Shown here: positions 1 to 64,000 of the stretch, piece by piece
Layout of the letters: the number at the start of each line of letters is the position of its first letter
How positions within the stretch are numbered: the stretch's first letter is position 1
Source: an uncultured Opitutia bacterium
GTDB lineage: Bacteria; Verrucomicrobiota; Verrucomicrobiia; Opitutales; UBA953
Assembly (NCBI GenBank): GCA_945957395.1
Contig: CAMFKE010000007.1
Span: 62,001 to 126,000 of the forward strand
DNA: 64,000 bases
Direction: 5' to 3'
Notes under the pieces: generated by a model
What the model was told of the DNA's origin: nothing
Seen by the model: the letters and a program-made list of their open reading frames with translations, nothing else
Database searches by the model: none
Position numbers and translations under genes: made by a program

Positions 1-1530
1 CAGCTCCGGGTACTCCACGAGCTCGACCTTGCGGATGTTCTCCTTGGCCAGGATGGCGGCGGGTCCGCCGATGGAACCGAGGTAGAAGCCGCCGTGCTTC
101 TTGCAGGCGTTCGTGACCTCGTCGCCGCGGTTGCCCTTGGCGATCATGACCATCGAGCCGCCGAGCGACTGGAACAGGTCCACATACGAGTCCATGCGGC
201 CGGCCGTGGTCGGGCCGAAGGAACCGGAAGCGTAACCGGCGGGGGTCTTCGCGGGGCCGGCGTAGTAAACCGGGTGGTTCTTGAAGTACTCGGGCAGGCC
301 CTGGCCGGCGTCCACGCGCTCCTTGAGCTTCGCGTGGGCGATGTCGCGCGCCACGATGATGGTGCCGTTGAGCGAGAGGCGCGTGGTGACCGGGTGCTTG
401 GAAAGCTCGGCGCGGATGTCGGCCATCGGGCGGTTCAGGTCGATGGAGACGACCGTAGTATCCTTCTTGCGGATACGCTCGGACTCGGGGATGAACCGGC
501 CGGGATGCTCCTCGAGACGCTCCAGGAACACGCCGTCCTTGGTGATCTTGGCCTTGGCGTTGCGGTCGGCCGAGCACGACACGGCCATGCCGATCGGGCA
601 CGAGGCGCCGTGGCGCGGCAGGCGCACCACGCGCACGTCGAGGGCGAACCACTTGCCGCCGAACTGGGCGCCGATGCCCAGCTCGTGAGCGGCCTTGAGC
701 AGCTTGGCCTCCAGCTCGGTGTCGCGGAAGGCGCGGCCGTGCGCGTTGCCGGTGGTGGGCAGCTCGTCGTAGTACTTGGTGGAGGCGAGCTTCACCGTCT
801 TCATGGTGAGCTCGGCGGAGGTGCCGCCGATGACGAACGCGAGGTGGTACGGGGGGCAGGCCGCCGTGCCCAGCGAACGCATCTTCTCGACCAGGTACTT
901 CTCGAGGCTCTTCGGGTTGAGCACCGCCTTCGTCTCCTGGTACAGGTAGCTCTTGTTCGCCGAGCCCCCGCCCTTGGCGACGAAGAGGAAACTGTATTCG
1001 TCGCCGTCGGTGGCGAACAGGTCGATCTGCGCCGGCAGGTTCGTGCCGGTGTTGACCTCCTTGTACATGTCGATGGCCGCCGTCTGCGAGTAGCGCAGGT
1101 TGTTCTGCGTGTACGCCTGGTACACGCCCAGCGAGAGCGCCTCGGCGTCGTCCTGGTCGCCGGTCCACACGCACTGGCCCTTCTTGCCCACGATCGTGGC
1201 CGTGCCGGTGTCCTGGCAGAACGGCAGCACGCCGTGCGCGGCGACCTCGGCGTTGCGCAGCATGGCAAGTGCGACGGAGCGGTCGTTGTCGCTGGACTGC
1301 GGGTCGTTCAGGATGGCGGCCACCTGCTTGAGGTGCGCCGGGCGCAGCATGAACGAGATGTCATGGAAGGCCTGGTTGGCCAGCAGCGTGAGCGCCTCGG
1401 GGGCGACCTTGAGGATGGTCTTTCCCTCGAATTGCGTGGTGGAGACGCCCTCGCGCGTGATAAGCCGATACTCGGTCGTGTCGTCGCCGAGAGGGAACAT
1501 TTCCTGATAGTGGAACGGGGTGTTGGACAT
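1..1530 (-). CDS. fumA: Class I fumarate hydratase (3' end outside window)
   Basis: Iron-sulfur fumarase that interconverts fumarate and malate in the cytoplasmic TCA cycle. The frame is open from the ATG at 1530 to the window edge (510 codons). It contains the class I motifs [21 protein letters not shown] and [16 protein letters not shown]. By my count the cysteines fall at about residues 105, 225 and 319, which fits the three 4Fe-4S ligands of E. coli FumA. The family is about 550 residues long, so roughly the last 40 residues lie outside the window. The start is the only ATG that gives the usual N-terminus. No clear Shine-Dalgarno sequence precedes it. Its upstream neighbour on the same strand is the HU gene, separated by a strong terminator, so it is probably transcribed on its own. 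The family assignment is secure; the choice between FumA-like and tartrate-dehydratase-like substrate rests on overall similarity. Confidence 0.93.
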
Positions 1531-1639
1531 GACGCGCCCGAGCATCCGCGCCCGCGCCGCTGCGGCAAACCGAAAAGCGGCGCGCCCGCTCCGTCCGGCG
1601 GCCCCGGCAAAGCCCGCCCGCGCCCCGGAATCCGGGCGC

Positions 1640-1669
1640 AAAAAAAACACCCTCCGCGAACGGAGGGTG
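1640..1669 (-). terminator. Rho-independent terminator of the HU gene
   Basis: A perfect 9-bp stem (1648-1656 with 1661-1669) with a CGAA loop is followed on the minus strand by eight T. It begins 27 bases beyond the HU stop codon. Confidence 0.9.
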
Positions 1670-1695
1670 CCTTAGCAAGGGGAACTCGTCCCGAC

Positions 1696-1983
1696 TTACT
1701 TGGTCTTGGAAGCGACTTCCTTGAGGGCGGAGCCGGCCTTGAACTTCACGTTCTTGGAGGCCTTGATCTGGATGGGCTTGCCGGTCTTGGGGTTCACGCC
1801 CTTGCGAGCGGCGCGGTTGACGACGGCGAAGGTGCCGAAGCCGATGACCTGGACGGACTTGTCCTTCTTGATGCCGGCCTGGATGGCTTCGAAGGTGGCT
1901 TCGACAGCGCGCTCGGCGGCGGCCTTGGAGGTTTCATTGCCCAGCAGCTTCTGCACTTCGGCGACGAGTTCGGCTTTGTTCAT
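1696..1983 (-). CDS. hup: HU-family DNA-binding protein
   Basis: Small basic nucleoid protein of 95 residues that binds and bends DNA as a dimer. The HU signature is visible: an N-terminus starting MNKAELV, a helical dimerisation half, then GFGTFAVVNRAARKGVNPKTG, which is the DNA-gripping arm, ending in a lysine-rich tail. The reading frame is open further upstream, but the start at 1983 gives the standard HU N-terminus and length. A candidate promoter lies 50-80 bases upstream, and a strong terminator follows. HU and IHF subunits are hard to separate by eye. The arm and length favour HU. Confidence 0.93.
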   Translation of the reverse strand: MNKAELVAEVQKLLGNETSKAAAERAVEATFEAIQAGIKKDKSVQVIGFGTFAVVNRAARKGVNPKTGKPIQIKASKNVKFKAGSALKEVASKTK

Positions 1984-2287
1984 GGTATTTATTAGGGGTG
2001 AGAGTTTTGGTTCGGGTTGTAAAACCGAGGCGGATTCAGCCCTAGCGGCCGATGCCGTCAACATGTTTCAGCGTTTCCGTTGGTGAAAAACCGGAAAAAA
2101 CCGGAGCCGCGGACGGCCTGAAAGCCGCTCCTGAAGCGGAATCACGGCCGGCGGGCCGCCGGGGCGCCCCGGCGGGGAGTCCGGCTGGGCGGCTAAAAAC
2201 GGGATTCATGAACGCCTTCCAGGCCAGCAAAGAAGAGGCTTGAAAGCGATGCGCATCCGGAGAACGGATACCGATTCAAGGCCGCCC
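1984..2287. other. Intergenic region between HU and pgpA
   Basis: About 300 bases without a supportable gene. It holds the candidate HU promoter and a short run of repeated AAAACCGG-like words near 2086-2105. Nothing else was recognised. Confidence 0.6.
2033..2061 (-). promoter_or_regulatory. Candidate promoter of the HU gene
   Basis: On the minus strand, TTGACG (2056-2061) and TGAATC (2033-2038) are separated by 17 bases, about 50 bases before the HU start. The -35 is good and the -10 is weak. This was found by inspection only. Confidence 0.4.
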
Positions 2288-2788
2288 CTAGCGAAGCCAG
2301 GCGACGGCGGCGTGCAGGGCGTGCAGCCCCAGCGCCGCGAAGACGGCGGCCGCGAGGTCGTCGACCACGATGCCGAATCCTCCGCCCACGCGCTGCAGCG
2401 CGCGGATGCCGAACGGCTTGGCGATGTCGAAAAGGCGGAAGAGCAGGAAGCCGGCCGCATACCAGGCCCAGGCGTGGCGGGCGGTGCGCAGATGGTCGCC
2501 GAAGCCGGCGAACACGAGGGGCATGGCGACGAACTCGTCGAGGATGACGCAACCCGGGTCCTTCTTCTTTAGAAAGAGCTCGGCGAAGTGGCACACCACG
2601 GTCGCCACCGCCGCCGCCACCAGCAAAAGGAGGGCGAATGTGACACGGTTTCCGGGAGTGTTGTAGCCGTGAAAAACCACGGCGTAAAAAGCCAGGCCGG
2701 CCGCCGAGCCCCATGTGCCGGGAGCGGGCAGCGAGCCCAGCGGGCCGAGAGTGGCCGCCCCTACGACGATTCGGCTGATGCTGCTCAT
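2288..2788 (-). CDS. pgpA: Phosphatidylglycerophosphatase A
   Basis: Membrane enzyme that removes the terminal phosphate from phosphatidylglycerophosphate, the last step of phosphatidylglycerol synthesis. The 166-residue protein shows the family blocks in order: LPAPGTWGSAAG near residue 20, CVILDEFVAMPLVF near 80, FRLFDIAKPFGIR near 115 and GGGFGIVVDDLAAA near 135, with hydrophobic segments between them. It lies 19 bases downstream of the pgsA stop on the same strand, and PgsA makes its substrate, so the two are probably co-transcribed. Confidence 0.92.
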   Translation of the reverse strand: MSSISRIVVGAATLGPLGSLPAPGTWGSAAGLAFYAVVFHGYNTPGNRVTFALLLLVAAAVATVVCHFAELFLKKKDPGCVILDEFVAMPLVFAGFGDHLRTARHAWAWYAAGFLLFRLFDIAKPFGIRALQRVGGGFGIVVDDLAAAVFAALGLHALHAAVAWLR

Positions 2789-2807
2789 CGGAAAAGGAGC
2801 TCGGAAA

Positions 2808-3461
2808 TCAGGCCTTCTCGTCGGGCTCGCTCATGAAGACATCCCAGTACTTCACCAGATAACCGGCACCCGAGGTGATGGTCAGCAGGGTGGCGGCATG
2901 GAAGCAGATGAAGCCGGCCTGCTCGATGAGCGCCTCGGCGTTGGCGGGCAACCCCCAGCCGTCGCGTCGCGCAGCGAGCACGCCGAGCAGGATGGAGATG
3001 CTGGCGATCTGCAGCACGGTCTTGATTTTGCCGGAGCGTTCGGCGGCGAGGATGATGCCCTTGCCGGCGGCCACCAGGCGAAGCCCGGTGATGAGCAGTT
3101 CGCGCATGAGGATGAGCAGGACCAGGAAGGTGAACCAGCGGGGAAACGCCCCGAAAGCCTGCAGCACGATGAACATGCCGGTGTTCAGAATCTTGTCGGT
3201 CAGCGCATCCATGAGCTTGCCGAAGTTCGACACCACGTTGTAGCGGCGCGCCACCCACCCGTCGAGCCAGTCGGAAATCGCCGCGATGACAAAGAGGACG
3301 AAAGCGCCGGTGGCCGCCCATTTCACGCCGGCTTCGGCGGGCGAGGCGGGCGCGGCGAGGGCGTCACGCACCTGGGCGGGAACGGCGAGCGCGAGGAGCG
3401 CGGCGACCAGAAACAGAATGGGTACGCGCGAAAGCGTGATGATATTCGGAAGGTGCTTCAC
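2808..3461 (-). CDS. pgsA: CDP-diacylglycerol--glycerol-3-phosphate 3-phosphatidyltransferase
   Basis: Integral membrane enzyme that makes phosphatidylglycerophosphate from CDP-diacylglycerol and glycerol-3-phosphate. The CDP-alcohol phosphatidyltransferase motif DxxDGxxAR(x8)GxxxDxxxD is complete, from DWLDGWVAR to the aspartates of MDALTDK. Several hydrophobic segments follow. I chose the GTG at 3461 because the residues after it (KHLPNIITLSRV) are the typical PgsA N-terminus. The open frame runs further upstream, but that part overlaps coaD on the other strand and shows no similarity. The protein is 217 residues, slightly longer than the family norm because of an Ala-rich loop after the first segment. 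pgpA follows directly. Confidence 0.92.
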   Translation of the reverse strand: MKHLPNIITLSRVPILFLVAALLALAVPAQVRDALAAPASPAEAGVKWAATGAFVLFVIAAISDWLDGWVARRYNVVSNFGKLMDALTDKILNTGMFIVLQAFGAFPRWFTFLVLLILMRELLITGLRLVAAGKGIILAAERSGKIKTVLQIASISILLGVLAARRDGWGLPANAEALIEQAGFICFHAATLLTITSGAGYLVKYWDVFMSEPDEKA

Positions 3462-3539
3462 GAGAGGGGTCGCTTCAAAGGCTTGCCGGCGGACCGTGCG
3501 ACGCGCATCGGTGTCGGCAACCTTTTTCCCCCTGAAGAC

Positions 3540-4058
3540 ATGAGCAAGCGCCGCATCGCCCTGTATCCGGGAACCTTCGACCCCTTCACCCACGGCCACC
3601 TCGATGTGCTCGTGCGCGCTTCGCACCTGTTCGACGAAGTCATCCTCGCCATCGCCCCGAGCGAGTCGAAGAAGCCCTGGTTCGACCTGGACACGCGCCT
3701 GCGCCTGGCCCGCGAATCCACAGCGTCGCTCCCCGGGGTGCGGGTGGAGGCCATGCCGGGGCTCACCGTGGAGTTCGCCAGACGCATGAAGGCGACCGCG
3801 CTCATCCGCGGCCTGCGCAAGTTCTCGGACTTCGAGCACGAGTTCGACCTGGCGCACATCAACCGGCGCCTGGCCCCGGAAATCGAAACCATCATCCTGA
3901 TGCCGAGCCTGGAGCAGTTCTGCACCAGCTCGACCTTCGTGAAGGACATGGCCCGCCACAAGGCCGACGAGGCCCGCCCGTTCGTGCCCGAGTGCGTCTA
4001 TGTCGCCCTGCTCGCGAAACTCGCCGAGCGCGAGCGCGCGGCGAAGCCCGGGATCTGA
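3540..4058 (+). CDS. coaD: Phosphopantetheine adenylyltransferase
   Basis: Cytoplasmic nucleotidyltransferase that makes dephospho-CoA from 4'-phosphopantetheine and ATP, the fourth step of coenzyme A synthesis. The 172-residue protein begins with the nucleotidyltransferase signature YPGTFDPFTHGHLDV (HxGH motif) and contains the RGLRKFSDFEHEF region and SSTFVKDM near the C-terminus, all typical of CoaD. The frame is open far upstream, but the ATG at 3540 gives the canonical N-terminus. It is divergent from pgsA with about 78 bases between the starts. Confidence 0.94.
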   Translation: MSKRRIALYPGTFDPFTHGHLDVLVRASHLFDEVILAIAPSESKKPWFDLDTRLRLARESTASLPGVRVEAMPGLTVEFARRMKATALIRGLRKFSDFEHEFDLAHINRRLAPEIETIILMPSLEQFCTSSTFVKDMARHKADEARPFVPECVYVALLAKLAERERAAKPGI

Positions 4059-4091
4059 TTCCGGACCGGGCGCCCGGCGCCCCTTGGCCGC

Positions 4092-4829
4092 TCAGACGAA
4101 GTTGGCCTCGCACGCCGGACGCAGCACAATCTCGTGCATGACGGCGTCCGACGGCAGCGACAGCGCGCCTGAGATGGCGGCCGCCACCGACTCGGGACGC
4201 ATGTATTCCGGCCTGGACTGGGGACGAAAATCCGTGTCCACGCCACCCGGATACACGGCGGTCACGCCGATCCCCGCCGCCCTGCCCTCTTTGCGCAGCG
4301 TGTCGCACAGCGACTTCTGCGCCGCCTTGGAGACCGCGTAGGGGCCGTTGCCTTCCGAGGAGAAAAGCGCCATCGAGGAGACGACGACCACGCAGCGCCC
4401 GCCGCCGTTGAGCGTCCAGAACGGCCAGCAGGCTCGCACCACGGAGGCGGTGGCCCGGCAGTTCAGCGCGAACTGGGCGTCCCACAGGGCCGGCTCGGCC
4501 GACGAGACGGGAGCTCGCCCGGGATTGCCCCCCGCGCAGTGAACGAGCGCCCAGGGCGCCCCCAGCTCGCGCGCCGCCTCATGCACGAAACCGCGTGTCG
4601 CCGCGTCGTCCGTGATGTCGAAGGCGCGATGAAACACCCGGCAACCCGGCGCCGCTTCGTTCACCAGGGCGAGCGTCTCCCTGAGTTTTTCGGGCGACTT
4701 GCCGCACAGGGCGAGCAGGGCGCCCGAACGGGCCAGCATCCCGGCGGTGGCCCGCCCGATACCCGAGGAGGCTCCCGTGACGATGACGACCTTCCCTTTC
4801 GGCGAATCGGTGGCGGCGGTGTTACTCAT
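4092..4829 (-). CDS. Short-chain dehydrogenase/reductase, substrate unknown
   Basis: NAD(P)-dependent oxidoreductase of the classical SDR family, 245 residues. The cofactor motif TGASSGIG is near residue 19, an NAG-like element (HCAGGNPG) near 100, the active-site serine in VVVSSMALFSS and the YxxxK pair in YAVSK. The ATG at 4829 was preferred to an upstream in-frame ATG because it places the glycine motif at the usual distance from the N-terminus. It converges with coaD, 33 bases apart. The substrate cannot be told from sequence or context. Confidence 0.85.
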   Translation of the reverse strand: MSNTAATDSPKGKVVIVTGASSGIGRATAGMLARSGALLALCGKSPEKLRETLALVNEAAPGCRVFHRAFDITDDAATRGFVHEAARELGAPWALVHCAGGNPGRAPVSSAEPALWDAQFALNCRATASVVRACWPFWTLNGGGRCVVVVSSMALFSSEGNGPYAVSKAAQKSLCDTLRKEGRAAGIGVTAVYPGGVDTDFRPQSRPEYMRPESVAAAISGALSLPSDAVMHEIVLRPACEANFV

Positions 4830-4890
4830 ACCCGGCACGATGGTCCGTCCGAAGAGGAAACCCAACCGTTTTCGCACTCGCGCGGCAGGC

Positions 4891-4930
4891 AAAAAACGAA
4901 AGCCGGGGCCGCCGCAAGGGCGACCCCGGC
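4891..4930 (-). terminator. Terminator of lemA
   Basis: Seven-base GC stem (4902-4908 with 4924-4930), followed on the minus strand by a T-rich tract (TTTCGTTTTTT). It starts about 30 bases beyond the lemA stop. Confidence 0.75.
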
Positions 4931-4961
4931 AAAGTACCGGAACGGATTGAACGCGCTCGGA

Positions 4962-5573
4962 TCAGAACTGGACCTTGGGCGCCTCCTTGGCGGCGATGTT
5001 GGTCACCTCGAACAACTGGGCGGTATGGAAGCCCAGCATGCCGGCGATGAGCACGGCGGGGAAACGCTCGCGCGTCGTGTTGTAGACCATCACGCCGTCG
5101 TTGTACGCCTGACGGGCGAAAGCCACCTTGTTCTCGGTGCTCTTGAGCTCCTCCATGATGGAGGTCATCTGCGCGTCGCCCTTCAGGTTGGGGTACTGCT
5201 CCACCGTGATGAGCAGGCGCGAAAGCGCGCCGCCCAGTCCGCTTTCGGCCTTCAGCAGAGACCCCATCGCCTCGGCGTTGGCGGGGTCGCCCGCCACAGC
5301 CTTGGCGGCGCCGTAGGCCTGGTTGCGCGCGGCGATGACCGCCTCGAGCGTTTCGCGCTCATGCTTGAGGTAGCCCTTGGCCACCTCGACCAAATTCGGG
5401 ATGAGGTCATAGCGACGCTGCAGCTGCACATCGATCTGCGCGTAGGCGTTCTTGAAGCGGTTGCGCAACACCACCAGACCGTTGTAAGTGCCGGCCGCCC
5501 AGATGGCTGCCGCGATGGCGACGACGACAAGAAGTCCGAGGATGCTGAGGATGATGCCGGTGGCGGTGAACAT
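4962..5573 (-). CDS. lemA: LemA family membrane protein
   Basis: LemA proteins are single-pass membrane proteins of unclear biochemical role. This one has 203 residues: an N-terminal membrane segment (about residues 5-27), then the conserved YNGLVVLRNRFKNAYAQIDVQLQRR helix, the YDLIPNLVEVAKGY motif and long helical stretches ending in LFEVTNIAAKEAPKV. The length fits the family. It appears to be a single-gene unit with its own terminator. No TPM-domain or peptidase partner is adjacent. Confidence 0.92.
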   Translation of the reverse strand: MFTATGIILSILGLLVVVAIAAAIWAAGTYNGLVVLRNRFKNAYAQIDVQLQRRYDLIPNLVEVAKGYLKHERETLEAVIAARNQAYGAAKAVAGDPANAEAMGSLLKAESGLGGALSRLLITVEQYPNLKGDAQMTSIMEELKSTENKVAFARQAYNDGVMVYNTTRERFPAVLIAGMLGFHTAQLFEVTNIAAKEAPKVQF

Positions 5574-5784
5574 GGTAATCGGTACGGGTTGAAGATTGGG
5601 AGCCCCACCATGCGCCCGCCCCGGCGCTCGTCAACCCCGCCGCCTTTGCACTCGCCCGCTCGGATTGTAACAGGCGCCCGGCCCCGGGGGCGCCGGACGC
5701 GAGGTGCGCCGCCAAAATCCGGCTTGGCCACGGGAGGGAATACCTGACAATGCGCCGCATTCCACCCCCAACCCCATCCCGCCC

Positions 5785-6243
5785 ATGCCCGTGAGAACGA
5801 TCCGACGACCCGACGCCGAAGCCGTCGTGCAATTCTCCATCTTCGCGGAAAACAAGGTCGGGCGACTCAACGAAGTCATCCTGGCCCTAGCCGCAGCCGA
5901 TGTGCACATCATGGCCCTGTGCACGATCGACACCACCGACAGCGCCATCATCCGAATCGTGCCGGACTACCCCGAGGAGGCGGAGCGGGTGCTGCGCGAA
6001 AAGCATTTCGCCTTCGACACCACGCATGTGCTGGCGGTCGAAATCGTCGGGGAGCATGAGCTGAAGAAAATCACCTGCAGCCTGCTGCAGGCGGAAATCA
6101 ACATGCACTACTACTACCCGTTCCTGTTCCGCCCCAACGGCAAGTACGGGCTGGTCATGCGGCTTGAGGACCAGGACCTGGCCGAGGATGTGCTCAGGCG
6201 CAACGGCCTCACGGTGCTCTCGCGCAACGACATCGCCCGCTGA
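5785..6243 (+). CDS. Tandem ACT-domain protein, probable amino-acid sensor
   Basis: A 152-residue protein that seems to be two ACT domains and nothing else. The first begins at about residue 14 with VVQFSIFAENKVGRLNEVILALAAADVHI. The second begins near residue 80 at VEIVGEHELKKITCSLLQAEINMHYYYPF. ACT domains bind small effectors, often amino acids, and regulate enzymes or act as stand-alone sensors. No enzyme gene is adjacent, so the partner is unknown. The ATG at 5785 was chosen because upstream in-frame sequence is proline-rich and lacks similarity. Confidence 0.75.
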   Translation: MPVRTIRRPDAEAVVQFSIFAENKVGRLNEVILALAAADVHIMALCTIDTTDSAIIRIVPDYPEEAERVLREKHFAFDTTHVLAVEIVGEHELKKITCSLLQAEINMHYYYPFLFRPNGKYGLVMRLEDQDLAEDVLRRNGLTVLSRNDIAR

Positions 6244-6309
6244 CGCTTCGACGCGGCGGCGACCGGGTACGCGGCGTTCGCCCGAAAACTTCGGGCAAGC
6301 GCCCTGCCC

Positions 6310-8835
6310 TCACCGCGCGTTTCGCCGGACGCTCCAGCCGGTATGCGAGATGAACGCGTCGGCGAGGAAAACGACGGCGAAAAGGCCCAGCAGCCACGCC
6401 GTCATGTCCTGCCATGATGCGCGACGCGGCGCGCGCCACACGCTTGTCAGGTCGGTGCGCTCCACGCCCCCGGAGGCGTCGGAAACCGCCCGCAGCGCCT
6501 CGATGCGCGCCGGGGAGGTGTCCCACTCGGGATTCACCGAAGTCTCCACCGGTCCGAACGGCAACGCCGCGTCGCCGGCGAGCACCGCGCCGCGCACATA
6601 CTTGCCGGCCTCCAGGCCCAGCAGCGCCCGGTAGCGTCCCGGCGACATCTTCTCCCACGCCACCTCGGCGGGCTTGCCGTCCGCGCCGGCCGCCACGCGC
6701 AAGGCGGGGGGCTTCATCGCCAGACGCTCCGTCCAGGATTCGTCGTGCAGGAACTCCACGGACAGCGTGGCGCCGTCGAGCGTGGTGCGCAGGGCCGCGC
6801 CGGGAGGCTGCGGCTCGCCCTCCAGCCAGCGCGTGAGCGTGCGCAGGAAGTCGGCGTAGCCGGGCCATTCGCGCACTCGTTGGGAGTAATCGCCGGCCAG
6901 CGGGAAGGTGACCGCCGCGCTGCGTCCGGAGCCATGCCGGCGGAACGCCACCAGCGGCGCCTTGTACTCGTCCGCGGAATACAGCGCGCAGGTCGAGCCG
7001 GGCTTGAGGTAGCACAGGTTGTACCCGTCGGCGGTCGCCGGCCACGCCGGCGCGCGTGCGCCGATCTCCGACCAGCCGGAGGAGGGTGAGAGCCCCACCG
7101 GCTTGTCCAGAAACGCCGAGCGCGCGACGGCAGCCGTCTCCTGCGAGAACATCGCGGGCAGGTCGCCGGGGTTCTCGTTGAAGAACACGCGTCCGCCCCC
7201 CTGCTGCGACACCTCCTCGAGATACCTGCCGCCCGAGTCCGTGGAGCGCCCCATGCCGATGCAGCTCACCGTGATGCCGTCCTTGCGCATCGCCGCGATC
7301 TGCGCCGGATCGGGCGCCTCCTGCGTGGCGTCGTTGGCGTCCGCGAACACGATGACATGCCGGCGCCCGGCCGGAGATTCCTTGAGCACCTTGTGCGCGG
7401 CGCGCAGACCCGTGGGAACACAGATTCCGCCGCCGGTGCTCTTGATGCGGCGGGCGTCGTCCATGAGACGCCCGCGCGCGGAGCCCACGCGCAACAGCGG
7501 CGACACCTCGTGAGCCTGCTGGTCCACCGCGAACAGCGCGACCGCGTCGTGATCGCCCAGAAGCTCGATGGTGCGCGCGGCGCCGGCGTTGGCCAAATCC
7601 ATCTTCTGCAGGTTCGTGCCGGGCACGCCGCAGCTCATGCTGCCCGAGCGGTCGAGGACGATCGCCATGCTCAGGGCCAGTTTACGGTGCTCCTGCTTGA
7701 GCTCCATCGACACCGGCAACACCGCGTCGAGCGCCGAGCCGAAGTAGCCGCCGGAGGCGAAACTGGTCTTGCCGCCGGCCATGAGCAGGCCGCCGCCCTG
7801 CGTGCCCACGAAGAACTCGAGCCCGGAAAGAAACTCCGGAGGCAGCTTGTACGCGGGCACATTGTTGAGCACCACGAGCCGCGCCCCCGTCAGGCGACCG
7901 ACCGTCGCGGCCTCCGGGTTGTCGAGCACCTCCACCTCCGCACCCTGAGCTCGCAGCACTTCGGCAAGCGGGTCGTCCGCATATGCTGTGACCAGCACCG
8001 CGCGAGGACCGGCGGCCACCTCCACGCGCGAGGCGGCGACATTGTCGCCGGGAAACAAATCCCCCTTGGCGCTCACGCGGGCTTCGTAGCGGTGCGAACC
8101 TCCGCGCGTCACGCGGTCCGTGAAGCGCAGGCGCGCCTCGCCGTCCTCGATGCGCACGGGAGCCTCGCCCATGGCGACGCCGTCGCGCAGCAGCGTGAGC
8201 TTCGCCGCGCCGGTCACGGGGCCGCGCACCTGAACGGCCAGGATGAACGCCTCGCCGGCGCGCACCCGCGAAGGCGTGGTGAAGGAACGGATGCTGAAAT
8301 TGCCCGCGCGTTCGGAGCCCGTGAGGCGCCGGTCCAGCGCCACCTGCTCGCGCACCAGACGCTCCGCCAGACCGTCGAGCGAGTCGGTCGCGAAGCCGTC
8401 GGTGAGCGCAAGGAGCCGCGTGGGCCGGTCCGGATTGGCCCGGGCGAGCGCATAGCGCGCGGCCGCCGCCAGCCGGGTGGACTTGGTGCCGGCCGGGTAA
8501 ACGGCGGTGCCGTCACCCTCCGAGCGAAGAAGCGGGTCGTCCGCGAAGTCCACGATGTGCAACCGGTCGTGACCGCCGCGCGACTTCTCCAGGATGCGCT
8601 CGCACTCCTCGACATTCACCCCGGTCTTGCCCGACACCGAGTCGGAACGGTCCACGAGCAGCCACAGGTCGAGCCCGTCGGCGGCGCGGCGCCACTCGGG
8701 GCGCACCAGGACGAGCACGAGCAGCACGGCGCACAGCGCGCGCAGCGGCCGGCGCAGGCCGAGGGCCGGCACGAACCACGCGAGCGCGGCGAGTGCCGGT
8801 ATCAGCAGAAACCATTCGGGGGAGACGAAACGCAT
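6310..8835 (-). CDS. VWA/GATase1-like membrane protein, last gene of the MoxR cluster
   Basis: An 841-residue membrane protein. Two membrane segments (about residues 8-25 and 31-45) are followed by a degenerate VWA-like region (LLVDRSDS near 60). A Rossmann-like region resembling class I glutamine amidotransferases lies at about 275-375. A second VWA domain carries an intact MIDAS motif DRSGSMS (394-401) with ADAND downstream. The C-terminus has a further membrane segment. VWA domains bind partners through a metal ion, and MoxR ATPases are thought to act on such proteins. The gene lies at the end of an eight-gene operon. The ATG at 8835 leads straight into the membrane segment. The gap to the next gene carries a repeat element. 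Confidence 0.82.
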   Translation of the reverse strand: MRFVSPEWFLLIPALAALAWFVPALGLRRPLRALCAVLLVLVLVRPEWRRAADGLDLWLLVDRSDSVSGKTGVNVEECERILEKSRGGHDRLHIVDFADDPLLRSEGDGTAVYPAGTKSTRLAAAARYALARANPDRPTRLLALTDGFATDSLDGLAERLVREQVALDRRLTGSERAGNFSIRSFTTPSRVRAGEAFILAVQVRGPVTGAAKLTLLRDGVAMGEAPVRIEDGEARLRFTDRVTRGGSHRYEARVSAKGDLFPGDNVAASRVEVAAGPRAVLVTAYADDPLAEVLRAQGAEVEVLDNPEAATVGRLTGARLVVLNNVPAYKLPPEFLSGLEFFVGTQGGGLLMAGGKTSFASGGYFGSALDAVLPVSMELKQEHRKLALSMAIVLDRSGSMSCGVPGTNLQKMDLANAGAARTIELLGDHDAVALFAVDQQAHEVSPLLRVGSARGRLMDDARRIKSTGGGICVPTGLRAAHKVLKESPAGRRHVIVFADANDATQEAPDPAQIAAMRKDGITVSCIGMGRSTDSGGRYLEEVSQQGGGRVFFNENPGDLPAMFSQETAAVARSAFLDKPVGLSPSSGWSEIGARAPAWPATADGYNLCYLKPGSTCALYSADEYKAPLVAFRRHGSGRSAAVTFPLAGDYSQRVREWPGYADFLRTLTRWLEGEPQPPGAALRTTLDGATLSVEFLHDESWTERLAMKPPALRVAAGADGKPAEVAWEKMSPGRYRALLGLEAGKYVRGAVLAGDAALPFGPVETSVNPEWDTSPARIEALRAVSDASGGVERTDLTSVWRAPRRASWQDMTAWLLGLFAVVFLADAFISHTGWSVRRNAR

Positions 8836-8919
8836 CGAAAGGGAGAAACTGTGGGGTGAGAGAGTCGGGGAGCTAAGTGTTGGCGCGGCTCGCGAGGCGC
8901 GTGCGGACCGATTCAACAC

Positions 8920-8990
8920 AAGGGCACCTGTCGGGCCGGACACCGGCCGGCCCCACTTGTGCCTTTTGCCTTATGCCTTTTGCATTCAGC
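8920..8990. repeat. Word-based palindromic repeat between two VWA genes
   Basis: CACAAGGGCACC (from 8927) is countered by CACTTGTGCC (8954-8963) around a GGCCGG-rich centre. The word GCCTTTTGC occurs twice (8961-8969 and 8975-8983). The element touches the 3' end of the VWA gene upstream. Similar TTTTGCCTTTTGC words recur near 45770. Confidence 0.6.
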
Positions 8991-10731
8991 GACGCTCCCT
9001 CTGCGCGTACCACGCGCCCAGCAACAGCGCCGCGAGCGCGACGAGCCACAGCGGACGCCACGGGTCCGGCACCGACGCGGCGTGCGCAAGCGCCTTTTCG
9101 CGTGCGGCAAGCGTGTCGGACTCGCCGCACCCGGTGAAGTCGGACTCGCGCACATCGCCGAACTGGGCCGCACCGGTCACAAGCGGTTTGCCGCCTTGGA
9201 GCACGGTGAAGAAGGCGGGACGATCCGGCGCGCGAAACACCGCCGCGTCGAGCGCCCCGAGCGGCGCGGACTCGCCGTCGCCCACGCGCACGCTCAGCGG
9301 GCCGGACTTCGGGTCGTGAGCGATGGGCAAAAGGCGGTGCGTGTCGGTATTCACCGCATACGCGACGGGCAGCTTCTCGCGCAGCGATTCCAGATGACGC
9401 CGCAGCAGCACCACGAACGCCGGGAGCTTCGCCGCGTTCGTGTCCTGCGGCGCGAAGTCCACGACCAGAGTCGGCTTGCCCGGCACGGTCGCGCGCAAAG
9501 CGACGAGCGGGGTGGCGCCGCGCCACACGAGCGGCGCGTCCGTCGAGGCGGCGATGGCTCCGGAGCACCGCGGAGCGAGAAGGCCCTGCCAGCCGGTGTC
9601 GGCTGTGTACGGATGCCCCTCGGCCAGCACCGGACCGCTCAGCTCCTTCGTCACGGACTGCCCCGACGCGAACAGCACGGCCGGCGTGCCGGGCGCGACA
9701 TCGGGCGCGCCCAGGCGCGCGTATCGCAGGTCGCAGGGCTCGCCGGCCGGCACGGTTTCCACGGCAGGGATGCCGGCCAGCACGCGCGCCACGAGCTTGG
9801 CGTCCTCGCCATCGAGGGCGTTGCACACGCGGATGCGGCGCGGCGAAGGGCGCACGATCGGCAGCGCGTCATCCACGGTGAAGGCGTCGGGCGAAAGGTT
9901 GACGATCACCCGTTCCACCCCCGCCGGAATGACACCGCCGATGGCGGCCGTTTCACCGGGCCTGAGGGAAATCGGACGCGGGGGCGAGTCGGTCTCGCCG
10001 GCGCGAACACGCCACTCGAGCGTGCGGGGCGACTTGCCATAGTTGCGCACCAGCGCGCGCCACTCGACTCCCGCATCGGTCGTCTCCACGGACGATCCGG
10101 CGAATCCGCAATTATCGAGGGCGCGTCCGTAGGCGAGCGTGGCGGCGCCCCCGGGGCGAGACTCGGGCGTGTCGGTGACATAAACCACCACGCCGGACTC
10201 GCGCACGCTCAACGACGCCTGCGCGAGGGCCGGGGCCGGATCATGCGCCCCCGTCGAGGGACGCCATCGCGAGAGCGCCAACCGAAGTTCGGCCGCGTCG
10301 AACCCGTGGTAGACGACAGGGCGGCGCGTATCGGACTCCGTCACCTGGTACTCGGTGCCGGCGGAGAAAGCCGCGAGACGCGAAAGGCGCGCGGGCAGTT
10401 CGGCGAGCACGCGTTCACGCACCGCATCCATGGAAAGCGACGAATCAAGCACAACCGCCACGCGCAGCGACGAGTCGGGGCGCACGAAGCGGGGCATCGT
10501 GAGCAGCCAGGTGAGCACAAGCACGGCGAGCAGCCGCAGCGCCAGGGGCAGCGAACGGCGCAGACGCTCCAGTCGAAGTCCGCCGCGGCTTTCGGGCGCC
10601 AGACGGTCGAGCAGGAAAAGTGTGCTGGCGTGCGTCTTGCGCGAGCGGGCCTGGAGCATGTGGATGCCCAGCACGACCGGCACGCCCAGCAGCGCGAACG
10701 CGCCGGCCGGGTTGTCGAAGATCACAGACAT
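8986..10731 (-). CDS. BatA-like VWA membrane protein
   Basis: A 581-residue protein with the N-terminal BatA arrangement: two hydrophobic segments (about 8-26 and 60-80) flanking a conserved basic linker, then a VWA domain starting at about residue 90 with the MIDAS motif DSSLSMD. The long remainder has repeated beta-rich segments. A final membrane helix (LVALAALLLGAWYAQ) sits at the C-terminus. It overlaps the DUF58 gene by 10 bases, which suggests translational coupling. BatA-type proteins are typical partners of MoxR ATPases and DUF58 proteins in envelope-associated clusters; the actual target here is unknown. Confidence 0.83.
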   Translation of the reverse strand: MSVIFDNPAGAFALLGVPVVLGIHMLQARSRKTHASTLFLLDRLAPESRGGLRLERLRRSLPLALRLLAVLVLTWLLTMPRFVRPDSSLRVAVVLDSSLSMDAVRERVLAELPARLSRLAAFSAGTEYQVTESDTRRPVVYHGFDAAELRLALSRWRPSTGAHDPAPALAQASLSVRESGVVVYVTDTPESRPGGAATLAYGRALDNCGFAGSSVETTDAGVEWRALVRNYGKSPRTLEWRVRAGETDSPPRPISLRPGETAAIGGVIPAGVERVIVNLSPDAFTVDDALPIVRPSPRRIRVCNALDGEDAKLVARVLAGIPAVETVPAGEPCDLRYARLGAPDVAPGTPAVLFASGQSVTKELSGPVLAEGHPYTADTGWQGLLAPRCSGAIAASTDAPLVWRGATPLVALRATVPGKPTLVVDFAPQDTNAAKLPAFVVLLRRHLESLREKLPVAYAVNTDTHRLLPIAHDPKSGPLSVRVGDGESAPLGALDAAVFRAPDRPAFFTVLQGGKPLVTGAAQFGDVRESDFTGCGESDTLAAREKALAHAASVPDPWRPLWLVALAALLLGAWYAQRERR

Positions 10732-11591
10732 GATTCCACCGCTCCCGCCGGCAACGCCTCATGGCGCAGGGTTTTGAGGAAATCGGTGTGTGCGCCGACG
10801 CGCGCAAAGCGCACGGCGTGGCGTCGCGCGGCGTCGCGCCACAGTTCGAAATGACGCTCATACGCCTGCCCGTATCGACGCCGGATATCACCGGTCACCC
10901 GGCGCGTATCGACCGCGCCCGACTCCACATCATGGAACTCGTGGTTGCCGTCCCACTCGGGCGTAGCCTCGGCGGCGCACCAGGGGGAGAACACGACGCC
11001 GCGTCCGCGGTTGGCCGCCAAAGGCGCGAGCGAGTCGGCGGCGCCGGGGAAGAGCAGGTCGGAGATGAGCACGCGCATGGAGCCCTGCCTCACCGGCGCG
11101 CGCGAAAGCGGCAGCGGGGCGGGCGTCGCCCCGGCCGAAGCCGGGCGCGAGGAGGGCGACCAATCGCCGGCGAGCAGCGCGGCGTTGGGCACGGGCAGCA
11201 CGGCGCCGTCGGCGAAGGCGTGGCAGCGCAGGGCGGCGCCGATGCGCGAGGCGCTCTCGGCGCAGAAGTGGACGAGCTGCCAGACGCGCGTGGCCTTGGC
11301 GGGGTCGAAGAACATGGAGGGCGAGGTGTCGATGAGCAGATCGACGGCCGGGCTGACCTCGGCGCGGTAGACCTTCATGGTGTAGGAGCCGGTGCGCGCA
11401 TACGCCTGCCAGTTGATGTGGCGCACATCGTCGCCCGGGAAATACGGGCGATGGTCCTCGAAGTCCGGCGAGCCTCCCGCGCCGCGGCCAAGCACGCCGC
11501 CCTGAGGGCCGCGCCAGGCGGCGTCGCGCAGAGGGAGCCGGAACATCGCGGCGGCCGCGCGCATGTCTCTGCGGATTTCGGTTCGCGACAT
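10722..11591 (-). CDS. DUF58 domain protein of the MoxR cluster
   Basis: A 289-residue soluble protein. It has the DUF58 hallmark near residue 40, GGSPDFEDHRPYFPGDDVRHINWQ, followed by ARTGSYTMKVYRAE and a VWA-like fold with DTSPSMFFD near residue 88. Proteins of this family accompany MoxR ATPases and VWA membrane proteins across many phyla. It starts 6 bases after the upstream permease gene ends and overlaps the downstream VWA gene, so it is part of one operon. Confidence 0.9.
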   Translation of the reverse strand: MSRTEIRRDMRAAAAMFRLPLRDAAWRGPQGGVLGRGAGGSPDFEDHRPYFPGDDVRHINWQAYARTGSYTMKVYRAEVSPAVDLLIDTSPSMFFDPAKATRVWQLVHFCAESASRIGAALRCHAFADGAVLPVPNAALLAGDWSPSSRPASAGATPAPLPLSRAPVRQGSMRVLISDLLFPGAADSLAPLAANRGRGVVFSPWCAAEATPEWDGNHEFHDVESGAVDTRRVTGDIRRRYGQAYERHFELWRDAARRHAVRFARVGAHTDFLKTLRHEALPAGAVESCL

Positions 11592-11597
11592 CGTGAA

Positions 11598-13037
11598 TCA
11601 GGCGGAGGGCAGTTCGACGCGCTCGCCGCGCATCATGCGTCGCACGGCGCGAAAATCGCGCACCAGGAAGGGCACGATCACCAACGCCCAAAGCGCGGTG
11701 TGCACGCCGGCGATCAGGGCCGGCCAGGCGTCGTCGCCGCCGCGAGAATCGAGCGTCACGAGGATGCCCAGCGGAAGGAAGGCCATGATGGCGCGGGCGG
11801 TATCGGCGAACGACCCCATGCAAAGCGTGCCCAGCATGGCCACCGGTAGGGTGAGAACGGCGACGGAAATCCAGTAGCGCGCGGGATAGGAGTGTATCTT
11901 GAGGAAACGCCGCATCACGATGGCCAGGGCAACGGGAAGCAGCAGCGTGTTCGTCACGGACGCGTATCCAGCGACGGCCACATAATCCGCGCCCTGGGAT
12001 TTGGCCGTCAAAATCCCGGCCGCAAACGCCCCCCATAGCATCAGGAAGAAGAGGATGCCGGCGCCGTGCGAGGGCGCGAAAAGCGGGGCCAGGGCGCGCC
12101 GCCAGGCGCGGCGTCCGAAGCCCTCGGCATAGACGGGCAGAGAGGTGTTCGAACGGCGCAGCAGGCATTCCAGGGCGAGGAGCGCGAGGCCCGGCAGGGC
12201 GCAGGCAAGAAGGGGGCCCCAAGTCTGCTCATTCATTGTGAAGGCGGCGATGCCGGCAGGGACGAAGAGCGCGAGTCCCCAAAGGCGCTGACGCGTGGCG
12301 ATGTTTTCGGAGGCCGGAGCCACGGAGGCGGCGGCCACGCCGAGGAAGAGCATGGTGTAGGGCAAGGCCAGCAGGAGGAACAACGCGAGCTGGCCGGGCT
12401 CGCCCGAGAAGCCGGCACGCCCCGCACGCCCCATGGCGAAAAACGCCAAGGCCTGAATGCCGAAAAGGATCAGCACCAGGTAGCTGGCCACGCGCGCGAT
12501 GCCCCCGATGAGCTTTCCGAGGCAGGAAAGCATGACCATGAAGGCGGCGATGAGGCCGCACAACACGAGCAGCGAGCCGACCACCGCGGAATCCTGCAGG
12601 ATGCGCAGGGTGCCGAAATAGTAGCGCAGCGCGAAGTACGGCAGCACCCCGGTGATCACCACGAGCGCCTCGACCATGAGCGAGCACCACTTGCCCGCCA
12701 CGATGTTCCAGGCCGTCAGGCGCGTGAGCTGAAGCAGCTCCAGCGTCTTGCCGTCGCGCTCGCCGCGCACCGCGGATTGCGCGCGGAAGACGACGATGGC
12801 CAGCCCCACCCCGAGGATGGTCCAGAAGATGCCGTCGGCGGCGGACTTGGAGGAACCGGAATCGGAAAGGAAGCCCGCCGCCCACAGGACCAGCGCGGTG
12901 TGCAGGAGCAGGAAGGAGAGGATGAAGGAGCGGCTGCGCAGCCCCTGGCGAACCTCCTTCACCACCATGGGGCTGATCTTGTCGGGAAAGTCTTCGGGCA
13001 TGGCCGAGACGGCGGGGACGGAAACGGGAGTTTTCAC
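11598..13037 (-). CDS. ABC-2 type exporter, membrane subunit
   Basis: Permease of 479 residues with about a dozen predicted membrane segments and the ABC-2 style start (KISPMVVKEVRQGLRSRSF), in which a cytoplasmic helix precedes the first membrane span. A cytoplasmic region, VRGERDGKTLELLQLTRLTAWNIVAGKW, resembles the coupling region of GldF/NosY-type permeases. The frame starts at a GTG at 13037; an ATG at 13001 is an alternative. It lies about 50 bases after the ATPase gene, with which it should form a transporter. The substrate is unknown. Confidence 0.83.
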   Translation of the reverse strand: MKTPVSVPAVSAMPEDFPDKISPMVVKEVRQGLRSRSFILSFLLLHTALVLWAAGFLSDSGSSKSAADGIFWTILGVGLAIVVFRAQSAVRGERDGKTLELLQLTRLTAWNIVAGKWCSLMVEALVVITGVLPYFALRYYFGTLRILQDSAVVGSLLVLCGLIAAFMVMLSCLGKLIGGIARVASYLVLILFGIQALAFFAMGRAGRAGFSGEPGQLALFLLLALPYTMLFLGVAAASVAPASENIATRQRLWGLALFVPAGIAAFTMNEQTWGPLLACALPGLALLALECLLRRSNTSLPVYAEGFGRRAWRRALAPLFAPSHGAGILFFLMLWGAFAAGILTAKSQGADYVAVAGYASVTNTLLLPVALAIVMRRFLKIHSYPARYWISVAVLTLPVAMLGTLCMGSFADTARAIMAFLPLGILVTLDSRGGDDAWPALIAGVHTALWALVIVPFLVRDFRAVRRMMRGERVELPSA

Positions 13038-13086
13038 GGAAGAAAGGGCTGAAGGCTGGGAAATCGTGACCGGGTCGGCGACGGGC

Positions 13087-14097
13087 TCACTTCGACTTGT
13101 TGGAAATCATGTCGATGAAGGCCTCCTCAAGGCGGCGCTCCTCGCGGTGGAAGTCCGTCACCGGGATGCCGTCGAGAATCATGCGGCGCAGTCCGGCGGC
13201 GACCTCGGCGGGCGCGCCCGACTCGTGCCGCAGGCGGGCGCCGTCGCGCAGCCGCTCGGCGAACGACCAGCCGGGGTTCATGCTCGCCCACTCCGCGAGG
13301 CGCTCCACGGGGGTGTCGGCAACCTTGATGACGAACACCGCGGTGCCGTCGGCGCTGCCGTGTTTGAGCGTGTGCGCGGAGCCGTGGTGGACCAAGCGGC
13401 CGGAGTCGATGAACAGGAGCGAATCGCACATCTCGTCGAGTTCCGACAGGATGTGCGAACTGATGAAGAGCGTCTTGCCGCGGGCGGCCAGGATGCGCAC
13501 GAGGTTCTTGAACTCGATGCGCGCCTTGGGGTCCAGGCCGGCGGCGGGCTCGTCCAGCAGGAGAAACTCCGGGTCGTGCAGCAGCATGCGACCGAAACAC
13601 ACGCGCTGCCCCTGCCCCTTCGAAAGCCGGTTCACCATGCGGTCGGCCAGCGGCAGCAGATCGGCGAAATGCATGATCTCCTCCATGCGCTCGCGGCGCA
13701 GCGCGCGCGGCAGACCGCAGGCGCGCCCCTGGAAGTCAAGGTACTCGGCGACCGTCATGTTGTCGTAGGCGCCGTAGGCGTCGGGCATCCAACCGATGAA
13801 ACGTCGGGCCGACACGGGGTCGTCGCGCAGGTCGTGACCGTTCACTGTGACGGTGCCGGCGGTGGGCTCGTCGAGGGTGGCCAGGATGCGCATGGTGGTC
13901 GTCTTGCCGGCGCCGTTGGCGCCGATGAAGCCGACAACCTGGCCTCGGCGGATGTCGAAGGAAACGCCGCGCACGGCGTGCACATTGTTGAAGTGACGGT
14001 GCAGGTCGCGCACGCTCACCACGATGTCGGGCAAGGGCGGCGGCACGGCATGCGCGTCGGAAACAGGGGCGGCTTCAACCGGGGAAAGGGTGGACAT
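13087..14097 (-). CDS. ABC transporter ATP-binding protein
   Basis: ATPase subunit of 336 residues for the permease encoded next. Walker A is GANGAGKT, the signature is LSKGQGQRV and Walker B is FLLLDEPAAGLD, followed by the switch histidine in ISSHIL. The C-terminal 100 residues form the extra domain seen in drug and Gld-type exporters. The ATG at 14097 was selected because the frame further upstream consists of repeat-derived low-similarity sequence. Confidence 0.9.
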   Translation of the reverse strand: MSTLSPVEAAPVSDAHAVPPPLPDIVVSVRDLHRHFNNVHAVRGVSFDIRRGQVVGFIGANGAGKTTTMRILATLDEPTAGTVTVNGHDLRDDPVSARRFIGWMPDAYGAYDNMTVAEYLDFQGRACGLPRALRRERMEEIMHFADLLPLADRMVNRLSKGQGQRVCFGRMLLHDPEFLLLDEPAAGLDPKARIEFKNLVRILAARGKTLFISSHILSELDEMCDSLLFIDSGRLVHHGSAHTLKHGSADGTAVFVIKVADTPVERLAEWASMNPGWSFAERLRDGARLRHESGAPAEVAAGLRRMILDGIPVTDFHREERRLEEAFIDMISNKSK

Positions 14098-14103
14098 GGG
14101 CGG

Positions 14104-14207
14104 GATACGCGGAAGTCGGAACTCGGAGCGCGAAAAAGGGTGGTTGGGCGAGAGACGAAGGGCGGAAGTTCTTCGCTCTTCGTTCTCAGTTCTGAGTTTC
14201 CAAGGGA
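14104..14207. repeat. Word-based imperfect inverted repeat in the MoxR operon
   Basis: Left words GGAAGTCGGAACTCGG (14111-14126) are mirrored by CTCAGTTCTGAGTTTCC (14185-14201). Iterated CGAAG and TTCGCTCTTCG words lie between them. The stop codon and last few residues of the upstream membrane protein gene lie inside the element. Confidence 0.55.
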
Positions 14208-15880
14208 CCGGTGAGCAGGAGCACATCGCCGGTCCAGCGGATGGAATCGAGCGTGGGACGCAGGAGCGCATCCGGCTTCGCGACACTCGCGTAGAATCGA
14301 CCCGGGCGACCGGAGAAGGTCGACGCGGCGCTGCGCAGGGAATCCCCGGCGTCCTTGAGCGAGGCGGACCACTCCGCCGAGGCCTTGGCCTTGTCGGCTG
14401 CGACCAGGGGGCGCGCCACGCCCGGAATCAGATTGGACGCCGTATAGGCGGAACCGTCCGGCGCGATCACCAGGACGCTCGCAAGCGGGGCGTCCAGCGA
14501 ACTCACGACGCTGCCGGGCCTGCCGTTTTCCGGATACACGACGCGCACGCCGCCGCGCGAGGCTACGGTGTCGAGCACGGCGTGCGCCTGCACGGCGCGA
14601 CTCGTGAACCATTCGCCGCCCCAACCGGCGGGGGTTTTCTCGTAGTCGCAAGCGTCGCCTGAGGTGCCGGCGGAGTTGTCGCGGATGGGCACGAGCTGGG
14701 CGGTGGGCTCGAAGTCGAAGTCGGAACCCAGGAGAAGTCCGGAGCGGCTGACCTGCTGTTGCCACAGGGCGATGCGCTTCTGTTCGGGCACCAGGACGCC
14801 CAGTCCGAATCGGCGACCGGCGCCGCCGGTACCGTCGGCAAGCAGGATGAAGACCATCATCAACAAGGCCGAGACCACGGCGATGAGCGGCGTGGTCCAG
14901 AGCAGGCGGTGGCGATGCGGCGGCTTGGCGAAAACGAAGAGATTCAGCGGGCCCACGATGAGTCCGAACGCCAGCAGCAGCACGATGAGCAGGACCGGGC
15001 GCGACTCCAGGGCCGAGGCGAAAGCGCCGATGAGGTTTTGCTCACCTTCGGACATCTTCATGGCCGCCGTCTGCGAGGAGCGCAGCCTTTCGGCCACGCG
15101 CTTGTTGAACGCCTTCTCGTCGCCGCCCCTGGCGATGCGGCGGATTTCGCCGAAGCCCAGCGACTCGACCGACTCGTCCGCCGACTCGGAAACGAGGTGC
15201 AGATTGCCGCCGAGCGCGACCCATTCGCGTATGGCCGACTGCGCCGCGGGCTCCAAGGCGGCCCACTCGGTGCCGTAGAACCAGAGCGTGGCGAAACCGT
15301 CATAGGCGCGACGGTCGGCCGGCGCGAAGGCCGGCCCCACCTTGGTCACGGGAAGGTTTCCATGATAGCCGCCGGAGGATTTCAACTCGGCCTCCAGAGC
15401 GCCCACATGACGAGCCGCGAAAGTCTCGCCCATCCCCGGAAACCCGTCGCCGCGGCCGCCGTAGGCGTTGCGTCGGAAGTCGATGGAGAAGTGTCCGTTG
15501 CGGATGCCGGGCCCGTTTAATTGAAACGCCGTGTCCACCGTGTGCTGCGCCGGGACCACCGGGGCGTAGACAACGGCGGAGGCGCGCCCGCCGGGACCGA
15601 CCGAGAGCGAGAACTCGCCTTTCACCGACTCGGTGCCGCCGCCGTGCCGCCACTCCGGCGCGTAGGAAAGCGTGTAGCCGCGCGCCGAGTCACCGTCGTT
15701 GCGAAGGGTCACGCGAATCGGCATGAAGCCGCTCTGAGGCTTGTAATCATGGAAGCTCTCGACGCTCACCTCGACGGGCGAACCGGGCGTGAGCGACACC
15801 GAGTGGGTTTGCGAGGCGCGCGCGGGGGCGAGCGTCACGAGGACCGGCAGCAGGGCGGCTATGGGGAAATTCAGGCGCAT
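14186..15880 (-). CDS. Membrane protein of the MoxR/ABC cluster, function unknown
   Basis: A 564-residue protein with an N-terminal signal peptide (MRLNFPIAALLPVLVTLAPARAS), a beta-rich extracytoplasmic region, then two adjacent membrane segments at about residues 300-360 (VLLIVLLLAFGLIVGPL and LLWTTPLIAVVSALLMMVFILL). A second extracytoplasmic region follows. The first half includes a Rossmann-like region (LWFYGTEWAALEPAAQ) like those of GldG-type proteins that accompany ABC exporters. It sits between the MoxR gene and the ABC ATPase gene, so it probably belongs to the exporter. Its last residues are encoded by a repeat element. Confidence 0.7.
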   Translation of the reverse strand: MRLNFPIAALLPVLVTLAPARASQTHSVSLTPGSPVEVSVESFHDYKPQSGFMPIRVTLRNDGDSARGYTLSYAPEWRHGGGTESVKGEFSLSVGPGGRASAVVYAPVVPAQHTVDTAFQLNGPGIRNGHFSIDFRRNAYGGRGDGFPGMGETFAARHVGALEAELKSSGGYHGNLPVTKVGPAFAPADRRAYDGFATLWFYGTEWAALEPAAQSAIREWVALGGNLHLVSESADESVESLGFGEIRRIARGGDEKAFNKRVAERLRSSQTAAMKMSEGEQNLIGAFASALESRPVLLIVLLLAFGLIVGPLNLFVFAKPPHRHRLLWTTPLIAVVSALLMMVFILLADGTGGAGRRFGLGVLVPEQKRIALWQQQVSRSGLLLGSDFDFEPTAQLVPIRDNSAGTSGDACDYEKTPAGWGGEWFTSRAVQAHAVLDTVASRGGVRVVYPENGRPGSVVSSLDAPLASVLVIAPDGSAYTASNLIPGVARPLVAADKAKASAEWSASLKDAGDSLRSAASTFSGRPGRFYASVAKPDALLRPTLDSIRWTGDVLLLTGPLETQN

Positions 15881-15979
15881 GGGCGGGGCAAAGGACGGAA
15901 AGACCAAGGGTTCAGGGAAGACGCGGAGGCGCGGACGCGGCTCGCGCGAAGCGGCGGGGCAAACCGGGGCGGTGCACTC

Positions 15980-16984
15980 TCAGCCGATCTTCGCGGCGGC
16001 GAGGGACTGCGGCGTGCTCGCGGGACCCGCCGGGGTCTTTTCCAGAATGGCGGCAACAACGGCGTCGCCGGTGAGGCCCTCGAGCTTGGCGGTGTAGTCG
16101 AGGATGACGCGGTGGCGCAGCACGAGAGGCGCGAGAGCGCGCACATCCTCGAACGACGCGTTCAGGCGCCCCGCGTACAGGGCGCGCGCCTTGGCGGCCG
16201 AGGCGAGCGCGAGCGCGGCGCGCGGGCTGGCGCCGAAGCGCACGGTGGCGTCGCCGGTGTGCGTGGCGTCCACGATGCGCGCGATGTAGGCGGCGACGAC
16301 CTCGGGCATGTGGATACGGCGGGCCAGCGCGGTGATGGAACGGAAGGTGTCGGCGTCGAGCACGGCGTCCACCTTGGGCTCCACGCCCATCTCGCGGTTG
16401 AGCACGATGCGCGCGAGCGTGGGGGCGTCGGCGCGGCGCACATCGAGCTTGAAGAGGAAACGGTCGAGCTGGGCCTCCGGCAGCGGGTAGGTGCCTTCGA
16501 GCTCGATGGGGTTCTGCGTGGCCAGCACGAAGAACGGGTCGGGCAACGCGTGCGATTCGCCCATGACGGTGGTGCGGCGTTCCTGCATGGCCTCCAGCAG
16601 CGCTGACTGCGTCTTGGGCGAGGCGCGGTTGATTTCGTCGGCCAGCACGATGTTGGCGAAGATGGGGCCGGGCTGGAAAACGAAGCGGCGGGTGCCGTCG
16701 ACCTCCTGCAGGAGCGGGTTGCCGGTGATGTCACCGGGAAGCAGGTCCGGGGTGAACTGGATGCGCTTGGCATCCAGCCCGAGCGCCTTCGAGAGGCCCT
16801 TAACAAGCTCGGTCTTGCCCAGACCGGGCAGGCCTTCGAGCAGGAGGTGGCCGCGCGCAACAAGGCCGACGATGACGGCGTCGAGGAGCTCGTCCTGGCC
16901 GAAGAGGACATTGGCGAGGGCGTCACGCAGCGACGCGAGCCGGGCGCGCGCCTCGGCGATTTCGGATTCGTTGGGGGGAAGCAT
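15980..16984 (-). CDS. moxR: MoxR family AAA ATPase
   Basis: AAA+ ATPase of 334 residues. Walker A is GLPGLGKT near residue 52. The MoxR-specific block LADEINRASPKTQSALLEAMQERR follows, then FVLATQNPIELEGTYPLPEAQLDRF (sensor 1 region) and an arginine-rich C-terminal lid with GASPRAALAL. MoxR proteins are thought to act as chaperones that insert cofactors or assemble complexes with VWA-domain partners. Two VWA proteins and a DUF58 protein are encoded downstream in the same operon. The ATG at 16984 gives the usual N-terminus. Confidence 0.93.
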   Translation of the reverse strand: MLPPNESEIAEARARLASLRDALANVLFGQDELLDAVIVGLVARGHLLLEGLPGLGKTELVKGLSKALGLDAKRIQFTPDLLPGDITGNPLLQEVDGTRRFVFQPGPIFANIVLADEINRASPKTQSALLEAMQERRTTVMGESHALPDPFFVLATQNPIELEGTYPLPEAQLDRFLFKLDVRRADAPTLARIVLNREMGVEPKVDAVLDADTFRSITALARRIHMPEVVAAYIARIVDATHTGDATVRFGASPRAALALASAAKARALYAGRLNASFEDVRALAPLVLRHRVILDYTAKLEGLTGDAVVAAILEKTPAGPASTPQSLAAAKIG

Positions 16985-17090
16985 GGACGGAATAGAAGGT
17001 GAAAGGGGGGAAGGTGGGAGGGGAAGAGGGACGAAAGACGAAGGACGATGGGTGAAGGAAGAGGGACGCGCCTCGTAAATCAGCCCTCGC
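16985..17090. repeat. Purine-rich iterated-word spacer
   Basis: A spacer made of repeated GAAGG, GACGAAAGACGAAGGACGA and GGTGAAGGA words, purine-only over long stretches. It resembles the other word-based elements in this window but has no clear second arm. Confidence 0.4.
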
Positions 17091-17093
17091 CGA

Positions 17094-18836
17094 TCACTTG
17101 AAGTATTGGCGAAGGGTTTCGCGCTCCTCGGGCGTGAGGTTGTCACGCCACACGGATTCGGAGCCCTCGCCTTCCGAGGAAATCGCGCCGCCGGCGACGG
17201 GGCCTCGGTAGGCGTCCTTGTCGACCTTGTGCTTGCCGGAGGTGAGCCCCTCCATGTCGCCCAGCGTGTCGTGCGAGCGGTCGCCGGCCTTGAGCTGCTC
17301 GGAACCGCCGGCCTGCGCGGTGCTCTTGTCGCCCATTTGCAGCGGCGCGGGTCCGCCGCCTCCGCCGGGGCCGCCGGCGCCGGCGGCCCCCATGACGACG
17401 ACGATGGCGCCGCCGGGCTTTTCGCAGGAGCCGCTCTTGCAGTCGCCGTTGCAATCCTTGAGCGATACGGGAAGGAGGCGAAGACGGCCGACGGCGAGAG
17501 CGGCGGCGAGGGCGCGCCGCTCGGGTTCGAACTCCAGCACGGCGTAGGCGTCGCCGTACACGAGGTCCTCGAGGGCGTCGAGCAGGTCGTCATCGGCGTC
17601 GGGCGCGGAGCCGGGAGGAAGAGGCAGCGGCACGATGCCGGCGACCTGCATGCCGGGCTTGCATCCGGCCTGCGTATACAGGCGCGGCGGCGCCTTTTGC
17701 AAAGACTCCATGATGACCTGGCGCTCGGCGTCGGTGGGTGCCTTGAGTCCGGAGTCCACGACGCCGGAGGCTGTCACGCCGAGGGCGTTTTTCACGAGCA
17801 TGGCCGGGCCTGGGTCGGCAGGGCCGCAGGCGAAAACGAACACGGGCAATCCGCCCGAGGAGGCCTTGCGCGAAGACGCTTTGGAGTCCTTGGCGTCAGC
17901 CGAGGCGCGGCGCAGGCGCCGGCGCTGTTCGGCGAGGGTGCGCCGCAGCTCGTCGAGCGTCTTCTTGTCCATCGCCTTCATCGCGGCGGGCGAGAGCTTG
18001 CCGAGTTTGTCGCGCAGTTCCTTGGAGGGAGGCAGCGTCGAGAGGTCCAGACCCTCGAGCGCCTCGGCGAGGTTCTTGGCGAGTTGGGCGGAGAGTTCCT
18101 CCGGGATGAGTTCGCCGGACTCGGCCACCCGGTCGGCCACGCCCTTGAGCGCCGCCAGATCCTTGTCGAGGTCGCGAAGGGCCTCGCCGGTGCGGTCGCG
18201 CAGGTGCTCGGACGCCTCCATGGTGGTGGTGTCGTACCAGGCGCTTTCGGGTTGTTTCAGAAGCGCCTCGGCTCGCTTTTCCAGCGACTCGAGGGCCGCC
18301 GGGTCCACCGCCTTCTCTTCACGCAGACGCTTGGTCATGGCGAGCAGGTCGCGCAATGCCGGCGGCGGCTGGATTTTCTCAGGCGGCTTCATCGCGGCGA
18401 CCACCCCGGCGGGCACGAGGCAGGCTGCGAGCAGGAGCGCGAGCGCCGCCGCGACCAAGTCGGCCGCGCGGCTGCGGCGCCAGCGCAACACCGGCGCCTC
18501 CTTCGGAGCCGGCCAGTCCCCCACCCCGGCACGAGCCGAACTGAGGCGATTGTGCAAACCGTGCGCGAGGTCCAAGCGGGCGAGCGCGTCGCCGTCGTTC
18601 TCCAATACCGGACGGACCCGGCGCATCACGAAAAGCGCGGCGAGCAACGCGACCGCGCCTGTGGCGCCCAAGGGATAGACGAGCGCATACCCGGCCCCTC
18701 GGGCCGCGAGCACCGCGACGGTGCCGCAAAGACCGACGCCGAACCCGACCGGGGCGAAGCACTCGAACCACCGGGCGAAATTCACCCGCCGACGCAGACC
18801 GCGTGCGCGTCGCATCCAGTAATGCTCGGTGTTCAT
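17094..18836 (-). CDS. Large membrane protein heading the MoxR operon, function unknown
   Basis: A 580-residue protein. Two membrane segments lie near residues 30-75 and a third near 130-155. A long helical, charged region (about 165-330) looks like a coiled coil. Next comes a soluble domain that includes a cysteine-rich CNGDCKSGSCEKPGG element near residue 465. A glycine-rich stretch leads to a charged C-terminus, LTPEERETLRQYFK. The first half recalls the large DUF4175-like membrane proteins found beside MoxR genes in other phyla, but this is a resemblance only. It is the first gene of the eight-gene operon, with the MoxR gene about 110 bases downstream. Confidence 0.7.
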   Translation of the reverse strand: MNTEHYWMRRARGLRRRVNFARWFECFAPVGFGVGLCGTVAVLAARGAGYALVYPLGATGAVALLAALFVMRRVRPVLENDGDALARLDLAHGLHNRLSSARAGVGDWPAPKEAPVLRWRRSRAADLVAAALALLLAACLVPAGVVAAMKPPEKIQPPPALRDLLAMTKRLREEKAVDPAALESLEKRAEALLKQPESAWYDTTTMEASEHLRDRTGEALRDLDKDLAALKGVADRVAESGELIPEELSAQLAKNLAEALEGLDLSTLPPSKELRDKLGKLSPAAMKAMDKKTLDELRRTLAEQRRRLRRASADAKDSKASSRKASSGGLPVFVFACGPADPGPAMLVKNALGVTASGVVDSGLKAPTDAERQVIMESLQKAPPRLYTQAGCKPGMQVAGIVPLPLPPGSAPDADDDLLDALEDLVYGDAYAVLEFEPERRALAAALAVGRLRLLPVSLKDCNGDCKSGSCEKPGGAIVVVMGAAGAGGPGGGGGPAPLQMGDKSTAQAGGSEQLKAGDRSHDTLGDMEGLTSGKHKVDKDAYRGPVAGGAISSEGEGSESVWRDNLTPEERETLRQYFK

Positions 18837-19017
18837 GGGACGGGAAAAGAGGGAGGGTAAAGACCCCAAGGCGGGCGGCGCCGCGAGCTTTTTCAGGAAA
18901 TAAAAACGAGGTGGAATTTGGTGCCGATGGCGTGAAATCGTGCCCGGGCGACCCGGATAACGGATGCTTCGCCGCCCCAAGGCGTTAGAACGGCGCAGGC
19001 CCGCCGCGTACCGCCGG

Positions 19018-19054
19018 AAAAACGAAGCGCCCCGTCCGATGAGGGACGGGGCGC
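19018..19054 (-). terminator. Terminator of the carbonic anhydrase gene
   Basis: Ten-base GC stem (19027-19036 with 19045-19054), followed on the minus strand by TTCGTTTTT. It lies about 30 bases past the stop codon. Confidence 0.88.
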
Positions 19055-19084
19055 GCCGGATTCGAGTCGAAGGTGATGTCGGGC

Positions 19085-19771
19085 TCAGAGCCAGATCACT
19101 TCGCCGGTGGCGAGGTCGTAGCGGGCGGCCACGACACGCGCCTTGTGTTCCTTGATCTCCGCGCGCAGCGGGCTGCTCTTGGCAAGCTGACGGGCGATCA
19201 TGCGGGCGTTTTCATCGATGGCGGCGAGGCTCTTGTCACCGGGGGCGTCCTTCGTGGCCTCCACGGCCGGGTGGATGGCGTCGACCAGGTCGTGGACATG
19301 CCCCTTGGCATGCCCGCCGGCAACGGCGGCGCTGACGGCACCACACGAGGTGTGACCGAGAACGACGACAACCTTGGCGCCGAGGTGGTCGACGGCATAC
19401 TCGATGCTGCCCAGTTCAACATCGGCGGCCACTTCACCGGCGGTGCGCACAACGAAGACTTCGCCCAAGGTGGTGTTGAAAATCAACTCCGGGCACACGC
19501 GCGAATCGGAGCAGGCCAGGATGACTGCCGACGGACGCTGGCCGGATGCCACGGCGGTGCGTCGCTGGCGAATCCCGGGAATGCTCACGGATTCGCCGGC
19601 GACAAAGCGGGCGTTGCCGGCCTTCAGCCGGGCGAGCGCCGCATCGGCGTCGGCGACAGGCGCGGGGTCGGCGACCGCCACGGCAGCCGTGTCGTCGGAC
19701 ACGGTGGAGCAGCCGACGAGCGCGAGGGCGCCGGCGGCCGAGATGAGTTTAAGGAGAGTTTTCGAGTTCAT
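19085..19771 (-). CDS. Beta-class carbonic anhydrase, predicted lipoprotein
   Basis: Zinc enzyme interconverting CO2 and bicarbonate. The 228-residue protein has the beta-class zinc motifs CSDSR (residues 87-91) and HTSC (140-143), and the fold blocks FVVRTAGEV and SIEYAVDHLGAKVVVVLGH. Unusually, it begins with a signal peptide ending in a lipobox, LVGC, with the cysteine at residue 21. A 25-residue Ala/Asp/Val-rich linker follows, so the enzyme should be anchored on the periplasmic side of a membrane. It is a single-gene unit with its own terminator. Confidence 0.92.
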   Translation of the reverse strand: MNSKTLLKLISAAGALALVGCSTVSDDTAAVAVADPAPVADADAALARLKAGNARFVAGESVSIPGIRQRRTAVASGQRPSAVILACSDSRVCPELIFNTTLGEVFVVRTAGEVAADVELGSIEYAVDHLGAKVVVVLGHTSCGAVSAAVAGGHAKGHVHDLVDAIHPAVEATKDAPGDKSLAAIDENARMIARQLAKSSPLRAEIKEHKARVVAARYDLATGEVIWL

Positions 19772-20034
19772 GAATTAAGGGCGGCTTGCGCCCTCGACAG
19801 ATGGCCGAAAAGCCACCGGCCGAAACGAGAGCCGCGCAGTTTACTTATGATAAATCCGCCAATGAGCGACGCCGCTTCGGCCGCGCGCCGCTTTATTGAA
19901 GGGACTGAACACGCCGAAAACCCCGCCTAATGCGCAAGGAGAGCCGGAAGTTCGGGCATCACCCCCGGTCAGTCAGGGGCAAATCAAACCATGTGTTGAC
20001 CGTCCGGCACTCGACCCGGAGCGGCGCGGAGGTT

Positions 20035-20703
20035 ATGAAACACAACCATCCCATGAAGAACATCGCCCACACAATTCGCGTCGCGCTCGCCACGCTGGCG
20101 TTGGGGGCCACGCACGAGCGACTTTCGGCCCAAACCTGCCCGGACACGGCAATCTCGCCCACGGCGGCCGACGCTCCGTCGGGCAAATCGGCCTGCGGCG
20201 CCCCCTCTGTCACGCCTGCGGCGGCCCCGGCCATTACAGCCGAAGAATGGAAGCGGACGGATTCGCTCCGTGAGCAAATCAAGGCCATCCAGGCCAAGGG
20301 TGCGCAGGTCACGCGTGAGGACCTCGACAGGCTGGAGATGTCGCGACGAGAGCTGGCCGCCTTCTATGAGCGGGCGATATTTCTAAAAGGACTGAGCGCC
20401 GAGGAGCGCGCCCGGCTCGGGATGAACCTGCATCATCGGGATGACATGCCGACGCGTGCGGTATGCACCGACGCGCGACCACGACGCGAGTTTTCCGGGA
20501 CCACCCCGGAAGGTTCGCCAGAAATCCAAAAGGGAACGCCGAGCGAATGGGCCCGATACGGGCGCGACGCCGAGGATTTGAGCGAAGCGGAAGACATGCG
20601 CCTATGGATGAGCAAATCCCGCGCCACGCTGAAGAGATTCAAAGGCAAATTCGAGGACCGAACCCCCACGGCCATGCGGGCCGTAACGAACAAGACCCCA
20701 TGA
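20035..20703 (+). CDS. Secreted protein of unknown function
   Basis: I do not recognise this 222-residue protein. It begins with a signal peptide (cleavage probably after LSAQ), then a Thr/Ala/Pro-rich stretch with two cysteines. A helical charged region follows (EEWKRTDSLREQIKAIQ and EDLDRLEMSRRELAAFYERA). The basic C-terminal half has no visible motif. The ATG at 20035 has GGAGG two bases upstream, which is very close. The ATG at 20053 would give a shorter signal peptide and is possible. The stop codon overlaps the start of the next gene (ATGA), so the two are translationally coupled. Confidence 0.6.
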   Translation: MKHNHPMKNIAHTIRVALATLALGATHERLSAQTCPDTAISPTAADAPSGKSACGAPSVTPAAAPAITAEEWKRTDSLREQIKAIQAKGAQVTREDLDRLEMSRRELAAFYERAIFLKGLSAEERARLGMNLHHRDDMPTRAVCTDARPRREFSGTTPEGSPEIQKGTPSEWARYGRDAEDLSEAEDMRLWMSKSRATLKRFKGKFEDRTPTAMRAVTNKTP

Positions 20704-21593
20704 AAACGCCCATTCTCCTCTCGCTTCTCCTTTCGTCCCTCTGCGCCGCCCGTGCGGCGGGCCCGGCGGGCTTCGTTTTCAGGGAGAGCGCTTCGGCGGC
20801 CCCCGAGCCGCTGCGCCAGGCCCTGCCCGAAGCCGACATCTTCCCAGGTCCCGACGGCGACATCTGGCTGCACGACGGCGCCGCCATGCTGTTCAAGCCG
20901 CGCACGGGGGCGCGGCTCACGACGGACCGCAATCTGCGTCAAACGCTCGCCACGCCGGACGGAGGCGTGATCGCCGCCACGGACAGGCAGTGGGGCTTCC
21001 TCATTCCCATTCGAAACGGCCGGTTCCACCTCGTGTTCCAGCCCGCATCAGAACTTCCGCTGCTCGACTGCAGGATGGCCGTCTCCGCGACCGGGGAGAT
21101 TCTTTTCTTCGGCAAAAGAAACGCCGGCGACCACACCCTGCTCATCTTCGATCCCGCCGGAGCGGCCCCGGCCGACTATGTGCCGCTGCTGCGCTGCAGG
21201 GAGCCGATCGCAGCGGCGACCGCGGACAAGATGCACGCCTATGCGGCCTGCGGCGACACCGTGCACCGCATCGCCCTCTTTGACGGCAAGGCCGAACCGG
21301 AGTCATGGTTGCGCGTGCCGGAGAAGATCACGGGGCTCGTGGCGGACGGACGCGGAGGGCTCTTCATCGCCACCGAGCGACAAGTGCTGCACGCCGGAGC
21401 CGAAGGCGTGCGATCCCTGATCGCCGCAAACCGGCCGCGACTCACGCATGCGGAAGGCACGCTTCACATCCTGAAGGAGGACCTCTCGGTAATCTCCCTG
21501 GAATGGCCGCCCGAAGGGCAGGCGTGCCTGCTCAAGGAGGCGGCGGCTACGAAAGCCGCCATTCCCGAAACAAAGCCGGCGGGGCAAAATTGA
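20700..21593 (+). CDS. Secreted beta-propeller-like protein, unknown function
   Basis: A 297-residue protein with a clear signal peptide (MKTPILLSLLLSSLCAARAA). The mature part consists of short repeated beta segments with recurring patterns such as PGPDGDIWLHD, TPDGGVIAATDRQWGF and GLVADGRGGLFIATERQ. These are typical of beta-propellers like the periplasmic sensor domains of two-component proteins. No enzyme motif is visible. Its ATG overlaps the stop of the preceding secreted gene. Confidence 0.62.
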   Translation: MKTPILLSLLLSSLCAARAAGPAGFVFRESASAAPEPLRQALPEADIFPGPDGDIWLHDGAAMLFKPRTGARLTTDRNLRQTLATPDGGVIAATDRQWGFLIPIRNGRFHLVFQPASELPLLDCRMAVSATGEILFFGKRNAGDHTLLIFDPAGAAPADYVPLLRCREPIAAATADKMHAYAACGDTVHRIALFDGKAEPESWLRVPEKITGLVADGRGGLFIATERQVLHAGAEGVRSLIAANRPRLTHAEGTLHILKEDLSVISLEWPPEGQACLLKEAAATKAAIPETKPAGQN

Positions 21594-21623
21594 TCCGTCG
21601 AGCCGGAGGGTGTCGGCCCGGAG

Positions 21624-22469
21624 TCAGCGACGAGGCCGCAGCCTGATGTTGAGTCGATCGCTCACCGCATGAGCGGGGGAATCCGCATCGGCAAGAACCG
21701 AGGAGAAAGATTCGGGCAGAGCGCATTCCGCAAGAAACACATGCCGGGCGCCCGCCCATTCGTAATCAAAGGCGGTTCGGGAACAGTGGAGGAACAGCCG
21801 GTCGAAGCGCGCCTCTCGCGCGGCCACCGCCCGGTTGAGCGGGAAATCGCCGTAAGTCTTGTCGCCCAGGATCGGGTGCCCGTGCAGCGCACTCTGGATC
21901 CGCAACTGGTGAGTTCGCCCGGTCTTTGGCTCCAGCCGCACAAGGCTAAGCCCCGGAATCGACCGATTGGCCCGCTCCCAACGATAGACGGACTCCGCCG
22001 GCGCGCCTCCCGCGCCGGACGAGGCGCGCACAAAGCGTCCCTCCCCGCCCCCGCTTTTGACCAGTGCATCGCGCCAAACGCCACGATCCGGAATGAGCCG
22101 AGCGCCCTTCACCACCGCATGGTAGACTTTTTCCACCTCCCGCCGGGCGAACAGAGCCTTGATATGCGCCGCCAACTCGCCGTCGGTGCATACGAGAACC
22201 ACGCCGCTGGTGGGCGAATCCAGCCTGTTCAGCAGCCAAACCTGACGGGGCGAACCGTCGGCCGCGGAGAAGCGGTAGCACTCGCCGTTCAAATCGTAGG
22301 GGCAAACCAGGAGCGCATTGGCCGACGCGCCGGGCGAGTTGGGATGGGAAAGCACACCCGCGGGTTTCCCCAACGCCATAAGACCGGTGCCGTGGGCGGT
22401 GAGCACGGTCACCCCGGGACCGAGCGGCAAGTCGGCGGTCGGTTGGGGCTGGCGGCTCGACGATTTCAT
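21624..22469 (-). CDS. RluA-family pseudouridine synthase
   Basis: RNA pseudouridine synthase of 281 residues. The catalytic motif is present as LNRLDSPTSGVVL, with the nucleophilic aspartate in RLD. The usual preceding histidine is replaced by asparagine. KTGRTHQLRIQSALHGHPILGDKTYGD follows as in the family. No S4 domain is seen at the N-terminus. Whether it modifies rRNA or tRNA cannot be told. The ATG at 22469 was chosen because the N-terminus upstream is low-similarity sequence. It converges with the secreted gene pair. Confidence 0.85.
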   Translation of the reverse strand: MKSSSRQPQPTADLPLGPGVTVLTAHGTGLMALGKPAGVLSHPNSPGASANALLVCPYDLNGECYRFSAADGSPRQVWLLNRLDSPTSGVVLVCTDGELAAHIKALFARREVEKVYHAVVKGARLIPDRGVWRDALVKSGGGEGRFVRASSGAGGAPAESVYRWERANRSIPGLSLVRLEPKTGRTHQLRIQSALHGHPILGDKTYGDFPLNRAVAAREARFDRLFLHCSRTAFDYEWAGARHVFLAECALPESFSSVLADADSPAHAVSDRLNIRLRPRR

Positions 22470-22660
22470 AAAAACCCCAGTGCGCCGGCCCCTGCGCGGT
22501 GTCAACGCGTGTTGCACCCCGATGGTTCTTGAAAGCGCCCGAAGTGGCGCGGGCGCAAAGGGGCCCGGGGTGACAAAAATGAATGCGGCGCATCCGCCCC
22601 CCCCAGTGCCCTATTGCGTACCCGCCGGCATTCCCTGTCATCGCGTGTCAGGAAGTTTTC

Positions 22661-23881
22661 ATGACCGACCCGAGACACTACCCGGACTTTATCGAAGCGC
22701 ACTGGCTGTCGTGCGCGCGCTCGCACACACGCACCCAAACCAACGAAGAGGCGCTGGAAAAACTCCGACCCGCCGTGCAGGCGCTCAGCGACCTCTTCAC
22801 CACCGAGCGCCCCGATGGCGGCTTCCCCGACTATGCGGCGGACCCCGCCAAGCGCATCGCCTACGGCCTCTTCTTCTTCCCTCAGAGCTTCGTCAAATGC
22901 GCCCTGGCGCTCGACCAACTCCTGATCTACCGCCAATGGCGCCCCGCCGAATCCGCGGAGCCCCTTCGCCTGCTCGACCTGGGCAGCGCGTCCGGCCCCT
23001 GCGGCATCGCCGCCGCCCTGCGACTGGCCCGCGAGACCGGGCGCAAGGTCGTGCTCACCGCGCTCGACCACTCGCCCTCGGCGCTCTCGGCCCTTTCCGA
23101 GCTGGCCGTCGCCTGCCCGCAAGTGGCGTCGCAGGTGTCTGTGCGTACGGTCACCGGAGACCTGCGCCGCGCCCCCGAACTGCTGCGCGACCTGCCCCCG
23201 CAGGACTTCGTCACCATCGGCTTCGCAGCCAACGAGATATTCGGATCGCTCGACGAGGCTGGCAGGTTGGCCTGGGTGGAGTCGCTGAAGCCGCTGCTCG
23301 GCGAATCGGGACTTGTTCTCATCCTGGAGCCCGCCTTGCGCGAGACCGCCACCGCCCTGCGCCGCTTGCGCGATGCGATGCTGAAAACGCAGGTCCTTCA
23401 CCCCCGGGGTCCCGATGTCGCCGCGACGCCCTGCCCCCTGATCGCCGGGGATTCCAAGTTCTGGGACCACGAGGTGCGCGAATGGACGGCCCCCGACTCG
23501 CTGGAGTTCCTTAACCGCAAACTGCACCGCGACCTTCGCGTGCTCAAATTCACCCAAATCGCCTTCGGAAAACACCCGGAAAAAACAAATAAAACACCCG
23601 GCCACATATTCAGAATAACCTCACCCTTCGAAGCCAATAAGGGCGGCTTCGCTTTTTCCGCCATCACGGCGGAAGGCGTGGCGGTCAAAATCGACATTCC
23701 GAATCGAGGGCTGAGCAAGAGCGAATGCAAACGCCTCTCCTCCCGCTGGGAACGAGGTGATATCGCCGGGTGCGATGACTGGACCCCCCTGGGTTCGCCA
23801 GGCACATTCCGCATCCCGGACTGCGCCAAACTCATCACACTTTACCACCCGGGTGACGCATTCCCCCCGAAAGACGCTTGA
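22661..23881 (+). CDS. Rsm22-like small ribosomal subunit methyltransferase
   Basis: Predicted SAM-dependent methyltransferase of 406 residues, similar to the Rsm22 family tied to small-subunit ribosome assembly. An N-terminal helical region with [20 protein letters not shown] precedes the SAM motif [18 protein letters not shown] near residue 110. [11 protein letters not shown] and [13 protein letters not shown] complete the methyltransferase fold. A C-terminal extension of about 130 residues contains the [19 protein letters not shown] block. AGGAAG lies six bases before the ATG, one of the better ribosome-binding sites in the window. Confidence 0.75.
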
Positions 23882-23915
23882 AATACCCAAATTCCTACCG
23901 CCTAATGCTTTCCCT

Positions 23916-24572
23916 ATGAAACGCGTTGTCATCATCGAAGACCAGACCGCCGTGCGCGATATGCTTTCCGAAGTCCTCAAGGGTTTTGGAGGCTATAATG
24001 TCGTCGGCACGACTGGCGACGGACAGGAAGGCGTCGAAATCACTCTGCGCGAAAAACCCGACCTTGTCATCCTCGACGTGATGCTACCGGGTCTCAACGG
24101 CACCGAAGTCCTCCGCCGCTTTTCCCGCCAGCTCAAAGACACCAGGGTGCTTATCTTCTCGGGCCACCAGAGCCCTTCCCTCGTCAAGGACCTCATCCAG
24201 GACGGGGCGCACGGCTTCATCGAGAAGAACTCGCCGCTGACGGAACTGCGCAAGGGCATTGAGATTGTCATCAGCGGCGGCAGCTACTTCGGCCCCGAAG
24301 TCGCCCAGCTGCTGCGCGAAGCCTTCATCACCCCCTCCGCCGACTCGGCGCGCAGCGGCGTCAGCCTGCTGACGGCCCGTGAGCGCGAAATCCTCCAGCT
24401 CATCGCGGAAAGCCACAGCACCAAGGAGATCGCCGCCAAGCTCAGCATCAGCGTCAAGACGGCGGAAAACCACCGCACCAACCTGATGAAGAAGCTGAAC
24501 CTGCACGACGTCGCCAGCCTGGTGCGCTTCAGCGTCAAGCACGGCCTCATCGACCCGCACCGGGCCAACTGA
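23916..24572 (+). CDS. NarL/FixJ-type response regulator
   Basis: Two-domain transcription regulator of 218 residues. The receiver domain (1-120) has the acidic pair ED at residues 8-9, the phospho-acceptor Asp54 in [12 protein letters not shown], the switch serine in LIFSGH and the lysine in FIEKNSP. A LuxR-type helix-turn-helix follows (about 150-205, [14 protein letters not shown] to [15 protein letters not shown]). No kinase gene is adjacent, so the partner is unknown. It starts 34 bases after the Rsm22-like gene and ends before a strong terminator. Confidence 0.92.
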
Positions 24573-24590
24573 GCCGTTTGGCTCCAAAGA

Positions 24591-24622
24591 AAAAATCCGT
24601 CCCTGAGAGGGGACGGATTTTT
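24591..24622. terminator. Bidirectional terminator
   Basis: A 13-base perfect stem (24591-24603 with 24610-24622) whose ends are A5 and T5. It can end both the response regulator on the plus strand and transcripts on the minus strand through the tRNA. Confidence 0.9.
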
Positions 24623-24635
24623 GTTTTCAACAAAG

Positions 24636-24710
24636 TGGCGCTCTCGCCGGGATTCGAACCTGGATTCCCGCCTTCGGAGGGCGGTGCTCTATCCGTTGAA
24701 CTACGAGAGC
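24636..24710 (-). tRNA. tRNA-Arg (anticodon CCG)
   Basis: The minus strand folds as a complete tRNA: acceptor stem GCTCTCG/CGAGAGC, D-arm with TAGTTCAACGGATAGAGCA, anticodon stem CCGCC/GGCGG with loop CTCCGAA (anticodon CCG, reads CGG), and a T-arm with GGTTCGAATCC. The 3' CCA is encoded in the gene. Confidence 0.97.
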
Positions 24711-24856
24711 GTTTTGGGAAGTGCGGGCAACATCGTGCCAGCCATCGCCAAGTCAAGCGCCGAGCTTGATGCCGTCGGGGAATTTCGCGGGTCTCCCGCG
24801 CGTCGAAATGCGCCCCGCCGACCGTTCGCTGCGTTTCCGCCACGACCACCGGCGTC

Positions 24857-25348
24857 TCACGGGCGCGAATAGACGGAAAAAACCAACGACACCTCGCCGT
24901 CCCTCGCCGCACGGGCACTCAGCAGCCGGGGATGAGTCTCCCGCCAGTCCGGGAAAAACCTGTCCCCCGGATAAGTCTCTGCGATTTCCGTGAGGTAGAG
25001 CCGCTCGCAGCGGGGAAGCATCGCCTCATAAAGCCACTGCCCGCCGCAGACCCAGACCGGCCCCGGCATGGCCGAAGCTCGGGCCAGCTCCAACGCCGCC
25101 TCCGGAGTCGCCGCGCACGAGGCGCCGGGAAAGGTTTTCGAGGAATCGCGCGACACCACGATGGTCTCCCGGTCGGGCAGCACGCCGCCGAGTTCGGCAT
25201 AACACACCGGCCCCTCGATCATCACCCCGCCTCGCGTCATTTCCATAAAATACCGGGTGTCCATCGGCAAGACCCACGGAAGCCGGCCCGCCGCGCCGAT
25301 CACGCGACCGGCGCCCACGGCGGCTATGGCGTACACAGGCTTGTTCAT
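24857..25348 (-). CDS. folA: Dihydrofolate reductase, divergent
   Basis: Reduces dihydrofolate to tetrahydrofolate with NADPH. The 163-residue protein keeps the N-terminal block IGAAGRLPWVLPMDTRYF, with the substrate-binding aspartate after LPM, plus the nucleotide-binding VCGGQWLYEAML and the LTEIAETYPGDRFFP strand. The usual GRKT-type NADPH motif after VVM is replaced by MIEGPVCYAEL, which is atypical. The ATG at 25348 gives the standard N-terminus. The family call is secure; full catalytic competence is less so. Confidence 0.82.
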   Translation of the reverse strand: MNKPVYAIAAVGAGRVIGAAGRLPWVLPMDTRYFMEMTRGGVMIEGPVCYAELGGVLPDRETIVVSRDSSKTFPGASCAATPEAALELARASAMPGPVWVCGGQWLYEAMLPRCERLYLTEIAETYPGDRFFPDWRETHPRLLSARAARDGEVSLVFSVYSRP

Positions 25349-25497
25349 CCCGCCCCATGCTGCCGACCCGGCCGCCCCCGGCAACACGCGCCTTGCGGAC
25401 TTTTCGCCACGGCTCCCGGGCGTCGGCGTTGACACGGACGCCGTGCGCTCAACGCTCCCGCGCACACGGAGCCTTCCGCCCCCCCCCTCGCCCTTCC

Positions 25498-27147
25498 ATG
25501 ATTATCACCCGGTTGCAAACCTCCCTCCAGAAGCACCACAAGACGCTTCTGGCATGCCTGCTCGTCGTCATCATCGCCTCCTTCGTCTTCTATGTCGGCC
25601 CCACCGGCCACGGCGGCGGAAGGGAAACCGCCTACCTGCACCGCGGCGTGAACCTGGCCGACGAGCGCGACTCGCGTCAGGCGCGCGACCTCGCCTCGCT
25701 CACCGCCGCCCTCTTCAACCAGGCGCTGCACACCGACGAACTGCTTCTCGCCGCCAGACGCGCCGCAATCCAACGCGGCGCCGACCGGCCCGCCGAAGGT
25801 CTGCGTGAGTTCCAATTCCTTGTGGGCGTCGCGGACAAGCTCGCCGACGCCGACGCGCTGGGCATCCCCACCCCGTCGGAAGCGCAGATGCGCGAATTCA
25901 TCACCGGGCACCCCCTCTTCGCCAACAACACCGGCACCTTCGACCCGACCCGCCTCAAGAACTTCACCGAGTTCGCCCGCGCCCGCATCGGCCTTGACGA
26001 AACCCGCCTGCAGCGCGCCCTCGCCAACTCCTGGCGCGTGCGCAAACTCGACACGCTGTCGAACCCGGCCTCCGCTCCGGCGCTGTCCGTGCTGGCGACC
26101 CGCATCAGCGAAAAACTTCGCTCCCGTTGGACCGTCGAGACCGCCACCTTCCGCCGGGCCGACTATGCCGAACAGGTCGCAGCGGACGAAAAGGCGATCG
26201 CCGCGCACTTCGAGGCCAACAAGGAACGCTACCGCGTGCCGGAAAAGATTCGCCTGCGCGTCGCCCGCATCGCCGGCGACACCGCCGCCGCGGCCGCGCT
26301 GCCCGCGCCCGCCGACGCCGAGCTCCTCAGCCTCATCAAGGAGCGCCCCGACCTCTTCCCCGCCGCCATATCCGACGGCGAAGCTTTCCTGAAGGCCAAC
26401 CGTGACGCCGTCGCCACGGCCTGGCGTGCCGAGCGCGCCGGCGCCGCCGCCGCAGCGGAGCTTTCCGAGAAGCTCGACGCCGCGTTCCCTCCTGCGGAAA
26501 GCAGGCCCGAGAACGCCAAGCTCGACACCCTCCTCAAGCAGGCAGGACTCACCGTCGCCAAGCTTCCAGCCTATTCCGCCGACGCCCTGCCCGCCGGCAC
26601 CGGCGTGCCCGAAGCCCTGCTTCCCGGCGCACTCAGCCTGAGCGCCGCCAACTGGCGCACCGGCGCCATCCCCTACGGCAAGGAGGCCTTCGTGTTCATT
26701 TATGACGAAAGCATCCCGTCCCGTCTCCCCGAACTCGCCGAAGTGCGCGAGCGCGTCGGCGCCGATTGGGCCGCCGCCGAAACGGACCGCCGATTCGCCG
26801 AGTCCGCCTCGCGCAAGGCCGCTGAAATCGCCGCCGCCGTGAAGGCCGGCAAGAGCTTCGCCGACGCCGCCCGCGACGCCGGACTCAAGCCCGCGCCCGC
26901 CGTGAACTTCGTGCGCCGCGAGTGCCCGCCCGAGCTCGCCCGCCACATCGTCTCGCTCGACCCGCTGCCCATCGGCGGCACCTCCTCCGCCCTGCCCTCC
27001 GGCCCGGACCGGATTGTCGCGCGCATCATCACGCGCCTTGGCCCGGACCCCGTGAAGGACGACCCGCTCGCTCGAGAAATAACCGAGGAACTCGGACGCA
27101 CCGCCGCCTCGATCACCGCCGGGGGCGCCCGCGAGATCGCCGAATAA
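25498..27147 (+). CDS. PpiD/SurA-like membrane-anchored chaperone without visible parvulin domain
   Basis: A 549-residue protein with one N-terminal membrane anchor (about 17-35) after a short basic cytoplasmic tail (MIITRLQTSLQKHHK). A long helical periplasmic part follows. The anchored layout and helical N-terminal lobe with TPSEAQMREFITGHPLFANNTGTFDPTRLKNF are like PpiD. The second half repeats helical segments ending FADAARDAGLKPAPAV. I see no parvulin (rotamase) signature, so it may be a holdase-type chaperone for outer-membrane or periplasmic proteins. The ATG at 25498 immediately precedes the anchor. Confidence 0.75.
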   Translation: MIITRLQTSLQKHHKTLLACLLVVIIASFVFYVGPTGHGGGRETAYLHRGVNLADERDSRQARDLASLTAALFNQALHTDELLLAARRAAIQRGADRPAEGLREFQFLVGVADKLADADALGIPTPSEAQMREFITGHPLFANNTGTFDPTRLKNFTEFARARIGLDETRLQRALANSWRVRKLDTLSNPASAPALSVLATRISEKLRSRWTVETATFRRADYAEQVAADEKAIAAHFEANKERYRVPEKIRLRVARIAGDTAAAAALPAPADAELLSLIKERPDLFPAAISDGEAFLKANRDAVATAWRAERAGAAAAAELSEKLDAAFPPAESRPENAKLDTLLKQAGLTVAKLPAYSADALPAGTGVPEALLPGALSLSAANWRTGAIPYGKEAFVFIYDESIPSRLPELAEVRERVGADWAAAETDRRFAESASRKAAEIAAAVKAGKSFADAARDAGLKPAPAVNFVRRECPPELARHIVSLDPLPIGGTSSALPSGPDRIVARIITRLGPDPVKDDPLAREITEELGRTAASITAGGAREIAE

Positions 27148-27175
27148 CGCGTATCCTGCGATTCGTCGCCACAAC

Positions 27176-27205
27176 GGCGCGTCCTCCCACGGGACGCGCC
27201 TTTTT
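27176..27205 (+). terminator. Terminator of the PpiD-like gene
   Basis: A nine-base stem (27176-27184 with 27192-27200) is followed by five T. Confidence 0.88.
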
Positions 27206-27314
27206 CATGCCCCGCGCCCGGGAGGCTCCCCCGCTCGCCCCGGACAAGCGACTACGGCAATGCCCCCGGCCCCGCGGTGTTGCATCAGACCGCTCCTCGC
27301 CTACGCTGCTTCAC

Positions 27315-27737
27315 ATGGAATTCACCATCGCCACACCCGCGCTGCTCTTCCCCGCCATCTCCCTGCTCATGCTGGCGTTCACCAACCGCTTCCTGGCGGT
27401 CGCGGCGGTGATCCGAGCCCTGCACGACGCGCACCGGCGCAACCCCGCCCCCGGCCTTCTCGACGAGGTCCGCCACCTGCGGGCGCGCATCCACCTCATC
27501 CGGCTCATGCAGCTCTTCGCCATCCTCTCCATCCTGGTGGACTTCCTGAGCATGGGCCTGCTCTTCGCAGGCACCGGACTGCTCGCCAAAATCGCCTTCG
27601 GCGTGGCGCTGGCGCTCATGATCGTGTCCCTCACCATCTCCGCGCTGGAGATCAACATCTCCGTGCAGGCCTTGGAAATGCATGTGAAGGACATGCTCGC
27701 CGACGAAGAGTCGGACAAGAACAGCCGCAACGCCTGA
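27315..27737 (+). CDS. DUF2721 family membrane protein
   Basis: A 140-residue protein with three hydrophobic segments (about 5-28, 60-82 and 85-110). The pattern between segments (FLAVAAVIRALH, then LLDEVRHLRARIHLIRLMQ) and the ISALEINISVQALEMHVKD tail fit the DUF2721 family, whose function is unknown. The ATG at 27315 was chosen because the open frame upstream covers the previous gene's terminator and shows no similarity. Confidence 0.75.
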   Translation: MEFTIATPALLFPAISLLMLAFTNRFLAVAAVIRALHDAHRRNPAPGLLDEVRHLRARIHLIRLMQLFAILSILVDFLSMGLLFAGTGLLAKIAFGVALALMIVSLTISALEINISVQALEMHVKDMLADEESDKNSRNA

Positions 27738-27757
27738 ATCGCCCGCGCCCGCCGCGT

Positions 27758-28597
27758 TCACCACACCGAAGGGTCGGCGCCGAAATACCTCGCCAGCTGC
27801 GCCTGCAACGCCGGGTGCGCCTCGCGAAAGCGCACGGCGTCCTCGAAGAACGCCTCCACCGCCACGGCGAAAAGTTCCGCCGGTTCTCGAGCCCCGTACG
27901 CGTCGAGCACACCGTGCTCCCCCGCCTCCCTCAGCGCCGCGTAAGCCTCCGTCAGCTCGCGCTTCAGCGCCTCCCGCTCGGCCGGGCTCGACATCGCCGG
28001 AGCCCCGTCCATCGCCGCGTCCTCGGCGTCGAGCTGGTGCGCGAACTCGTGCAGCACCACATTGCGACCGTTGCCCGAGAACGCGATGTTGTTGCGGATT
28101 TCCAACCAGGAGAGCGCCACCGTTCCGCGCGCGTCCGACTCGCCCACCCGGTGTTCGCCCGAATCCGAATACACGCCCTCCGGCCCCGCCTCGCGCGTCT
28201 CCGAGGCGCTGAAAAACGAATCCGGATACACCAGCACGCTCGAAAGCCTCCGGTAAGAGGAAACGCCGGGACGCCCCACGACGGCCAGACAGGCGTGCCC
28301 GGCGATCGTCACGGCCATCTCGTCCGTAACCGCCCGGAGACCTCCGCAGGCCTCAAAGGTCTTCTCCGACAAAAAGGCCTTCACCTTGCGTTCCAAGGCC
28401 GCCCGAAGAGTGTCCGGCATGCGACGATAGGCGGGCATGTTTCGACGAAGGATGGCGCGCCACGCCGCCGGAAACGGCGCCTCCTCCAGCCACTCCCGCC
28501 TCGCCCGGCGTCGCCGGTAATGGCTCGCCGCCGCGACGGCCGCCACCGGCAGGACAAGCATCACCAGGAAAAGCAGGAACACGGTCAGGGGCGGCAT
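27758..28597 (-). CDS. MtfA-like zinc peptidase
   Basis: Zinc-dependent peptidase of the MtfA family, 279 residues, here with an N-terminal membrane anchor (about 5-25). The active-site motif HEFAHQLD is near residue 185. The downstream PAELFAVAVEAFFED block supplies the third zinc ligand in this family. In E. coli MtfA is cytoplasmic and acts on the Mlc-PtsG regulatory system; no PTS gene is nearby, so the target here is unknown. The ATG at 28597 was picked because it leads directly into the anchor. Confidence 0.87.
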   Translation of the reverse strand: MPPLTVFLLFLVMLVLPVAAVAAASHYRRRRARREWLEEAPFPAAWRAILRRNMPAYRRMPDTLRAALERKVKAFLSEKTFEACGGLRAVTDEMAVTIAGHACLAVVGRPGVSSYRRLSSVLVYPDSFFSASETREAGPEGVYSDSGEHRVGESDARGTVALSWLEIRNNIAFSGNGRNVVLHEFAHQLDAEDAAMDGAPAMSSPAEREALKRELTEAYAALREAGEHGVLDAYGAREPAELFAVAVEAFFEDAVRFREAHPALQAQLARYFGADPSVW

Positions 28598-28649
28598 GGC
28601 GGGAAGGTCGGCGCGCCCAGCGAACACGCAAACGCGGCTTCGGGAAACG

Positions 28650-29399
28650 CTATTCTCTCCACACGCCGGCTTCCACCAACTCGCGCGTGGCGAGCGCGCC
28701 CCAGTCACCGTTAGCCGACGGGTTGGCCGGGCTCGGGTGCGCGACATGGGCGATGCGCACCGGCAATCCGTTCAAGGCCGTCCGGGCGCGCCCCTGCGCG
28801 AATCCGCCCACGCCCACCACCCACTCGGGCTTGAGCGTGCCGACGAGCGTTCTCAGGAAATCGTCGCAGGCCTCGTAAACCGGCGCCATGTCGGCCGCCG
28901 GCAGCGTGTCGGGCGTCACATTGCGCCCCAGCCTGGTGTTCTCGAGGAAGAGCAAAGGGCAGTAATTGTGCACATAGTGCTGCGCAAAGAAGCTGTCGGG
29001 GGTGCCGAAGCGCGCCGCGAAAAGCCCCCACAGCCGCGCTCCGCTCACCTCGCGCCGGGCGCAGCCGAACCCCGTCACGCGCTTCGACGGATGCTCGTGA
29101 GCGGGGGAGCCGATTTCCCCGCGCAGGCCCATCCAGTCGCGCACCGAAGGCACATCGCCGAAGGGCACCCCGGTCTGCCCCATGCCGTACGGGCCGGGAT
29201 TCATACCGAGGAAAACGATCCGCTTGGGCGCCGCCGCGAACCGTTCCAAGTACGCGCGATGCACACCCCAAGCGTATTCAAGTGGACGATACACAAGGTC
29301 CGCAGGAGGCCTGAAAACAAGCCCCGAAAGCCGGCCGCTCAGTTCGAGCGTCGCGCTCACAAGGTCCCCGCCCATACGGGCCCGGTCGGCGTCCGACAT
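28650..29399 (-). CDS. SMUG1-type uracil-DNA glycosylase
   Basis: Base-excision repair enzyme that removes uracil and related bases from DNA. The 249-residue protein has the SMUG1 active-site motif FLGMNPGPYGMGQTGVPFGD near residue 65 and the minor-groove loop HPSPANPSANGDW near the C-terminus. The block GARLWGLFAARFG lies between them. The ATG at 29399 fits the family length; the frame upstream overlaps the next gene and lacks similarity. Confidence 0.9.
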   Translation of the reverse strand: MSDADRARMGGDLVSATLELSGRLSGLVFRPPADLVYRPLEYAWGVHRAYLERFAAAPKRIVFLGMNPGPYGMGQTGVPFGDVPSVRDWMGLRGEIGSPAHEHPSKRVTGFGCARREVSGARLWGLFAARFGTPDSFFAQHYVHNYCPLLFLENTRLGRNVTPDTLPAADMAPVYEACDDFLRTLVGTLKPEWVVGVGGFAQGRARTALNGLPVRIAHVAHPSPANPSANGDWGALATRELVEAGVWRE

Positions 29400-29419
29400 C
29401 GGTTGCTCGGCCCCGGCGT

Positions 29420-31324
29420 TCAACGGACCGCCGGCGTCGACTCCAAGGCGGCACGGGAGAGCCTGTCGACCGCTTCCTGGCAGAACTTGGAACCGCGGTT
29501 GAGGTCCTGCGCCGCCAGGTAGGCGGCGAGAGCCGCGCCGTTTCGCCCCTCGCCCTCCGCCCGCGCGGCGTCCGCGAGAAGCTTGGCGTAATCGGCCACC
29601 TGGGCCGCGTATCGCGAACGCAGAGCGGCCACGCGGGAATCGTCGGGGGCGCACTTGGAGGCCTCCTGCACGGCGTCCCAAGCCAGGTACCGGTTGCCCT
29701 GCGCGGCGAGCGCCTCGGCCTGCTCGGCGAGCGCCTCGATGCGCCCGATGCGCCGGAGCACCTCGTTGAGCTTGTCCATGCGCGGCTTGTCCTGGATGAG
29801 CGCCAGCGCGAACTCCTCCTTGCGCTCGAACAGCTCACGGAACTTGCCGGAATCATGCAGACGGTCGAACTCCGGCATGCGCTGCGACACCAGGTCCACG
29901 CGCCCGGTCATCTCCGTCATGAAATTCTTGATACCCGGATTGAGCGGCCAGATCTTGGCGGCGAGCGCAAGCTGCTCGGCCACCTTGTCATGTCCTTCCT
30001 TGCCGTTGATCAGCGCCGCCTGCTTGGCGGCGAGCACGGCCATGTCGGAGGCCTGACGGGCCGTACGAATCTTCGAACGGATACGGGCCGCCGGGAAATC
30101 CTTGGCCAGGGCGCAGATGCGCGCGAGGGTCTCCTCGGCAGCCTCCAGGTCGCGCTCGTCGCCGAACTTCTGCAGGTCGCGCATGTCGCGCGCCAACTCC
30201 ACATACGAACGCTTCTTCGCGTACGGCAGTCGGATGATGCCAGGCTCGTATTCGCCAAGGAAGAAGGTCTCCTGAAGCCGCTCCAGCGCCGCATGGCGCT
30301 CGCCCATCGCATCCAGTTGCTCGAAGGTGCGAAGCCCGGTGCCCACGTCGCCCATCGCCTCGCGCGCCACGCTGTCGAGCGTCTCCAGCGAAGGCACGAA
30401 ATTGGACACGGGGAAAAGCTCCTTCATCTCCTTCTCTCCGACCTGCACCTGCTGGTGCGAGGCCTTGTAGATCTGACGATAAAAGGCGTTGGCCAGCAGC
30501 ACATGCCTGAACCGGCGCTGCGTCATGTACGCGACGATGGTGCTCTGGAATTCCAACTTCGTCTGAACGCCCACCAACGCGCGCTGCGCCTCGGTTTTGG
30601 CGATGGCCGCCTTGGTCTCCGCCCGCTGCTCCTCCAGGAGGGCCATCTCGCGCACCCCCGTCACCGCTGGCTGATTCGCCTTCTTGGATGCGTTCAACTC
30701 ACGCTTACCCGCGCTTTTTTCCACGAGCGCGTCGGCGCGATTGGTGAGAATCTCCTCCTGCTGCTTCTGAATCGCCTTCTGCTGGATGACATCAATGCGC
30801 AGATTCTCCAACTCGCCGCGGGTGCGCCAGGCCTTCATCACCTGATTGGCCAGCGTGACCGAGGCGTTGCCGTCGAACTCGTACTTGGAAGCCTCGAAAA
30901 GAAGATTCCAGGCCTCCTGCAGGTTGCGCGAGCGGTTCGCAGCGGTGTCCGAGAAATTCATCGCCGAAAGCCGGGCGGTGATGGCGTCGATAAGGCGGCT
31001 GTACTCGTCATAGCCCGACTCGGGAGGCGGCGAGGCCAGAAAACGGTCGAAACGGGCGCGAATCACGCGCGTGTCACCCAGGTTGAAAGTCTTCCCCTTC
31101 CACTGAAGGGTGCCGCTCTCCGCATCCACACTGTCGCTCTTCACATCGAAGAGACGGTCGGCCATGCCCTCGGCGGTGGAGCTCGAGTAATTGCCGGCCG
31201 TGCCGCCCGCAGGAGCCGCCGGGCCGGTGGTCGGTGCAGCGGGATGACCGGTCGGGAGCCCTTGGGCGAGAAGGACTCCGGTAAAAAGCAAAGGAGCCGT
31301 CGCAAGGTGTCGTTTAAAAGTCAT
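29420..31324 (-). CDS. Secreted helical protein, function unknown
   Basis: A 634-residue protein that I cannot assign to a family. It has a signal peptide (to about residue 20, LLAQG), a Pro/Thr/Gly-rich linker to about 45, then an almost wholly helical sequence. Parts look like coiled coil (about 175-260, with IQQKAIQKQQEEIL and EEQRAETKAAIAKTEAQRA). The C-terminal third (about 440-625) looks like tetratricopeptide-type helical hairpins. It follows a small membrane protein gene by 57 bases on the same strand, so the two probably form an operon. Confidence 0.65.
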   Translation of the reverse strand: MTFKRHLATAPLLFTGVLLAQGLPTGHPAAPTTGPAAPAGGTAGNYSSSTAEGMADRLFDVKSDSVDAESGTLQWKGKTFNLGDTRVIRARFDRFLASPPPESGYDEYSRLIDAITARLSAMNFSDTAANRSRNLQEAWNLLFEASKYEFDGNASVTLANQVMKAWRTRGELENLRIDVIQQKAIQKQQEEILTNRADALVEKSAGKRELNASKKANQPAVTGVREMALLEEQRAETKAAIAKTEAQRALVGVQTKLEFQSTIVAYMTQRRFRHVLLANAFYRQIYKASHQQVQVGEKEMKELFPVSNFVPSLETLDSVAREAMGDVGTGLRTFEQLDAMGERHAALERLQETFFLGEYEPGIIRLPYAKKRSYVELARDMRDLQKFGDERDLEAAEETLARICALAKDFPAARIRSKIRTARQASDMAVLAAKQAALINGKEGHDKVAEQLALAAKIWPLNPGIKNFMTEMTGRVDLVSQRMPEFDRLHDSGKFRELFERKEEFALALIQDKPRMDKLNEVLRRIGRIEALAEQAEALAAQGNRYLAWDAVQEASKCAPDDSRVAALRSRYAAQVADYAKLLADAARAEGEGRNGAALAAYLAAQDLNRGSKFCQEAVDRLSRAALESTPAVR

Positions 31325-31381
31325 GACAAGGGATCCGGGTCGTTGATGGGTGACGATTCGATGAACCGAGGCGGCGTGCGC

Positions 31382-31777
31382 TCAGAGCTTCTCCATGTCC
31401 TCGACCGTGAGCATGTCGCGCCGCACGGAGATCTTCATCTTGAAGCGCTGGCCGACCGCAAGATTCGGACCGACGCCGGCGGGCACGAAAACCGGCACAC
31501 GCGAAGCCGCGGCGTCCAAGGTGCGCACGGCGATGAGCGAGCCCTTGGTCTCGTCCTGCGCGAGACGGCTGTCGATCTGCCCCCTCAGCAGGTAGGTGTT
31601 CCCGCGCAAGGTTTCCGCATCGCGCAGATAGACCGCATGCGGGAACGGCTCGAGCCCGCCAAAACGCCCTCCGCCGCGAACCACGATGACGACGACGGCG
31701 AACACCAGAACGCACGCCGGTATGGCGAACGCGAGCAGCAGCGGAGGGATTTTCCCGGGGGACGACGCGGGGGACAT
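31382..31777 (-). CDS. Small single-pass membrane protein, unknown
   Basis: A 131-residue protein with one membrane segment (about 11-33, LLLAFAIPACVLVFAVVVIVV) and a 95-residue beta-rich outer part (NTYLLRGQIDSRL to MKISVRRDMLTVEDMEKL). The outer part resembles small OB-like domains, though this is weak. It lies just upstream of the large secreted helical protein gene and is probably co-transcribed with it. Confidence 0.6.
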   Translation of the reverse strand: MSPASSPGKIPPLLLAFAIPACVLVFAVVVIVVRGGGRFGGLEPFPHAVYLRDAETLRGNTYLLRGQIDSRLAQDETKGSLIAVRTLDAAASRVPVFVPAGVGPNLAVGQRFKMKISVRRDMLTVEDMEKL

Positions 31778-31980
31778 GGGGTTGGGAAAGATGAAGGCCG
31801 CCCCGACGACCGGGAACGATTCCCGTCGGCGGCGCGGACCCGCAAGGTGACCGCATCAGCGCCCCGGAGGAAGCCCTAAAACGCAAATCGGCCCCCACCC
31901 ACCCCGGTCTCTCCGACGGTCACCCACCAGCGCGCGGTGCAGGCTTGTGAAGAGCGCAAAAGCCGTTCGGCTTCGCCTGC

Positions 31981-32325
31981 ATGAGCGAAAACCCGCATCG
32001 CACTTTCGGCGAACTGCAGCAGCGCGTGGAGGCGCTCGCCGAGCGCAACAACTGGGCAAGGTTCCACACGCCCGCCAACCTGGCGCGCGCCCTGTCGGTG
32101 GAGGTGGGCGAGCTCAACGAGCAGTTCCTTTGGGAGGGCGTGCCGCGCTCCGCCCATGGGCTGCAGGACGAAATCGCCGACTGCCTGCTGCTGCTCCTTC
32201 GACTCTCCCAGGTTGCCGGCGTGGACCCGGTGGCCGCCGCCCACGCGAAGATGGATGTGAACGACAGGCGCGTATGGCTGCCCGACGGCACTCGCGACAA
32301 AAGCCGTCCGCTTCTCGACCGCTAA
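31981..32325 (+). CDS. MazG-like nucleotide pyrophosphohydrolase
   Basis: A 114-residue all-alpha NTP pyrophosphatase of the MazG/dCTPase (RS21-C6) type, which hydrolyses non-canonical or excess (d)NTPs to monophosphates. The metal-binding helices are visible as SVEVGELNEQFLW (ExxE) and LQDEIADCLLLLLRL (ExxD). The C-terminal half with AAAHAKMDVNDRRVW is as in the family. It is a single-domain form, far shorter than full MazG. It stands alone, convergent with purL. Confidence 0.87.
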   Translation: MSENPHRTFGELQQRVEALAERNNWARFHTPANLARALSVEVGELNEQFLWEGVPRSAHGLQDEIADCLLLLLRLSQVAGVDPVAAAHAKMDVNDRRVWLPDGTRDKSRPLLDR

Positions 32326-32412
32326 GGCCACCCCCTCTCTTTTTGAATAACCGGAAGCGGGCCACTCGCACGGGCGCCCCTGCCGAGAAATACCGAGGGC
32401 AAAGCCGACAGC

Positions 32413-32448
32413 AGAAAAAACAGAAGGCCGGCGTCGCCGCCGGCCTTC
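32413..32448 (-). terminator. Terminator of purL
   Basis: An eleven-base perfect stem (32423-32433 with 32438-32448) is followed on the minus strand by TTTTTT. It lies about 45 bases past the purL stop. Confidence 0.9.
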
Positions 32449-32493
32449 GGGAAAAATGATCGCCATGCGCGGGAAGCGTATGGCGGTCTGACC

Positions 32494-35400
32494 TTACAGG
32501 AAGTAGCTCACGCCGCCTTCGAAGAGGGGCTGGAACTTGTCGCCCGGGATGTTGCGCGCGATATTGGCGCCGCGGCGTTCGGAGTGGCCCATCTTGCCGA
32601 GCACGCGACCGCAAGGCGAGGTGATGCCCTCGATGGCGTGCACGGAGCCGTTCGGGTTGTGCGCGATGTCGTAGGCGGGACGGCCGGACTCGTCGCAGTA
32701 CTGGAAGGCGATCTGGCCGGCGGCGGCCAGGCGGGCGACCGTCGCGGCGTCGGCCACGAAGTTGCCCTCGCCGTGCGAGATCGGGATGGTGTGCACCTGG
32801 CCCACGGACATCTTCGACAGCCAGGGCGAGTTCACCGAGGCCACGCGGGTGTGGACATAACGCGACTGGTGGCGACCGATCTTGTTGTGGAACAGGGTCG
32901 GGGCGTCCGGGGTCATGTCGCGAATGTCGCCGAAGGGCACGAGGCCCAGCTTGATGATGGCCTGGAAGCCGTTGCAGATGCCAAGGATAAGGCCGTCGCG
33001 GTTCTTGATCAGGTCCAGCGTGGCGTCGCGCACCACGGGATTCTTGAACACGCCCGCGATGAACTTGCCAGAGCCATCGGGTTCGTCACCGGCGGAGAAA
33101 CCTCCGGGGAACATGAGCATCTGCGAGGCCTTGATGCGGCCGGCGAGCTCGCGCAGGGATTCCTCGACATCACGCGTGTCGCGATTGCGGATGACGAAGA
33201 TGTCGGCCTCGGCGCCGGCGGCGCGGAAGGCGCGAGCGGTGTCGTATTCGCAGTTGGAGCCGGGGAAGACCGGGATGATGACGCGCGGCTTGGCGGCCTT
33301 GAGCTTCGCCTTGGCGGTGAAGGGCTTGGCGAACGCAAAGGTCTCGGGCGTTCCGGCGGGCTCGGGCGCGCGCATCGGGAAGGTGCTTTCGAGCGGGGCG
33401 TCCCACGCGGCGAAGAGTTTTTCGATCGCCACGCTGCCGGCGGGCCAGGAGAGCGCGGCGTCGGCGACGGTCGTTCCGAGCACGGTGTGCTCGAGGCCGG
33501 CGAGGTCGGCGACCGAGGCGACTTCCAACACGAGGCTGCCGTATTCGGGCAGGAAGAAGTCGGCGGCCGGCGCGGCGGCGAGTTTCACGCCCACGCGGTT
33601 GCCGAAGCTCATCTCGGCCAGCGCGGAGGCGAGACCGCCGGCGCGCACGGCGCGGGCGGCGAGCACCTTGCCCGACTGCATGAGGGCGTGGATGGCGCGG
33701 TGTTTCACGCGCATGGCGCGCAGGTCGGGCAGTTCGTCGGCGCCGCGCTGGGCGCGCACGACGACCACGGTCGAGCCGGCCTTCTTGAACTCGGGCGAGA
33801 TGACCGAGGAGGCTTTGCCGGGCACGATGGCGAAGGACACCAGCGTGGGCGGCACATCGATGTTCTTGAACGAGCCGGACATCGAGTCCTTGCCGCCGAT
33901 GGCGGGTGCGCCGAGCGCGAGCTGGGCCTCGAAGGCGCCGAGCAGCGCGGCGACGGGCTTGCCCCAGCGCTTCGGGTCGGCGCCGAGTTTTTCAAAGTAC
34001 TCCTGCAGGGTCAGGCGGATGCGGTCGGGGTTGCCGCCGGCGGCCACCACGCGGGAGACGGATTCCACCACCGCGCACACGGCGCCGTGGCCGGGCGACC
34101 ACTTGGCGATGTCGGCGTTGTAGCCGTAGGACATGATGGTGCACGCGTCGTGGGCGCCTTCGAGCACGGGCAGCTTCGCGGCCATCGCCTCGGCGGGCGT
34201 GGTCTGAGTGCGGCCGCCGAAGGGGTGCAGCACGGTGTTCGCGCCGATGGAGGCGTCGAAACGCTCCACCATGCCGCGCTGACCGGCGTTTTCGAGTTTG
34301 CCCAGGTGGGCGATCCAGGCGGACGCGAGGTCGGCGGGCGCGGCGCTCGCGCGGAAAGGCGACTTCGCGGCGTCCGGGGCGGACACGGCGGCGCGGGAGG
34401 TCTGCGCCACGCCGTTCGTATCCAAGAAGTCACGACTGAGGTCGACGATGGTGGTGCCGCGCCAGCTCATGCGCAGGCGGCCGGTGTCGGTCACGCGGGC
34501 GACCTGCACGGCCTCCAGGTTTTCCACGCCGGCGGCGGCGATGAATTTTTGGACATCCTTGGCTTCGAGGACGACGGCCATGCGCTCCTGGGATTCGGAG
34601 ATGGCGATTTCGGTGCCGTTGAGGCCCTCGTACTTGAGGGGCACGGCGTCGAGGTCGATTTCCAGCGAAGGCGCGAGTTCGCCGATGGCAACGGACACGC
34701 CGCCGGCCCCGAAGTCGTTGCAGCGCTTGATGAGCGCGGACACCTCGGGGTTGCGGAAGAGGCGCTGGAGTTTGCGCTCCATGGGCGCGTCGCCCTTCTG
34801 CACTTCGGCGGAGTTTTGCAGCGCGGTTTCGGTGTGTTCCTTGGAGGAGCCGGTGGCGCCGCCCACGCCGTCGCGACCGGTGCGGCCGCCGACGAGCACG
34901 ATGATGTCGCCGGGCGCGGGCGCTTCGCGGCGCACATGGGCGCGAGGGCCGGCGGCGACGACCGCGCCGATCTCCATGCGCTTGGCGACGAAGTCGGGGT
35001 GGTAGTTTTCCGCCACCATGCCGGTCGCGAGGCCGATCTGGTTGCCGTAAGAGGAGTAGCCGCGCGCGGCGCCGCGGGTGATCACGCGCTGCGGGAGCTT
35101 GCCGGGCAGGGTCTGCTCGAAGGGCGTGCGGGGGTCGGCCGAGCCGGTCACGCGCATGGCCTGGTAAACATAGCTGCGGCCCGAGAGCGGGTCGCGGATG
35201 GCGCCGCCGAGGCAGGTCGCCGCGCCGCCGAAGGGCTCGATTTCGGTCGGGTGGTTGTGCGTCTCGTTCTTGAACATCACCAGCCACTCCTCGGTTTTGC
35301 CGTCGATCTCGACGGGCACCACGATGGAGGCGGCGTTGATTTCCTCGGATTCCTCGAGGTCGTCGAGTTCGCCGGTGCGCTTGAGTTCGCGGGCGCCGAG

Positions 35401-36228
35401 GCAGGCCATGTCCATCATGCAGATGTCCTTGGCTTCGCGGCCGAGGCGCTTGCGCGTGGCGAGGTAACTTTCAAAGGCCTTGGCGAAAGGCGCGGTGAGC
35501 GGCGAGTTTTCGAACTCCACCGACTCCAGCTTGGTGAGGAAGGTGGTGTGGCGGCAGTGGTCGCTCCAGTAGGTATCCAGCATCCGGATTTCCGTGAGCG
35601 TGGGCTCGCGGTGTTCGGTGTCGCGGAAGTACTTTTGGCAGAAGGCGATGTCGGCTTCCGACATGGCGAGGCCGAGTTCCTTGCGCTTCGCGGCGAGCGC
35701 GGCGGTGTCGAGCGTGCCGAAACCGGTGAGCACCGGCACGGCGTCGGGCGCGGGGATGGCGGGCGCCAGCGTGGCGGGCACGGCGAGCGAGGCCTCGCGC
35801 GAGTCCACGGCGTTGATGAGGTAGGCCTTCACCTTCGCGACCTCGGCGGCGTTCAGCGCGCCTTCGAGTACGAACACATTCGCGGTGGCCACGAGCGGGC
35901 GGGCGCCGTGCGTCATCATCTGCACACACTGGGCGGCGGAGTCGGCGCGCTGGTCGTACTGGCCGGGCAGGTACTCGACGGCGAAGACCGTGTCGCCGGC
36001 GGCGCGGGGGAAGTCGGCGCCCACATGCGCGTCGTCCACGGGGGGCTCGACGAACACGGTGTTGAGCGTGAGCGCGAAGTCGGCGTCGGAGATGCGGTCG
36101 ATGTCGTAGCGACGCAGCAGGCGCAGGCCCTTGAGGGCGGGCAGGTGCAGGGTTTCGCGGAGGTCGGCGAGGATGCCGTCGGCTTCGGTGCGGAACCCGG
36201 GTTTCTTTTCGACAAAGACGCGCTTCAT
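32494..36228 (-). CDS. purL: Phosphoribosylformylglycinamidine synthase, single chain
   Basis: Fourth step of purine synthesis: converts FGAR, glutamine and ATP to FGAM. The 1244-residue chain joins all functions. An N-terminal PurS-like segment is followed by the linker with DTYWSDHCRHTTF (about 225). The two AIR-synthase-like ATP-binding halves follow, with MFKNETHNHPTEIEPFGGAATC near 310 and the inactive second site near 760. The C-terminus is a class I glutamine amidotransferase with VIIPVFPGSNCEYDTARAF, the nucleophile in ILGICNGFQ and the catalytic HGEGNF. This matches the fused clade rather than separate PurS/PurL/PurQ subunits. Monocistronic, with its own terminator. Confidence 0.95.
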   Translation of the reverse strand: MKRVFVEKKPGFRTEADGILADLRETLHLPALKGLRLLRRYDIDRISDADFALTLNTVFVEPPVDDAHVGADFPRAAGDTVFAVEYLPGQYDQRADSAAQCVQMMTHGARPLVATANVFVLEGALNAAEVAKVKAYLINAVDSREASLAVPATLAPAIPAPDAVPVLTGFGTLDTAALAAKRKELGLAMSEADIAFCQKYFRDTEHREPTLTEIRMLDTYWSDHCRHTTFLTKLESVEFENSPLTAPFAKAFESYLATRKRLGREAKDICMMDMACLGARELKRTGELDDLEESEEINAASIVVPVEIDGKTEEWLVMFKNETHNHPTEIEPFGGAATCLGGAIRDPLSGRSYVYQAMRVTGSADPRTPFEQTLPGKLPQRVITRGAARGYSSYGNQIGLATGMVAENYHPDFVAKRMEIGAVVAAGPRAHVRREAPAPGDIIVLVGGRTGRDGVGGATGSSKEHTETALQNSAEVQKGDAPMERKLQRLFRNPEVSALIKRCNDFGAGGVSVAIGELAPSLEIDLDAVPLKYEGLNGTEIAISESQERMAVVLEAKDVQKFIAAAGVENLEAVQVARVTDTGRLRMSWRGTTIVDLSRDFLDTNGVAQTSRAAVSAPDAAKSPFRASAAPADLASAWIAHLGKLENAGQRGMVERFDASIGANTVLHPFGGRTQTTPAEAMAAKLPVLEGAHDACTIMSYGYNADIAKWSPGHGAVCAVVESVSRVVAAGGNPDRIRLTLQEYFEKLGADPKRWGKPVAALLGAFEAQLALGAPAIGGKDSMSGSFKNIDVPPTLVSFAIVPGKASSVISPEFKKAGSTVVVVRAQRGADELPDLRAMRVKHRAIHALMQSGKVLAARAVRAGGLASALAEMSFGNRVGVKLAAAPAADFFLPEYGSLVLEVASVADLAGLEHTVLGTTVADAALSWPAGSVAIEKLFAAWDAPLESTFPMRAPEPAGTPETFAFAKPFTAKAKLKAAKPRVIIPVFPGSNCEYDTARAFRAAGAEADIFVIRNRDTRDVEESLRELAGRIKASQMLMFPGGFSAGDEPDGSGKFIAGVFKNPVVRDATLDLIKNRDGLILGICNGFQAIIKLGLVPFGDIRDMTPDAPTLFHNKIGRHQSRYVHTRVASVNSPWLSKMSVGQVHTIPISHGEGNFVADAATVARLAAAGQIAFQYCDESGRPAYDIAHNPNGSVHAIEGITSPCGRVLGKMGHSERRGANIARNIPGDKFQPLFEGGVSYFL

Positions 36229-36605
36229 GAAGGTTGGGAAAGGAAAGGCGGGAACTTGGTGGACGACCGGGGTCAGGCAAAGTAAAAAAGCGGCGAAGCC
36301 GATGAAGTATGGACGAAATCAAGCGTCGCGATGTCGGGTGAAACGCTGAAGGCCATCGGAGCTCCCCCCCCGCTAACAGGCCCCCGCCGGTATAGGTGAT
36401 AAAGGGAATGCGGCACCCCACTGGCAGCGCCTATTTCATCTCCGCACAGAGCGGCATGAATGCAGGCGGCATTGTGACGAGGCCCAGTGAGCCGGGTGCT
36501 AATTCAACCCATGCGACGAATCCGACCCTAACATTTGATGGGCCCTTTAACTTATTTGACTTGCTAAACTTTTGTAAACCAACTGAACACCCATCACCCC
36601 AAGCC
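36229..36605. other. Intergenic region between purL and the STAS pair
   Basis: About 375 bases without a supportable gene, between divergent transcription units. The half nearest the STAS gene (about 36500-36600) is clearly more AT-rich than the surroundings and includes TTTAACTTATTTGACTTGCT, a plausible promoter zone. No -35/-10 pair with good spacing was found. Confidence 0.5.
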
Positions 36606-37085
36606 ATGGCCACCTGCTCCTACCTCGTCCAGACCGCCGGCACCACGACGACCCTGTCGCTCGTCGGAAGCGCATCCTATGTGAACTGCGGACAACTCCA
36701 TGATTACCTGAAGGTTATGGAGCAGCGGGAAGGGAAGACGGACCTGCTGGTGGACTTCCGCCGCTGCACCGCGGTCGACAGCACCATCCTGGGAATCCTT
36801 TCGGGATGCGCCCTCAAGCTGGCCAAAAAGACCCCGGCATGCCGAGTGTCCTTTGCGAATATCGACGGTCGCGTGCTGGAGGTCGTCAAAAACCTCGGCC
36901 TGCATCACATCATCGAAATCGCCTCCACACCGGTTCCGGCCGCTTCGGAAGCGCCCGGTGCGCTCAACACCGGCATGTGCAGCACCGCCTGCATGCTGGA
37001 TGCGCACAACGCCCTGATTCACACCCACCCGGACAACGAAAACAAGTTCCACGATGTCGTGGAGGCGCTTCGCGCCCAGCTGTGA
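36606..37085 (+). CDS. STAS-domain protein (first of a tandem pair)
   Basis: A 159-residue protein with a STAS (anti-sigma-factor antagonist) fold at about 5-110. The recognisable blocks are LSLVGSASYVNCGQLHDYL, LLVDFRRCTAVDSTILGIL, with the usually phosphorylated serine in DST, and VSFANIDGRVLEVVKNLGL. The C-terminal part (DAHNALIHTHPDNENKFHDVV) is shared with the next gene. STAS proteins act in partner-switching with anti-sigma kinases; no such kinase is adjacent. The ATG at 36606 was chosen because the frame upstream is AT-rich leader. Confidence 0.8.
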   Translation: MATCSYLVQTAGTTTTLSLVGSASYVNCGQLHDYLKVMEQREGKTDLLVDFRRCTAVDSTILGILSGCALKLAKKTPACRVSFANIDGRVLEVVKNLGLHHIIEIASTPVPAASEAPGALNTGMCSTACMLDAHNALIHTHPDNENKFHDVVEALRAQL

Positions 37086-37176
37086 TCGCCAGGCAGCGCC
37101 CACTCCCCGACAAATCCCGCGCAACTGATTCATCACGAATTGCCGCCAAGCCGCGCCTGCGCATCAAAACACAGCA

Positions 37177-37728
37177 ATGAGCCTGAAAGCCGACTGCGAC
37201 TACACCGTGGATGCCGAGGAGACGCAGGCCACGGTCCACATCAACGGGCACGCCGACTACCTCAACTGCGCCCCGCTCGGAAAGTTTCTCGAATTCACCT
37301 CCGGAACCCCGAGATTTGCGGAGATCACCGTGGACTTCAGCCGCTGCGCATCCATTGACAGCACGGCGCTGGGCCTCATCGCTCGCGCCGCGCTAAGGAT
37401 GCGACAGACCCCGGGGCGGCGCATGCTGCTGGCCAATCTCGCCAACGGCCCGCGCCGCGCCGCCACTCAACTCGGCCTCGGGCACCTTGCCGGCATCGTC
37501 GACGCCCCGGATGTCGCCCGCCGGTTCACCCCGCCGCCCTTCCCCGACACGAGCAAACGCTCCCCTCAAGGAGTGGGAGCCGAAGTCATCCGCGACGCCC
37601 ACGAGGCGCTCATGGAAATCGAACCCAGAAATCGGGAAGTCTTCGCCGATGTCATGGCGTTCATCAGCACCTCGCGCCGCCTGACCGCCGGAAACGCGCC
37701 GCGCTCCGCCACGACCGAACAGGCCTGA
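37177..37728 (+). CDS. STAS-domain protein (second of a tandem pair)
   Basis: A 183-residue paralogue of the gene before it. Shared blocks are ATVHINGHADYLNCAPLGKFLEF, VDFSRCASIDSTALGLIARAAL, MLLANLANGPRRAATQLGLG and DAHEALMEIEPRNREVFADVM. The DST serine is retained. The distance of about 90 bases and the same strand suggest co-transcription. An additional 20-residue tail ends the protein. The pair could form partner-switching antagonists for one or two unknown kinases. Confidence 0.8.
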   Translation: MSLKADCDYTVDAEETQATVHINGHADYLNCAPLGKFLEFTSGTPRFAEITVDFSRCASIDSTALGLIARAALRMRQTPGRRMLLANLANGPRRAATQLGLGHLAGIVDAPDVARRFTPPPFPDTSKRSPQGVGAEVIRDAHEALMEIEPRNREVFADVMAFISTSRRLTAGNAPRSATTEQA

Positions 37729-37780
37729 GCGCGGGCGTCAGCCCGAACATGGACGGCGCCTTCGCGACCCAAGAAACGGA

Positions 37781-38275
37781 TCAGCGCGCAAACCAAGGCG
37801 TGTCGCTGCCGGAAAGCAGCACGCGCATGGCGGATTCCATCACCGCCTGATCCTCGGCGCCGAAGCGACCCCGCGTAGGGCTGTCCAAATCCAGCACGCC
37901 CAACAGGCGCCCGGCGTCGTCCACCAGGGGAACCACGAGTTCGGCCGCACTGGCCGCATCGCAGGCGATGTGCCCGGGAAACTCATGCACATCCGCCACC
38001 CGCTGCGTGACCCGCAGACGCGCCGCGGTACCGCAGACGCCCCGATTCAGTGAGATTCTCACGCAGGCCGGCTTGCCCACAAACGGCCCCAGCACCAGTT
38101 CGCCGTCGCGGAAAAAATAGAAGCCGCACCAATTCAAATCCGAAAGGGCGTGCGAGATGAGCGAGGCCGCGTTGGCGGTGTTGGCGAGAAAGTCGCGTTC
38201 ACCGTCGATGAGGGCGGCCAGCCGGGAGGGCAGCTCGCTCAGGGGTAGCTCGTCGGCGTATTCGGCGTGTGGCAT
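37781..38275 (-). CDS. msrC: Free methionine-(R)-sulfoxide reductase (GAF fold)
   Basis: Reduces free methionine-R-sulfoxide. The 164-residue GAF protein carries NWCGFYFFRDGELVLGPFVGKPACVRISLNRGVCGTAA and VADVHEFPGHIACDAASAAELVVPLVD. Its three cysteines, in KPAC, GVCG and HIAC, correspond to the resolving and catalytic cysteines of the fRMsr family. Length is as expected. It converges with the second STAS gene. Confidence 0.93.
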   Translation of the reverse strand: MPHAEYADELPLSELPSRLAALIDGERDFLANTANAASLISHALSDLNWCGFYFFRDGELVLGPFVGKPACVRISLNRGVCGTAARLRVTQRVADVHEFPGHIACDAASAAELVVPLVDDAGRLLGVLDLDSPTRGRFGAEDQAVMESAMRVLLSGSDTPWFAR

Positions 38276-38327
38276 GCGCCCGCAACCAACGACTTATACC
38301 CTGCGACAAAAGCAAAATCCGCCCGCC

Positions 38328-38999
38328 TCAGAGCCCAAGCTTCTCAAAGTGCCGCGCCAGACGCATGCGCACCACCTCCAACTGCGCCTCGGCGATACGG
38401 ATATGCTCGGCTCGCGAGCCCGACTCCGCCCCCTCCTCATACGCCACCAGCCGCGACAACGCCCCGGTCCGCTCCGCGGACAGTTCCGCATGCAGCCGAT
38501 CCTCCTCGCCCACCAGAGCCGCCGCCACCGCCACATCCTTCTGGCGCGCCAGCGACGGGGCGTCCACCGCCAGCTCCAGCAACGCGCTGCGCGGCAGCCA
38601 CCGGATTTTCGCCCCGCGCGTCGCCTCCATCAGCCGTCCGGCGATGCCCGGGGTGTTCAGATACCACGCCAGGTACTCCGGAAGCAGATACTCCGGCCTG
38701 ACCCGCACGACATAGAACGACGATGAAGCCAGCGCCGGCCACGGCCACGCCGGCGTGACCAGCGCATACGGACGCTCCCCGCGCGCCAGCACCAGCACAT
38801 CCCCGGACTTGATTCGCGCCCGCCGCTCCGCGGGGCCCGGGGTCACACGCGGCATCGCCTCCACAGCCCAGCTCAAATCCGCCCGCACCTCCCTACCCTG
38901 CGCCACACGCCACTCCCCGGCCGCCACGCCGATGACGCGCGTGCGATAGTGAAAACCGCAGGTGATGGCGGCCATGGCGGACAACGGACGGGATGGCAT
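38328..38999 (-). CDS. Orphan HsdS-like target-recognition protein
   Basis: A 223-residue protein resembling one half of a type I restriction-modification specificity subunit. A beta-rich N-terminal target-recognition-like domain contains IKSGDVLVLARGERPYALV, ALASSSFYVVRVRPEYLLPEYLAWYLNTPGI and IRWLPRSALLELAVDAPSLARQKDV. A helical C-terminal arm of about 60 residues follows. Full HsdS has two such halves and works with HsdM and HsdR, neither of which is present nearby. The role is unknown. The start at 38999 or 38975 cannot be decided. Confidence 0.7.
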   Translation of the reverse strand: MPSRPLSAMAAITCGFHYRTRVIGVAAGEWRVAQGREVRADLSWAVEAMPRVTPGPAERRARIKSGDVLVLARGERPYALVTPAWPWPALASSSFYVVRVRPEYLLPEYLAWYLNTPGIAGRLMEATRGAKIRWLPRSALLELAVDAPSLARQKDVAVAAALVGEEDRLHAELSAERTGALSRLVAYEEGAESGSRAEHIRIAEAQLEVVRMRLARHFEKLGL

Positions 39000-39232
39000 G
39001 GGAAGGGCTGGAGGCGCTCGTCACCGGGCTTCCGCGACATCGGGCGCACTCGCCCTCATCCCAGAATCCAAGCCGAACACATTTGCAGTAGACGACCTAC
39101 TGAACAATGTCAACAAAGAGCCTTCCGCGCCCTTGCCGGGGGTGTGGAAGCGGGCACGAAGGAGGCAGGTCCGAGCACCGGGCCCCCGCCGAACAAGTTT
39201 CCCAACCAAACACCGACTTCCCCCTCCGCCGC

Positions 39233-40834
39233 ATGAAAAAGAAGATCCTGATCGCCGACAAACTCGCCGCCGCCGGCATCGCCGCGCTGAAGGCGAACAA
39301 ATCCTTCGAGGTCATCGAAGCCGTGGGCACGCCCGCCGACAAGCTGCCCGCCCTGGTGGCCGATGTGTCCGCCATCCTGGTGCGCTCGGAGACCCAGATC
39401 ACCAAGGAGGTGCTCGCCGCCGCCAAGAAGCTCGAGTGCGTCGGCCGCGCCGGCGTGGGCGTCGACAACATCGACCTGGACGCCGCCACGGAGCGCGGCG
39501 TGATCGTGATGAACACGCCCTCCGGCAACACCATCGCCACGGCCGAGCTCACCTTCACCCACCTGCTTTGCACCGCCCGCCCCGTGCCCAACGCGCACAA
39601 GACGATGCGCGAGGGCAAGTGGGACCGTAAGCTCTTCTCCGGCATCGAGCTTTACCAGAAGACCCTCGGCGTGCTCGGCCTCGGCCGCATCGGCGCCGAA
39701 GTCGCCAAGCGCGCTCTCGCCTTCGGCATGACCGTGCTCGCCTACGACCCCTACCTCACCGAAGCCCGCGCCAAGAGCCTGGGAGTCAAGGTCGCCTCGC
39801 TCGACGAAGTGTTCGCCGGCGCCGACTTCATCACCGTTCACATGCCGCTCACCGAGCAGACCAAGGACATGGTGAACGCCGCCGCCTTCGCGAAGATGAA
39901 GAAGGGCGTGCGCATCGTGAATGTCGCCCGCGGCGGCATCATCAACGAGAAGGACCTCTCCGACGCCCTCAAGACCGGCAAGGTCGCCTTCGCCGGCCTC
40001 GATGTGTTCGAGGTCGAGCCCATGGCCCCCGACAACGAGCTGCGCTCGCTGCAAAACCTCAACCTCACCCCGCACCTCGGCGCCTCCACCACGGAAGCCC
40101 AGGAAAATGTGGGCGTCGAGATCGCCGACGCCGTGGCGCGCGTGCTGGAAGGCGGCCCCGCCGAAAACGCGGTGAACATGCCCACCGTCGACCGCCGCGC
40201 CCTCGAGCAGCTGCGCCCGTACCTGGGCCTGGCCGAGAAGCTCGGCTTCATCATCCAGCAGCTCGCCGAAGGCCAGGGCCGCGTGGAAAAGCTCCGCATC
40301 ACCGTCGAAGGCCGCGTGACCGAGTTCGACACGCTCCCCATCAACCGCGCCGTGCAGCGCGGCTACCTGCGCAACATCGCCGGCGCCCTCGTCAACGATG
40401 TGAACGCGCCGCACATCCTGAAGCGTCAGGGCGTCGCCGTGGAGCTCACGCAGTCCAACAACGAGTCGGACTACAAGGACTACATCCAGGTCGAGGCGCA
40501 CATCTCCGGCGGCAAGAGCTTCCTCATCGGCGGCACCGTGGTGGGCAAGGCGCACTCCATGCGCGTGGTGAACATCAACGGCCACTGCTTCGAGTTCTCG
40601 CCCGAAGGCCCCATGCTGGTGCTGGAAAACAAGGACGTGCCCGGCATCGTCGGCTCGCTCGGCACCATCCTGGGCATGGACAAGGTGAACATCGCCACGC
40701 TCGCGCTCTCGCGCACCGACGGCAAGGCCACCGCCCTCGCCGTGTATGTGCTCGACACCGCCCCCAGCGACAACGCGCTCAACCTGATCCGCAACAACCC
40801 CGCCATCCTCTCCGCCCGCGTCCTGCGCGCCTAA
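39233..40834 (+). CDS. serA: D-3-phosphoglycerate dehydrogenase
   Basis: First enzyme of serine synthesis: oxidises 3-phosphoglycerate with NAD+. The 533-residue protein is the long form. The substrate- and NAD-binding domains (1-315) include LGVLGLGRIGAEVAKRALAFGM, the catalytic arginine in NVARGGIINE, and TPHLGASTTEAQENV, with the histidine in PHLGAS. An intervening ASB-like domain (about 320-455) and a C-terminal ACT domain (about 460-533, MLVLENKDVPGIVGSLGTIL) follow. The ACT domain usually gives serine feedback. The ATG at 39233 is the natural start. It is followed by a hairpin and convergent with the synthetase-like gene. Confidence 0.96.
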   Translation: MKKKILIADKLAAAGIAALKANKSFEVIEAVGTPADKLPALVADVSAILVRSETQITKEVLAAAKKLECVGRAGVGVDNIDLDAATERGVIVMNTPSGNTIATAELTFTHLLCTARPVPNAHKTMREGKWDRKLFSGIELYQKTLGVLGLGRIGAEVAKRALAFGMTVLAYDPYLTEARAKSLGVKVASLDEVFAGADFITVHMPLTEQTKDMVNAAAFAKMKKGVRIVNVARGGIINEKDLSDALKTGKVAFAGLDVFEVEPMAPDNELRSLQNLNLTPHLGASTTEAQENVGVEIADAVARVLEGGPAENAVNMPTVDRRALEQLRPYLGLAEKLGFIIQQLAEGQGRVEKLRITVEGRVTEFDTLPINRAVQRGYLRNIAGALVNDVNAPHILKRQGVAVELTQSNNESDYKDYIQVEAHISGGKSFLIGGTVVGKAHSMRVVNINGHCFEFSPEGPMLVLENKDVPGIVGSLGTILGMDKVNIATLALSRTDGKATALAVYVLDTAPSDNALNLIRNNPAILSARVLRA

Positions 40835-40871
40835 GGAACCTCGGGTCGCCCCGGCCACAACCGGGCGACAC

Positions 40872-40902
40872 AAGGCCCGTCGACTCCCCGTCGACGGGCC
40901 TT
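40872..40902. terminator. Hairpin between convergent serA and the GSPS-like gene
   Basis: A twelve-base perfect stem (40872-40883 with 40891-40902). It lacks a long T tract on either side (TTCCCG), so it may be a weak or bidirectional terminator. Confidence 0.65.
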
Positions 40903-40930
40903 CCCGTATTCGGAGACGCCGCGCCGGGCC

Positions 40931-42052
40931 TCAGCGCATGCGATGGGGAACGAAGCGGCTCAGGTTGCCGGTGATGGCCGAGGCGTCCTCGCGGATGCCC
41001 AGGCCGCAGGCCTTGTGATTCACCACCCACACGCCCAGCACCGGCCGGTTGCCGGCGAAATCGGGCAGCTCGCGCAGGGCCTGGTAGACGAACCCCTCGT
41101 CGCCGTATTCGCCGCCGCTCTCGGCGAGCGTGACGCCCCCGCGCACCAGTGACACATTCGCGCCCTCACGGCTGAGCTTGGGTTTGCGCGCATAATCGCC
41201 GCCCAGCTTTTCGGGCGTCTCATAGGCGGGCAGCAGATTCGGGTGGTCCGGGAAAAGTTCCCACAGGATGGGCAGCAGCCCCTTGTTCGACAGCAGCGCC
41301 TTCCACGGCGGCTCGATCCAGCGGGTCTTCCCTCGCAGGAGGTTTTCCGCAAAGCCTTCGCGCAACATCCATTCCCACGGGTACAGTTTGAAGGCGGCGC
41401 CGATGGCGCGCTCCTCCAAGTCGGTGAATTCGCGCCGGCCCTCATGCCAGCCGACCTCGTGCATGTGCAGCCTGACGGCGTCCTTGCCGGCCTGCATGGC
41501 CGTGTCGCAAAGGTACAGCACGGTCCCCTCGTCCTCCGGATGGTCCGCCACCGAGGCGAAGTGCACGAGGCGCGGCGCCACCGCTTTCCACGCCGCGATG
41601 AGCTTCTCGTGGATGGAGTTGAACTGATCGCTCCCCGGGTAGCGCTCATTCAGCCAATGCCACTGCACCACGGCGGCCTCAAACAGCGAGGTGGGCGTGT
41701 CGGCGTTGTACTCGAGCATCTTCGGCGCCCCGGTTCCGTCCCAGGCGAAATCAAAACGCCCGTACAGGCTGAAGTCGTCGCGCTCCCATGACTCCTCGAT
41801 GAGCGGCACGGCCGACTCGGGGATGCCAAGCCGCGAGTACAGCCCGTTCTCGATCACATGCCCGGCGGCCTCGACGCACATCGCGTGCAGCGCGTCGGCC
41901 GCGATTTCGAGCGTATCCACCTCCTTGGCGGAAAACACATACGAGGCCGACTCGTCCCAATACGGCTGCCCGTCGATGGTGTGAAAGTAGAACCCGAGCG
42001 CCTCCACCTTCTCGCGCCAGTCCAGGCGCGCCATTTGCGTCTCACGTTCCAT
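40931..42052 (-). CDS. Glutathionylspermidine synthase-like ATP-grasp protein (YgiC/YjfC type)
   Basis: A 373-residue ATP-grasp ligase of the glutathionylspermidine synthetase C-terminal family. Typical blocks are DWREKVEALGFYFHTIDGQPYWDE, FDFAWDGTGAPKMLEYNADTPTSLFEAAVVQWHW, FKLYPWEWMLREGF and WIEPPWKALLSNKGLLPILWELFP. The amidase domain of true bifunctional GSP synthase is absent, as in E. coli YgiC/YjfC. What is ligated is not established. I chose the ATG at 42052 because MERETQ leads into the DWREK block as in YgiC; an ATG at 42064 is possible. It ends a three-gene operon. Confidence 0.88.
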   Translation of the reverse strand: MERETQMARLDWREKVEALGFYFHTIDGQPYWDESASYVFSAKEVDTLEIAADALHAMCVEAAGHVIENGLYSRLGIPESAVPLIEESWERDDFSLYGRFDFAWDGTGAPKMLEYNADTPTSLFEAAVVQWHWLNERYPGSDQFNSIHEKLIAAWKAVAPRLVHFASVADHPEDEGTVLYLCDTAMQAGKDAVRLHMHEVGWHEGRREFTDLEERAIGAAFKLYPWEWMLREGFAENLLRGKTRWIEPPWKALLSNKGLLPILWELFPDHPNLLPAYETPEKLGGDYARKPKLSREGANVSLVRGGVTLAESGGEYGDEGFVYQALRELPDFAGNRPVLGVWVVNHKACGLGIREDASAITGNLSRFVPHRMR

Positions 42053-42075
42053 GAGAAAAAACATGCCTGAGGGGT

Positions 42076-42618
42076 TTAGGAGCCGCCGGATGAACCTCCG
42101 CCGTGCCCGCCCGAGGACCCGCCGGAGGAGCCATGTCCGCCCGAGGCCCCGAAGCCGCCTCGCGACGACGCGCCGGGTTCGCCACCGGAACCTGAGGAAG
42201 AGGAAGACGACCCCGATGACTTCGAATACGACCCTTTGCCAGAGCCTCCCGCCGAGGCATACCCGGCACCGGCCGCGGCGTTCGCCTTTTGGGCCGAGGC
42301 CTCTGTGGGCGTGGCGAACGACACGGTCGAGGACGAAGAAGGCGCTGCGTGCCAGCCTCCTTCCCAATAATAACCGCGCCCGGCGACATAGGTGTTATGC
42401 GGATACGGTTCGAACGTGCGCGTGCCGGCATGAAACCACCCGACATAGGGCAAATAGTGATTGTTCGAATAGCTCGTCGAACTCGACACATACTGAGGCG
42501 GAGGCGCCTCCGCCCGGCCATCTTCCGTGTCGGAGCAGGAAACCAGAGCGACCGTTCCGGCGATGCAGGCAACGCCGACGCCGCAGAGCACCAGCGCGAC
42601 CGTGTCAGACTTGTGCAT
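42076..42618 (-). CDS. YgiB/YjfM (DUF1190)-like lipoprotein
   Basis: A 180-residue protein with an N-terminal hydrophobic segment ending ALVSCSD, a possible lipobox, and a tyrosine-rich middle (PYVGWFHAGTRTFEPYPHNTYVAGRGYYWEGG). The long low-complexity Gly/Ser tail ends in ASSRGGFGASGGHGSSGG. The tail and the position next to a YgiC/YjfC-like ligase match DUF1190 proteins, though overall similarity is weak. It lies 10 bases after the DUF350 gene and 23 bases before the ligase gene. Confidence 0.65.
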   Translation of the reverse strand: MHKSDTVALVLCGVGVACIAGTVALVSCSDTEDGRAEAPPPQYVSSSTSYSNNHYLPYVGWFHAGTRTFEPYPHNTYVAGRGYYWEGGWHAAPSSSSTVSFATPTEASAQKANAAAGAGYASAGGSGKGSYSKSSGSSSSSSGSGGEPGASSRGGFGASGGHGSSGGSSGGHGGGSSGGS

Positions 42619-42628
42619 GGGCGCGACC

Positions 42629-42946
42629 TCAGCCGAACATCGAGGCGGCCACGATGATGGATACGCCGATGATGACCGCACCGCCGACCAGCGCCGCGGC
42701 CACATTGCGCTTCTCCACGATTTCTCCGTGCAGGTCGCCGGGCGTGCACCAGTCGAACAGCTTGTACCCCATGATGGCCAGCAGGATGCCGAAACCCGCG
42801 AAGATCGCGGTGTTGAGAAGTGCGCCCGCCAAGGTCTGCGCATGCCAGCCGGCGGAAGGAAGGTTCTGCTGCGACTCGGCGGAATACGCCTGCGCGGTCA
42901 TCAGAGATGTGACGGCGAAGGTGGCGACTCGGGTGAATACGCTCAT
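42629..42946 (-). CDS. DUF350 (YjfL-like) small membrane protein
   Basis: A 105-residue protein with an N-terminal signal-like segment and two membrane helices (about 40-62 and 82-104), joined by the conserved turn GYKLFDWCTPGDLHGEIVEKRNVAAALVGGAVIIGVSIIV. This matches half of a DUF350 (YjfL) domain. In E. coli yjfL is encoded with yjfM and yjfC, the same three families as in this operon. The frame is open for much longer upstream, but that part is antisense to the helicase and was rejected. Confidence 0.82.
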   Translation of the reverse strand: MSVFTRVATFAVTSLMTAQAYSAESQQNLPSAGWHAQTLAGALLNTAIFAGFGILLAIMGYKLFDWCTPGDLHGEIVEKRNVAAALVGGAVIIGVSIIVAASMFG

Positions 42947-43135
42947 AAGTGCCTTGAGGTAAAGGCCGCACAGACAATCGCCGCGCAACCCACGCGCAAG
43001 CCCAACCCGGTTACGATTCGCCCCCCATTTTCCACCGGTGCCTTCCACCTCGGCGCCGGGACCCCCGCCCCGCCGACCTTCGTCTTTCGCCAGGCATGAG
43101 GCGTGCCGGCGGAAATCGGTGGCCATCGGCGGACA

Positions 43136-45682
43136 ATGACCTCTGTGTCGTATTCCGAACACAGCATCACCGTGGCGCGCTTCGACACCAGTCTGCGAAT
43201 CCCCGACATGTGGCAGCAGGAGGCCCTGCAGGCGCTGCGTGAGGGGAAGGATGTGGTCGTGCAGGCGCCCACCGGCTCGGGCAAGACCTTCATCTTCGAG
43301 ATGCTGATGGAGGCGGGCATGCGCCGTCAGGCCATCTACACGGTGCCCACACGCGCGCTCGCCAACGACAAGCTGCGCGAGTGGCGAGAAAAGGGCTGGG
43401 ATGTCGGCATCGCCACCGGCGACATCGCCGAGAACCTGGAGGCGCCGGTGGTGGTCGCCACCCTGGAGACGCAGCGCGGGCGGTTCCTGTCCGGCAAGCA
43501 GCCGGGGCTGCTCGTGATCGACGAGTTCCAGATGCTGGGCGACCCGCAGCGCGGCGTGAACTACGAGCTGGTGATCGCGCTGGCCGAGCCGTCCACGCGG
43601 CTGCTGCTCATGTCGGGCAGTGTGGCGAATCCGGATACGGTGGCGAACTGGCTGCGCTCGCTCGGTCGCACGGTCGAGCTGGTGCGGCAGGACACGCGAC
43701 CGGTGCCGCTTGACGAGGTGTTTCTGGACAAGCTGCCCGACCGCGTGCCGGCGGGCGTCCACGGAATGACCGTGCGTCGCATCGTGCGCGCGCTGATGGC
43801 CGACCTCGGGCCCATGCTCGTGTTCGCGCCGAGACGCCAGGCCGCCGAAGACCTCGCGCGCGCTCTCGCCTCCGCGCTGCCCCTGCACGACTTTTTGGAA
43901 CTCACGCCGGAGCAGAAGGCTCTCGCCGGCGAACAGCTCGGAAGAATGCTGCGCAGCCGCATCGCGTTCCACCACAGCGGGCTCAGCTACGAGCAGCGTG
44001 CGGGCCTGGTGGAGCCGCTTGCCAAGGCCGGACAGCTGCGCGTGGTCGTGGCCACCACCGGCCTGGCCGCCGGCATCAACTTCTCCATGCGCTCGGTGTT
44101 CGTGACCGACCGCCACTACCGCAGCGGCGTCGAGGAGCGCGAGGTGCGGCCGGACGAGCTGCTTCAGATGTTCGGGCGCGCCGGTCGCCGCGGCCTCGAC
44201 GAGCGCGGCTACATCCTGTTCGCCCCCAACTCGCCACGCCTCGTGGAGGCCAAGCCGCTGTCGCTCAAGCGCGCCGAGCGCATCGACTGGGCAGGATTCC
44301 TCGCCGTCATGCGCACGGCCGACGACGCCGGACAGTCGCCCGTGCGCGTGGCCGGCGAACTCGCCGCGCGCCTCTTCGCGCGCGAGCCGGTGCGACTCGG
44401 GCTCGAAAACCTCGCCGAATACGCGGTGCGCGCGCCGCAGGAGGCGCCTCGCAAGACGACGCTCGTGCGGCGCATGTCCAACCGTCACGGCGGCCGCGAG
44501 CGCCTCAAACCGGAGACGAAGGCGTCGCTGCGCGAGGCGTGGCTGCGCCTGGACGACACCTGGCACCCCGCGCTCACTCGCCCCGAGACGCTCGCGACCG
44601 TCCCGGTCGGCTCCGTCTGCAAACTTCCGGACACGAGCCCGCAACGCTACGGCCGCCTCGTGGCGCTCGCGCAGTTCCCGAAGGAAGCGGGCAACGACGA
44701 CCTGGAACTCGCGCCGTGGCTGCTGAAGGGATTGCGGAACGCGGATTGCGGATTGCGGAATGAGAAAGCCCAAGAGGCCGGCGACTCCCGCGGGCGACGT
44801 CGCAACCAATCCGAAATCCGCAATCCGCGTTCCGCAATTCGCCGCGCGTTCCCCTTGGAGTGGTTTGAGAAGACGCTGCCCGCCCGGCTGCCCGCGCTGA
44901 CCGGCGGCGGCAAGCTGCACGGCGCCCTCTTCACGCAGCGCGGCGCGCTCATGGCGCGACTGGACTACTCGGACGCGCTGGTGCGCGTGCGCCGCGACGA
45001 CGGCGGCCACGCGCTCATCAACCCGATCATCGCCGAGGAGGAGCTGGAGGACATCGACATCCACGCGACCGTATCGGGCGCGCAGAGCGGTTCCGGACTG
45101 CCGGCCGACATCTGGCTGCGCCTGGGGCTCATCGACGCGGACGCGCGCCCCACGCGGCGCGGCGTCATCGCCGGATTTTTCCAACAAAGCGAGGGCCTCG
45201 CCATCGCCGCCGCGCTCGAGGACGACAGCTACGCGATACCGGAGCTCGTGCGCGACCTGGCCAATCTGCGCGCGGGCCACCGTTTTCAGGGCGTGGCGAA
45301 CGCGGGCAACCGGCTGGGCGCGGTGTGCCGCATGACCTACCGCGCGATGACCTGCCCCGGCTACCTCGCCGAAGGCGTGCCGCCCGACTACGGCGACGGA
45401 GCGAGCGAACTTCTGGCCAAGCTGGAAACCAACCCGGCGGCCATCGAACAGCTCACGGACGAACTCCTGCGCCGCGGCGACATCGAGCGGGCGGCGGTGG
45501 AGTGGCGCAGCCTGCTCAACCACCTCGTGCACGCCCCGGACTTCGACTGGCCCCGCTGGATGCAGCTCAAGGGCGCCGCGCGCGAATTTCTGGCAAAACA
45601 CCGGGCGCGCCCCGTGTTCTCCGACCTGCCCACGCTGCCCGGCTCACAGCGCGGACGGCACGAGAAGCGCACCAGGTTCTGA
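43136..45682 (+). CDS. Ski2-like superfamily 2 helicase, with an in-frame repeat insertion
   Basis: ATP-dependent nucleic-acid helicase of 848 residues. Motif I is APTGSGKT (near residue 46), motif II DEFQ, motif III LLMSGSVAN, motif V TTGLAAGINF and motif VI QMFGRAGRRGLDERG, placing it near the Ski2/Mtr4 group. The DEFQ form of Walker B is unusual. About 36 residues at 532-568 (RNADCGLRN through EIRNPRSAIR) are encoded by a palindromic repeat and look foreign to the protein. The frame continues beyond it to a helical C-terminal region. The ATG at 43136 was chosen as the best fit. A stand-alone gene with the DUF350 operon divergent upstream. Confidence 0.87.
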   Translation: MTSVSYSEHSITVARFDTSLRIPDMWQQEALQALREGKDVVVQAPTGSGKTFIFEMLMEAGMRRQAIYTVPTRALANDKLREWREKGWDVGIATGDIAENLEAPVVVATLETQRGRFLSGKQPGLLVIDEFQMLGDPQRGVNYELVIALAEPSTRLLLMSGSVANPDTVANWLRSLGRTVELVRQDTRPVPLDEVFLDKLPDRVPAGVHGMTVRRIVRALMADLGPMLVFAPRRQAAEDLARALASALPLHDFLELTPEQKALAGEQLGRMLRSRIAFHHSGLSYEQRAGLVEPLAKAGQLRVVVATTGLAAGINFSMRSVFVTDRHYRSGVEEREVRPDELLQMFGRAGRRGLDERGYILFAPNSPRLVEAKPLSLKRAERIDWAGFLAVMRTADDAGQSPVRVAGELAARLFAREPVRLGLENLAEYAVRAPQEAPRKTTLVRRMSNRHGGRERLKPETKASLREAWLRLDDTWHPALTRPETLATVPVGSVCKLPDTSPQRYGRLVALAQFPKEAGNDDLELAPWLLKGLRNADCGLRNEKAQEAGDSRGRRRNQSEIRNPRSAIRRAFPLEWFEKTLPARLPALTGGGKLHGALFTQRGALMARLDYSDALVRVRRDDGGHALINPIIAEEELEDIDIHATVSGAQSGSGLPADIWLRLGLIDADARPTRRGVIAGFFQQSEGLAIAAALEDDSYAIPELVRDLANLRAGHRFQGVANAGNRLGAVCRMTYRAMTCPGYLAEGVPPDYGDGASELLAKLETNPAAIEQLTDELLRRGDIERAAVEWRSLLNHLVHAPDFDWPRWMQLKGAAREFLAKHRARPVFSDLPTLPGSQRGRHEKRTRF
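44731..44838. repeat. Palindromic word-repeat inserted in frame in the helicase gene
   Basis: A perfect 24-base inverted repeat (arms 44731-44754 and 44815-44838) built from GCGGATTGCGGATT words, separated by 60 bases. The arms continue imperfectly inward. From arm end to arm end the element is 108 bases, a multiple of three, and is read through in the helicase frame. Confidence 0.92.
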
Positions 45683-45693
45683 AGCGAACTGCG

Positions 45694-45791
45694 GATTGCA
45701 GAGTGCAAATTGCAAAAGTGAGTCCTTCGCACGCGCCCAATCGGAATCGCGAAAGCAACGGAAGCCATTTTGCCTTTTGCACTATGCAATC
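45694..45791. repeat. Word-based inverted repeat after the helicase gene
   Basis: Arms 45694-45720 and 45765-45791 are 27 bases long with 4 mismatches, made of GATTGCA, AGTGCAAA and GCAAAA words. The right arm contains the last codons and the stop of rarA. Confidence 0.9.
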
Positions 45792-47140
45792 TGACTTGGC
45801 CCGCCCCGCGCGGCCTTGGAGCGGAGGGCCTTCCAGCGCTCGAGGCGCTCGGCGATGGCGGACTCGGAGCCGTTGGGCTTGGGCGAATACAATTTCACGG
45901 GCGGCTCGACATAGGACTGGCCGGAGACGCCCTCGGGAAATTCGTGGCTGTACAGGTAGCCCGCCCCCTGCCCTTGCGCGCGGTTGAACTTGGTGTGCGC
46001 GTCCTTGAGGTGCGCCGGCACGCGGCGGCGGGGCTCCTCGCGCACCACGCGGCGCGCCTCGAAGATGGCCTCGGTGGCGCTGTTACTCTTCGGGCAGGTC
46101 GCCAGAAAGAGCACGGCGTGAGCGAGGTTGAGCTGGCACTCGGGCAGCCCCACGAAGTCCACCGCCTGCTGTGTCGCCACGGCCACGGTGAGCGCGCGCG
46201 AGTCGGCCAGGCCGACATCCTCGGAGGCGAAGATGACCAGGCGGCGCGCGATGAAGCGCGGATCCTCGCCGCCCTCAAGCATCACGGCCAGCCAGTAGAG
46301 CGCGGCGTCGGGGTCGCCCCCGCGCATGGATTTGATGAAGGCCGAGGCGGTGTCGTAGTGCTCGTCCTCGTTGCGGTCGTAACGGATGCGGCGCTCGCGC
46401 GCGAACACCTCGACATCGGCGAGCGTGAGCGGCGTCTTGAGCGGGTGGCTGAGCACCATCGTCTCCAACGCATTGAGCGCGCGGCGCATGTCGCCCTCGG
46501 CGATGCGCGCGACGGCGGCCAGCACGGCGTCGTCGGCCGTCACGCCGGAGGCGCCCAGTCCTCGCTCCACCTCGGCGAGCGCGCGACGGAGCGCGAGCGT
46601 GACGACGGATTCGTCGGCGGGTTCGAGGCGGAAGAGGTGGCTGCGGCTGAGCAGCGGGGGGATGATGTAGAAGCCGGGGTTGTGCGTGGTGCAGCCGATG
46701 AGGCGCACAGCGCCGGCCTCGACATCCGGCAGCAGCAGATCCTGTTGCGCCTTGTTGAAGCGGTGAATCTCGTCGATGAGCAGCACCGTGCGCCGCTCGG
46801 GGAACGCGCGCGCCTCGCGCAGGATGTCGCGCATCTCGGCGGTGTTCGACAGCACGGCGTTCACGCGCACGCACCGGCAACGCGTCTCGGCCGCGATGAC
46901 CTCGGCGAGCGTGGTCTTGCCGCACCCGGGCGGGCCGTAGAACAGGAGGCTGCCGAAATTGTCCGTGGCGATGAGTCGCGGCAGCAGCGCGCCCTGCCCG
47001 AGCAGCACCTCGTGCCCGAGCACCTCGGACAGTCGGCGGGGGCGCATGCGGGCGGCCAGAGGCGGGCGGAACCCGTGCGCGCCCGAGCCGGACTCCCGGT
47101 CGGGGGAGTCTTCGTCGAAGAGCGAGGGTTCGGAGGGCAT
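45782..47140 (-). CDS. rarA: Replication-associated recombination protein A (AAA ATPase)
   Basis: AAA+ ATPase of 452 residues of the RarA/MgsA/WRNIP1 family, acting at stalled replication forks. Walker A is YGPPGCGKTT, Walker B LLIDEIHRFNKAQQD, with IGCTTHNPGFYIIPPLLSRSHLF (sensor region) and EGDMRRALNALE. The family's C-terminal tetramerisation region has MRGGDPDAALYWLAVMLEGGEDPRFIARRL. The N-terminus QPLA-type element is RPPLAARMRPRRLSEVLGH. Its last three codons and stop come from a palindromic repeat. Confidence 0.95.
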   Translation of the reverse strand: MPSEPSLFDEDSPDRESGSGAHGFRPPLAARMRPRRLSEVLGHEVLLGQGALLPRLIATDNFGSLLFYGPPGCGKTTLAEVIAAETRCRCVRVNAVLSNTAEMRDILREARAFPERRTVLLIDEIHRFNKAQQDLLLPDVEAGAVRLIGCTTHNPGFYIIPPLLSRSHLFRLEPADESVVTLALRRALAEVERGLGASGVTADDAVLAAVARIAEGDMRRALNALETMVLSHPLKTPLTLADVEVFARERRIRYDRNEDEHYDTASAFIKSMRGGDPDAALYWLAVMLEGGEDPRFIARRLVIFASEDVGLADSRALTVAVATQQAVDFVGLPECQLNLAHAVLFLATCPKSNSATEAIFEARRVVREEPRRRVPAHLKDAHTKFNRAQGQGAGYLYSHEFPEGVSGQSYVEPPVKLYSPKPNGSESAIAERLERWKALRSKAARGGPSQIA

Positions 47141-47159
47141 GGGAAAAGGGGTTTCGCGG

Positions 47160-47250
47160 TATACTTTAACGCAAAGGGCGCAAGCGGCGCAACGGACTCA
47201 AGGGTTGAGAACTCGAGGCATCCTCCGGGTCTCCGCGTTAAATGTTTGGG
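47160..47250. repeat. Word-based palindromic repeat between rarA and metW
   Basis: Outer words TTTAACGC (47165-47172) and GCGTTAAA (47235-47242) form an inverted pair. Between them are GCAAAGGGCGCAAGCGGCGCAA and CCTCCGGGTCTCCGCG words. It has no coding potential and lies just upstream of rarA, whose start is at 47140. Confidence 0.6.
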
Positions 47251-47253
47251 CGG

Positions 47254-47883
47254 CTAGGCGCCGGGCTTGTCTGCGCGGACCAGCTCGTAGACGCCGTAGC
47301 CGGCGAGGAGCTTGGGCAGCAGGCGGCGGGGCGTCTTCCAGTCGCCGCCGAGGTATTCGCGGCGGGCGACGGTGATGCCGTAATGCGCGCAGAATTCCTC
47401 GAAGTCGGTGATGGAGACGGGATTGGACGGCTCGCTCTGATACCAGGGATTCGGATACACCCGGTTGCGCGCGCGGTGCCCGTAGCGCACCATGCTCAGC
47501 CGGTTGCGCCAGTGGCCATGGTTCACGAAGGCGACGGCCACGCGGCGGCCGACGCGCAGCGCCTGCAGAACGACCTCGGACGGATTGGACAGTTCCTGAA
47601 GCACGCGCGAACACACCACCCAGTCACAGGAGGCGTCGGGCAGCTCGCGCAGCACGGCGTGCATGTCGCCTTGGATGACATTGACGCCGCGCTCCACGCA
47701 GCCGGCGACCTTCACCGGGTCGTTGTCCACGCCCACGCTGAAAGCGCGCTTTTGGGTGACGAGGTGTTCGAGGAGGATGCCGCGTCCGCAGCCCACATCG
47801 AGCACGCGGGAGCCGTCTTGGATCCACTCGCCGAAGATGCGCAGGTCGGCCTCGTCGCGGAAACTTTTTCTACGGAGTGACAT
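47254..47883 (-). CDS. metW: Methionine biosynthesis protein MetW
   Basis: Methyltransferase-like protein of 209 residues. The SAM-type motif is SRVLDVGCGRGILLEHLV near residue 25. The MetW blocks VDNDPVKVAGCVERGVNVIQGD and ELSNPSEVVLQALRVGRRVAVAFVNHGHWRNR follow. MetW is encoded with MetX in many bacteria and is needed for or stimulates homoserine acylation. Here it starts 9 bases after the metX stop, so the pair is certainly an operon. Confidence 0.94.
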   Translation of the reverse strand: MSLRRKSFRDEADLRIFGEWIQDGSRVLDVGCGRGILLEHLVTQKRAFSVGVDNDPVKVAGCVERGVNVIQGDMHAVLRELPDASCDWVVCSRVLQELSNPSEVVLQALRVGRRVAVAFVNHGHWRNRLSMVRYGHRARNRVYPNPWYQSEPSNPVSITDFEEFCAHYGITVARREYLGGDWKTPRRLLPKLLAGYGVYELVRADKPGA

Positions 47884-47892
47884 GGCGGGGAA

Positions 47893-49038
47893 TCAACGGG
47901 CGTTTTCGAGGAAGCGGCGCACGAGGCGGTGAAGCGTCTCGGAGGGCAGCAGGAAGCCGTCGTGACCCGCGTCGGTCTCGATCTCGGCGTACGAGGCGTC
48001 CTTGCCGGCGCGCAGGAGGGCGAGTGCGATCTCGCGGTTGCGGGCGGGCGGGTAGAGCCAGTCGGAGGAGAATCCGACGACGAGGGTGCGCGCCTGCACG
48101 CAGGCGAAGGCCTCGTGCAGCGGGCGGCCGTCGGCGAGGTCGAAGCGGTCGACGGCCTTGGTGATGTACAGGTAGGTGTTGGCGTCGAAGCGGTCGAGGA
48201 AGGCGCGGCCCTGGTGGCGCAGGTAGCTCTCCACCTGGAACTCGATGCCGAACGGGTCGGCGCCGCTGGCGTCCGGGTGCTTCTCGCGGCCGAATTTGCG
48301 GTCGAGGCTGCGGTCGGACAGGTAGGTGATGTGCGCCATCATGCGCGCGACGGACAGGCCGTTGCGCGGGCCCTCGCCGGCGGCGTAGCGGCCGGAGCAC
48401 CAGCCCGGGTCGCGCACGATGGCGTTGCGACCGACCTCGTTGAACGCGATGGCCTGGGCGTTCTGGCTAGCGGAGCAGGCCATGAGAATCATGCGGCCCA
48501 CGCGGTCGGGGAAGAGCGTCGCCCACAGCATGGCCTTCATGCCGCCCATGGAGCCGCCGATGACGCCGTAGAGGCGGCGGATGCCGAGCGACGAGATGAG
48601 TTTCTCCTGGGCGCGCACCATGTCGCCCAGCGTCATCTGCGGGAAATCGAGCGCGTAAGGCGCGCCGGTGGCGGGGTTGAGAGAGCCGGGGCCGGTGGAG
48701 CCGCGGCAGCCGCCGAGCGAGTTCACGCCGATGACGAAGAACTTGTCCGTGTCGACGGGCTTGCCCGGGCCCACGAGGGAGTCCCACCAGCCGCGCTTGC
48801 GGTCGTCTTCAGCATAGCGGCCGGCCACATGGTGGTCGCCGGTGAGGGCGTGCGGGATGAGGATGGCGTTGGACTTGTCGGCGTTAAGCTTGCCGTAGGT
48901 CTCGTAGCGCAGAGTGAACGCTGGAATCTCGCCGCCCAGTTCAAAGCGGAAGGGCTCGGCGCACACGAAGTCGGCGGGCGCGACGACGCCCACATCGCGG
49001 GCGGTGTCGGGGGAGAGGGACGAGTCGTCGTCGGTCAT
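47893..49038 (-). CDS. metX: Homoserine O-acyltransferase MetX
   Basis: Alpha/beta-hydrolase-fold enzyme that acylates homoserine in methionine synthesis. The 381-residue protein has the nucleophile Ser163 in IGGSMGGMKA, the oxyanion region LTGDHHVAG, and the acid/base residues in GFSSDWLYPP and DAGHDGFL. Signature blocks include GVNSLGGCRGSTGPGS. Acetyl and succinyl specificity cannot be told safely from sequence alone. The ATG at 49038 fits the usual N-terminus. metW follows immediately. Confidence 0.94.
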   Translation of the reverse strand: MTDDDSSLSPDTARDVGVVAPADFVCAEPFRFELGGEIPAFTLRYETYGKLNADKSNAILIPHALTGDHHVAGRYAEDDRKRGWWDSLVGPGKPVDTDKFFVIGVNSLGGCRGSTGPGSLNPATGAPYALDFPQMTLGDMVRAQEKLISSLGIRRLYGVIGGSMGGMKAMLWATLFPDRVGRMILMACSASQNAQAIAFNEVGRNAIVRDPGWCSGRYAAGEGPRNGLSVARMMAHITYLSDRSLDRKFGREKHPDASGADPFGIEFQVESYLRHQGRAFLDRFDANTYLYITKAVDRFDLADGRPLHEAFACVQARTLVVGFSSDWLYPPARNREIALALLRAGKDASYAEIETDAGHDGFLLPSETLHRLVRRFLENAR

Positions 49039-49183
49039 TGCGCGGGCGGGCGTTCGGGAAAGGGAAGCCGGCAAGTTGAACGCCCCCGGGACGCCGGGCA
49101 AGACGAAGGGAAGAAAGAAACCGGGGCCGCATCGCCGCGAAGAGGCAGTCCCGCGGAGGCTATGGCCGCGAGGAACCGGCCGA

Positions 49184-49208
49184 AAACCTCTTCGTGAAAA
49201 AGAGGTTT
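49184..49208. other. Inverted repeat between divergent metX and hexosaminidase genes
   Basis: Nine-base perfect stem (49184-49192 with 49200-49208, AAACCTCTT/AAGAGGTTT) with a seven-base loop, in the 237-base divergent intergenic region. It could be an operator or a bidirectional hairpin. No known riboswitch pattern was recognised around it. Confidence 0.4.
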
Positions 49209-49275
49209 GGTCTGCGAAAATCCATTTGAGCGTGAACCTTTTGCGACGAGGCCGGTCATATCACGACATCACACC

Positions 49276-51312
49276 ATGAAGCTCCCCGCCCGCCTGCTCC
49301 CCGCCGTACTGGCCCTCGCCCCATTCGCCGCGGCCTCCTCTTCACTGCCCCTCATCCCGGATGTTCGCCATGCCGCAATGTCAGCCGAAACGCTTCCTGC
49401 GATTTGGAGCGCCACGCCGGGCGGAGCAACCGCCGGGCTCGAAGCCGAACTAGGCGCCCTGCGACCGAAGGACGCGCCGGTCGCACTGCCCCTCAAACTC
49501 GAGGTTGACGCCAAATCCGTGAGCGCCCCCGAAGGCTACAGGCTGGATATCCGCAAGGACGGCGTGACGATCACGGGCGCCGACCCCGCCGGGCTTTTCT
49601 ACGGGCTCAAGACCCTGCGCCAGCTCGTCGCCCTGCACCCCGCCGGCGTCCCCTGCGGCGTCATCGACGACGCGCCGTCGTTCAAAATCCGCGGCTTCAT
49701 GCACGACACCGGACGCAACTTCCAAAGTGTCGCCAGCCTCAAGGCGCAGATCGACCGCTTCGCCGACTATAAGCTGAACACCTTCCACTGGCACCTCACC
49801 GACCGACCGGGATGGCGCATCCAGTGCAAGGCGTATCCGATTCTCAATGACCCCAAGACGCGCATGCCGGAGCGCGACCCGCTCGCCACCTACTCCTACG
49901 ACGAAATCCGCGAGGTCATCGCCTACGCCCGGGCGCGCCACATCCGGGTCATCCCGGAGTTGGACATGCCCGGCCACTCCGACTACTTCAAAAAGGCCTT
50001 CGGATTCGAGATGGGCGACCCTCGGGCACTGCCGATTTTGAAAGCGCTCATCGCCGAGTTCTGCGCTGAAATCCCGGCCGCCGACTGCCCGGTCCTGCAC
50101 ATCGGCTCGGACGAGGTGCACATTCGGGAACCCCGGGCCTTCATCAACGCCATCACCGCGGAGGTGCGCCGTCACGGGCGAACCCCGATGATGTGGAACC
50201 CCGGCCTGCCCAACGACGGCACCGCCATCGAGCAGATCTGGCGCGACGAGGGCTCCGCCCGCGTTGCCGGCGATAAAAACGCCGGCGTCGTGGACTCCGG
50301 ACTGGGCTACCTCAACGGCTACGACCCGGCGCAAATCGTGCGCCGCTACTACTTCCTTCAAACCTGCCGTGTCGCGGAGGGCGACGCCACGCATCTCGGA
50401 GGTATCCTCTGCTGCTGGCCCGACATCCGGGTCGTCGACAAATCGAAGATCTCCGCCCAAAACGGCGTGTGGCCCGGAACGCTGGCCTTCGCCCAAAACA
50501 GCTGGACAGGCAGGGAGGCGAACGAACCCAAGGCCGCCGCGAACCTCCCCCCGCCCGACTCGCCCCTCGGTCGGGAGTTCGCCGAGTTCGAGTCGCGGAT
50601 GGCGCGCCATCGCGACACATTCTTCGCCGGCGAGGCGTTCCCGTTCGTCAAGTCCGGCCATGTCGTCTGGCGCACCGTCGGCCCGTTCCCCGCCGACACG
50701 CCGGCCGCCGACACGCCCGAAACGAAGATTGTCGGGAGCTACCGGGCCGACTCAGCCACGCTTTCCTGGAAAACCGCCCACGGTGGCGCGATCCCCGTGG
50801 ATATGCTCCTTCCCGCAAAACCCGGGGGGAAAAAGAACGCCCCCCGCATCCCCGGAATCGGCTACGCGCTCACCCATGTGTATTCACCCGTCGACTACAC
50901 CTTGCGCGCCCAAATCGGATTCGAGACCCCGGGGCGGGCGAACCGCCAATACGCAGGCACCCCGGCTGCCGGAGACTGGGACGCCAACGGCGGCACGATT
51001 TTCGTGAACGACGCGCCCGCCCCGGCGCCGGAATGGAAGGCCCCGGGCACGCGCCGGCTCATGTCGGCGTCCTGGGCCACGCCCCACGAGCTCATCCCCA
51101 TCGAGGACGAGGAGCTTTACTGGACCCGCGAACCGGCGGCTCTCTCGCTCAAGGCCGGCTGGAACAAGATCCTGGTGAAGCTGCCCGCCGGCCACCCGGC
51201 TCGAAAAACCTCCTTCGCCTTCCTGCCCGTGAAACAGGACGCGTCCGGGCGCTGGGTCGAGGACACCACCGTGAGCTTCGCCACGGAGCCCAAAGCGGAA
51301 GCGAAGCGATGA
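49276..51312 (+). CDS. GH20 beta-N-acetylhexosaminidase
   Basis: Secreted or periplasmic glycosidase of 678 residues that removes terminal N-acetylhexosamines. It has a signal peptide (to about residue 20), a GH20b-like N-terminal domain ending TGADPAGLFYGLKTLRQLV, and the TIM barrel from about 140 (IRGFMHDTGRNFQ, NTFHWHLTDRPGWR, VIPELDMPGHSDYF). The catalytic Asp279-Glu280 pair lies in HIGSDEVHI. A 220-residue C-terminal region looks like a beta-sandwich. Family recognition is secure; the exact sugar is not known. A strong terminator follows. Confidence 0.92.
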   Translation: MKLPARLLPAVLALAPFAAASSSLPLIPDVRHAAMSAETLPAIWSATPGGATAGLEAELGALRPKDAPVALPLKLEVDAKSVSAPEGYRLDIRKDGVTITGADPAGLFYGLKTLRQLVALHPAGVPCGVIDDAPSFKIRGFMHDTGRNFQSVASLKAQIDRFADYKLNTFHWHLTDRPGWRIQCKAYPILNDPKTRMPERDPLATYSYDEIREVIAYARARHIRVIPELDMPGHSDYFKKAFGFEMGDPRALPILKALIAEFCAEIPAADCPVLHIGSDEVHIREPRAFINAITAEVRRHGRTPMMWNPGLPNDGTAIEQIWRDEGSARVAGDKNAGVVDSGLGYLNGYDPAQIVRRYYFLQTCRVAEGDATHLGGILCCWPDIRVVDKSKISAQNGVWPGTLAFAQNSWTGREANEPKAAANLPPPDSPLGREFAEFESRMARHRDTFFAGEAFPFVKSGHVVWRTVGPFPADTPAADTPETKIVGSYRADSATLSWKTAHGGAIPVDMLLPAKPGGKKNAPRIPGIGYALTHVYSPVDYTLRAQIGFETPGRANRQYAGTPAAGDWDANGGTIFVNDAPAPAPEWKAPGTRRLMSASWATPHELIPIEDEELYWTREPAALSLKAGWNKILVKLPAGHPARKTSFAFLPVKQDASGRWVEDTTVSFATEPKAEAKR

Positions 51313-51357
51313 AAACAAGGCGCCCGCTGCGAAAAACGCAGCGGGCGCCCTGTTTTT
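51312..51357. terminator. Strong bidirectional terminator
   Basis: A 13-base perfect GC stem (51319-51331 with 51337-51349) is flanked by AAAA and TTTTT. It ends the hexosaminidase gene and the convergent small gene. Confidence 0.93.
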
Positions 51358-51379
51358 CCCCGGGTCACCCCGGAGTGTC

Positions 51380-51598
51380 TCAAAGATTCTTCTCTCGAAC
51401 CTGATTATGCAGCTTCTGCGCGATATCGGCCAGCCGGTCGCAGGCCTCCACCAGCCGTACCGCCTTCTCGCGCGCGGCGGCGTCGGTCGTGGTCATCTCG
51501 ATCAATTCGGCGTTGCCGCGCACCACGAAAAGCTGGCCGTTGAGATCGTGCATGAGCTGACGAATGGAACCAAGCGGGGGCAGGGATGAATCGGGCAT
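51380..51598 (-). CDS. Tiny H-box (DHp-like) protein
   Basis: A 72-residue protein consisting almost wholly of a histidine-kinase-type dimerisation/phosphoacceptor hairpin: MHDLNGQLFVVRGNAELIE resembles the kinase H-box HDLNN, then a second helix (AAAREKAVRLVEACDRLADIAQKLH). No ATPase domain follows. It could be a phosphotransfer or dimerisation module, but this is inference. The start is the only ATG; the stop is about 20 bases beyond a shared terminator. Confidence 0.6.
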   Translation of the reverse strand: MPDSSLPPLGSIRQLMHDLNGQLFVVRGNAELIEMTTTDAAAREKAVRLVEACDRLADIAQKLHNQVREKNL

Positions 51599-51729
51599 AG
51601 TGCCGCGCAGGCTAGCCCGCGCATTCGGGGATTAAAGCAAAAAAACCACGCCGGCAGGGGGCGGCGCGCCGCCGGCCTGAGCACGGACAAGGGCTTGCCG
51701 GACGCGCACCGGCCGGCATATCCGGCGCC

Positions 51730-52572
51730 ATGCAAATCGTTCACGATCCCCGGGAAATGCAGCGTCTGGCCCTCAAGCTGCGCGGAGAAGGCCGCCGCAT
51801 CGCGTTCGTGCCCACCATGGGCGCCCTGCACGAGGGACACATGAGCCTGGTGGACGAGGCCAAGCGCCGCGGCGACTTCATCGTCGTCTCCGTGTTCGTG
51901 AACCCCACGCAGTTCGGCCCCACCGAGGATTTCGCCAAGTACCCGCGGACCCTTGACGCCGATGCGGCGCTGTGCCGCGAGCGCGGAGCGCACTGCGTTT
52001 TCGCCCCGCCCTCCGACGGCATGTACGCCGCGGACTTTTCAACCTTCATCGAAGAGGGCCTTTGCTCGAAGGGCCTCTGCGGCGACCACCGCCCCGGGCA
52101 CTTCCGGGGCGTCACGACCGTGGTGGCGATGCTGTTCAACATCGTGCAGCCCCACGCCGCCATCTTCGGCGCCAAGGACGCGCAGCAATGCGCCGTCATC
52201 CGCAAGATGGTCTCCGACCTGTTCATGCCCGTCGACATCGTCGTCGCGCCCATCGTGCGCGAGAAGGACGGCCTGGCGCTGAGTTCGCGCAACCGATACC
52301 TGCCGGCCGACCTGCGCGCCAAGGCGCCCTCGCTGTACAAGGCGCTGCTCGCCGCCAAGGCGGCTGTCGACTCCGGGGAACGCGACGCGGCGCTGGTGAA
52401 GTCGGCGTTCGAGCGCTCTCTGGCGCAGGAGCCTGCGCTGCGGCTGCAGTACTTCACGCTGACCGACGCGCGCACCATGGAGCCGCTCTCGAAGATCCGC
52501 CCCGGGGAAACCCTGGCGGCCGTGGCCGTGAACTTGGGCGAGACGCGCCTCATCGACAACATCACGCTCTGA
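51730..52572 (+). CDS. panC: Pantothenate synthetase
   Basis: Joins pantoate and beta-alanine with ATP to give pantothenate. The 280-residue protein has the HxGH nucleotidyltransferase motif in FVPTMGALHEGHMSL, VSVFVNPTQFGPTEDFAKYPRTL, FRGVTTVVAMLFNIVQPHAAIFGAKDAQQ and the KMSKS-like KDGLALSSRN. The length is usual. No panB is adjacent. coaD of the same CoA pathway lies far away at 3.5 kb. Confidence 0.96.
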   Translation: MQIVHDPREMQRLALKLRGEGRRIAFVPTMGALHEGHMSLVDEAKRRGDFIVVSVFVNPTQFGPTEDFAKYPRTLDADAALCRERGAHCVFAPPSDGMYAADFSTFIEEGLCSKGLCGDHRPGHFRGVTTVVAMLFNIVQPHAAIFGAKDAQQCAVIRKMVSDLFMPVDIVVAPIVREKDGLALSSRNRYLPADLRAKAPSLYKALLAAKAAVDSGERDAALVKSAFERSLAQEPALRLQYFTLTDARTMEPLSKIRPGETLAAVAVNLGETRLIDNITL

Positions 52573-52679
52573 GCTGAGGGCGCCCGATCGGCTGCCGCGG
52601 CGCGGAAGGATCCCTGAAAAAAACGCCCTTCCCATCGCGCGTGCCCGTCGCCTAATTCGCCGCCGATTCCCCGCAACCC

Positions 52680-54149
52680 ATGCCCACCGACGACCCCTTC
52701 GCCCCAGGCGCTCGCATCGGCAACTACGAGGTGATTTCTCAACTCGGCCACGGCGGCATGGGCGGCGTCTATCTGGCGCGGCAGATTTTCCTTCAGAAGC
52801 GCTTCGCCATCAAGGTGCTCAACGACGAGCTGGCCGCGCTGCCCGAGTTCGCCGAAGTCTTTCGCAACGAGGCCCGCATGCTCGCCGCCCTGAGGCACCC
52901 GCACATTGTGCAGGTGCATGATTTCGGCGTGGCTCCGGGCGAACGCCACTACTTCGTGATGGACTATGTCGAAGGGGGCACGCTCGAGACGCTGCGTCGC
53001 GAACGCGGCGGCAAGCTCCCCCCCGACGAGACGCTCGCCCTGCTGCGCGCCATCGCCTCCGCCCTAGCCCACGCCCATTCGCTCGGCATCGTCCATCGCG
53101 ACCTCAAACCCGAAAACTTCCTTCTCGACGCCGACGGTGTGGTGCGCGTGAGCGACTTCGGCCTGGCCCGGCTTTGCGCCGCCGCCGCGGACGGCCCCGG
53201 GCGGGAACGCGAGGGCGGGGACACCTTCGTGCGCTTCGCACGCCAGGCCCGCGACACGCCCGAACTCACCGGCGGCACCGAAGGGTTCATGGCCCCCGAA
53301 GTGAAAGCCGGCGGCGCGGGTGACGCTCGCTCCGACATCTATGCTCTGGGCGTCGTGGCCCGTCTTCTGCTCACAGGCCGCGCTTCCGCGGCGGACATGA
53401 AACCGCTCGCGCAGCTCGTCCCGGGCATCGACCCGCGCTGGGACGGCGTCGTCGCCCGCTGCCTGGACCCCGACCCGAACCGGCGCTTCGCCGACGGGCA
53501 TGCGCTGGAGCTCGCGTTGGATGACCTCGCCGGCGTCGATGCGGTTCGGGAACGGGCGCCGATGTGGCTCTGGATTCTCCCCGCCCCTATGCTGGCGATT
53601 GTCGCCGCTGCCGTTTTCATGGCGCTCAACGCCGGGGACAAACACGCCCGACCCGCCCCCGAGCCGGCCCAACCCCAAGCCCCTGCTGCGGCCCAATCCC
53701 CCGTCGCGATGGCCACGCCTCTGCCCGGCAACTCGCGCCGCCAGCGCGAGCACTCGCTTCGCGCGGCCGACGCCACGCTCGGCTACGGGCTGCGCCTGGA
53801 CGATTCCGCACGCTCCATCGCGGGATGGCGGACGGGCAGCCGGGCGGTCTGGCGCCGCGACATCGCGCCGGGCACGATCAGACTCTCCGCGGTTTACCGC
53901 TACACGCCCGAGCTGGGCGCGAAACCGGCGCGCCTCGCGGTGCGCTTGGGCTCGGCCCGGCTCAGCGTCTACCTGCCGGCATCCGTCTCCACGGACACGC
54001 CCATGCTCGCCTCCCTCGGCGAAATAGAAGTGACCTCGCCCGTCGACTCCGTTGAGGTGGAGCTCGTCGAAGGCCCCGCCCGTGACGCCCATCTTATCCT
54101 GGGCCCCCTCATGCTCGACTCCGCGCCCCCGAAGACCGCCGCCCCCTAG
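52680..54149 (+). CDS. Transmembrane Ser/Thr protein kinase
   Basis: Hanks-type kinase of 489 residues. The glycine loop is LGHGGMGGVYLA (22-33), followed by Lys45 in FAIKVLN, the catalytic VHRDLKPENFLL, SDFGLARL and GTEGFMAPE. A membrane segment (about 300-320) leads to an outer domain of about 165 residues, beta-rich, with a low-complexity Pro/Ala linker. The outer domain has no familiar (PASTA-like) motif. It begins 107 bases after panC and ends 8 bases before a histidine kinase gene, so the two kinases may form one signalling unit. Confidence 0.9.
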   Translation: MPTDDPFAPGARIGNYEVISQLGHGGMGGVYLARQIFLQKRFAIKVLNDELAALPEFAEVFRNEARMLAALRHPHIVQVHDFGVAPGERHYFVMDYVEGGTLETLRRERGGKLPPDETLALLRAIASALAHAHSLGIVHRDLKPENFLLDADGVVRVSDFGLARLCAAAADGPGREREGGDTFVRFARQARDTPELTGGTEGFMAPEVKAGGAGDARSDIYALGVVARLLLTGRASAADMKPLAQLVPGIDPRWDGVVARCLDPDPNRRFADGHALELALDDLAGVDAVRERAPMWLWILPAPMLAIVAAAVFMALNAGDKHARPAPEPAQPQAPAAAQSPVAMATPLPGNSRRQREHSLRAADATLGYGLRLDDSARSIAGWRTGSRAVWRRDIAPGTIRLSAVYRYTPELGAKPARLAVRLGSARLSVYLPASVSTDTPMLASLGEIEVTSPVDSVEVELVEGPARDAHLILGPLMLDSAPPKTAAP

Positions 54150-54157
54150 CCGCCCGC

Positions 54158-55330
54158 ATGCTCCTCCACCAACACCCCTTCTTCGACGGCGTCGACCGTG
54201 CCGATGTCGACGCCCTTGCGGCGCTCGCAACCACACGAGAATTCACCCCGGGGCAGGTCGTCTACGACGAATCCGACCCCGCCGAATCCCTCGGACTCCT
54301 CCTGTCCGGCCGCGTTCGCTTCGAGAAGCGCGCCGCCTCCGACGAACGCAAATTCCGCATCGTGGGCGAAGCGGCGCGCGGCGAGGCCTTCGGCGAGATC
54401 GGCGCCATGCTGGGCTCGACACGCTTCCTGCGCGTCACAGCCACGGAGCCTTCGCTCATCGCCTTCCTCCCTGCGGAAACAGTCCGAGGCATCCGGGACG
54501 CGCAAAGCCCGCTGGCGCGCAGACTCTGCGATGTGCTAATCCGGCACCTGTGCGACACCACGGCCCGCTATGTGGAGGACTCCGCCAGCCAGGAGCGACT
54601 CGTCACGCTGGGCACGATGGTGAGCTCCGTCGCCCACGACCTGCGCACCCCCATCACCCTCGTCAACCTCAACGCGCAGCTCATCGAGACGGTCAGTTCC
54701 ACCGCCGACCCGGCGCTCACCGCCCTGCTCGCCAAGCACTGCCGCAACATCGAGGCGCAGGTGGAGCGCATGATGGGCATGCTCGAGGAGGTCGCCGACT
54801 TCACCCACGGGCGCTCCGGCGACGACTACACGCGCATCGACCTGCTCGAACTCTTCGACACCTTCCGTTTCCTCAACGCGCCCTACTGGGAATCCGCCGG
54901 CGTGGCCGTCGAGTTCCGAGGAGACAGGACCGTGGTGGAAGCCGAGCCGCGCAAGCTGCTTCGCGTGCTTCAAAACCTGGTGGGCAATGCGGTGGACGCC
55001 ATGGAAGGCCGCCCCGGCGCGCGCATCGTGCTGACCGCCGGCCTGCGCGACGACGCCACCGCGTTCATCACGGTGTGCGACAACGGCCCCGGCATCCCGG
55101 AGAAAATCCGTGAGAACTTCTGGGAGCCCTTCGTCACCAGCGGCAAGGCGCGAGGCACCGGACTGGGCACCGCCATCTGCCGCGCCCTGGTGGAATCCCA
55201 CGGCGGCTCCATCACCTTCCGAACCGAGTCGAACAAGGGCACGCAATTCGACATCACGCTGCCCGTGAAGCGCCCCACGCGCATCGTCAGCATCTCGGCG
55301 CCCTCCCTGCTGCGCTGCTCCGCTCGCTGA
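54158..55330 (+). CDS. Histidine kinase with N-terminal cyclic-nucleotide-binding-like domain
   Basis: A 390-residue soluble histidine kinase. Residues 5-115 form a CRP-type cNMP-binding-like domain (GQVVYDESDPAESLGLLLSGRVRF and GEAFGEIGAML). The DHp helix has the H-box VAHDLRTPIT with phospho-acceptor His160. The ATPase domain (about 245-375) contains LQNLVGNAVDAMEG (N-box), DNGPGIP (G1), GTGLGTAICRALVESHGG (G2) and GTQFDITLP. No membrane segment and no adjacent response regulator. The start lies 8 bases after the Ser/Thr kinase stop. Confidence 0.9.
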   Translation: MLLHQHPFFDGVDRADVDALAALATTREFTPGQVVYDESDPAESLGLLLSGRVRFEKRAASDERKFRIVGEAARGEAFGEIGAMLGSTRFLRVTATEPSLIAFLPAETVRGIRDAQSPLARRLCDVLIRHLCDTTARYVEDSASQERLVTLGTMVSSVAHDLRTPITLVNLNAQLIETVSSTADPALTALLAKHCRNIEAQVERMMGMLEEVADFTHGRSGDDYTRIDLLELFDTFRFLNAPYWESAGVAVEFRGDRTVVEAEPRKLLRVLQNLVGNAVDAMEGRPGARIVLTAGLRDDATAFITVCDNGPGIPEKIRENFWEPFVTSGKARGTGLGTAICRALVESHGGSITFRTESNKGTQFDITLPVKRPTRIVSISAPSLLRCSAR

Positions 55331-55379
55331 CAACCGCCCCGCCCGCCTCGCATGACCGGGCGGACCGGCGCGGACGTCT

Positions 55380-57941
55380 TTAAAAGAGGGAAAGCTGTCC
55401 GTCCTCGGCGAGCGCCGGCTTGCGCGCCGGTTTGGGCGTGACGGCGGGCTTGGCCACGGGTTTGGGAGCCTCCTCCACGGCGTCCGCGGGCTTGGCTGCG
55501 GGCGAGGCGACGGCGCCGCCCTCCATGTCCGAAAGAATCTGGCGCGCGCGCTCCACGACCGCCTGAGGCAGGCCCGCGAGGCGGGCGACCTGGATGCCGT
55601 AGGAACGGTCCGCGGCGCCGGGGATGACGCGGCGCACGAACAGGATCTCGTCGTTCCACTCCTTCACCGCCACGCAGTAGTTGCGCAGGCGCGGCAGCGA
55701 ATCCGCGAGGCGGGTGAGCTCGTGGTAGTGCGTGGCGAACAGCGTGCGCGGGCCGGCCGCGCCGGAGCCGTGCAGGAACTCGGCCACCGACCACGCGATG
55801 CTGATGCCGTCGTAGGTGCTCGTGCCGCGACCGATCTCGTCGAGGATGACCAGGCTGCGCGGCGTCGCGTTGTTGAGGATGTTGGCCGTCTCGTTCATCT
55901 CGACCATGAAGGTCGAGTTGCCCCGCGCCAGCTCGTCGCTCGCGCCCACGCGGCAGAACAGGCGGTCCACCAGGCCGATGCGCGCGGCCTTCGCCGGCAC
56001 ACGGCAGCCGATCTGCGCGAGCAGCGTGATGAGCGCGACCTGCCGGATGTAGGTCGACTTACCCGCCATGTTCGGGCCGGTGATGAGCACCACCTGCTCG
56101 CCCGACGACGACAGCTTCGTGTCGTTCGGCACGAACGCCTGCGGCGCGCCGGGCCGGCGCAGCATGAGCTCCACGACCGGGTGGCGGCCCTGGTCGATGT
56201 CGAGGAGGTCGGACTCGTCCACCGTCGGGCGGCACCAGTCGCGGTCGCGCGCGATTTCGGCCCAACCGCAGAGCACGTCGAGTTCGGCGAGGGCGTTGGC
56301 GGTGCGCAGGAGCGTCACGGCGTGAGCCAGGATGCGCTCGACCAACTCGCGGAAAAGCTCGGCCTCGCGGGCCAGCGCGTACTCCTCGGAGCGCAGCACC
56401 TCCTTCTCCTTTTGGCGGAGCTCCTCGGTGGTGAAGCGCTCCGCGTTGGTCATGGTCTGCTTGCGGATGTAGTGCGCGGGCACCAGGTGCAGGTTCGCCT
56501 TGGTCACCTCGATGGCGTAGCCGAAGGCGCCGTTGTACTTCACCTTCAGCGTGCGGATACCGGTGCGCTCCTGCTCCGACCTCTCCAGGTCGGCGATCCA
56601 GGTCTTGTTGTCCTTGGAAAGCCCGCGCAGCCGGTCCAGCTCGGCGTCGAAACCGGCGCGCAGCGCGCCGCCCTCCAGGAGATCGCCCGGCAGCTCGTCG
56701 TTGAGCGCGCGGTCGAGGTGTTCGCGCAAGTCCGTGCACGGCTCGATGGACTCGGACAGGCCCGAGGCCGGACCGAGCAGGGAAAGCTCCTCGCGGATCT
56801 CCGGCAGCCGGCGCAGCGTGTCGCGCACGCCGCCCAGCTCGCGCGGGTTGCGGATGCGGTTCTGCAGGCGCGCCAGGATGCGCGGGATGTCGCGCACATA
56901 GCGCAGCGCCTCGCGCAGCCGGTTCGTCGCGCCGTGATGGGCGAAAAGCGTATCCACGCAGTCCTGACGGCGCAGCACCTCGGCCAGGTCCAGCGGCGGC
57001 GCCGCCAGCCACTGCTCAAGCAACCGTGCGCCGGGAGCGGTCACCGTGTCGTCCACGGCGGCCAGCAGCGAGCCCTCGCGCACGCCGGAGGAGGTCTTGA
57101 AAATCTCCAGGTTGCGCAACGAGGCGGGGTCGATGCGCAGGGTGTCCGACGGACGGTACTCCTCGATGCGGTGAAGGTTGGCCGGCTTTTGGCAAAGGTT
57201 GTCGGTGGCGTAGCCGAGCACCGCGCCGGCCGGGCCGAGGCCGCCGTGGTCGGGCGCGATGCCGAAGCCCTGCAGGTTCAGCACGCCCAGCGTGCGCGAC
57301 ACGAGTTGCGAGCCGTTGTCGGACTCGAAATGCCAGCCGGCGAGGCGCGTGACCGGGTGCGACTCCAGCAGGTTCGCCACCAGCGGCACGCGCGTCCACG
57401 CCGCGTCGTTCTCGTCGGGAATGAGGATTTCGCGCGGGTCGAGCGCGTGCAGCACGGGCAGCAGCGCGGCGGGGTCGGCGGCGGTGGCCACGCGGAATTC
57501 GGCGGTGGAAAGCTCCAGCCACGCCGCGTGCAGGCCGCGCCGGTCGCGGCAAAGCGCAAGCAGGTAGTTGTTGCGACGCGCGTCCAGCTGGGCGTCCTCC
57601 AGCGCGGTGCCGGGGGTGAGAATGCGCGTGATCTCGCGCTTCACCAGTTTGCCCGGCACGGCCGCCTCGGTCTGGTCGCACACGGCGACCTTGCAGCCGG
57701 CGGCGAGCAGCTTCGTGATGTACGCGGGCGCGGCGTGGTACGGGATGCCCGCCATGGGCGTCTCGTTGCGCTTGGTCAGCGTGATGCCCAGCAACCGCGA
57801 GCCCGTCTCGGCGTCCGGTCCGAACATCTCGTAGAAATCGCCCAGTCGGAACAACAGCAGCGTCCCCGCCGGCAGCTTGCCGCGGAATTCGCGGTACTGC
57901 TGCTGCATCGGGGTGAGCTGGACTTCGGGCTTCGACGACAT
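55380..57941 (-). CDS. mutS: DNA mismatch repair protein MutS
   Basis: Mismatch recognition ATPase of 853 residues. The N-terminal mismatch-binding domain carries LLFRLGDFYEMFGPDAE, with the conserved FxE phenylalanine and glutamate. The core and clamp domains follow (about 270-560). Walker A is ITGPNMAGKSTYIRQVALI, then FCRVGASDELARGNSTFMVEMNETANILNNA, Walker B VILDEIGRGTSTYDGISIAW and FATHYHELT. The tail is rich in Ala/Pro/Lys. The ATG at 57941 gives a typical N-terminus (MSSKPEVQLTPMQQQY); the frame upstream belongs to repeats. Confidence 0.96.
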   Translation of the reverse strand: MSSKPEVQLTPMQQQYREFRGKLPAGTLLLFRLGDFYEMFGPDAETGSRLLGITLTKRNETPMAGIPYHAAPAYITKLLAAGCKVAVCDQTEAAVPGKLVKREITRILTPGTALEDAQLDARRNNYLLALCRDRRGLHAAWLELSTAEFRVATAADPAALLPVLHALDPREILIPDENDAAWTRVPLVANLLESHPVTRLAGWHFESDNGSQLVSRTLGVLNLQGFGIAPDHGGLGPAGAVLGYATDNLCQKPANLHRIEEYRPSDTLRIDPASLRNLEIFKTSSGVREGSLLAAVDDTVTAPGARLLEQWLAAPPLDLAEVLRRQDCVDTLFAHHGATNRLREALRYVRDIPRILARLQNRIRNPRELGGVRDTLRRLPEIREELSLLGPASGLSESIEPCTDLREHLDRALNDELPGDLLEGGALRAGFDAELDRLRGLSKDNKTWIADLERSEQERTGIRTLKVKYNGAFGYAIEVTKANLHLVPAHYIRKQTMTNAERFTTEELRQKEKEVLRSEEYALAREAELFRELVERILAHAVTLLRTANALAELDVLCGWAEIARDRDWCRPTVDESDLLDIDQGRHPVVELMLRRPGAPQAFVPNDTKLSSSGEQVVLITGPNMAGKSTYIRQVALITLLAQIGCRVPAKAARIGLVDRLFCRVGASDELARGNSTFMVEMNETANILNNATPRSLVILDEIGRGTSTYDGISIAWSVAEFLHGSGAAGPRTLFATHYHELTRLADSLPRLRNYCVAVKEWNDEILFVRRVIPGAADRSYGIQVARLAGLPQAVVERARQILSDMEGGAVASPAAKPADAVEEAPKPVAKPAVTPKPARKPALAEDGQLSLF

Positions 57942-57959
57942 GCCGGGAAAGAAGGAGCC

Positions 57960-58310
57960 AAACGCGCCGGCTGAAAAGGGAAATGAAGCGGTCGGACACG
58001 CCGCATGGCTCGGAGGCCACGGAGCTTCCCAACCCGGAGCCACGGAGAAAACGGTGGCAGCCCGCCGTGAGCACCGCTTTTCGTGGGGATTCAACGCGGA
58101 GACCAGGAGACCGCGAAAGACCGGATGCACTACGATTTATCCGGGGCGGACCTCCGGACGCACGCGAGGTTTCCGACAGGCTCCTCATGACTTCTGTGCC
58201 TTCGTGGAGAACACCAACCCGTCTCTTTCGCGCCTTTTGCGCCTCTTGCCCCCTTTGCGCTAAAACCCCGGCAGGGTTCACCACGGAGACACGGAGATTA
58301 CGGAGGAAGA
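57960..58310. repeat. Cluster of word-based repeats upstream of mutS
   Basis: Iterated words include GGCCACGGAG and GAGCCACGGAGAAAACGG (about 58014-58055), ACGCGGAGACCAGGAGACCGCG (about 58095), CTTTCGCGCCTTTTGCGCC with CCCTTTGCGC (about 58225-58260), and CACCACGGAGACACGGAG (about 58278). They match the vocabulary of the other elements in this window. No single clean inverted pair was resolved. Confidence 0.5.
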
Positions 58311-58558
58311 CACCCGGAGGACCGTTTTCAAAGTACTCCAGCGATCGCGTCCCTCCGCATATCGGGGATTCTCGTCGAATAACAGCGCCATGACATTTTG
58401 TTCTATCAATACCTACCACAAATCACCCCACAAACCCGCCATGGCGAAAATCACCGCGCCATTTTACACCACACAACTTACAACAGCATTAAAACAAAGC
58501 GACTATCACACGCCCCCAAGAAAACTCATTGTATCGCCATAATGCCTCCCAAAGAAGG

Positions 58559-58594
58559 AAACGCCCCGCCGGCATTAATGTCGGCGGGGCGTTT
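58559..58594. terminator. Hairpin downstream of the AT-rich lipoprotein gene
   Basis: A thirteen-base perfect stem (58559-58571 with 58582-58594) has a palindromic ten-base loop. The ends are AAA and TTT. It lies about 100 bases beyond the lipoprotein gene stop on the minus strand. Confidence 0.75.
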
Positions 58595-58695
58595 ACACGA
58601 AATTGGCCTGACCAATTCAAGCGCCATTCAAGCACCCCATGTGTGCGATTAGCGGTAGACGCCGGAAGTTGCTTTGGAAATAAAAATTGAGAGAT

Positions 58696-59155
58696 TTACT
58701 CACCTTCCTCCCTACGACAAACCGCACAAAAAGAATATTCCAAATGAAAGTCAGGAACAGAAGAAATGCCCATTTCGTTACACTCACCAGCCCAGTGAGG
58801 ATTGCCGACTGAATCCACAAACTCGTAGCCTAAAAAAGCCAAAAAATCACCATTTTTAAATGCAACATCAGGCCAACTCTCCAGAGGAAGCAGAACTGGC
58901 GAAACGGACCTTCCATTAACTTTATATATAATAATAAAAAACCTTTCCCGAACCCCTATAACATGCGCCTTCTCTTCAGTTAAAACAATCACCCTCCCCT
59001 GAACTTTAATTGGAACGCCCAAGCCCATCCCAAGCTTCCCGTCAATGGGTCTATCATGCCCTCCCCTCAAGGAAGCAGCCACTTCCATATTCTCCGAGGA
59101 AGAGCACCCACACAGGAAGCACAAAAAAAAGAGAAAGAAAAAGAAACCTATTCAT
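58696..59155 (-). CDS. Predicted lipoprotein gene, out of frame at a run of eight T
   Basis: An AT-rich gene that I cannot assign to a family. The ATG at 59155 overlaps the stop of the Rhs remnant (ATGA), so its start is well supported. It encodes MNRFLFLSLFF and then meets T8 (59123-59130). In this frame it would end after 33 codons. With seven T the frame joins the long open frame (CFLCGCSSSENMEV, stop at 58696) and gives about 150 residues with a perfect lipoprotein signal ending in the lipobox LCGC. The only in-frame start without a shift is a TTG at 59124, which loses most of the signal. The mature part has LTEEKAHVIGVRERFFIIIYKVNGR and a WPDVAFKNGDFLAFLGYEFV segment, and ends CAVCRREEGE. 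It could be an immunity-type or cargo gene of the Rhs locus; that is inference. Confidence 0.6.
59123..59130 (-). repeat. Homopolymeric T8 tract in the signal-peptide codons
   Basis: Eight T on the coding (minus) strand, about 25 bases after the ATG. Loss of one T would restore the lipoprotein frame. Confidence 0.85.
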
Positions 59156-59505
59156 AGATTCAAACCACTTACACTCATCCCTAGAGCAAGGCTACCAGAC
59201 AGGTTATTGCCCCAGACATACGACTTCGTCGAGGTGATAGTTGACGGTTGAGAGTCGATGGAGGCGGCCGAGGTGATGGTTTCCTCGATGGTATTCCACT
59301 CGTGGCACTTGAAGGTGTAGGTGCGCTGACCGTCCGTCAACAAGTTGCCGTTGCGGTCGTAGCGCAGGTTTTCGGGGTTCGGTGTTCCGTTTTCAGTGGA
59401 GGACACCGAATCATACTGATTCGCGGAGTTGGCGGCGTAGGCGACGGACTTGCCCTGCTCGGTGTAGGCGCGACGGCTGCCCATCGGATCGTAGGAGTAG
59501 GACCG
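59152..59505 (-). pseudogene. Rhs/YD-repeat protein, C-terminal core remnant
   Basis: About 117 codons of an Rhs protein core survive. SYSYDPMGSRRAYTEQG, AANSANQYDSVSS, LRYDRNGNLLTDGQRTYTF and TKSYVWGNNLSGSL are recognisable Rhs blocks. The expected DAENRL-to-YDGWNL segment between TYTF and SYVWG is missing or replaced by HEWNTIEETITSAASIDS. The upstream part of the open frame (to 59721) has no Rhs similarity, so the gene has lost its N-terminus. The stop overlaps the ATG of the lipoprotein gene. Full Rhs proteins are over 1000 residues and usually carry a polymorphic toxin tip after the core. Confidence 0.8.
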
Positions 59506-59745
59506 GTCGAGCGGGGGCACCACGGATGTGGCGCAAGGGGCCTTTACGAACAAACGCCCGGAGGGGGCGGACCGGACAGGAAGTCGATTGGTCGTTCGCC
59601 GAGGTTGGGGAGGAAATCGACGCTTCATGGGGTGAATGATGGCGGCGCCGTTGTCGAAAAACGGAGGCGCGACATCAAGTCCGATTACAGGCGGGGCGCG
59701 AAGCCGTCCGCCCGCCTTCAAGCTTTCCTCTTTAAATCCTCGACC

Positions 59746-60546
59746 TCACCGACCGCGAACCGGGAGCACATAGAAGTCGATGTGCGTGGCGTCGCCCGCC
59801 GGCACATCGCCTCCGCCCACATTGACGAAAGGCCCGTAGGTGAGCACCGGCTCGTAGCCCTCCAGGTATGGCGCCTTCTGCGCGCCCACGCCGTCCTGAC
59901 GGATAAAGAAGTGAAGGCGCTCGCCCGGCTCTATCGGATGAATCTCGCGCGAGGCCGCCTCGCGAGCGGCATCGGCGCAGGCCAGCCAGGCGCGTGTGGC
60001 GAGGCGGTCGCCTTCCGCAGGCCGCGCGCGAACATGCGTGCGCTTGTTGAGCTTTCTGGTCTCGGCCACCATAAGCCTGGCGCGCCGCAGGTCGAAAACG
60101 CCGCCGGGCTCGAAATCATCGGCCCAGGTCGAGGCATCGTAGACGGAGCCCGCGCGCAACTGGCGCGGGAACAACCCGCCGGTCTCGGCATACACCGCGC
60201 CGGCCAATTCGGCCTCGGTGTAGTTGGCGAAGAAAAGCCCGTCCCAGGCCGACGAGGGGGTCTGAAGCGATGCGAGGGACGCGCGCTTAGGGAAATCCGG
60301 CTTAAAGAAAGTGCCGAACGAGTAGGCGCGCAGTATGGAGGCGAGAGGGCGGGGCGACGAGACGGCCGGAGATTGAGCCGGCGCCGGACGCGGGTACAGC
60401 GTCCCCTCAAGCTCGGGCGTCGCGGCATCAAAGCGGGAAAAGCCCGAGAAACGCGACCACAGCCGAACCTCGCTCGCCCGCGCTGTGAGCAAACCGGCCA
60501 CGGGAAGGCAAAGGGCCAGTCGGAGAAGGCGGAAGCCGGAGCGCAT
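59746..60546 (-). CDS. Secreted protein of unknown function
   Basis: A 266-residue protein with a signal peptide (MRSGFRLLRLALCLPVAGLLTARAS) and no family I recognise. The middle contains WDGLFFANYTEAELAGAVYAETGGLF. The end, EPGERLHFFIRQDGVGAQKAPYLEG to THIDFYVLPVRGR, is beta-rich. The ATG at 60546 leads directly into the signal peptide; an upstream ATG at 60585 is possible. Divergent from the kelch genes. Confidence 0.6.
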   Translation of the reverse strand: MRSGFRLLRLALCLPVAGLLTARASEVRLWSRFSGFSRFDAATPELEGTLYPRPAPAQSPAVSSPRPLASILRAYSFGTFFKPDFPKRASLASLQTPSSAWDGLFFANYTEAELAGAVYAETGGLFPRQLRAGSVYDASTWADDFEPGGVFDLRRARLMVAETRKLNKRTHVRARPAEGDRLATRAWLACADAAREAASREIHPIEPGERLHFFIRQDGVGAQKAPYLEGYEPVLTYGPFVNVGGGDVPAGDATHIDFYVLPVRGR

Positions 60547-60834
60547 GGGGTGTGAAAATCGGGTTCGGGAAACGGAAGAAAGCATCGACCGGTCGTTGAG
60601 GCATGGAATCGCGCCTGCCCGCGCCCGCAATCCCCCGATGGGAAATTCGTGCGCCCACCGCCGGCGCCGAGGCCTCCCCGCGCGAGCCGGCAGCACGCCC
60701 GGCCCAAGCGGAGTCGTCCCCCCGGGCCCGAGTGCCGGTAAACATGTAAATCCATTCCGACGAGGATGGACACCGGCAAACCGAACCGCATAAGAGGCCA
60801 CGCTTTACCACGAACAACTCACGAATCTTTTCTA

Positions 60835-61848
60835 ATGACCACCGTCCCGCCCCTCCCCTCCGTGAAAATTGCGTTCTCCCAAGCCGCCGCCCTGCCCGAC
60901 CCGATCGGCTTCGCCGGACTCTCCGGCGGCAAAATCGCCGTGGGTTCGGACTGCGGCATGCTCGTCGTGGGTGGCGCGCACTTCCCCGACAAGAAGCCGT
61001 GGGAAGGCGGCCTGAAGGTCTACAACAAGGCGGCCTACCTGTACACGCAGGGCGCCTGGAAGATCGCCGGCGAACTGCCCGAAGTGATGGCCTACGCCGC
61101 CTACGCGGGCACCCCCGCCGGACTCATCGTCGCCGGCGGCACCAACGACAAGGAGAACTTCCGCAAGACCTTCCGCGTCTCGCCCGGCTCGACCGGCGTG
61201 AAGATCGAGGCGCTCCCCGAACTGCCCGCGCCCGTGGCGTTCGCCGCCTGCGCCACGCTCAACGGCAAGCTGTATGTGGTCGGCGGCACCGACTCGCCCA
61301 CCGCCACGACGGCGCTCAACTCCGTGTACGCGCTGGACCTGGCCAAGCCCGAAGCGGGCTGGAAGACCCTCGCGCCCATCCCCGGCGCCGGACGCCACCT
61401 GTCCGTGGCCGGCGATTTCGGCGGCCTGCTGTATGTGTTCGGCGGCTGCTCGCTCGCCCCCAAGGACGGCAAGCCCTTCCGCACCTACCTCACCGAGGCC
61501 CTGGTCTACAACCCCTCCACCGACAGCTGGACCACCACGACCGCTCTGCCCGAGCCCCTCGTGGCCTCCGTCGGCCCGGCCCCCGCGCTCGGCGACGCCC
61601 TGCTGCTGCTCGGCGGCGACACCGGCTTCTTCTACAACAACGGCAAGTCGCCGGCCGAACACCCCGGCCAGCCCAAGACCGTGTACGCCTACCTGCCCGC
61701 CGCCGCCACCTATGTGAAGGCCGGCGAGCTGCCCGTGGGCATCGTCACCGCCCCGGCCATCGAGTGCTGCGGCAAGGTCTTCCTCGTTTCCGGCGAGACC
61801 GGCCCGGGCAAGCGCACGAACACCGTCACGGTGGTCGAGCGTCTCTGA
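60835..61848 (+). CDS. Kelch-repeat protein, NanM/mutarotase-like
   Basis: A 337-residue six-bladed kelch propeller with no signal peptide. Repeated blade motifs are visible: GMLVVGGAHFPDKKPWEGG, AGLIVAGGTNDKENF, GKLYVVGGTDSPTATTA, GLLYVFGGCSLAPKDG and ALLLLGGDTGFFY. The GGAHFPDKKPWEGG start and GGCS block resemble the (cyclically permuted) N-acetylneuraminate mutarotase family, which speeds sialic acid anomer exchange. Whether sialic acid is the substrate is inference. The next gene encodes a paralogous propeller fused to a transporter, 131 bases downstream on the same strand. Confidence 0.78.
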   Translation: MTTVPPLPSVKIAFSQAAALPDPIGFAGLSGGKIAVGSDCGMLVVGGAHFPDKKPWEGGLKVYNKAAYLYTQGAWKIAGELPEVMAYAAYAGTPAGLIVAGGTNDKENFRKTFRVSPGSTGVKIEALPELPAPVAFAACATLNGKLYVVGGTDSPTATTALNSVYALDLAKPEAGWKTLAPIPGAGRHLSVAGDFGGLLYVFGGCSLAPKDGKPFRTYLTEALVYNPSTDSWTTTTALPEPLVASVGPAPALGDALLLLGGDTGFFYNNGKSPAEHPGQPKTVYAYLPAAATYVKAGELPVGIVTAPAIECCGKVFLVSGETGPGKRTNTVTVVERL

Positions 61849-61869
61849 TTCGAACAAGGTGAGCGAAAA

Positions 61870-61916
61870 CGGAAGGGCCGGCCGCGCGATACGGCGATTT
61901 TCGGCCGGCCTTTCCG
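61870..61916 (+). terminator. Hairpin after the stand-alone kelch gene
   Basis: A fifteen-base stem with one G-T pair (61870-61884 with 61902-61916). A T5 run follows some ten bases later. It may attenuate rather than fully stop transcription into the fusion gene. Confidence 0.6.
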
Positions 61917-61979
61917 GTTCACCCTGTTTTTCTGCGCCCGTTGGGCACCCCACCCCGTATCCATAGAATTCCCTACCCC

Positions 61980-64000
61980 ATGCGTCTCCCGCTCCTTCGC
62001 GCCGTCCTTCTCCCCCTGGTCGCCGCAGCCTTCACACTCCCTTCCGTCGCCTCCGCCGCAGACTACCGCATAGAACCCGCCGAGAGCCGGATTTCCGCCA
62101 TGCCCGACCCCGTCGGGCTGGCCGGCATGGCGGCCGCTCCCGTATGGGACAGCCACGGCCACCCCGTGGTGCTCGCCGCCGGCGGCGCCAACTTCCCCGA
62201 CGCGCTGCCTTGGGAGGGCGGAGCCAAGAAGTTCCATTCGGCCGTCTACCGCCTGAACGAAGGCAAGTGGACCAAGGTGGGCGACCTGCCCAAGCCCCTC
62301 GCCTACGCCGCCTTCGCGCCCACCTCCAAGGGCCTCGTGGTCGCCGGCGGCTGCGACGCCACGCAACATTTCGCCGAGGTGAACCTCGTGGGTCTGGACG
62401 GAAAGGTGACCAAGCTGCCCGCCCTGCCCAAGACCGTCGCCTACGCGGCGTGCGCCGTGGAAGGCAACCGCCTCTATGTGATCGGCGGACAGGAAACCCC
62501 GACCTCCACCGAGGCGCTCGCCACGGTGTACCGTCTGGACCTCTCCAAGATCGACGCCGACAAGATTTCCGAGGCCGCTTGGGAAAAGCTCCCCGGCGCC
62601 CCCTTCGGCGGACGCATCCTGTCCTCCGCCGGCGCGCTCGACGGCAACATCCATGTGTTCGGCGGCTGCTCGCTGAAGGCCGGCGATGACGGCAAGCCCG
62701 TGCGCACCTACCATGCCGACGGCGCCACGCTGGTCACCACCGCCTCGGACAAGACCAAGCTGTGGGCCGCCGAAGCGCCCGCGCCCATGCCCACGACCCT
62801 GGCCGCCGGCGCCTCCCCGGCCCCCGCGCGCGAAGGCCTGCTCTTCTTCATCGGCGGTGACGACGGCTCGCACTACGGCAAGCCGGCCCAGACCCACCCG
62901 GGCCAGTCGAAGACCGTCTACTCCTACGACCCGCGCACCCGCGTCTGGGAAACCGCCACCGAGTGGCCCGAAGGTCTCGCCACCGCGCCCGCCCTCATCG
63001 CCGGCGACAAGCTGATGACCGTTTCCGGCGAAACGAAGCCCGGCGTGCGCACCGCGGCCGTCTCTTCCATGAAGATCGGCTACGCCCTGAAGCTGCACGC
63101 CATCGACTGGGTCGTCTTCGCCCTCGGCGCCATCGGCGTGGGCGCCATCGTCCTGCAGGTGCGTAAGAAGGGCCTCTCGCGCGCCATCGCCGACACCGCT
63201 TCGGCGGCGGACAAGCCCGGCAAGGCCGCCTGGGTGGCCGTCGGCCTGCTCTTCGTGGTGGCGATGCTCAACTACCTCGACCGGCAGCTGCTCACCACCA
63301 TGCAGCCGCCCATCGTGCGCGACATCCCGCAGACCGGCGCCCAGTTCGGCCTGCTCACCGCCATCTTCCTCTTCATCTACTCGGCGCTCAGCCCCGTGGG
63401 CGGCATCCTCGCCGACCGGTTCAGCCGCCGCCTCGTCATCCTCGTGTCGCTCATCGTCTGGTCCGCCGTGACCTGGATGACCGGCCATGTGGAGACCTAC
63501 GGCCAGCTGGTCGTCGCCCGCGCCCTCATGGGCATCAGCGAGGCCTGCTACATCCCCGCCGCCCTCGCGCTGATCACCGACTTCCACCGCGGCAAGACCC
63601 GCTCGCTGGCGACCGGCATCCACATGAGCGGCATTTACCTGGGCCAGGCTCTCGCCGGCGTGGGTGGCGCGGTCGCCCAGACCGTGGGCTGGCGCATGAC
63701 CTTCGGCGTCTTCGGCCTCGTGGGCGTCGCCTACGCGCTGGTGCTCATCCTCTTCCTTAAGGAACCCTCCGGCGAAGCCGCCTCCGCGGCGGTGGCCGAG
63801 AAAGCCGAAGCGCCCGTCGAGCAGGCCAAGCCGACCATCGGCAAGATCCTCTCCACGCTCTTCCGCGTGCCGGCCTTCTGGCTGCTCATGGGCATCATGG
63901 GCTGCGCCAGCATCTCCAACTGGTTCATCCTTTCCTGGCTGCCCCTGCTGCTGAAGGAGAAGTTCAACCTCTCCCTGGCCGCCGCCGGCACCTACGCCAC
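61980..64000 (+). CDS. Kelch mutarotase-like propeller fused to an MFS transporter (3' end outside window)
   Basis: Over 673 codons open to the window edge. Domains in order: signal peptide (1-26, ending ASAAD); kelch propeller (about 35-355) with VVLAAGGANFPDALPWEGG, GLVVAGGCDATQHF, NRLYVIGGQETPTSTEA, GNIHVFGGCSLKAGDDG and LLFFIGGDDGSHYG, paralogous to the preceding gene; a membrane helix (about 372-392, WVVFALGAIGVGAIVLQV) that would bring the chain back to the cytoplasm; then an MFS transporter from about 416 (VAVGLLFVVAMLNYLDRQLLT, GGILADRFSRRLVI, RALMGISEACYIPAALALITDFHRG). The MFS part resembles anion/sugar-acid symporters. The layout places a periplasmic sugar mutarotase next to its uptake pore. 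The substrate, perhaps sialic acid, is inferred. Confidence 0.88.
   Translation, partial: MRLPLLRAVLLPLVAAAFTLPSVASAADYRIEPAESRISAMPDPVGLAGMAAAPVWDSHGHPVVLAAGGANFPDALPWEGGAKKFHSAVYRLNEGKWTKVGDLPKPLAYAAFAPTSKGLVVAGGCDATQHFAEVNLVGLDGKVTKLPALPKTVAYAACAVEGNRLYVIGGQETPTSTEALATVYRLDLSKIDADKISEAAWEKLPGAPFGGRILSSAGALDGNIHVFGGCSLKAGDDGKPVRTYHADGATLVTTASDKTKLWAAEAPAPMPTTLAAGASPAPAREGLLFFIGGDDGSHYGKPAQTHPGQSKTVYSYDPRTRVWETATEWPEGLATAPALIAGDKLMTVSGETKPGVRTAAVSSMKIGYALKLHAIDWVVFALGAIGVGAIVLQVRKKGLSRAIADTASAADKPGKAAWVAVGLLFVVAMLNYLDRQLLTTMQPPIVRDIPQTGAQFGLLTAIFLFIYSALSPVGGILADRFSRRLVILVSLIVWSAVTWMTGHVETYGQLVVARALMGISEACYIPAALALITDFHRGKTRSLATGIHMSGIYLGQALAGVGGAVAQTVGWRMTFGVFGLVGVAYALVLILFLKEPSGEAASAAVAEKAEAPVEQAKPTIGKILSTLFRVPAFWLLMGIMGCASISNWFILSWLPLLLKEKFNLSLAAAGTYA

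Follow-up and report, generated by a model that had tools for sequence, protein, structure and literature searches.

A heptamer-built palindrome in a helicase gene of an uncultured Opitutia bacterium: a probable ORF-less member of an IVS-like class of small inserted palindromes

Introduction

In the genome of an uncultured Opitutia bacterium, a gene for a Ski2/Hel308-like helicase carries a long palindrome in frame within its coding sequence. The window analysed here, a stretch of 64,000 nt, contains the entire gene, and the locus raises the question of which kind of element can enter a protein gene in this form and by which route. A first-pass annotation of the window had regarded the palindrome as a mobile insertion and had named a REP-associated tyrosine transposase as its possible partner.

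Inserts with an S23 ORF are found in the 23S rRNA of Leptospira and Coxiella, whereas the Salmonella-type IVSs have no ORF. The IVS of Coxiella contains two to three tandem GACAGAT heptamers at the S23 ORF, within complementary inverted ends, and rRNA IVSs are excised from the transcript by RNase III (PMC4990558). Heptamers are also known from other settings. The P6b stem of the Nostoc tRNA-Leu intron is heptamer-built, and cyanobacteria possess the STRR heptamers (PMC4476775). Heptameric repeats form dispersed arrays in Xanthomonas and Nostoc, with 70-75 convergent inverted pairs per Xanthomonas genome (PMC4692102), and the TAACTGA repeats likewise are dispersed heptamer arrays (PMC4679880); both were reported without a tie to known mobile elements or to S23. 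The papers on heptamer repeats (PMC4692102, PMC4679880, PMC4476775) and the paper on IVSs (PMC4990558) keep the two subjects apart, and a search of open-access PMC text yielded no paper joining heptamer repeats with dispersed S23 genes or IVSs.

Results and Discussion

Anatomy of the helicase insert and of a second palindrome

The helicase gene spans positions 43103..45682 of the window on the plus strand and was assigned by its ORF, by PF00270 and PF00271 and by Hel308/Ski2 structures. Its helicase core comprises aa 38-384, and the insert, at about aa 543-580, is located outside this core in the C-terminal half of the protein. It is an ORF-less palindrome with approximate limits of 44729..44842 and the top-scoring inverted repeat of the window. 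The perfect 24-base inverted repeat with a 60-base spacer described by the first-pass annotation was recovered, with arms at 44731-44754 and 44815-44838 that are fully complementary over 24 nt at 60 nt spacing and can be extended to 32 nt at 94% (44731-44762 and 44807-44838, with 44 nt between them). The accompanying statement that the repeat takes up exactly 36 codons holds for its length, 108 nt being 36 codons in the open frame, and fails for its position, the repeat starting off the codon boundary.

Two features had been missed in that first reading, namely a second palindrome and the build of the arms from tandem 7-bp units. By inverted-repeat and period-7 analysis, the left arm (44731..44762, plus strand) consists of the units GCGGAAC GCGGATT GCGGATT GCGGAAT and the right arm (44807..44838, plus strand) of the inverted units AATCCGA AATCCGC AATCCGC GTTCCGC. 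The period-7 analysis of the window placed one run in each arm (44728-44769 and 44806-44838), and the variant unit GCGGAAC stands at the matching position in both. As RNA, the insert reaches -70.2 kcal/mol compared with -40.7 +/- 4.1 kcal/mol for shuffled sequences (z -7.2), its ends being inverted repeats that are predicted to fold as one long stem. The interior (44763..44806; 44 nt) is without an S23 ORF, resembles the interior of no other copy and may be native linker sequence.

The second ORF-less palindrome (45684..45796; arms 45694-45717 and 45768-45791) follows directly after the helicase stop codon and is the second-best inverted repeat of the window. Its units (GCAGAGT, GCAAATT and GCAAAAG) are related to those of the helicase insert, and it is a weaker palindrome of the same build with a hairpin of -44.1 kcal/mol (z -3.9). 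Its right arm overlaps the last codons and the stop codon of a convergent gene (45782-47140, minus strand), which by eye we take to encode a RarA/MgsA-like AAA ATPase.

Insertion in this lineage

The segment is missing in all 22 aligned helicase orthologues, which come from the same family and order. At the corresponding site, the orthologues have a linker that is variable in length and composition and lies outside the helicase core; the closest of them (61% identity) carries an unrelated linker rich in lysine, arginine and proline, without 7-bp units. Since the segment is absent from the 22 orthologues, either the whole insert or its two arms must have been inserted in this lineage, which bears out the insertion proposed at first. 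An orthologue with the same loop, named at the outset as the sign of an ancient part of the protein, does not occur among them. The variability of the linker would also suit an old native loop that became repetitive by drift, a reading which is scarcely credible in view of the palindrome at the nucleotide level, the same arms elsewhere in the genome and the absence from 22 of 22 orthologues. No target duplication was seen for this copy; a close empty site, at which one could be sought, is lacking among the 22 orthologues.

Copies of the arms across the genome

The arm was searched for in the 2.79-Mb genome, a check that the first-pass annotation had called for, with the pattern GCGGATTGCGGATT, which represents two tandem 7-bp units of the GCGGATT type. 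Allowing up to one mismatch, it recurs with 45 matches that were grouped into 21 places, while the reversed GCGGATTGCGGATT used as control pattern gave no match in the same genome. At nine of the 21 places, a GCGGATT arm is followed by an AATCCGC arm, and each of these inverted pairs scores higher than any of 100 shuffles. In eight of these, the interiors have 4-163 nt and are by eye mutually unrelated; the ninth has an interior of 399 nt. A shared interior, as MITEs have, was considered and rejected, because the interiors of the copies differ.

Partnerless single arrays are present as well, for example at C6:110119, some copies show mixed unit types between their two arms, and in one pair (C2:324737-324926) the interior is host DNA that includes the start codon of the next host gene. 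The unrelated ORF-less interiors and this enclosed gene start indicate that the arms may have been laid down separately. They belong, together with the single arrays and the mixed units, to the evidence for an alternative in which heptad arrays arise or insert singly, a palindrome results wherever one array comes to oppose another and the presence of S23 genes at such places is incidental; slippage, template switching between inverted copies or an end-extending activity would be candidate routes. We consider this alternative rather unlikely. It is at odds with the GCGGAAC variant, which both helicase arms carry at corresponding positions, and with the comparisons of arms and of whole blocks given below.

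The dispersal of small palindromes in the genome is also a property of REPINs and of the Rickettsia RPEs, and the latter are found in frame inside genes, too. A REP/REPIN-type element moved by a RAYT, i.e. a Y1 HUH transposase, could further draw on the presence of Y1 transposases in 213 of 289 genomes of the phylum. Despite the 45 repeat matches, PF01797 has no match in this 96%-complete genome, the tandem 7-bp build is to our knowledge not that of REPs, and the arms are associated with S23. The S23/IVS gene is a better partner than the transposase suggested at first. Involvement of the transposase is very improbable and, barring loss of its gene or a location in the missing ~4%, counts as refuted for this genome. 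The likeness to RPEs, drawn by the first-pass annotation, holds in principle only. The reverse transcriptase family RVT_1 (PF00078) equally gave no match in this genome, and with neither a Y1 transposase nor an RVT_1 match, movement by a RAYT or as an ordinary retroelement, such as a DGR or a group II intron, is unlikely in this case.

S23 genes between heptad arrays

The 399-nt interior encodes an S23 or 23S rRNA-IVP four-helix-bundle protein (PF05635, TIGR02436). The copy bracketing an S23 gene at C2:322423-322836 (S23 ORF C2:322478-322768) has units of the GCGGATT type as in the helicase insert. The S23 ORF present in this sister copy (C2:322478-322768) is absent from the helicase copy, whose 44-nt interior could by its length hold at most a scrap of it; this is a point against assigning the insert to an S23-linked class.

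PF05635 is represented by ten genes in the genome, most of which by eye lie between inverted heptad arrays with gene-specific units, including GTTGATA, GGCACAA, CTATAGG, GCGAGAT and others. Measured against a strict control of mismatched pairs, six of the ten loci score above the 95th percentile. In the phylum, S23 occurs in 221 of 289 genomes, compared with none of 14 control genomes. One genome (G080), whose own S23 element uses GTGAATC units, has 22 matches to these units, as against at most six in 29 other genomes; their occurrence at further places fits ORF-less copies that derive from, or were moved by, S23-bearing ones. Two genomes (G133 and G329) count against this, since they harbor many AGTGGYT arrays, yet the S23 elements sampled from them are built of different units. 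A comparison of single unit patterns with the presence of S23 across genomes was discarded as uninformative, because the matches were mostly single chance or coding matches.

The flanks of S23 genes were surveyed more widely at 73 loci from named genomes of many phyla and at 29 loci from viral contigs, with far flanks as control. The upstream flank forms an inverted repeat with the downstream one at 81% of the 73 genome loci and 86% of the 29 viral loci, the criterion being a score above the 95th percentile of far flanks, which sets their own rate at 5% by construction. Period 7 (at least 20/28) was detected in the flanks of 43 of 73 loci compared with 3 of 73 far flanks, and in 23 of 29 viral loci compared with 2 of 29. 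The dominant lags are 7 and 14, with a weaker one at 8. Inverted arrays of 7-bp units around S23 genes thus extend over many bacterial phyla and viral contigs, each element having its own ‘dialect’. The two arms of an element are far more alike than arms of different elements, which argues against an independent origin of single arrays. The similarity of arms, on the proper strand, rises with the identity of the S23 proteins, as joint inheritance of arms and gene would predict. In 86 of 97 S23 elements, G outnumbers C in the 5′ arm. Among 162 pooled elements, both arms have period 7 in 71, and the units follow a weak grammar, G K N N N T A, with 3.38 bits compared with 2.66 bits for permuted units.

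Several loci deviate from the simple form. Period 8 replaces or accompanies period 7 in 11 of the 73 flanks, and at two loci (L135 and L137) the arms consist of longer repeated hairpin units, such as CGGCTACGCCGCTGGTTTGA in L135, in place of simple heptads. None of 50,697 GenBank phage records matched S23; in viral contigs of IMG/VR, S23 was found at 39 loci (L238-L276), and some of these ‘viral’ contigs may be host DNA.

Arms and S23 gene as one block

A block of ~416 bp from arm to arm, 78-82% identical, occurs in operons on plasmids of the cyanobacteria Trichormus, Nostoc (two) and Aulosira. In Trichormus, one Nostoc and Aulosira, it lies closely downstream of a stop codon, and its neighbours there show no protein similarity between the plasmids. 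The two Nostoc plasmids have common sequence beyond the element; an indel comparison of the two was abandoned, as by annotation they share too little sequence. An empty site is provided by Picosynechococcus: in PCC 7003 an S23 element lies between cas10 and cmr3, while the site in PCC 7002 is empty (12 bp), the two strains being ~91% identical around it and differing in length by 416 bp. The appearance of arms and S23 gene as one unit, both in unrelated neighbourhoods and at this empty site, is difficult to reconcile with arrays that insert singly. An S23 element inside the 23S rRNA gene of an Azospirillum plasmid, with arms of the GGACGGA/GGACAGA type, is a classical IVS with arms of 7-bp units.

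S23 elements of cyanobacterial plasmids (L145, L148, L154 and L155) were seen within gene clusters, twice at cas6/cas4, at cas10/cmr3 and between the two ribonucleotide reductase genes. When the cas6-cas4 gap is compared between Dolichospermum UHCC 0315A (L157) and Anabaena sp. 90 (L148), one plasmid has an S23 element there, and the palindromic insert of the other, GTAGGTTGGGTT...AACCCAACCTAC, is unrelated to it. This gap is possibly a shared insertion hot spot; the pair was rejected as a clean empty site on account of the second insert.

An IVS-like class of inserted palindromes

On balance, the helicase insert probably belongs, as an ORF-less representative, to an IVS-like class of small inserted palindromes. 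A full element of this class would have ~400-500 bp, with tandem 7-bp units forming a G-rich 5′ arm, an ORF for S23/23S rRNA-IVP in the middle and the same units inverted in the 3′ arm, and the ORF-less form would retain the arms and a short interior only. Such elements would insert in one piece where an extra hairpin is tolerated, such as intergenic positions just after a stop codon, loops of rRNA and in-frame linkers of proteins; once transcribed, both arms would form one long hairpin. In protein genes, only in-frame and stop-free inserts at tolerant linkers would survive. S23, whose solved relatives (2gsc and 2rld) contain five chains per crystal entry, might bind the repeated 7-bp units and, by recognising them, promote insertion or retention of the palindrome. 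ORF-less copies would then be deletion derivatives or be moved in trans by S23-bearing ones. S23 may instead be a passenger, and if the arrays were laid down separately, the element view would be valid for the S23 copies only.

With the 23S rRNA IVSs, these sequences share the stem-loop insert, the complementary ends and, in full copies, the S23 ORF, and the Azospirillum IVS, like the helicase insert, has heptad arms. In contrast to them, the helicase copy lacks an ORF and, located in a protein gene, has to be translated, and most S23 copies examined closely here lie outside rRNA. An IVS-like palindrome that is ORF-less and resides in a protein gene is what we regard as novel. The cyanobacterial STRRs resemble both arms of the helicase insert in their tandem 7-bp units, as do the S23 elements of cyanobacterial plasmids; in P6b, degenerate 7-bp units pair into an ORF-less stem and one unit type is replaced by another. 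These repeats were described in cyanobacteria, as repeats or intron stems, and unconnected with S23 or a mobile unit. The DGR accessory protein Avd/bAvd is a distant relative of S23, as judged from weak matches to bAvd and Avd, whereas an RVT_1 reverse transcriptase match is lacking in the genome studied here.

The occurrence of this build around S23 genes of many bacteria and inside some 23S rRNA genes suggests a class of tiny inserted elements that is very widespread and has been overlooked so far. More tentatively, S23/IVP genes could encode the proteins of pan-bacterial minimal mobile palindromes that have neither a transposase nor a reverse transcriptase, in which the 7-bp units serve as multivalent binding sites for an S23 oligomer and of which rRNA IVSs, cyanobacterial heptamers and in-frame inserts would be different forms. 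Such a class would unite 23S rRNA IVSs, the ‘four helix bundle’ genes widely annotated without a function, the heptamers of cyanobacteria and xanthomonads and the RNADCG...NPQSAIRNPQ peptide inserts in unrelated proteins, and would give a concrete and testable anatomy to an inserted element without a recognisable transposase.

In-frame copies in other proteins

Several copies of the repeat lie in frame in other large proteins, which by their sequence are presumably Mfd (two), UvrA-type ATPases, MoaE and an ABC transporter. Caution is advisable with such inserts, as they put spurious segments into conserved proteins. The copies just listed include the in-frame heptad inserts of the two Mfd-like and several UvrA-type genes (L031, C6:108500-110700; L032, C6:176500-180600; L037, C12:16500-18500). 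With the helicase counted, many intragenic copies are located in DNA-repair genes, a bias that may be due to chance, since these encode large multidomain proteins.
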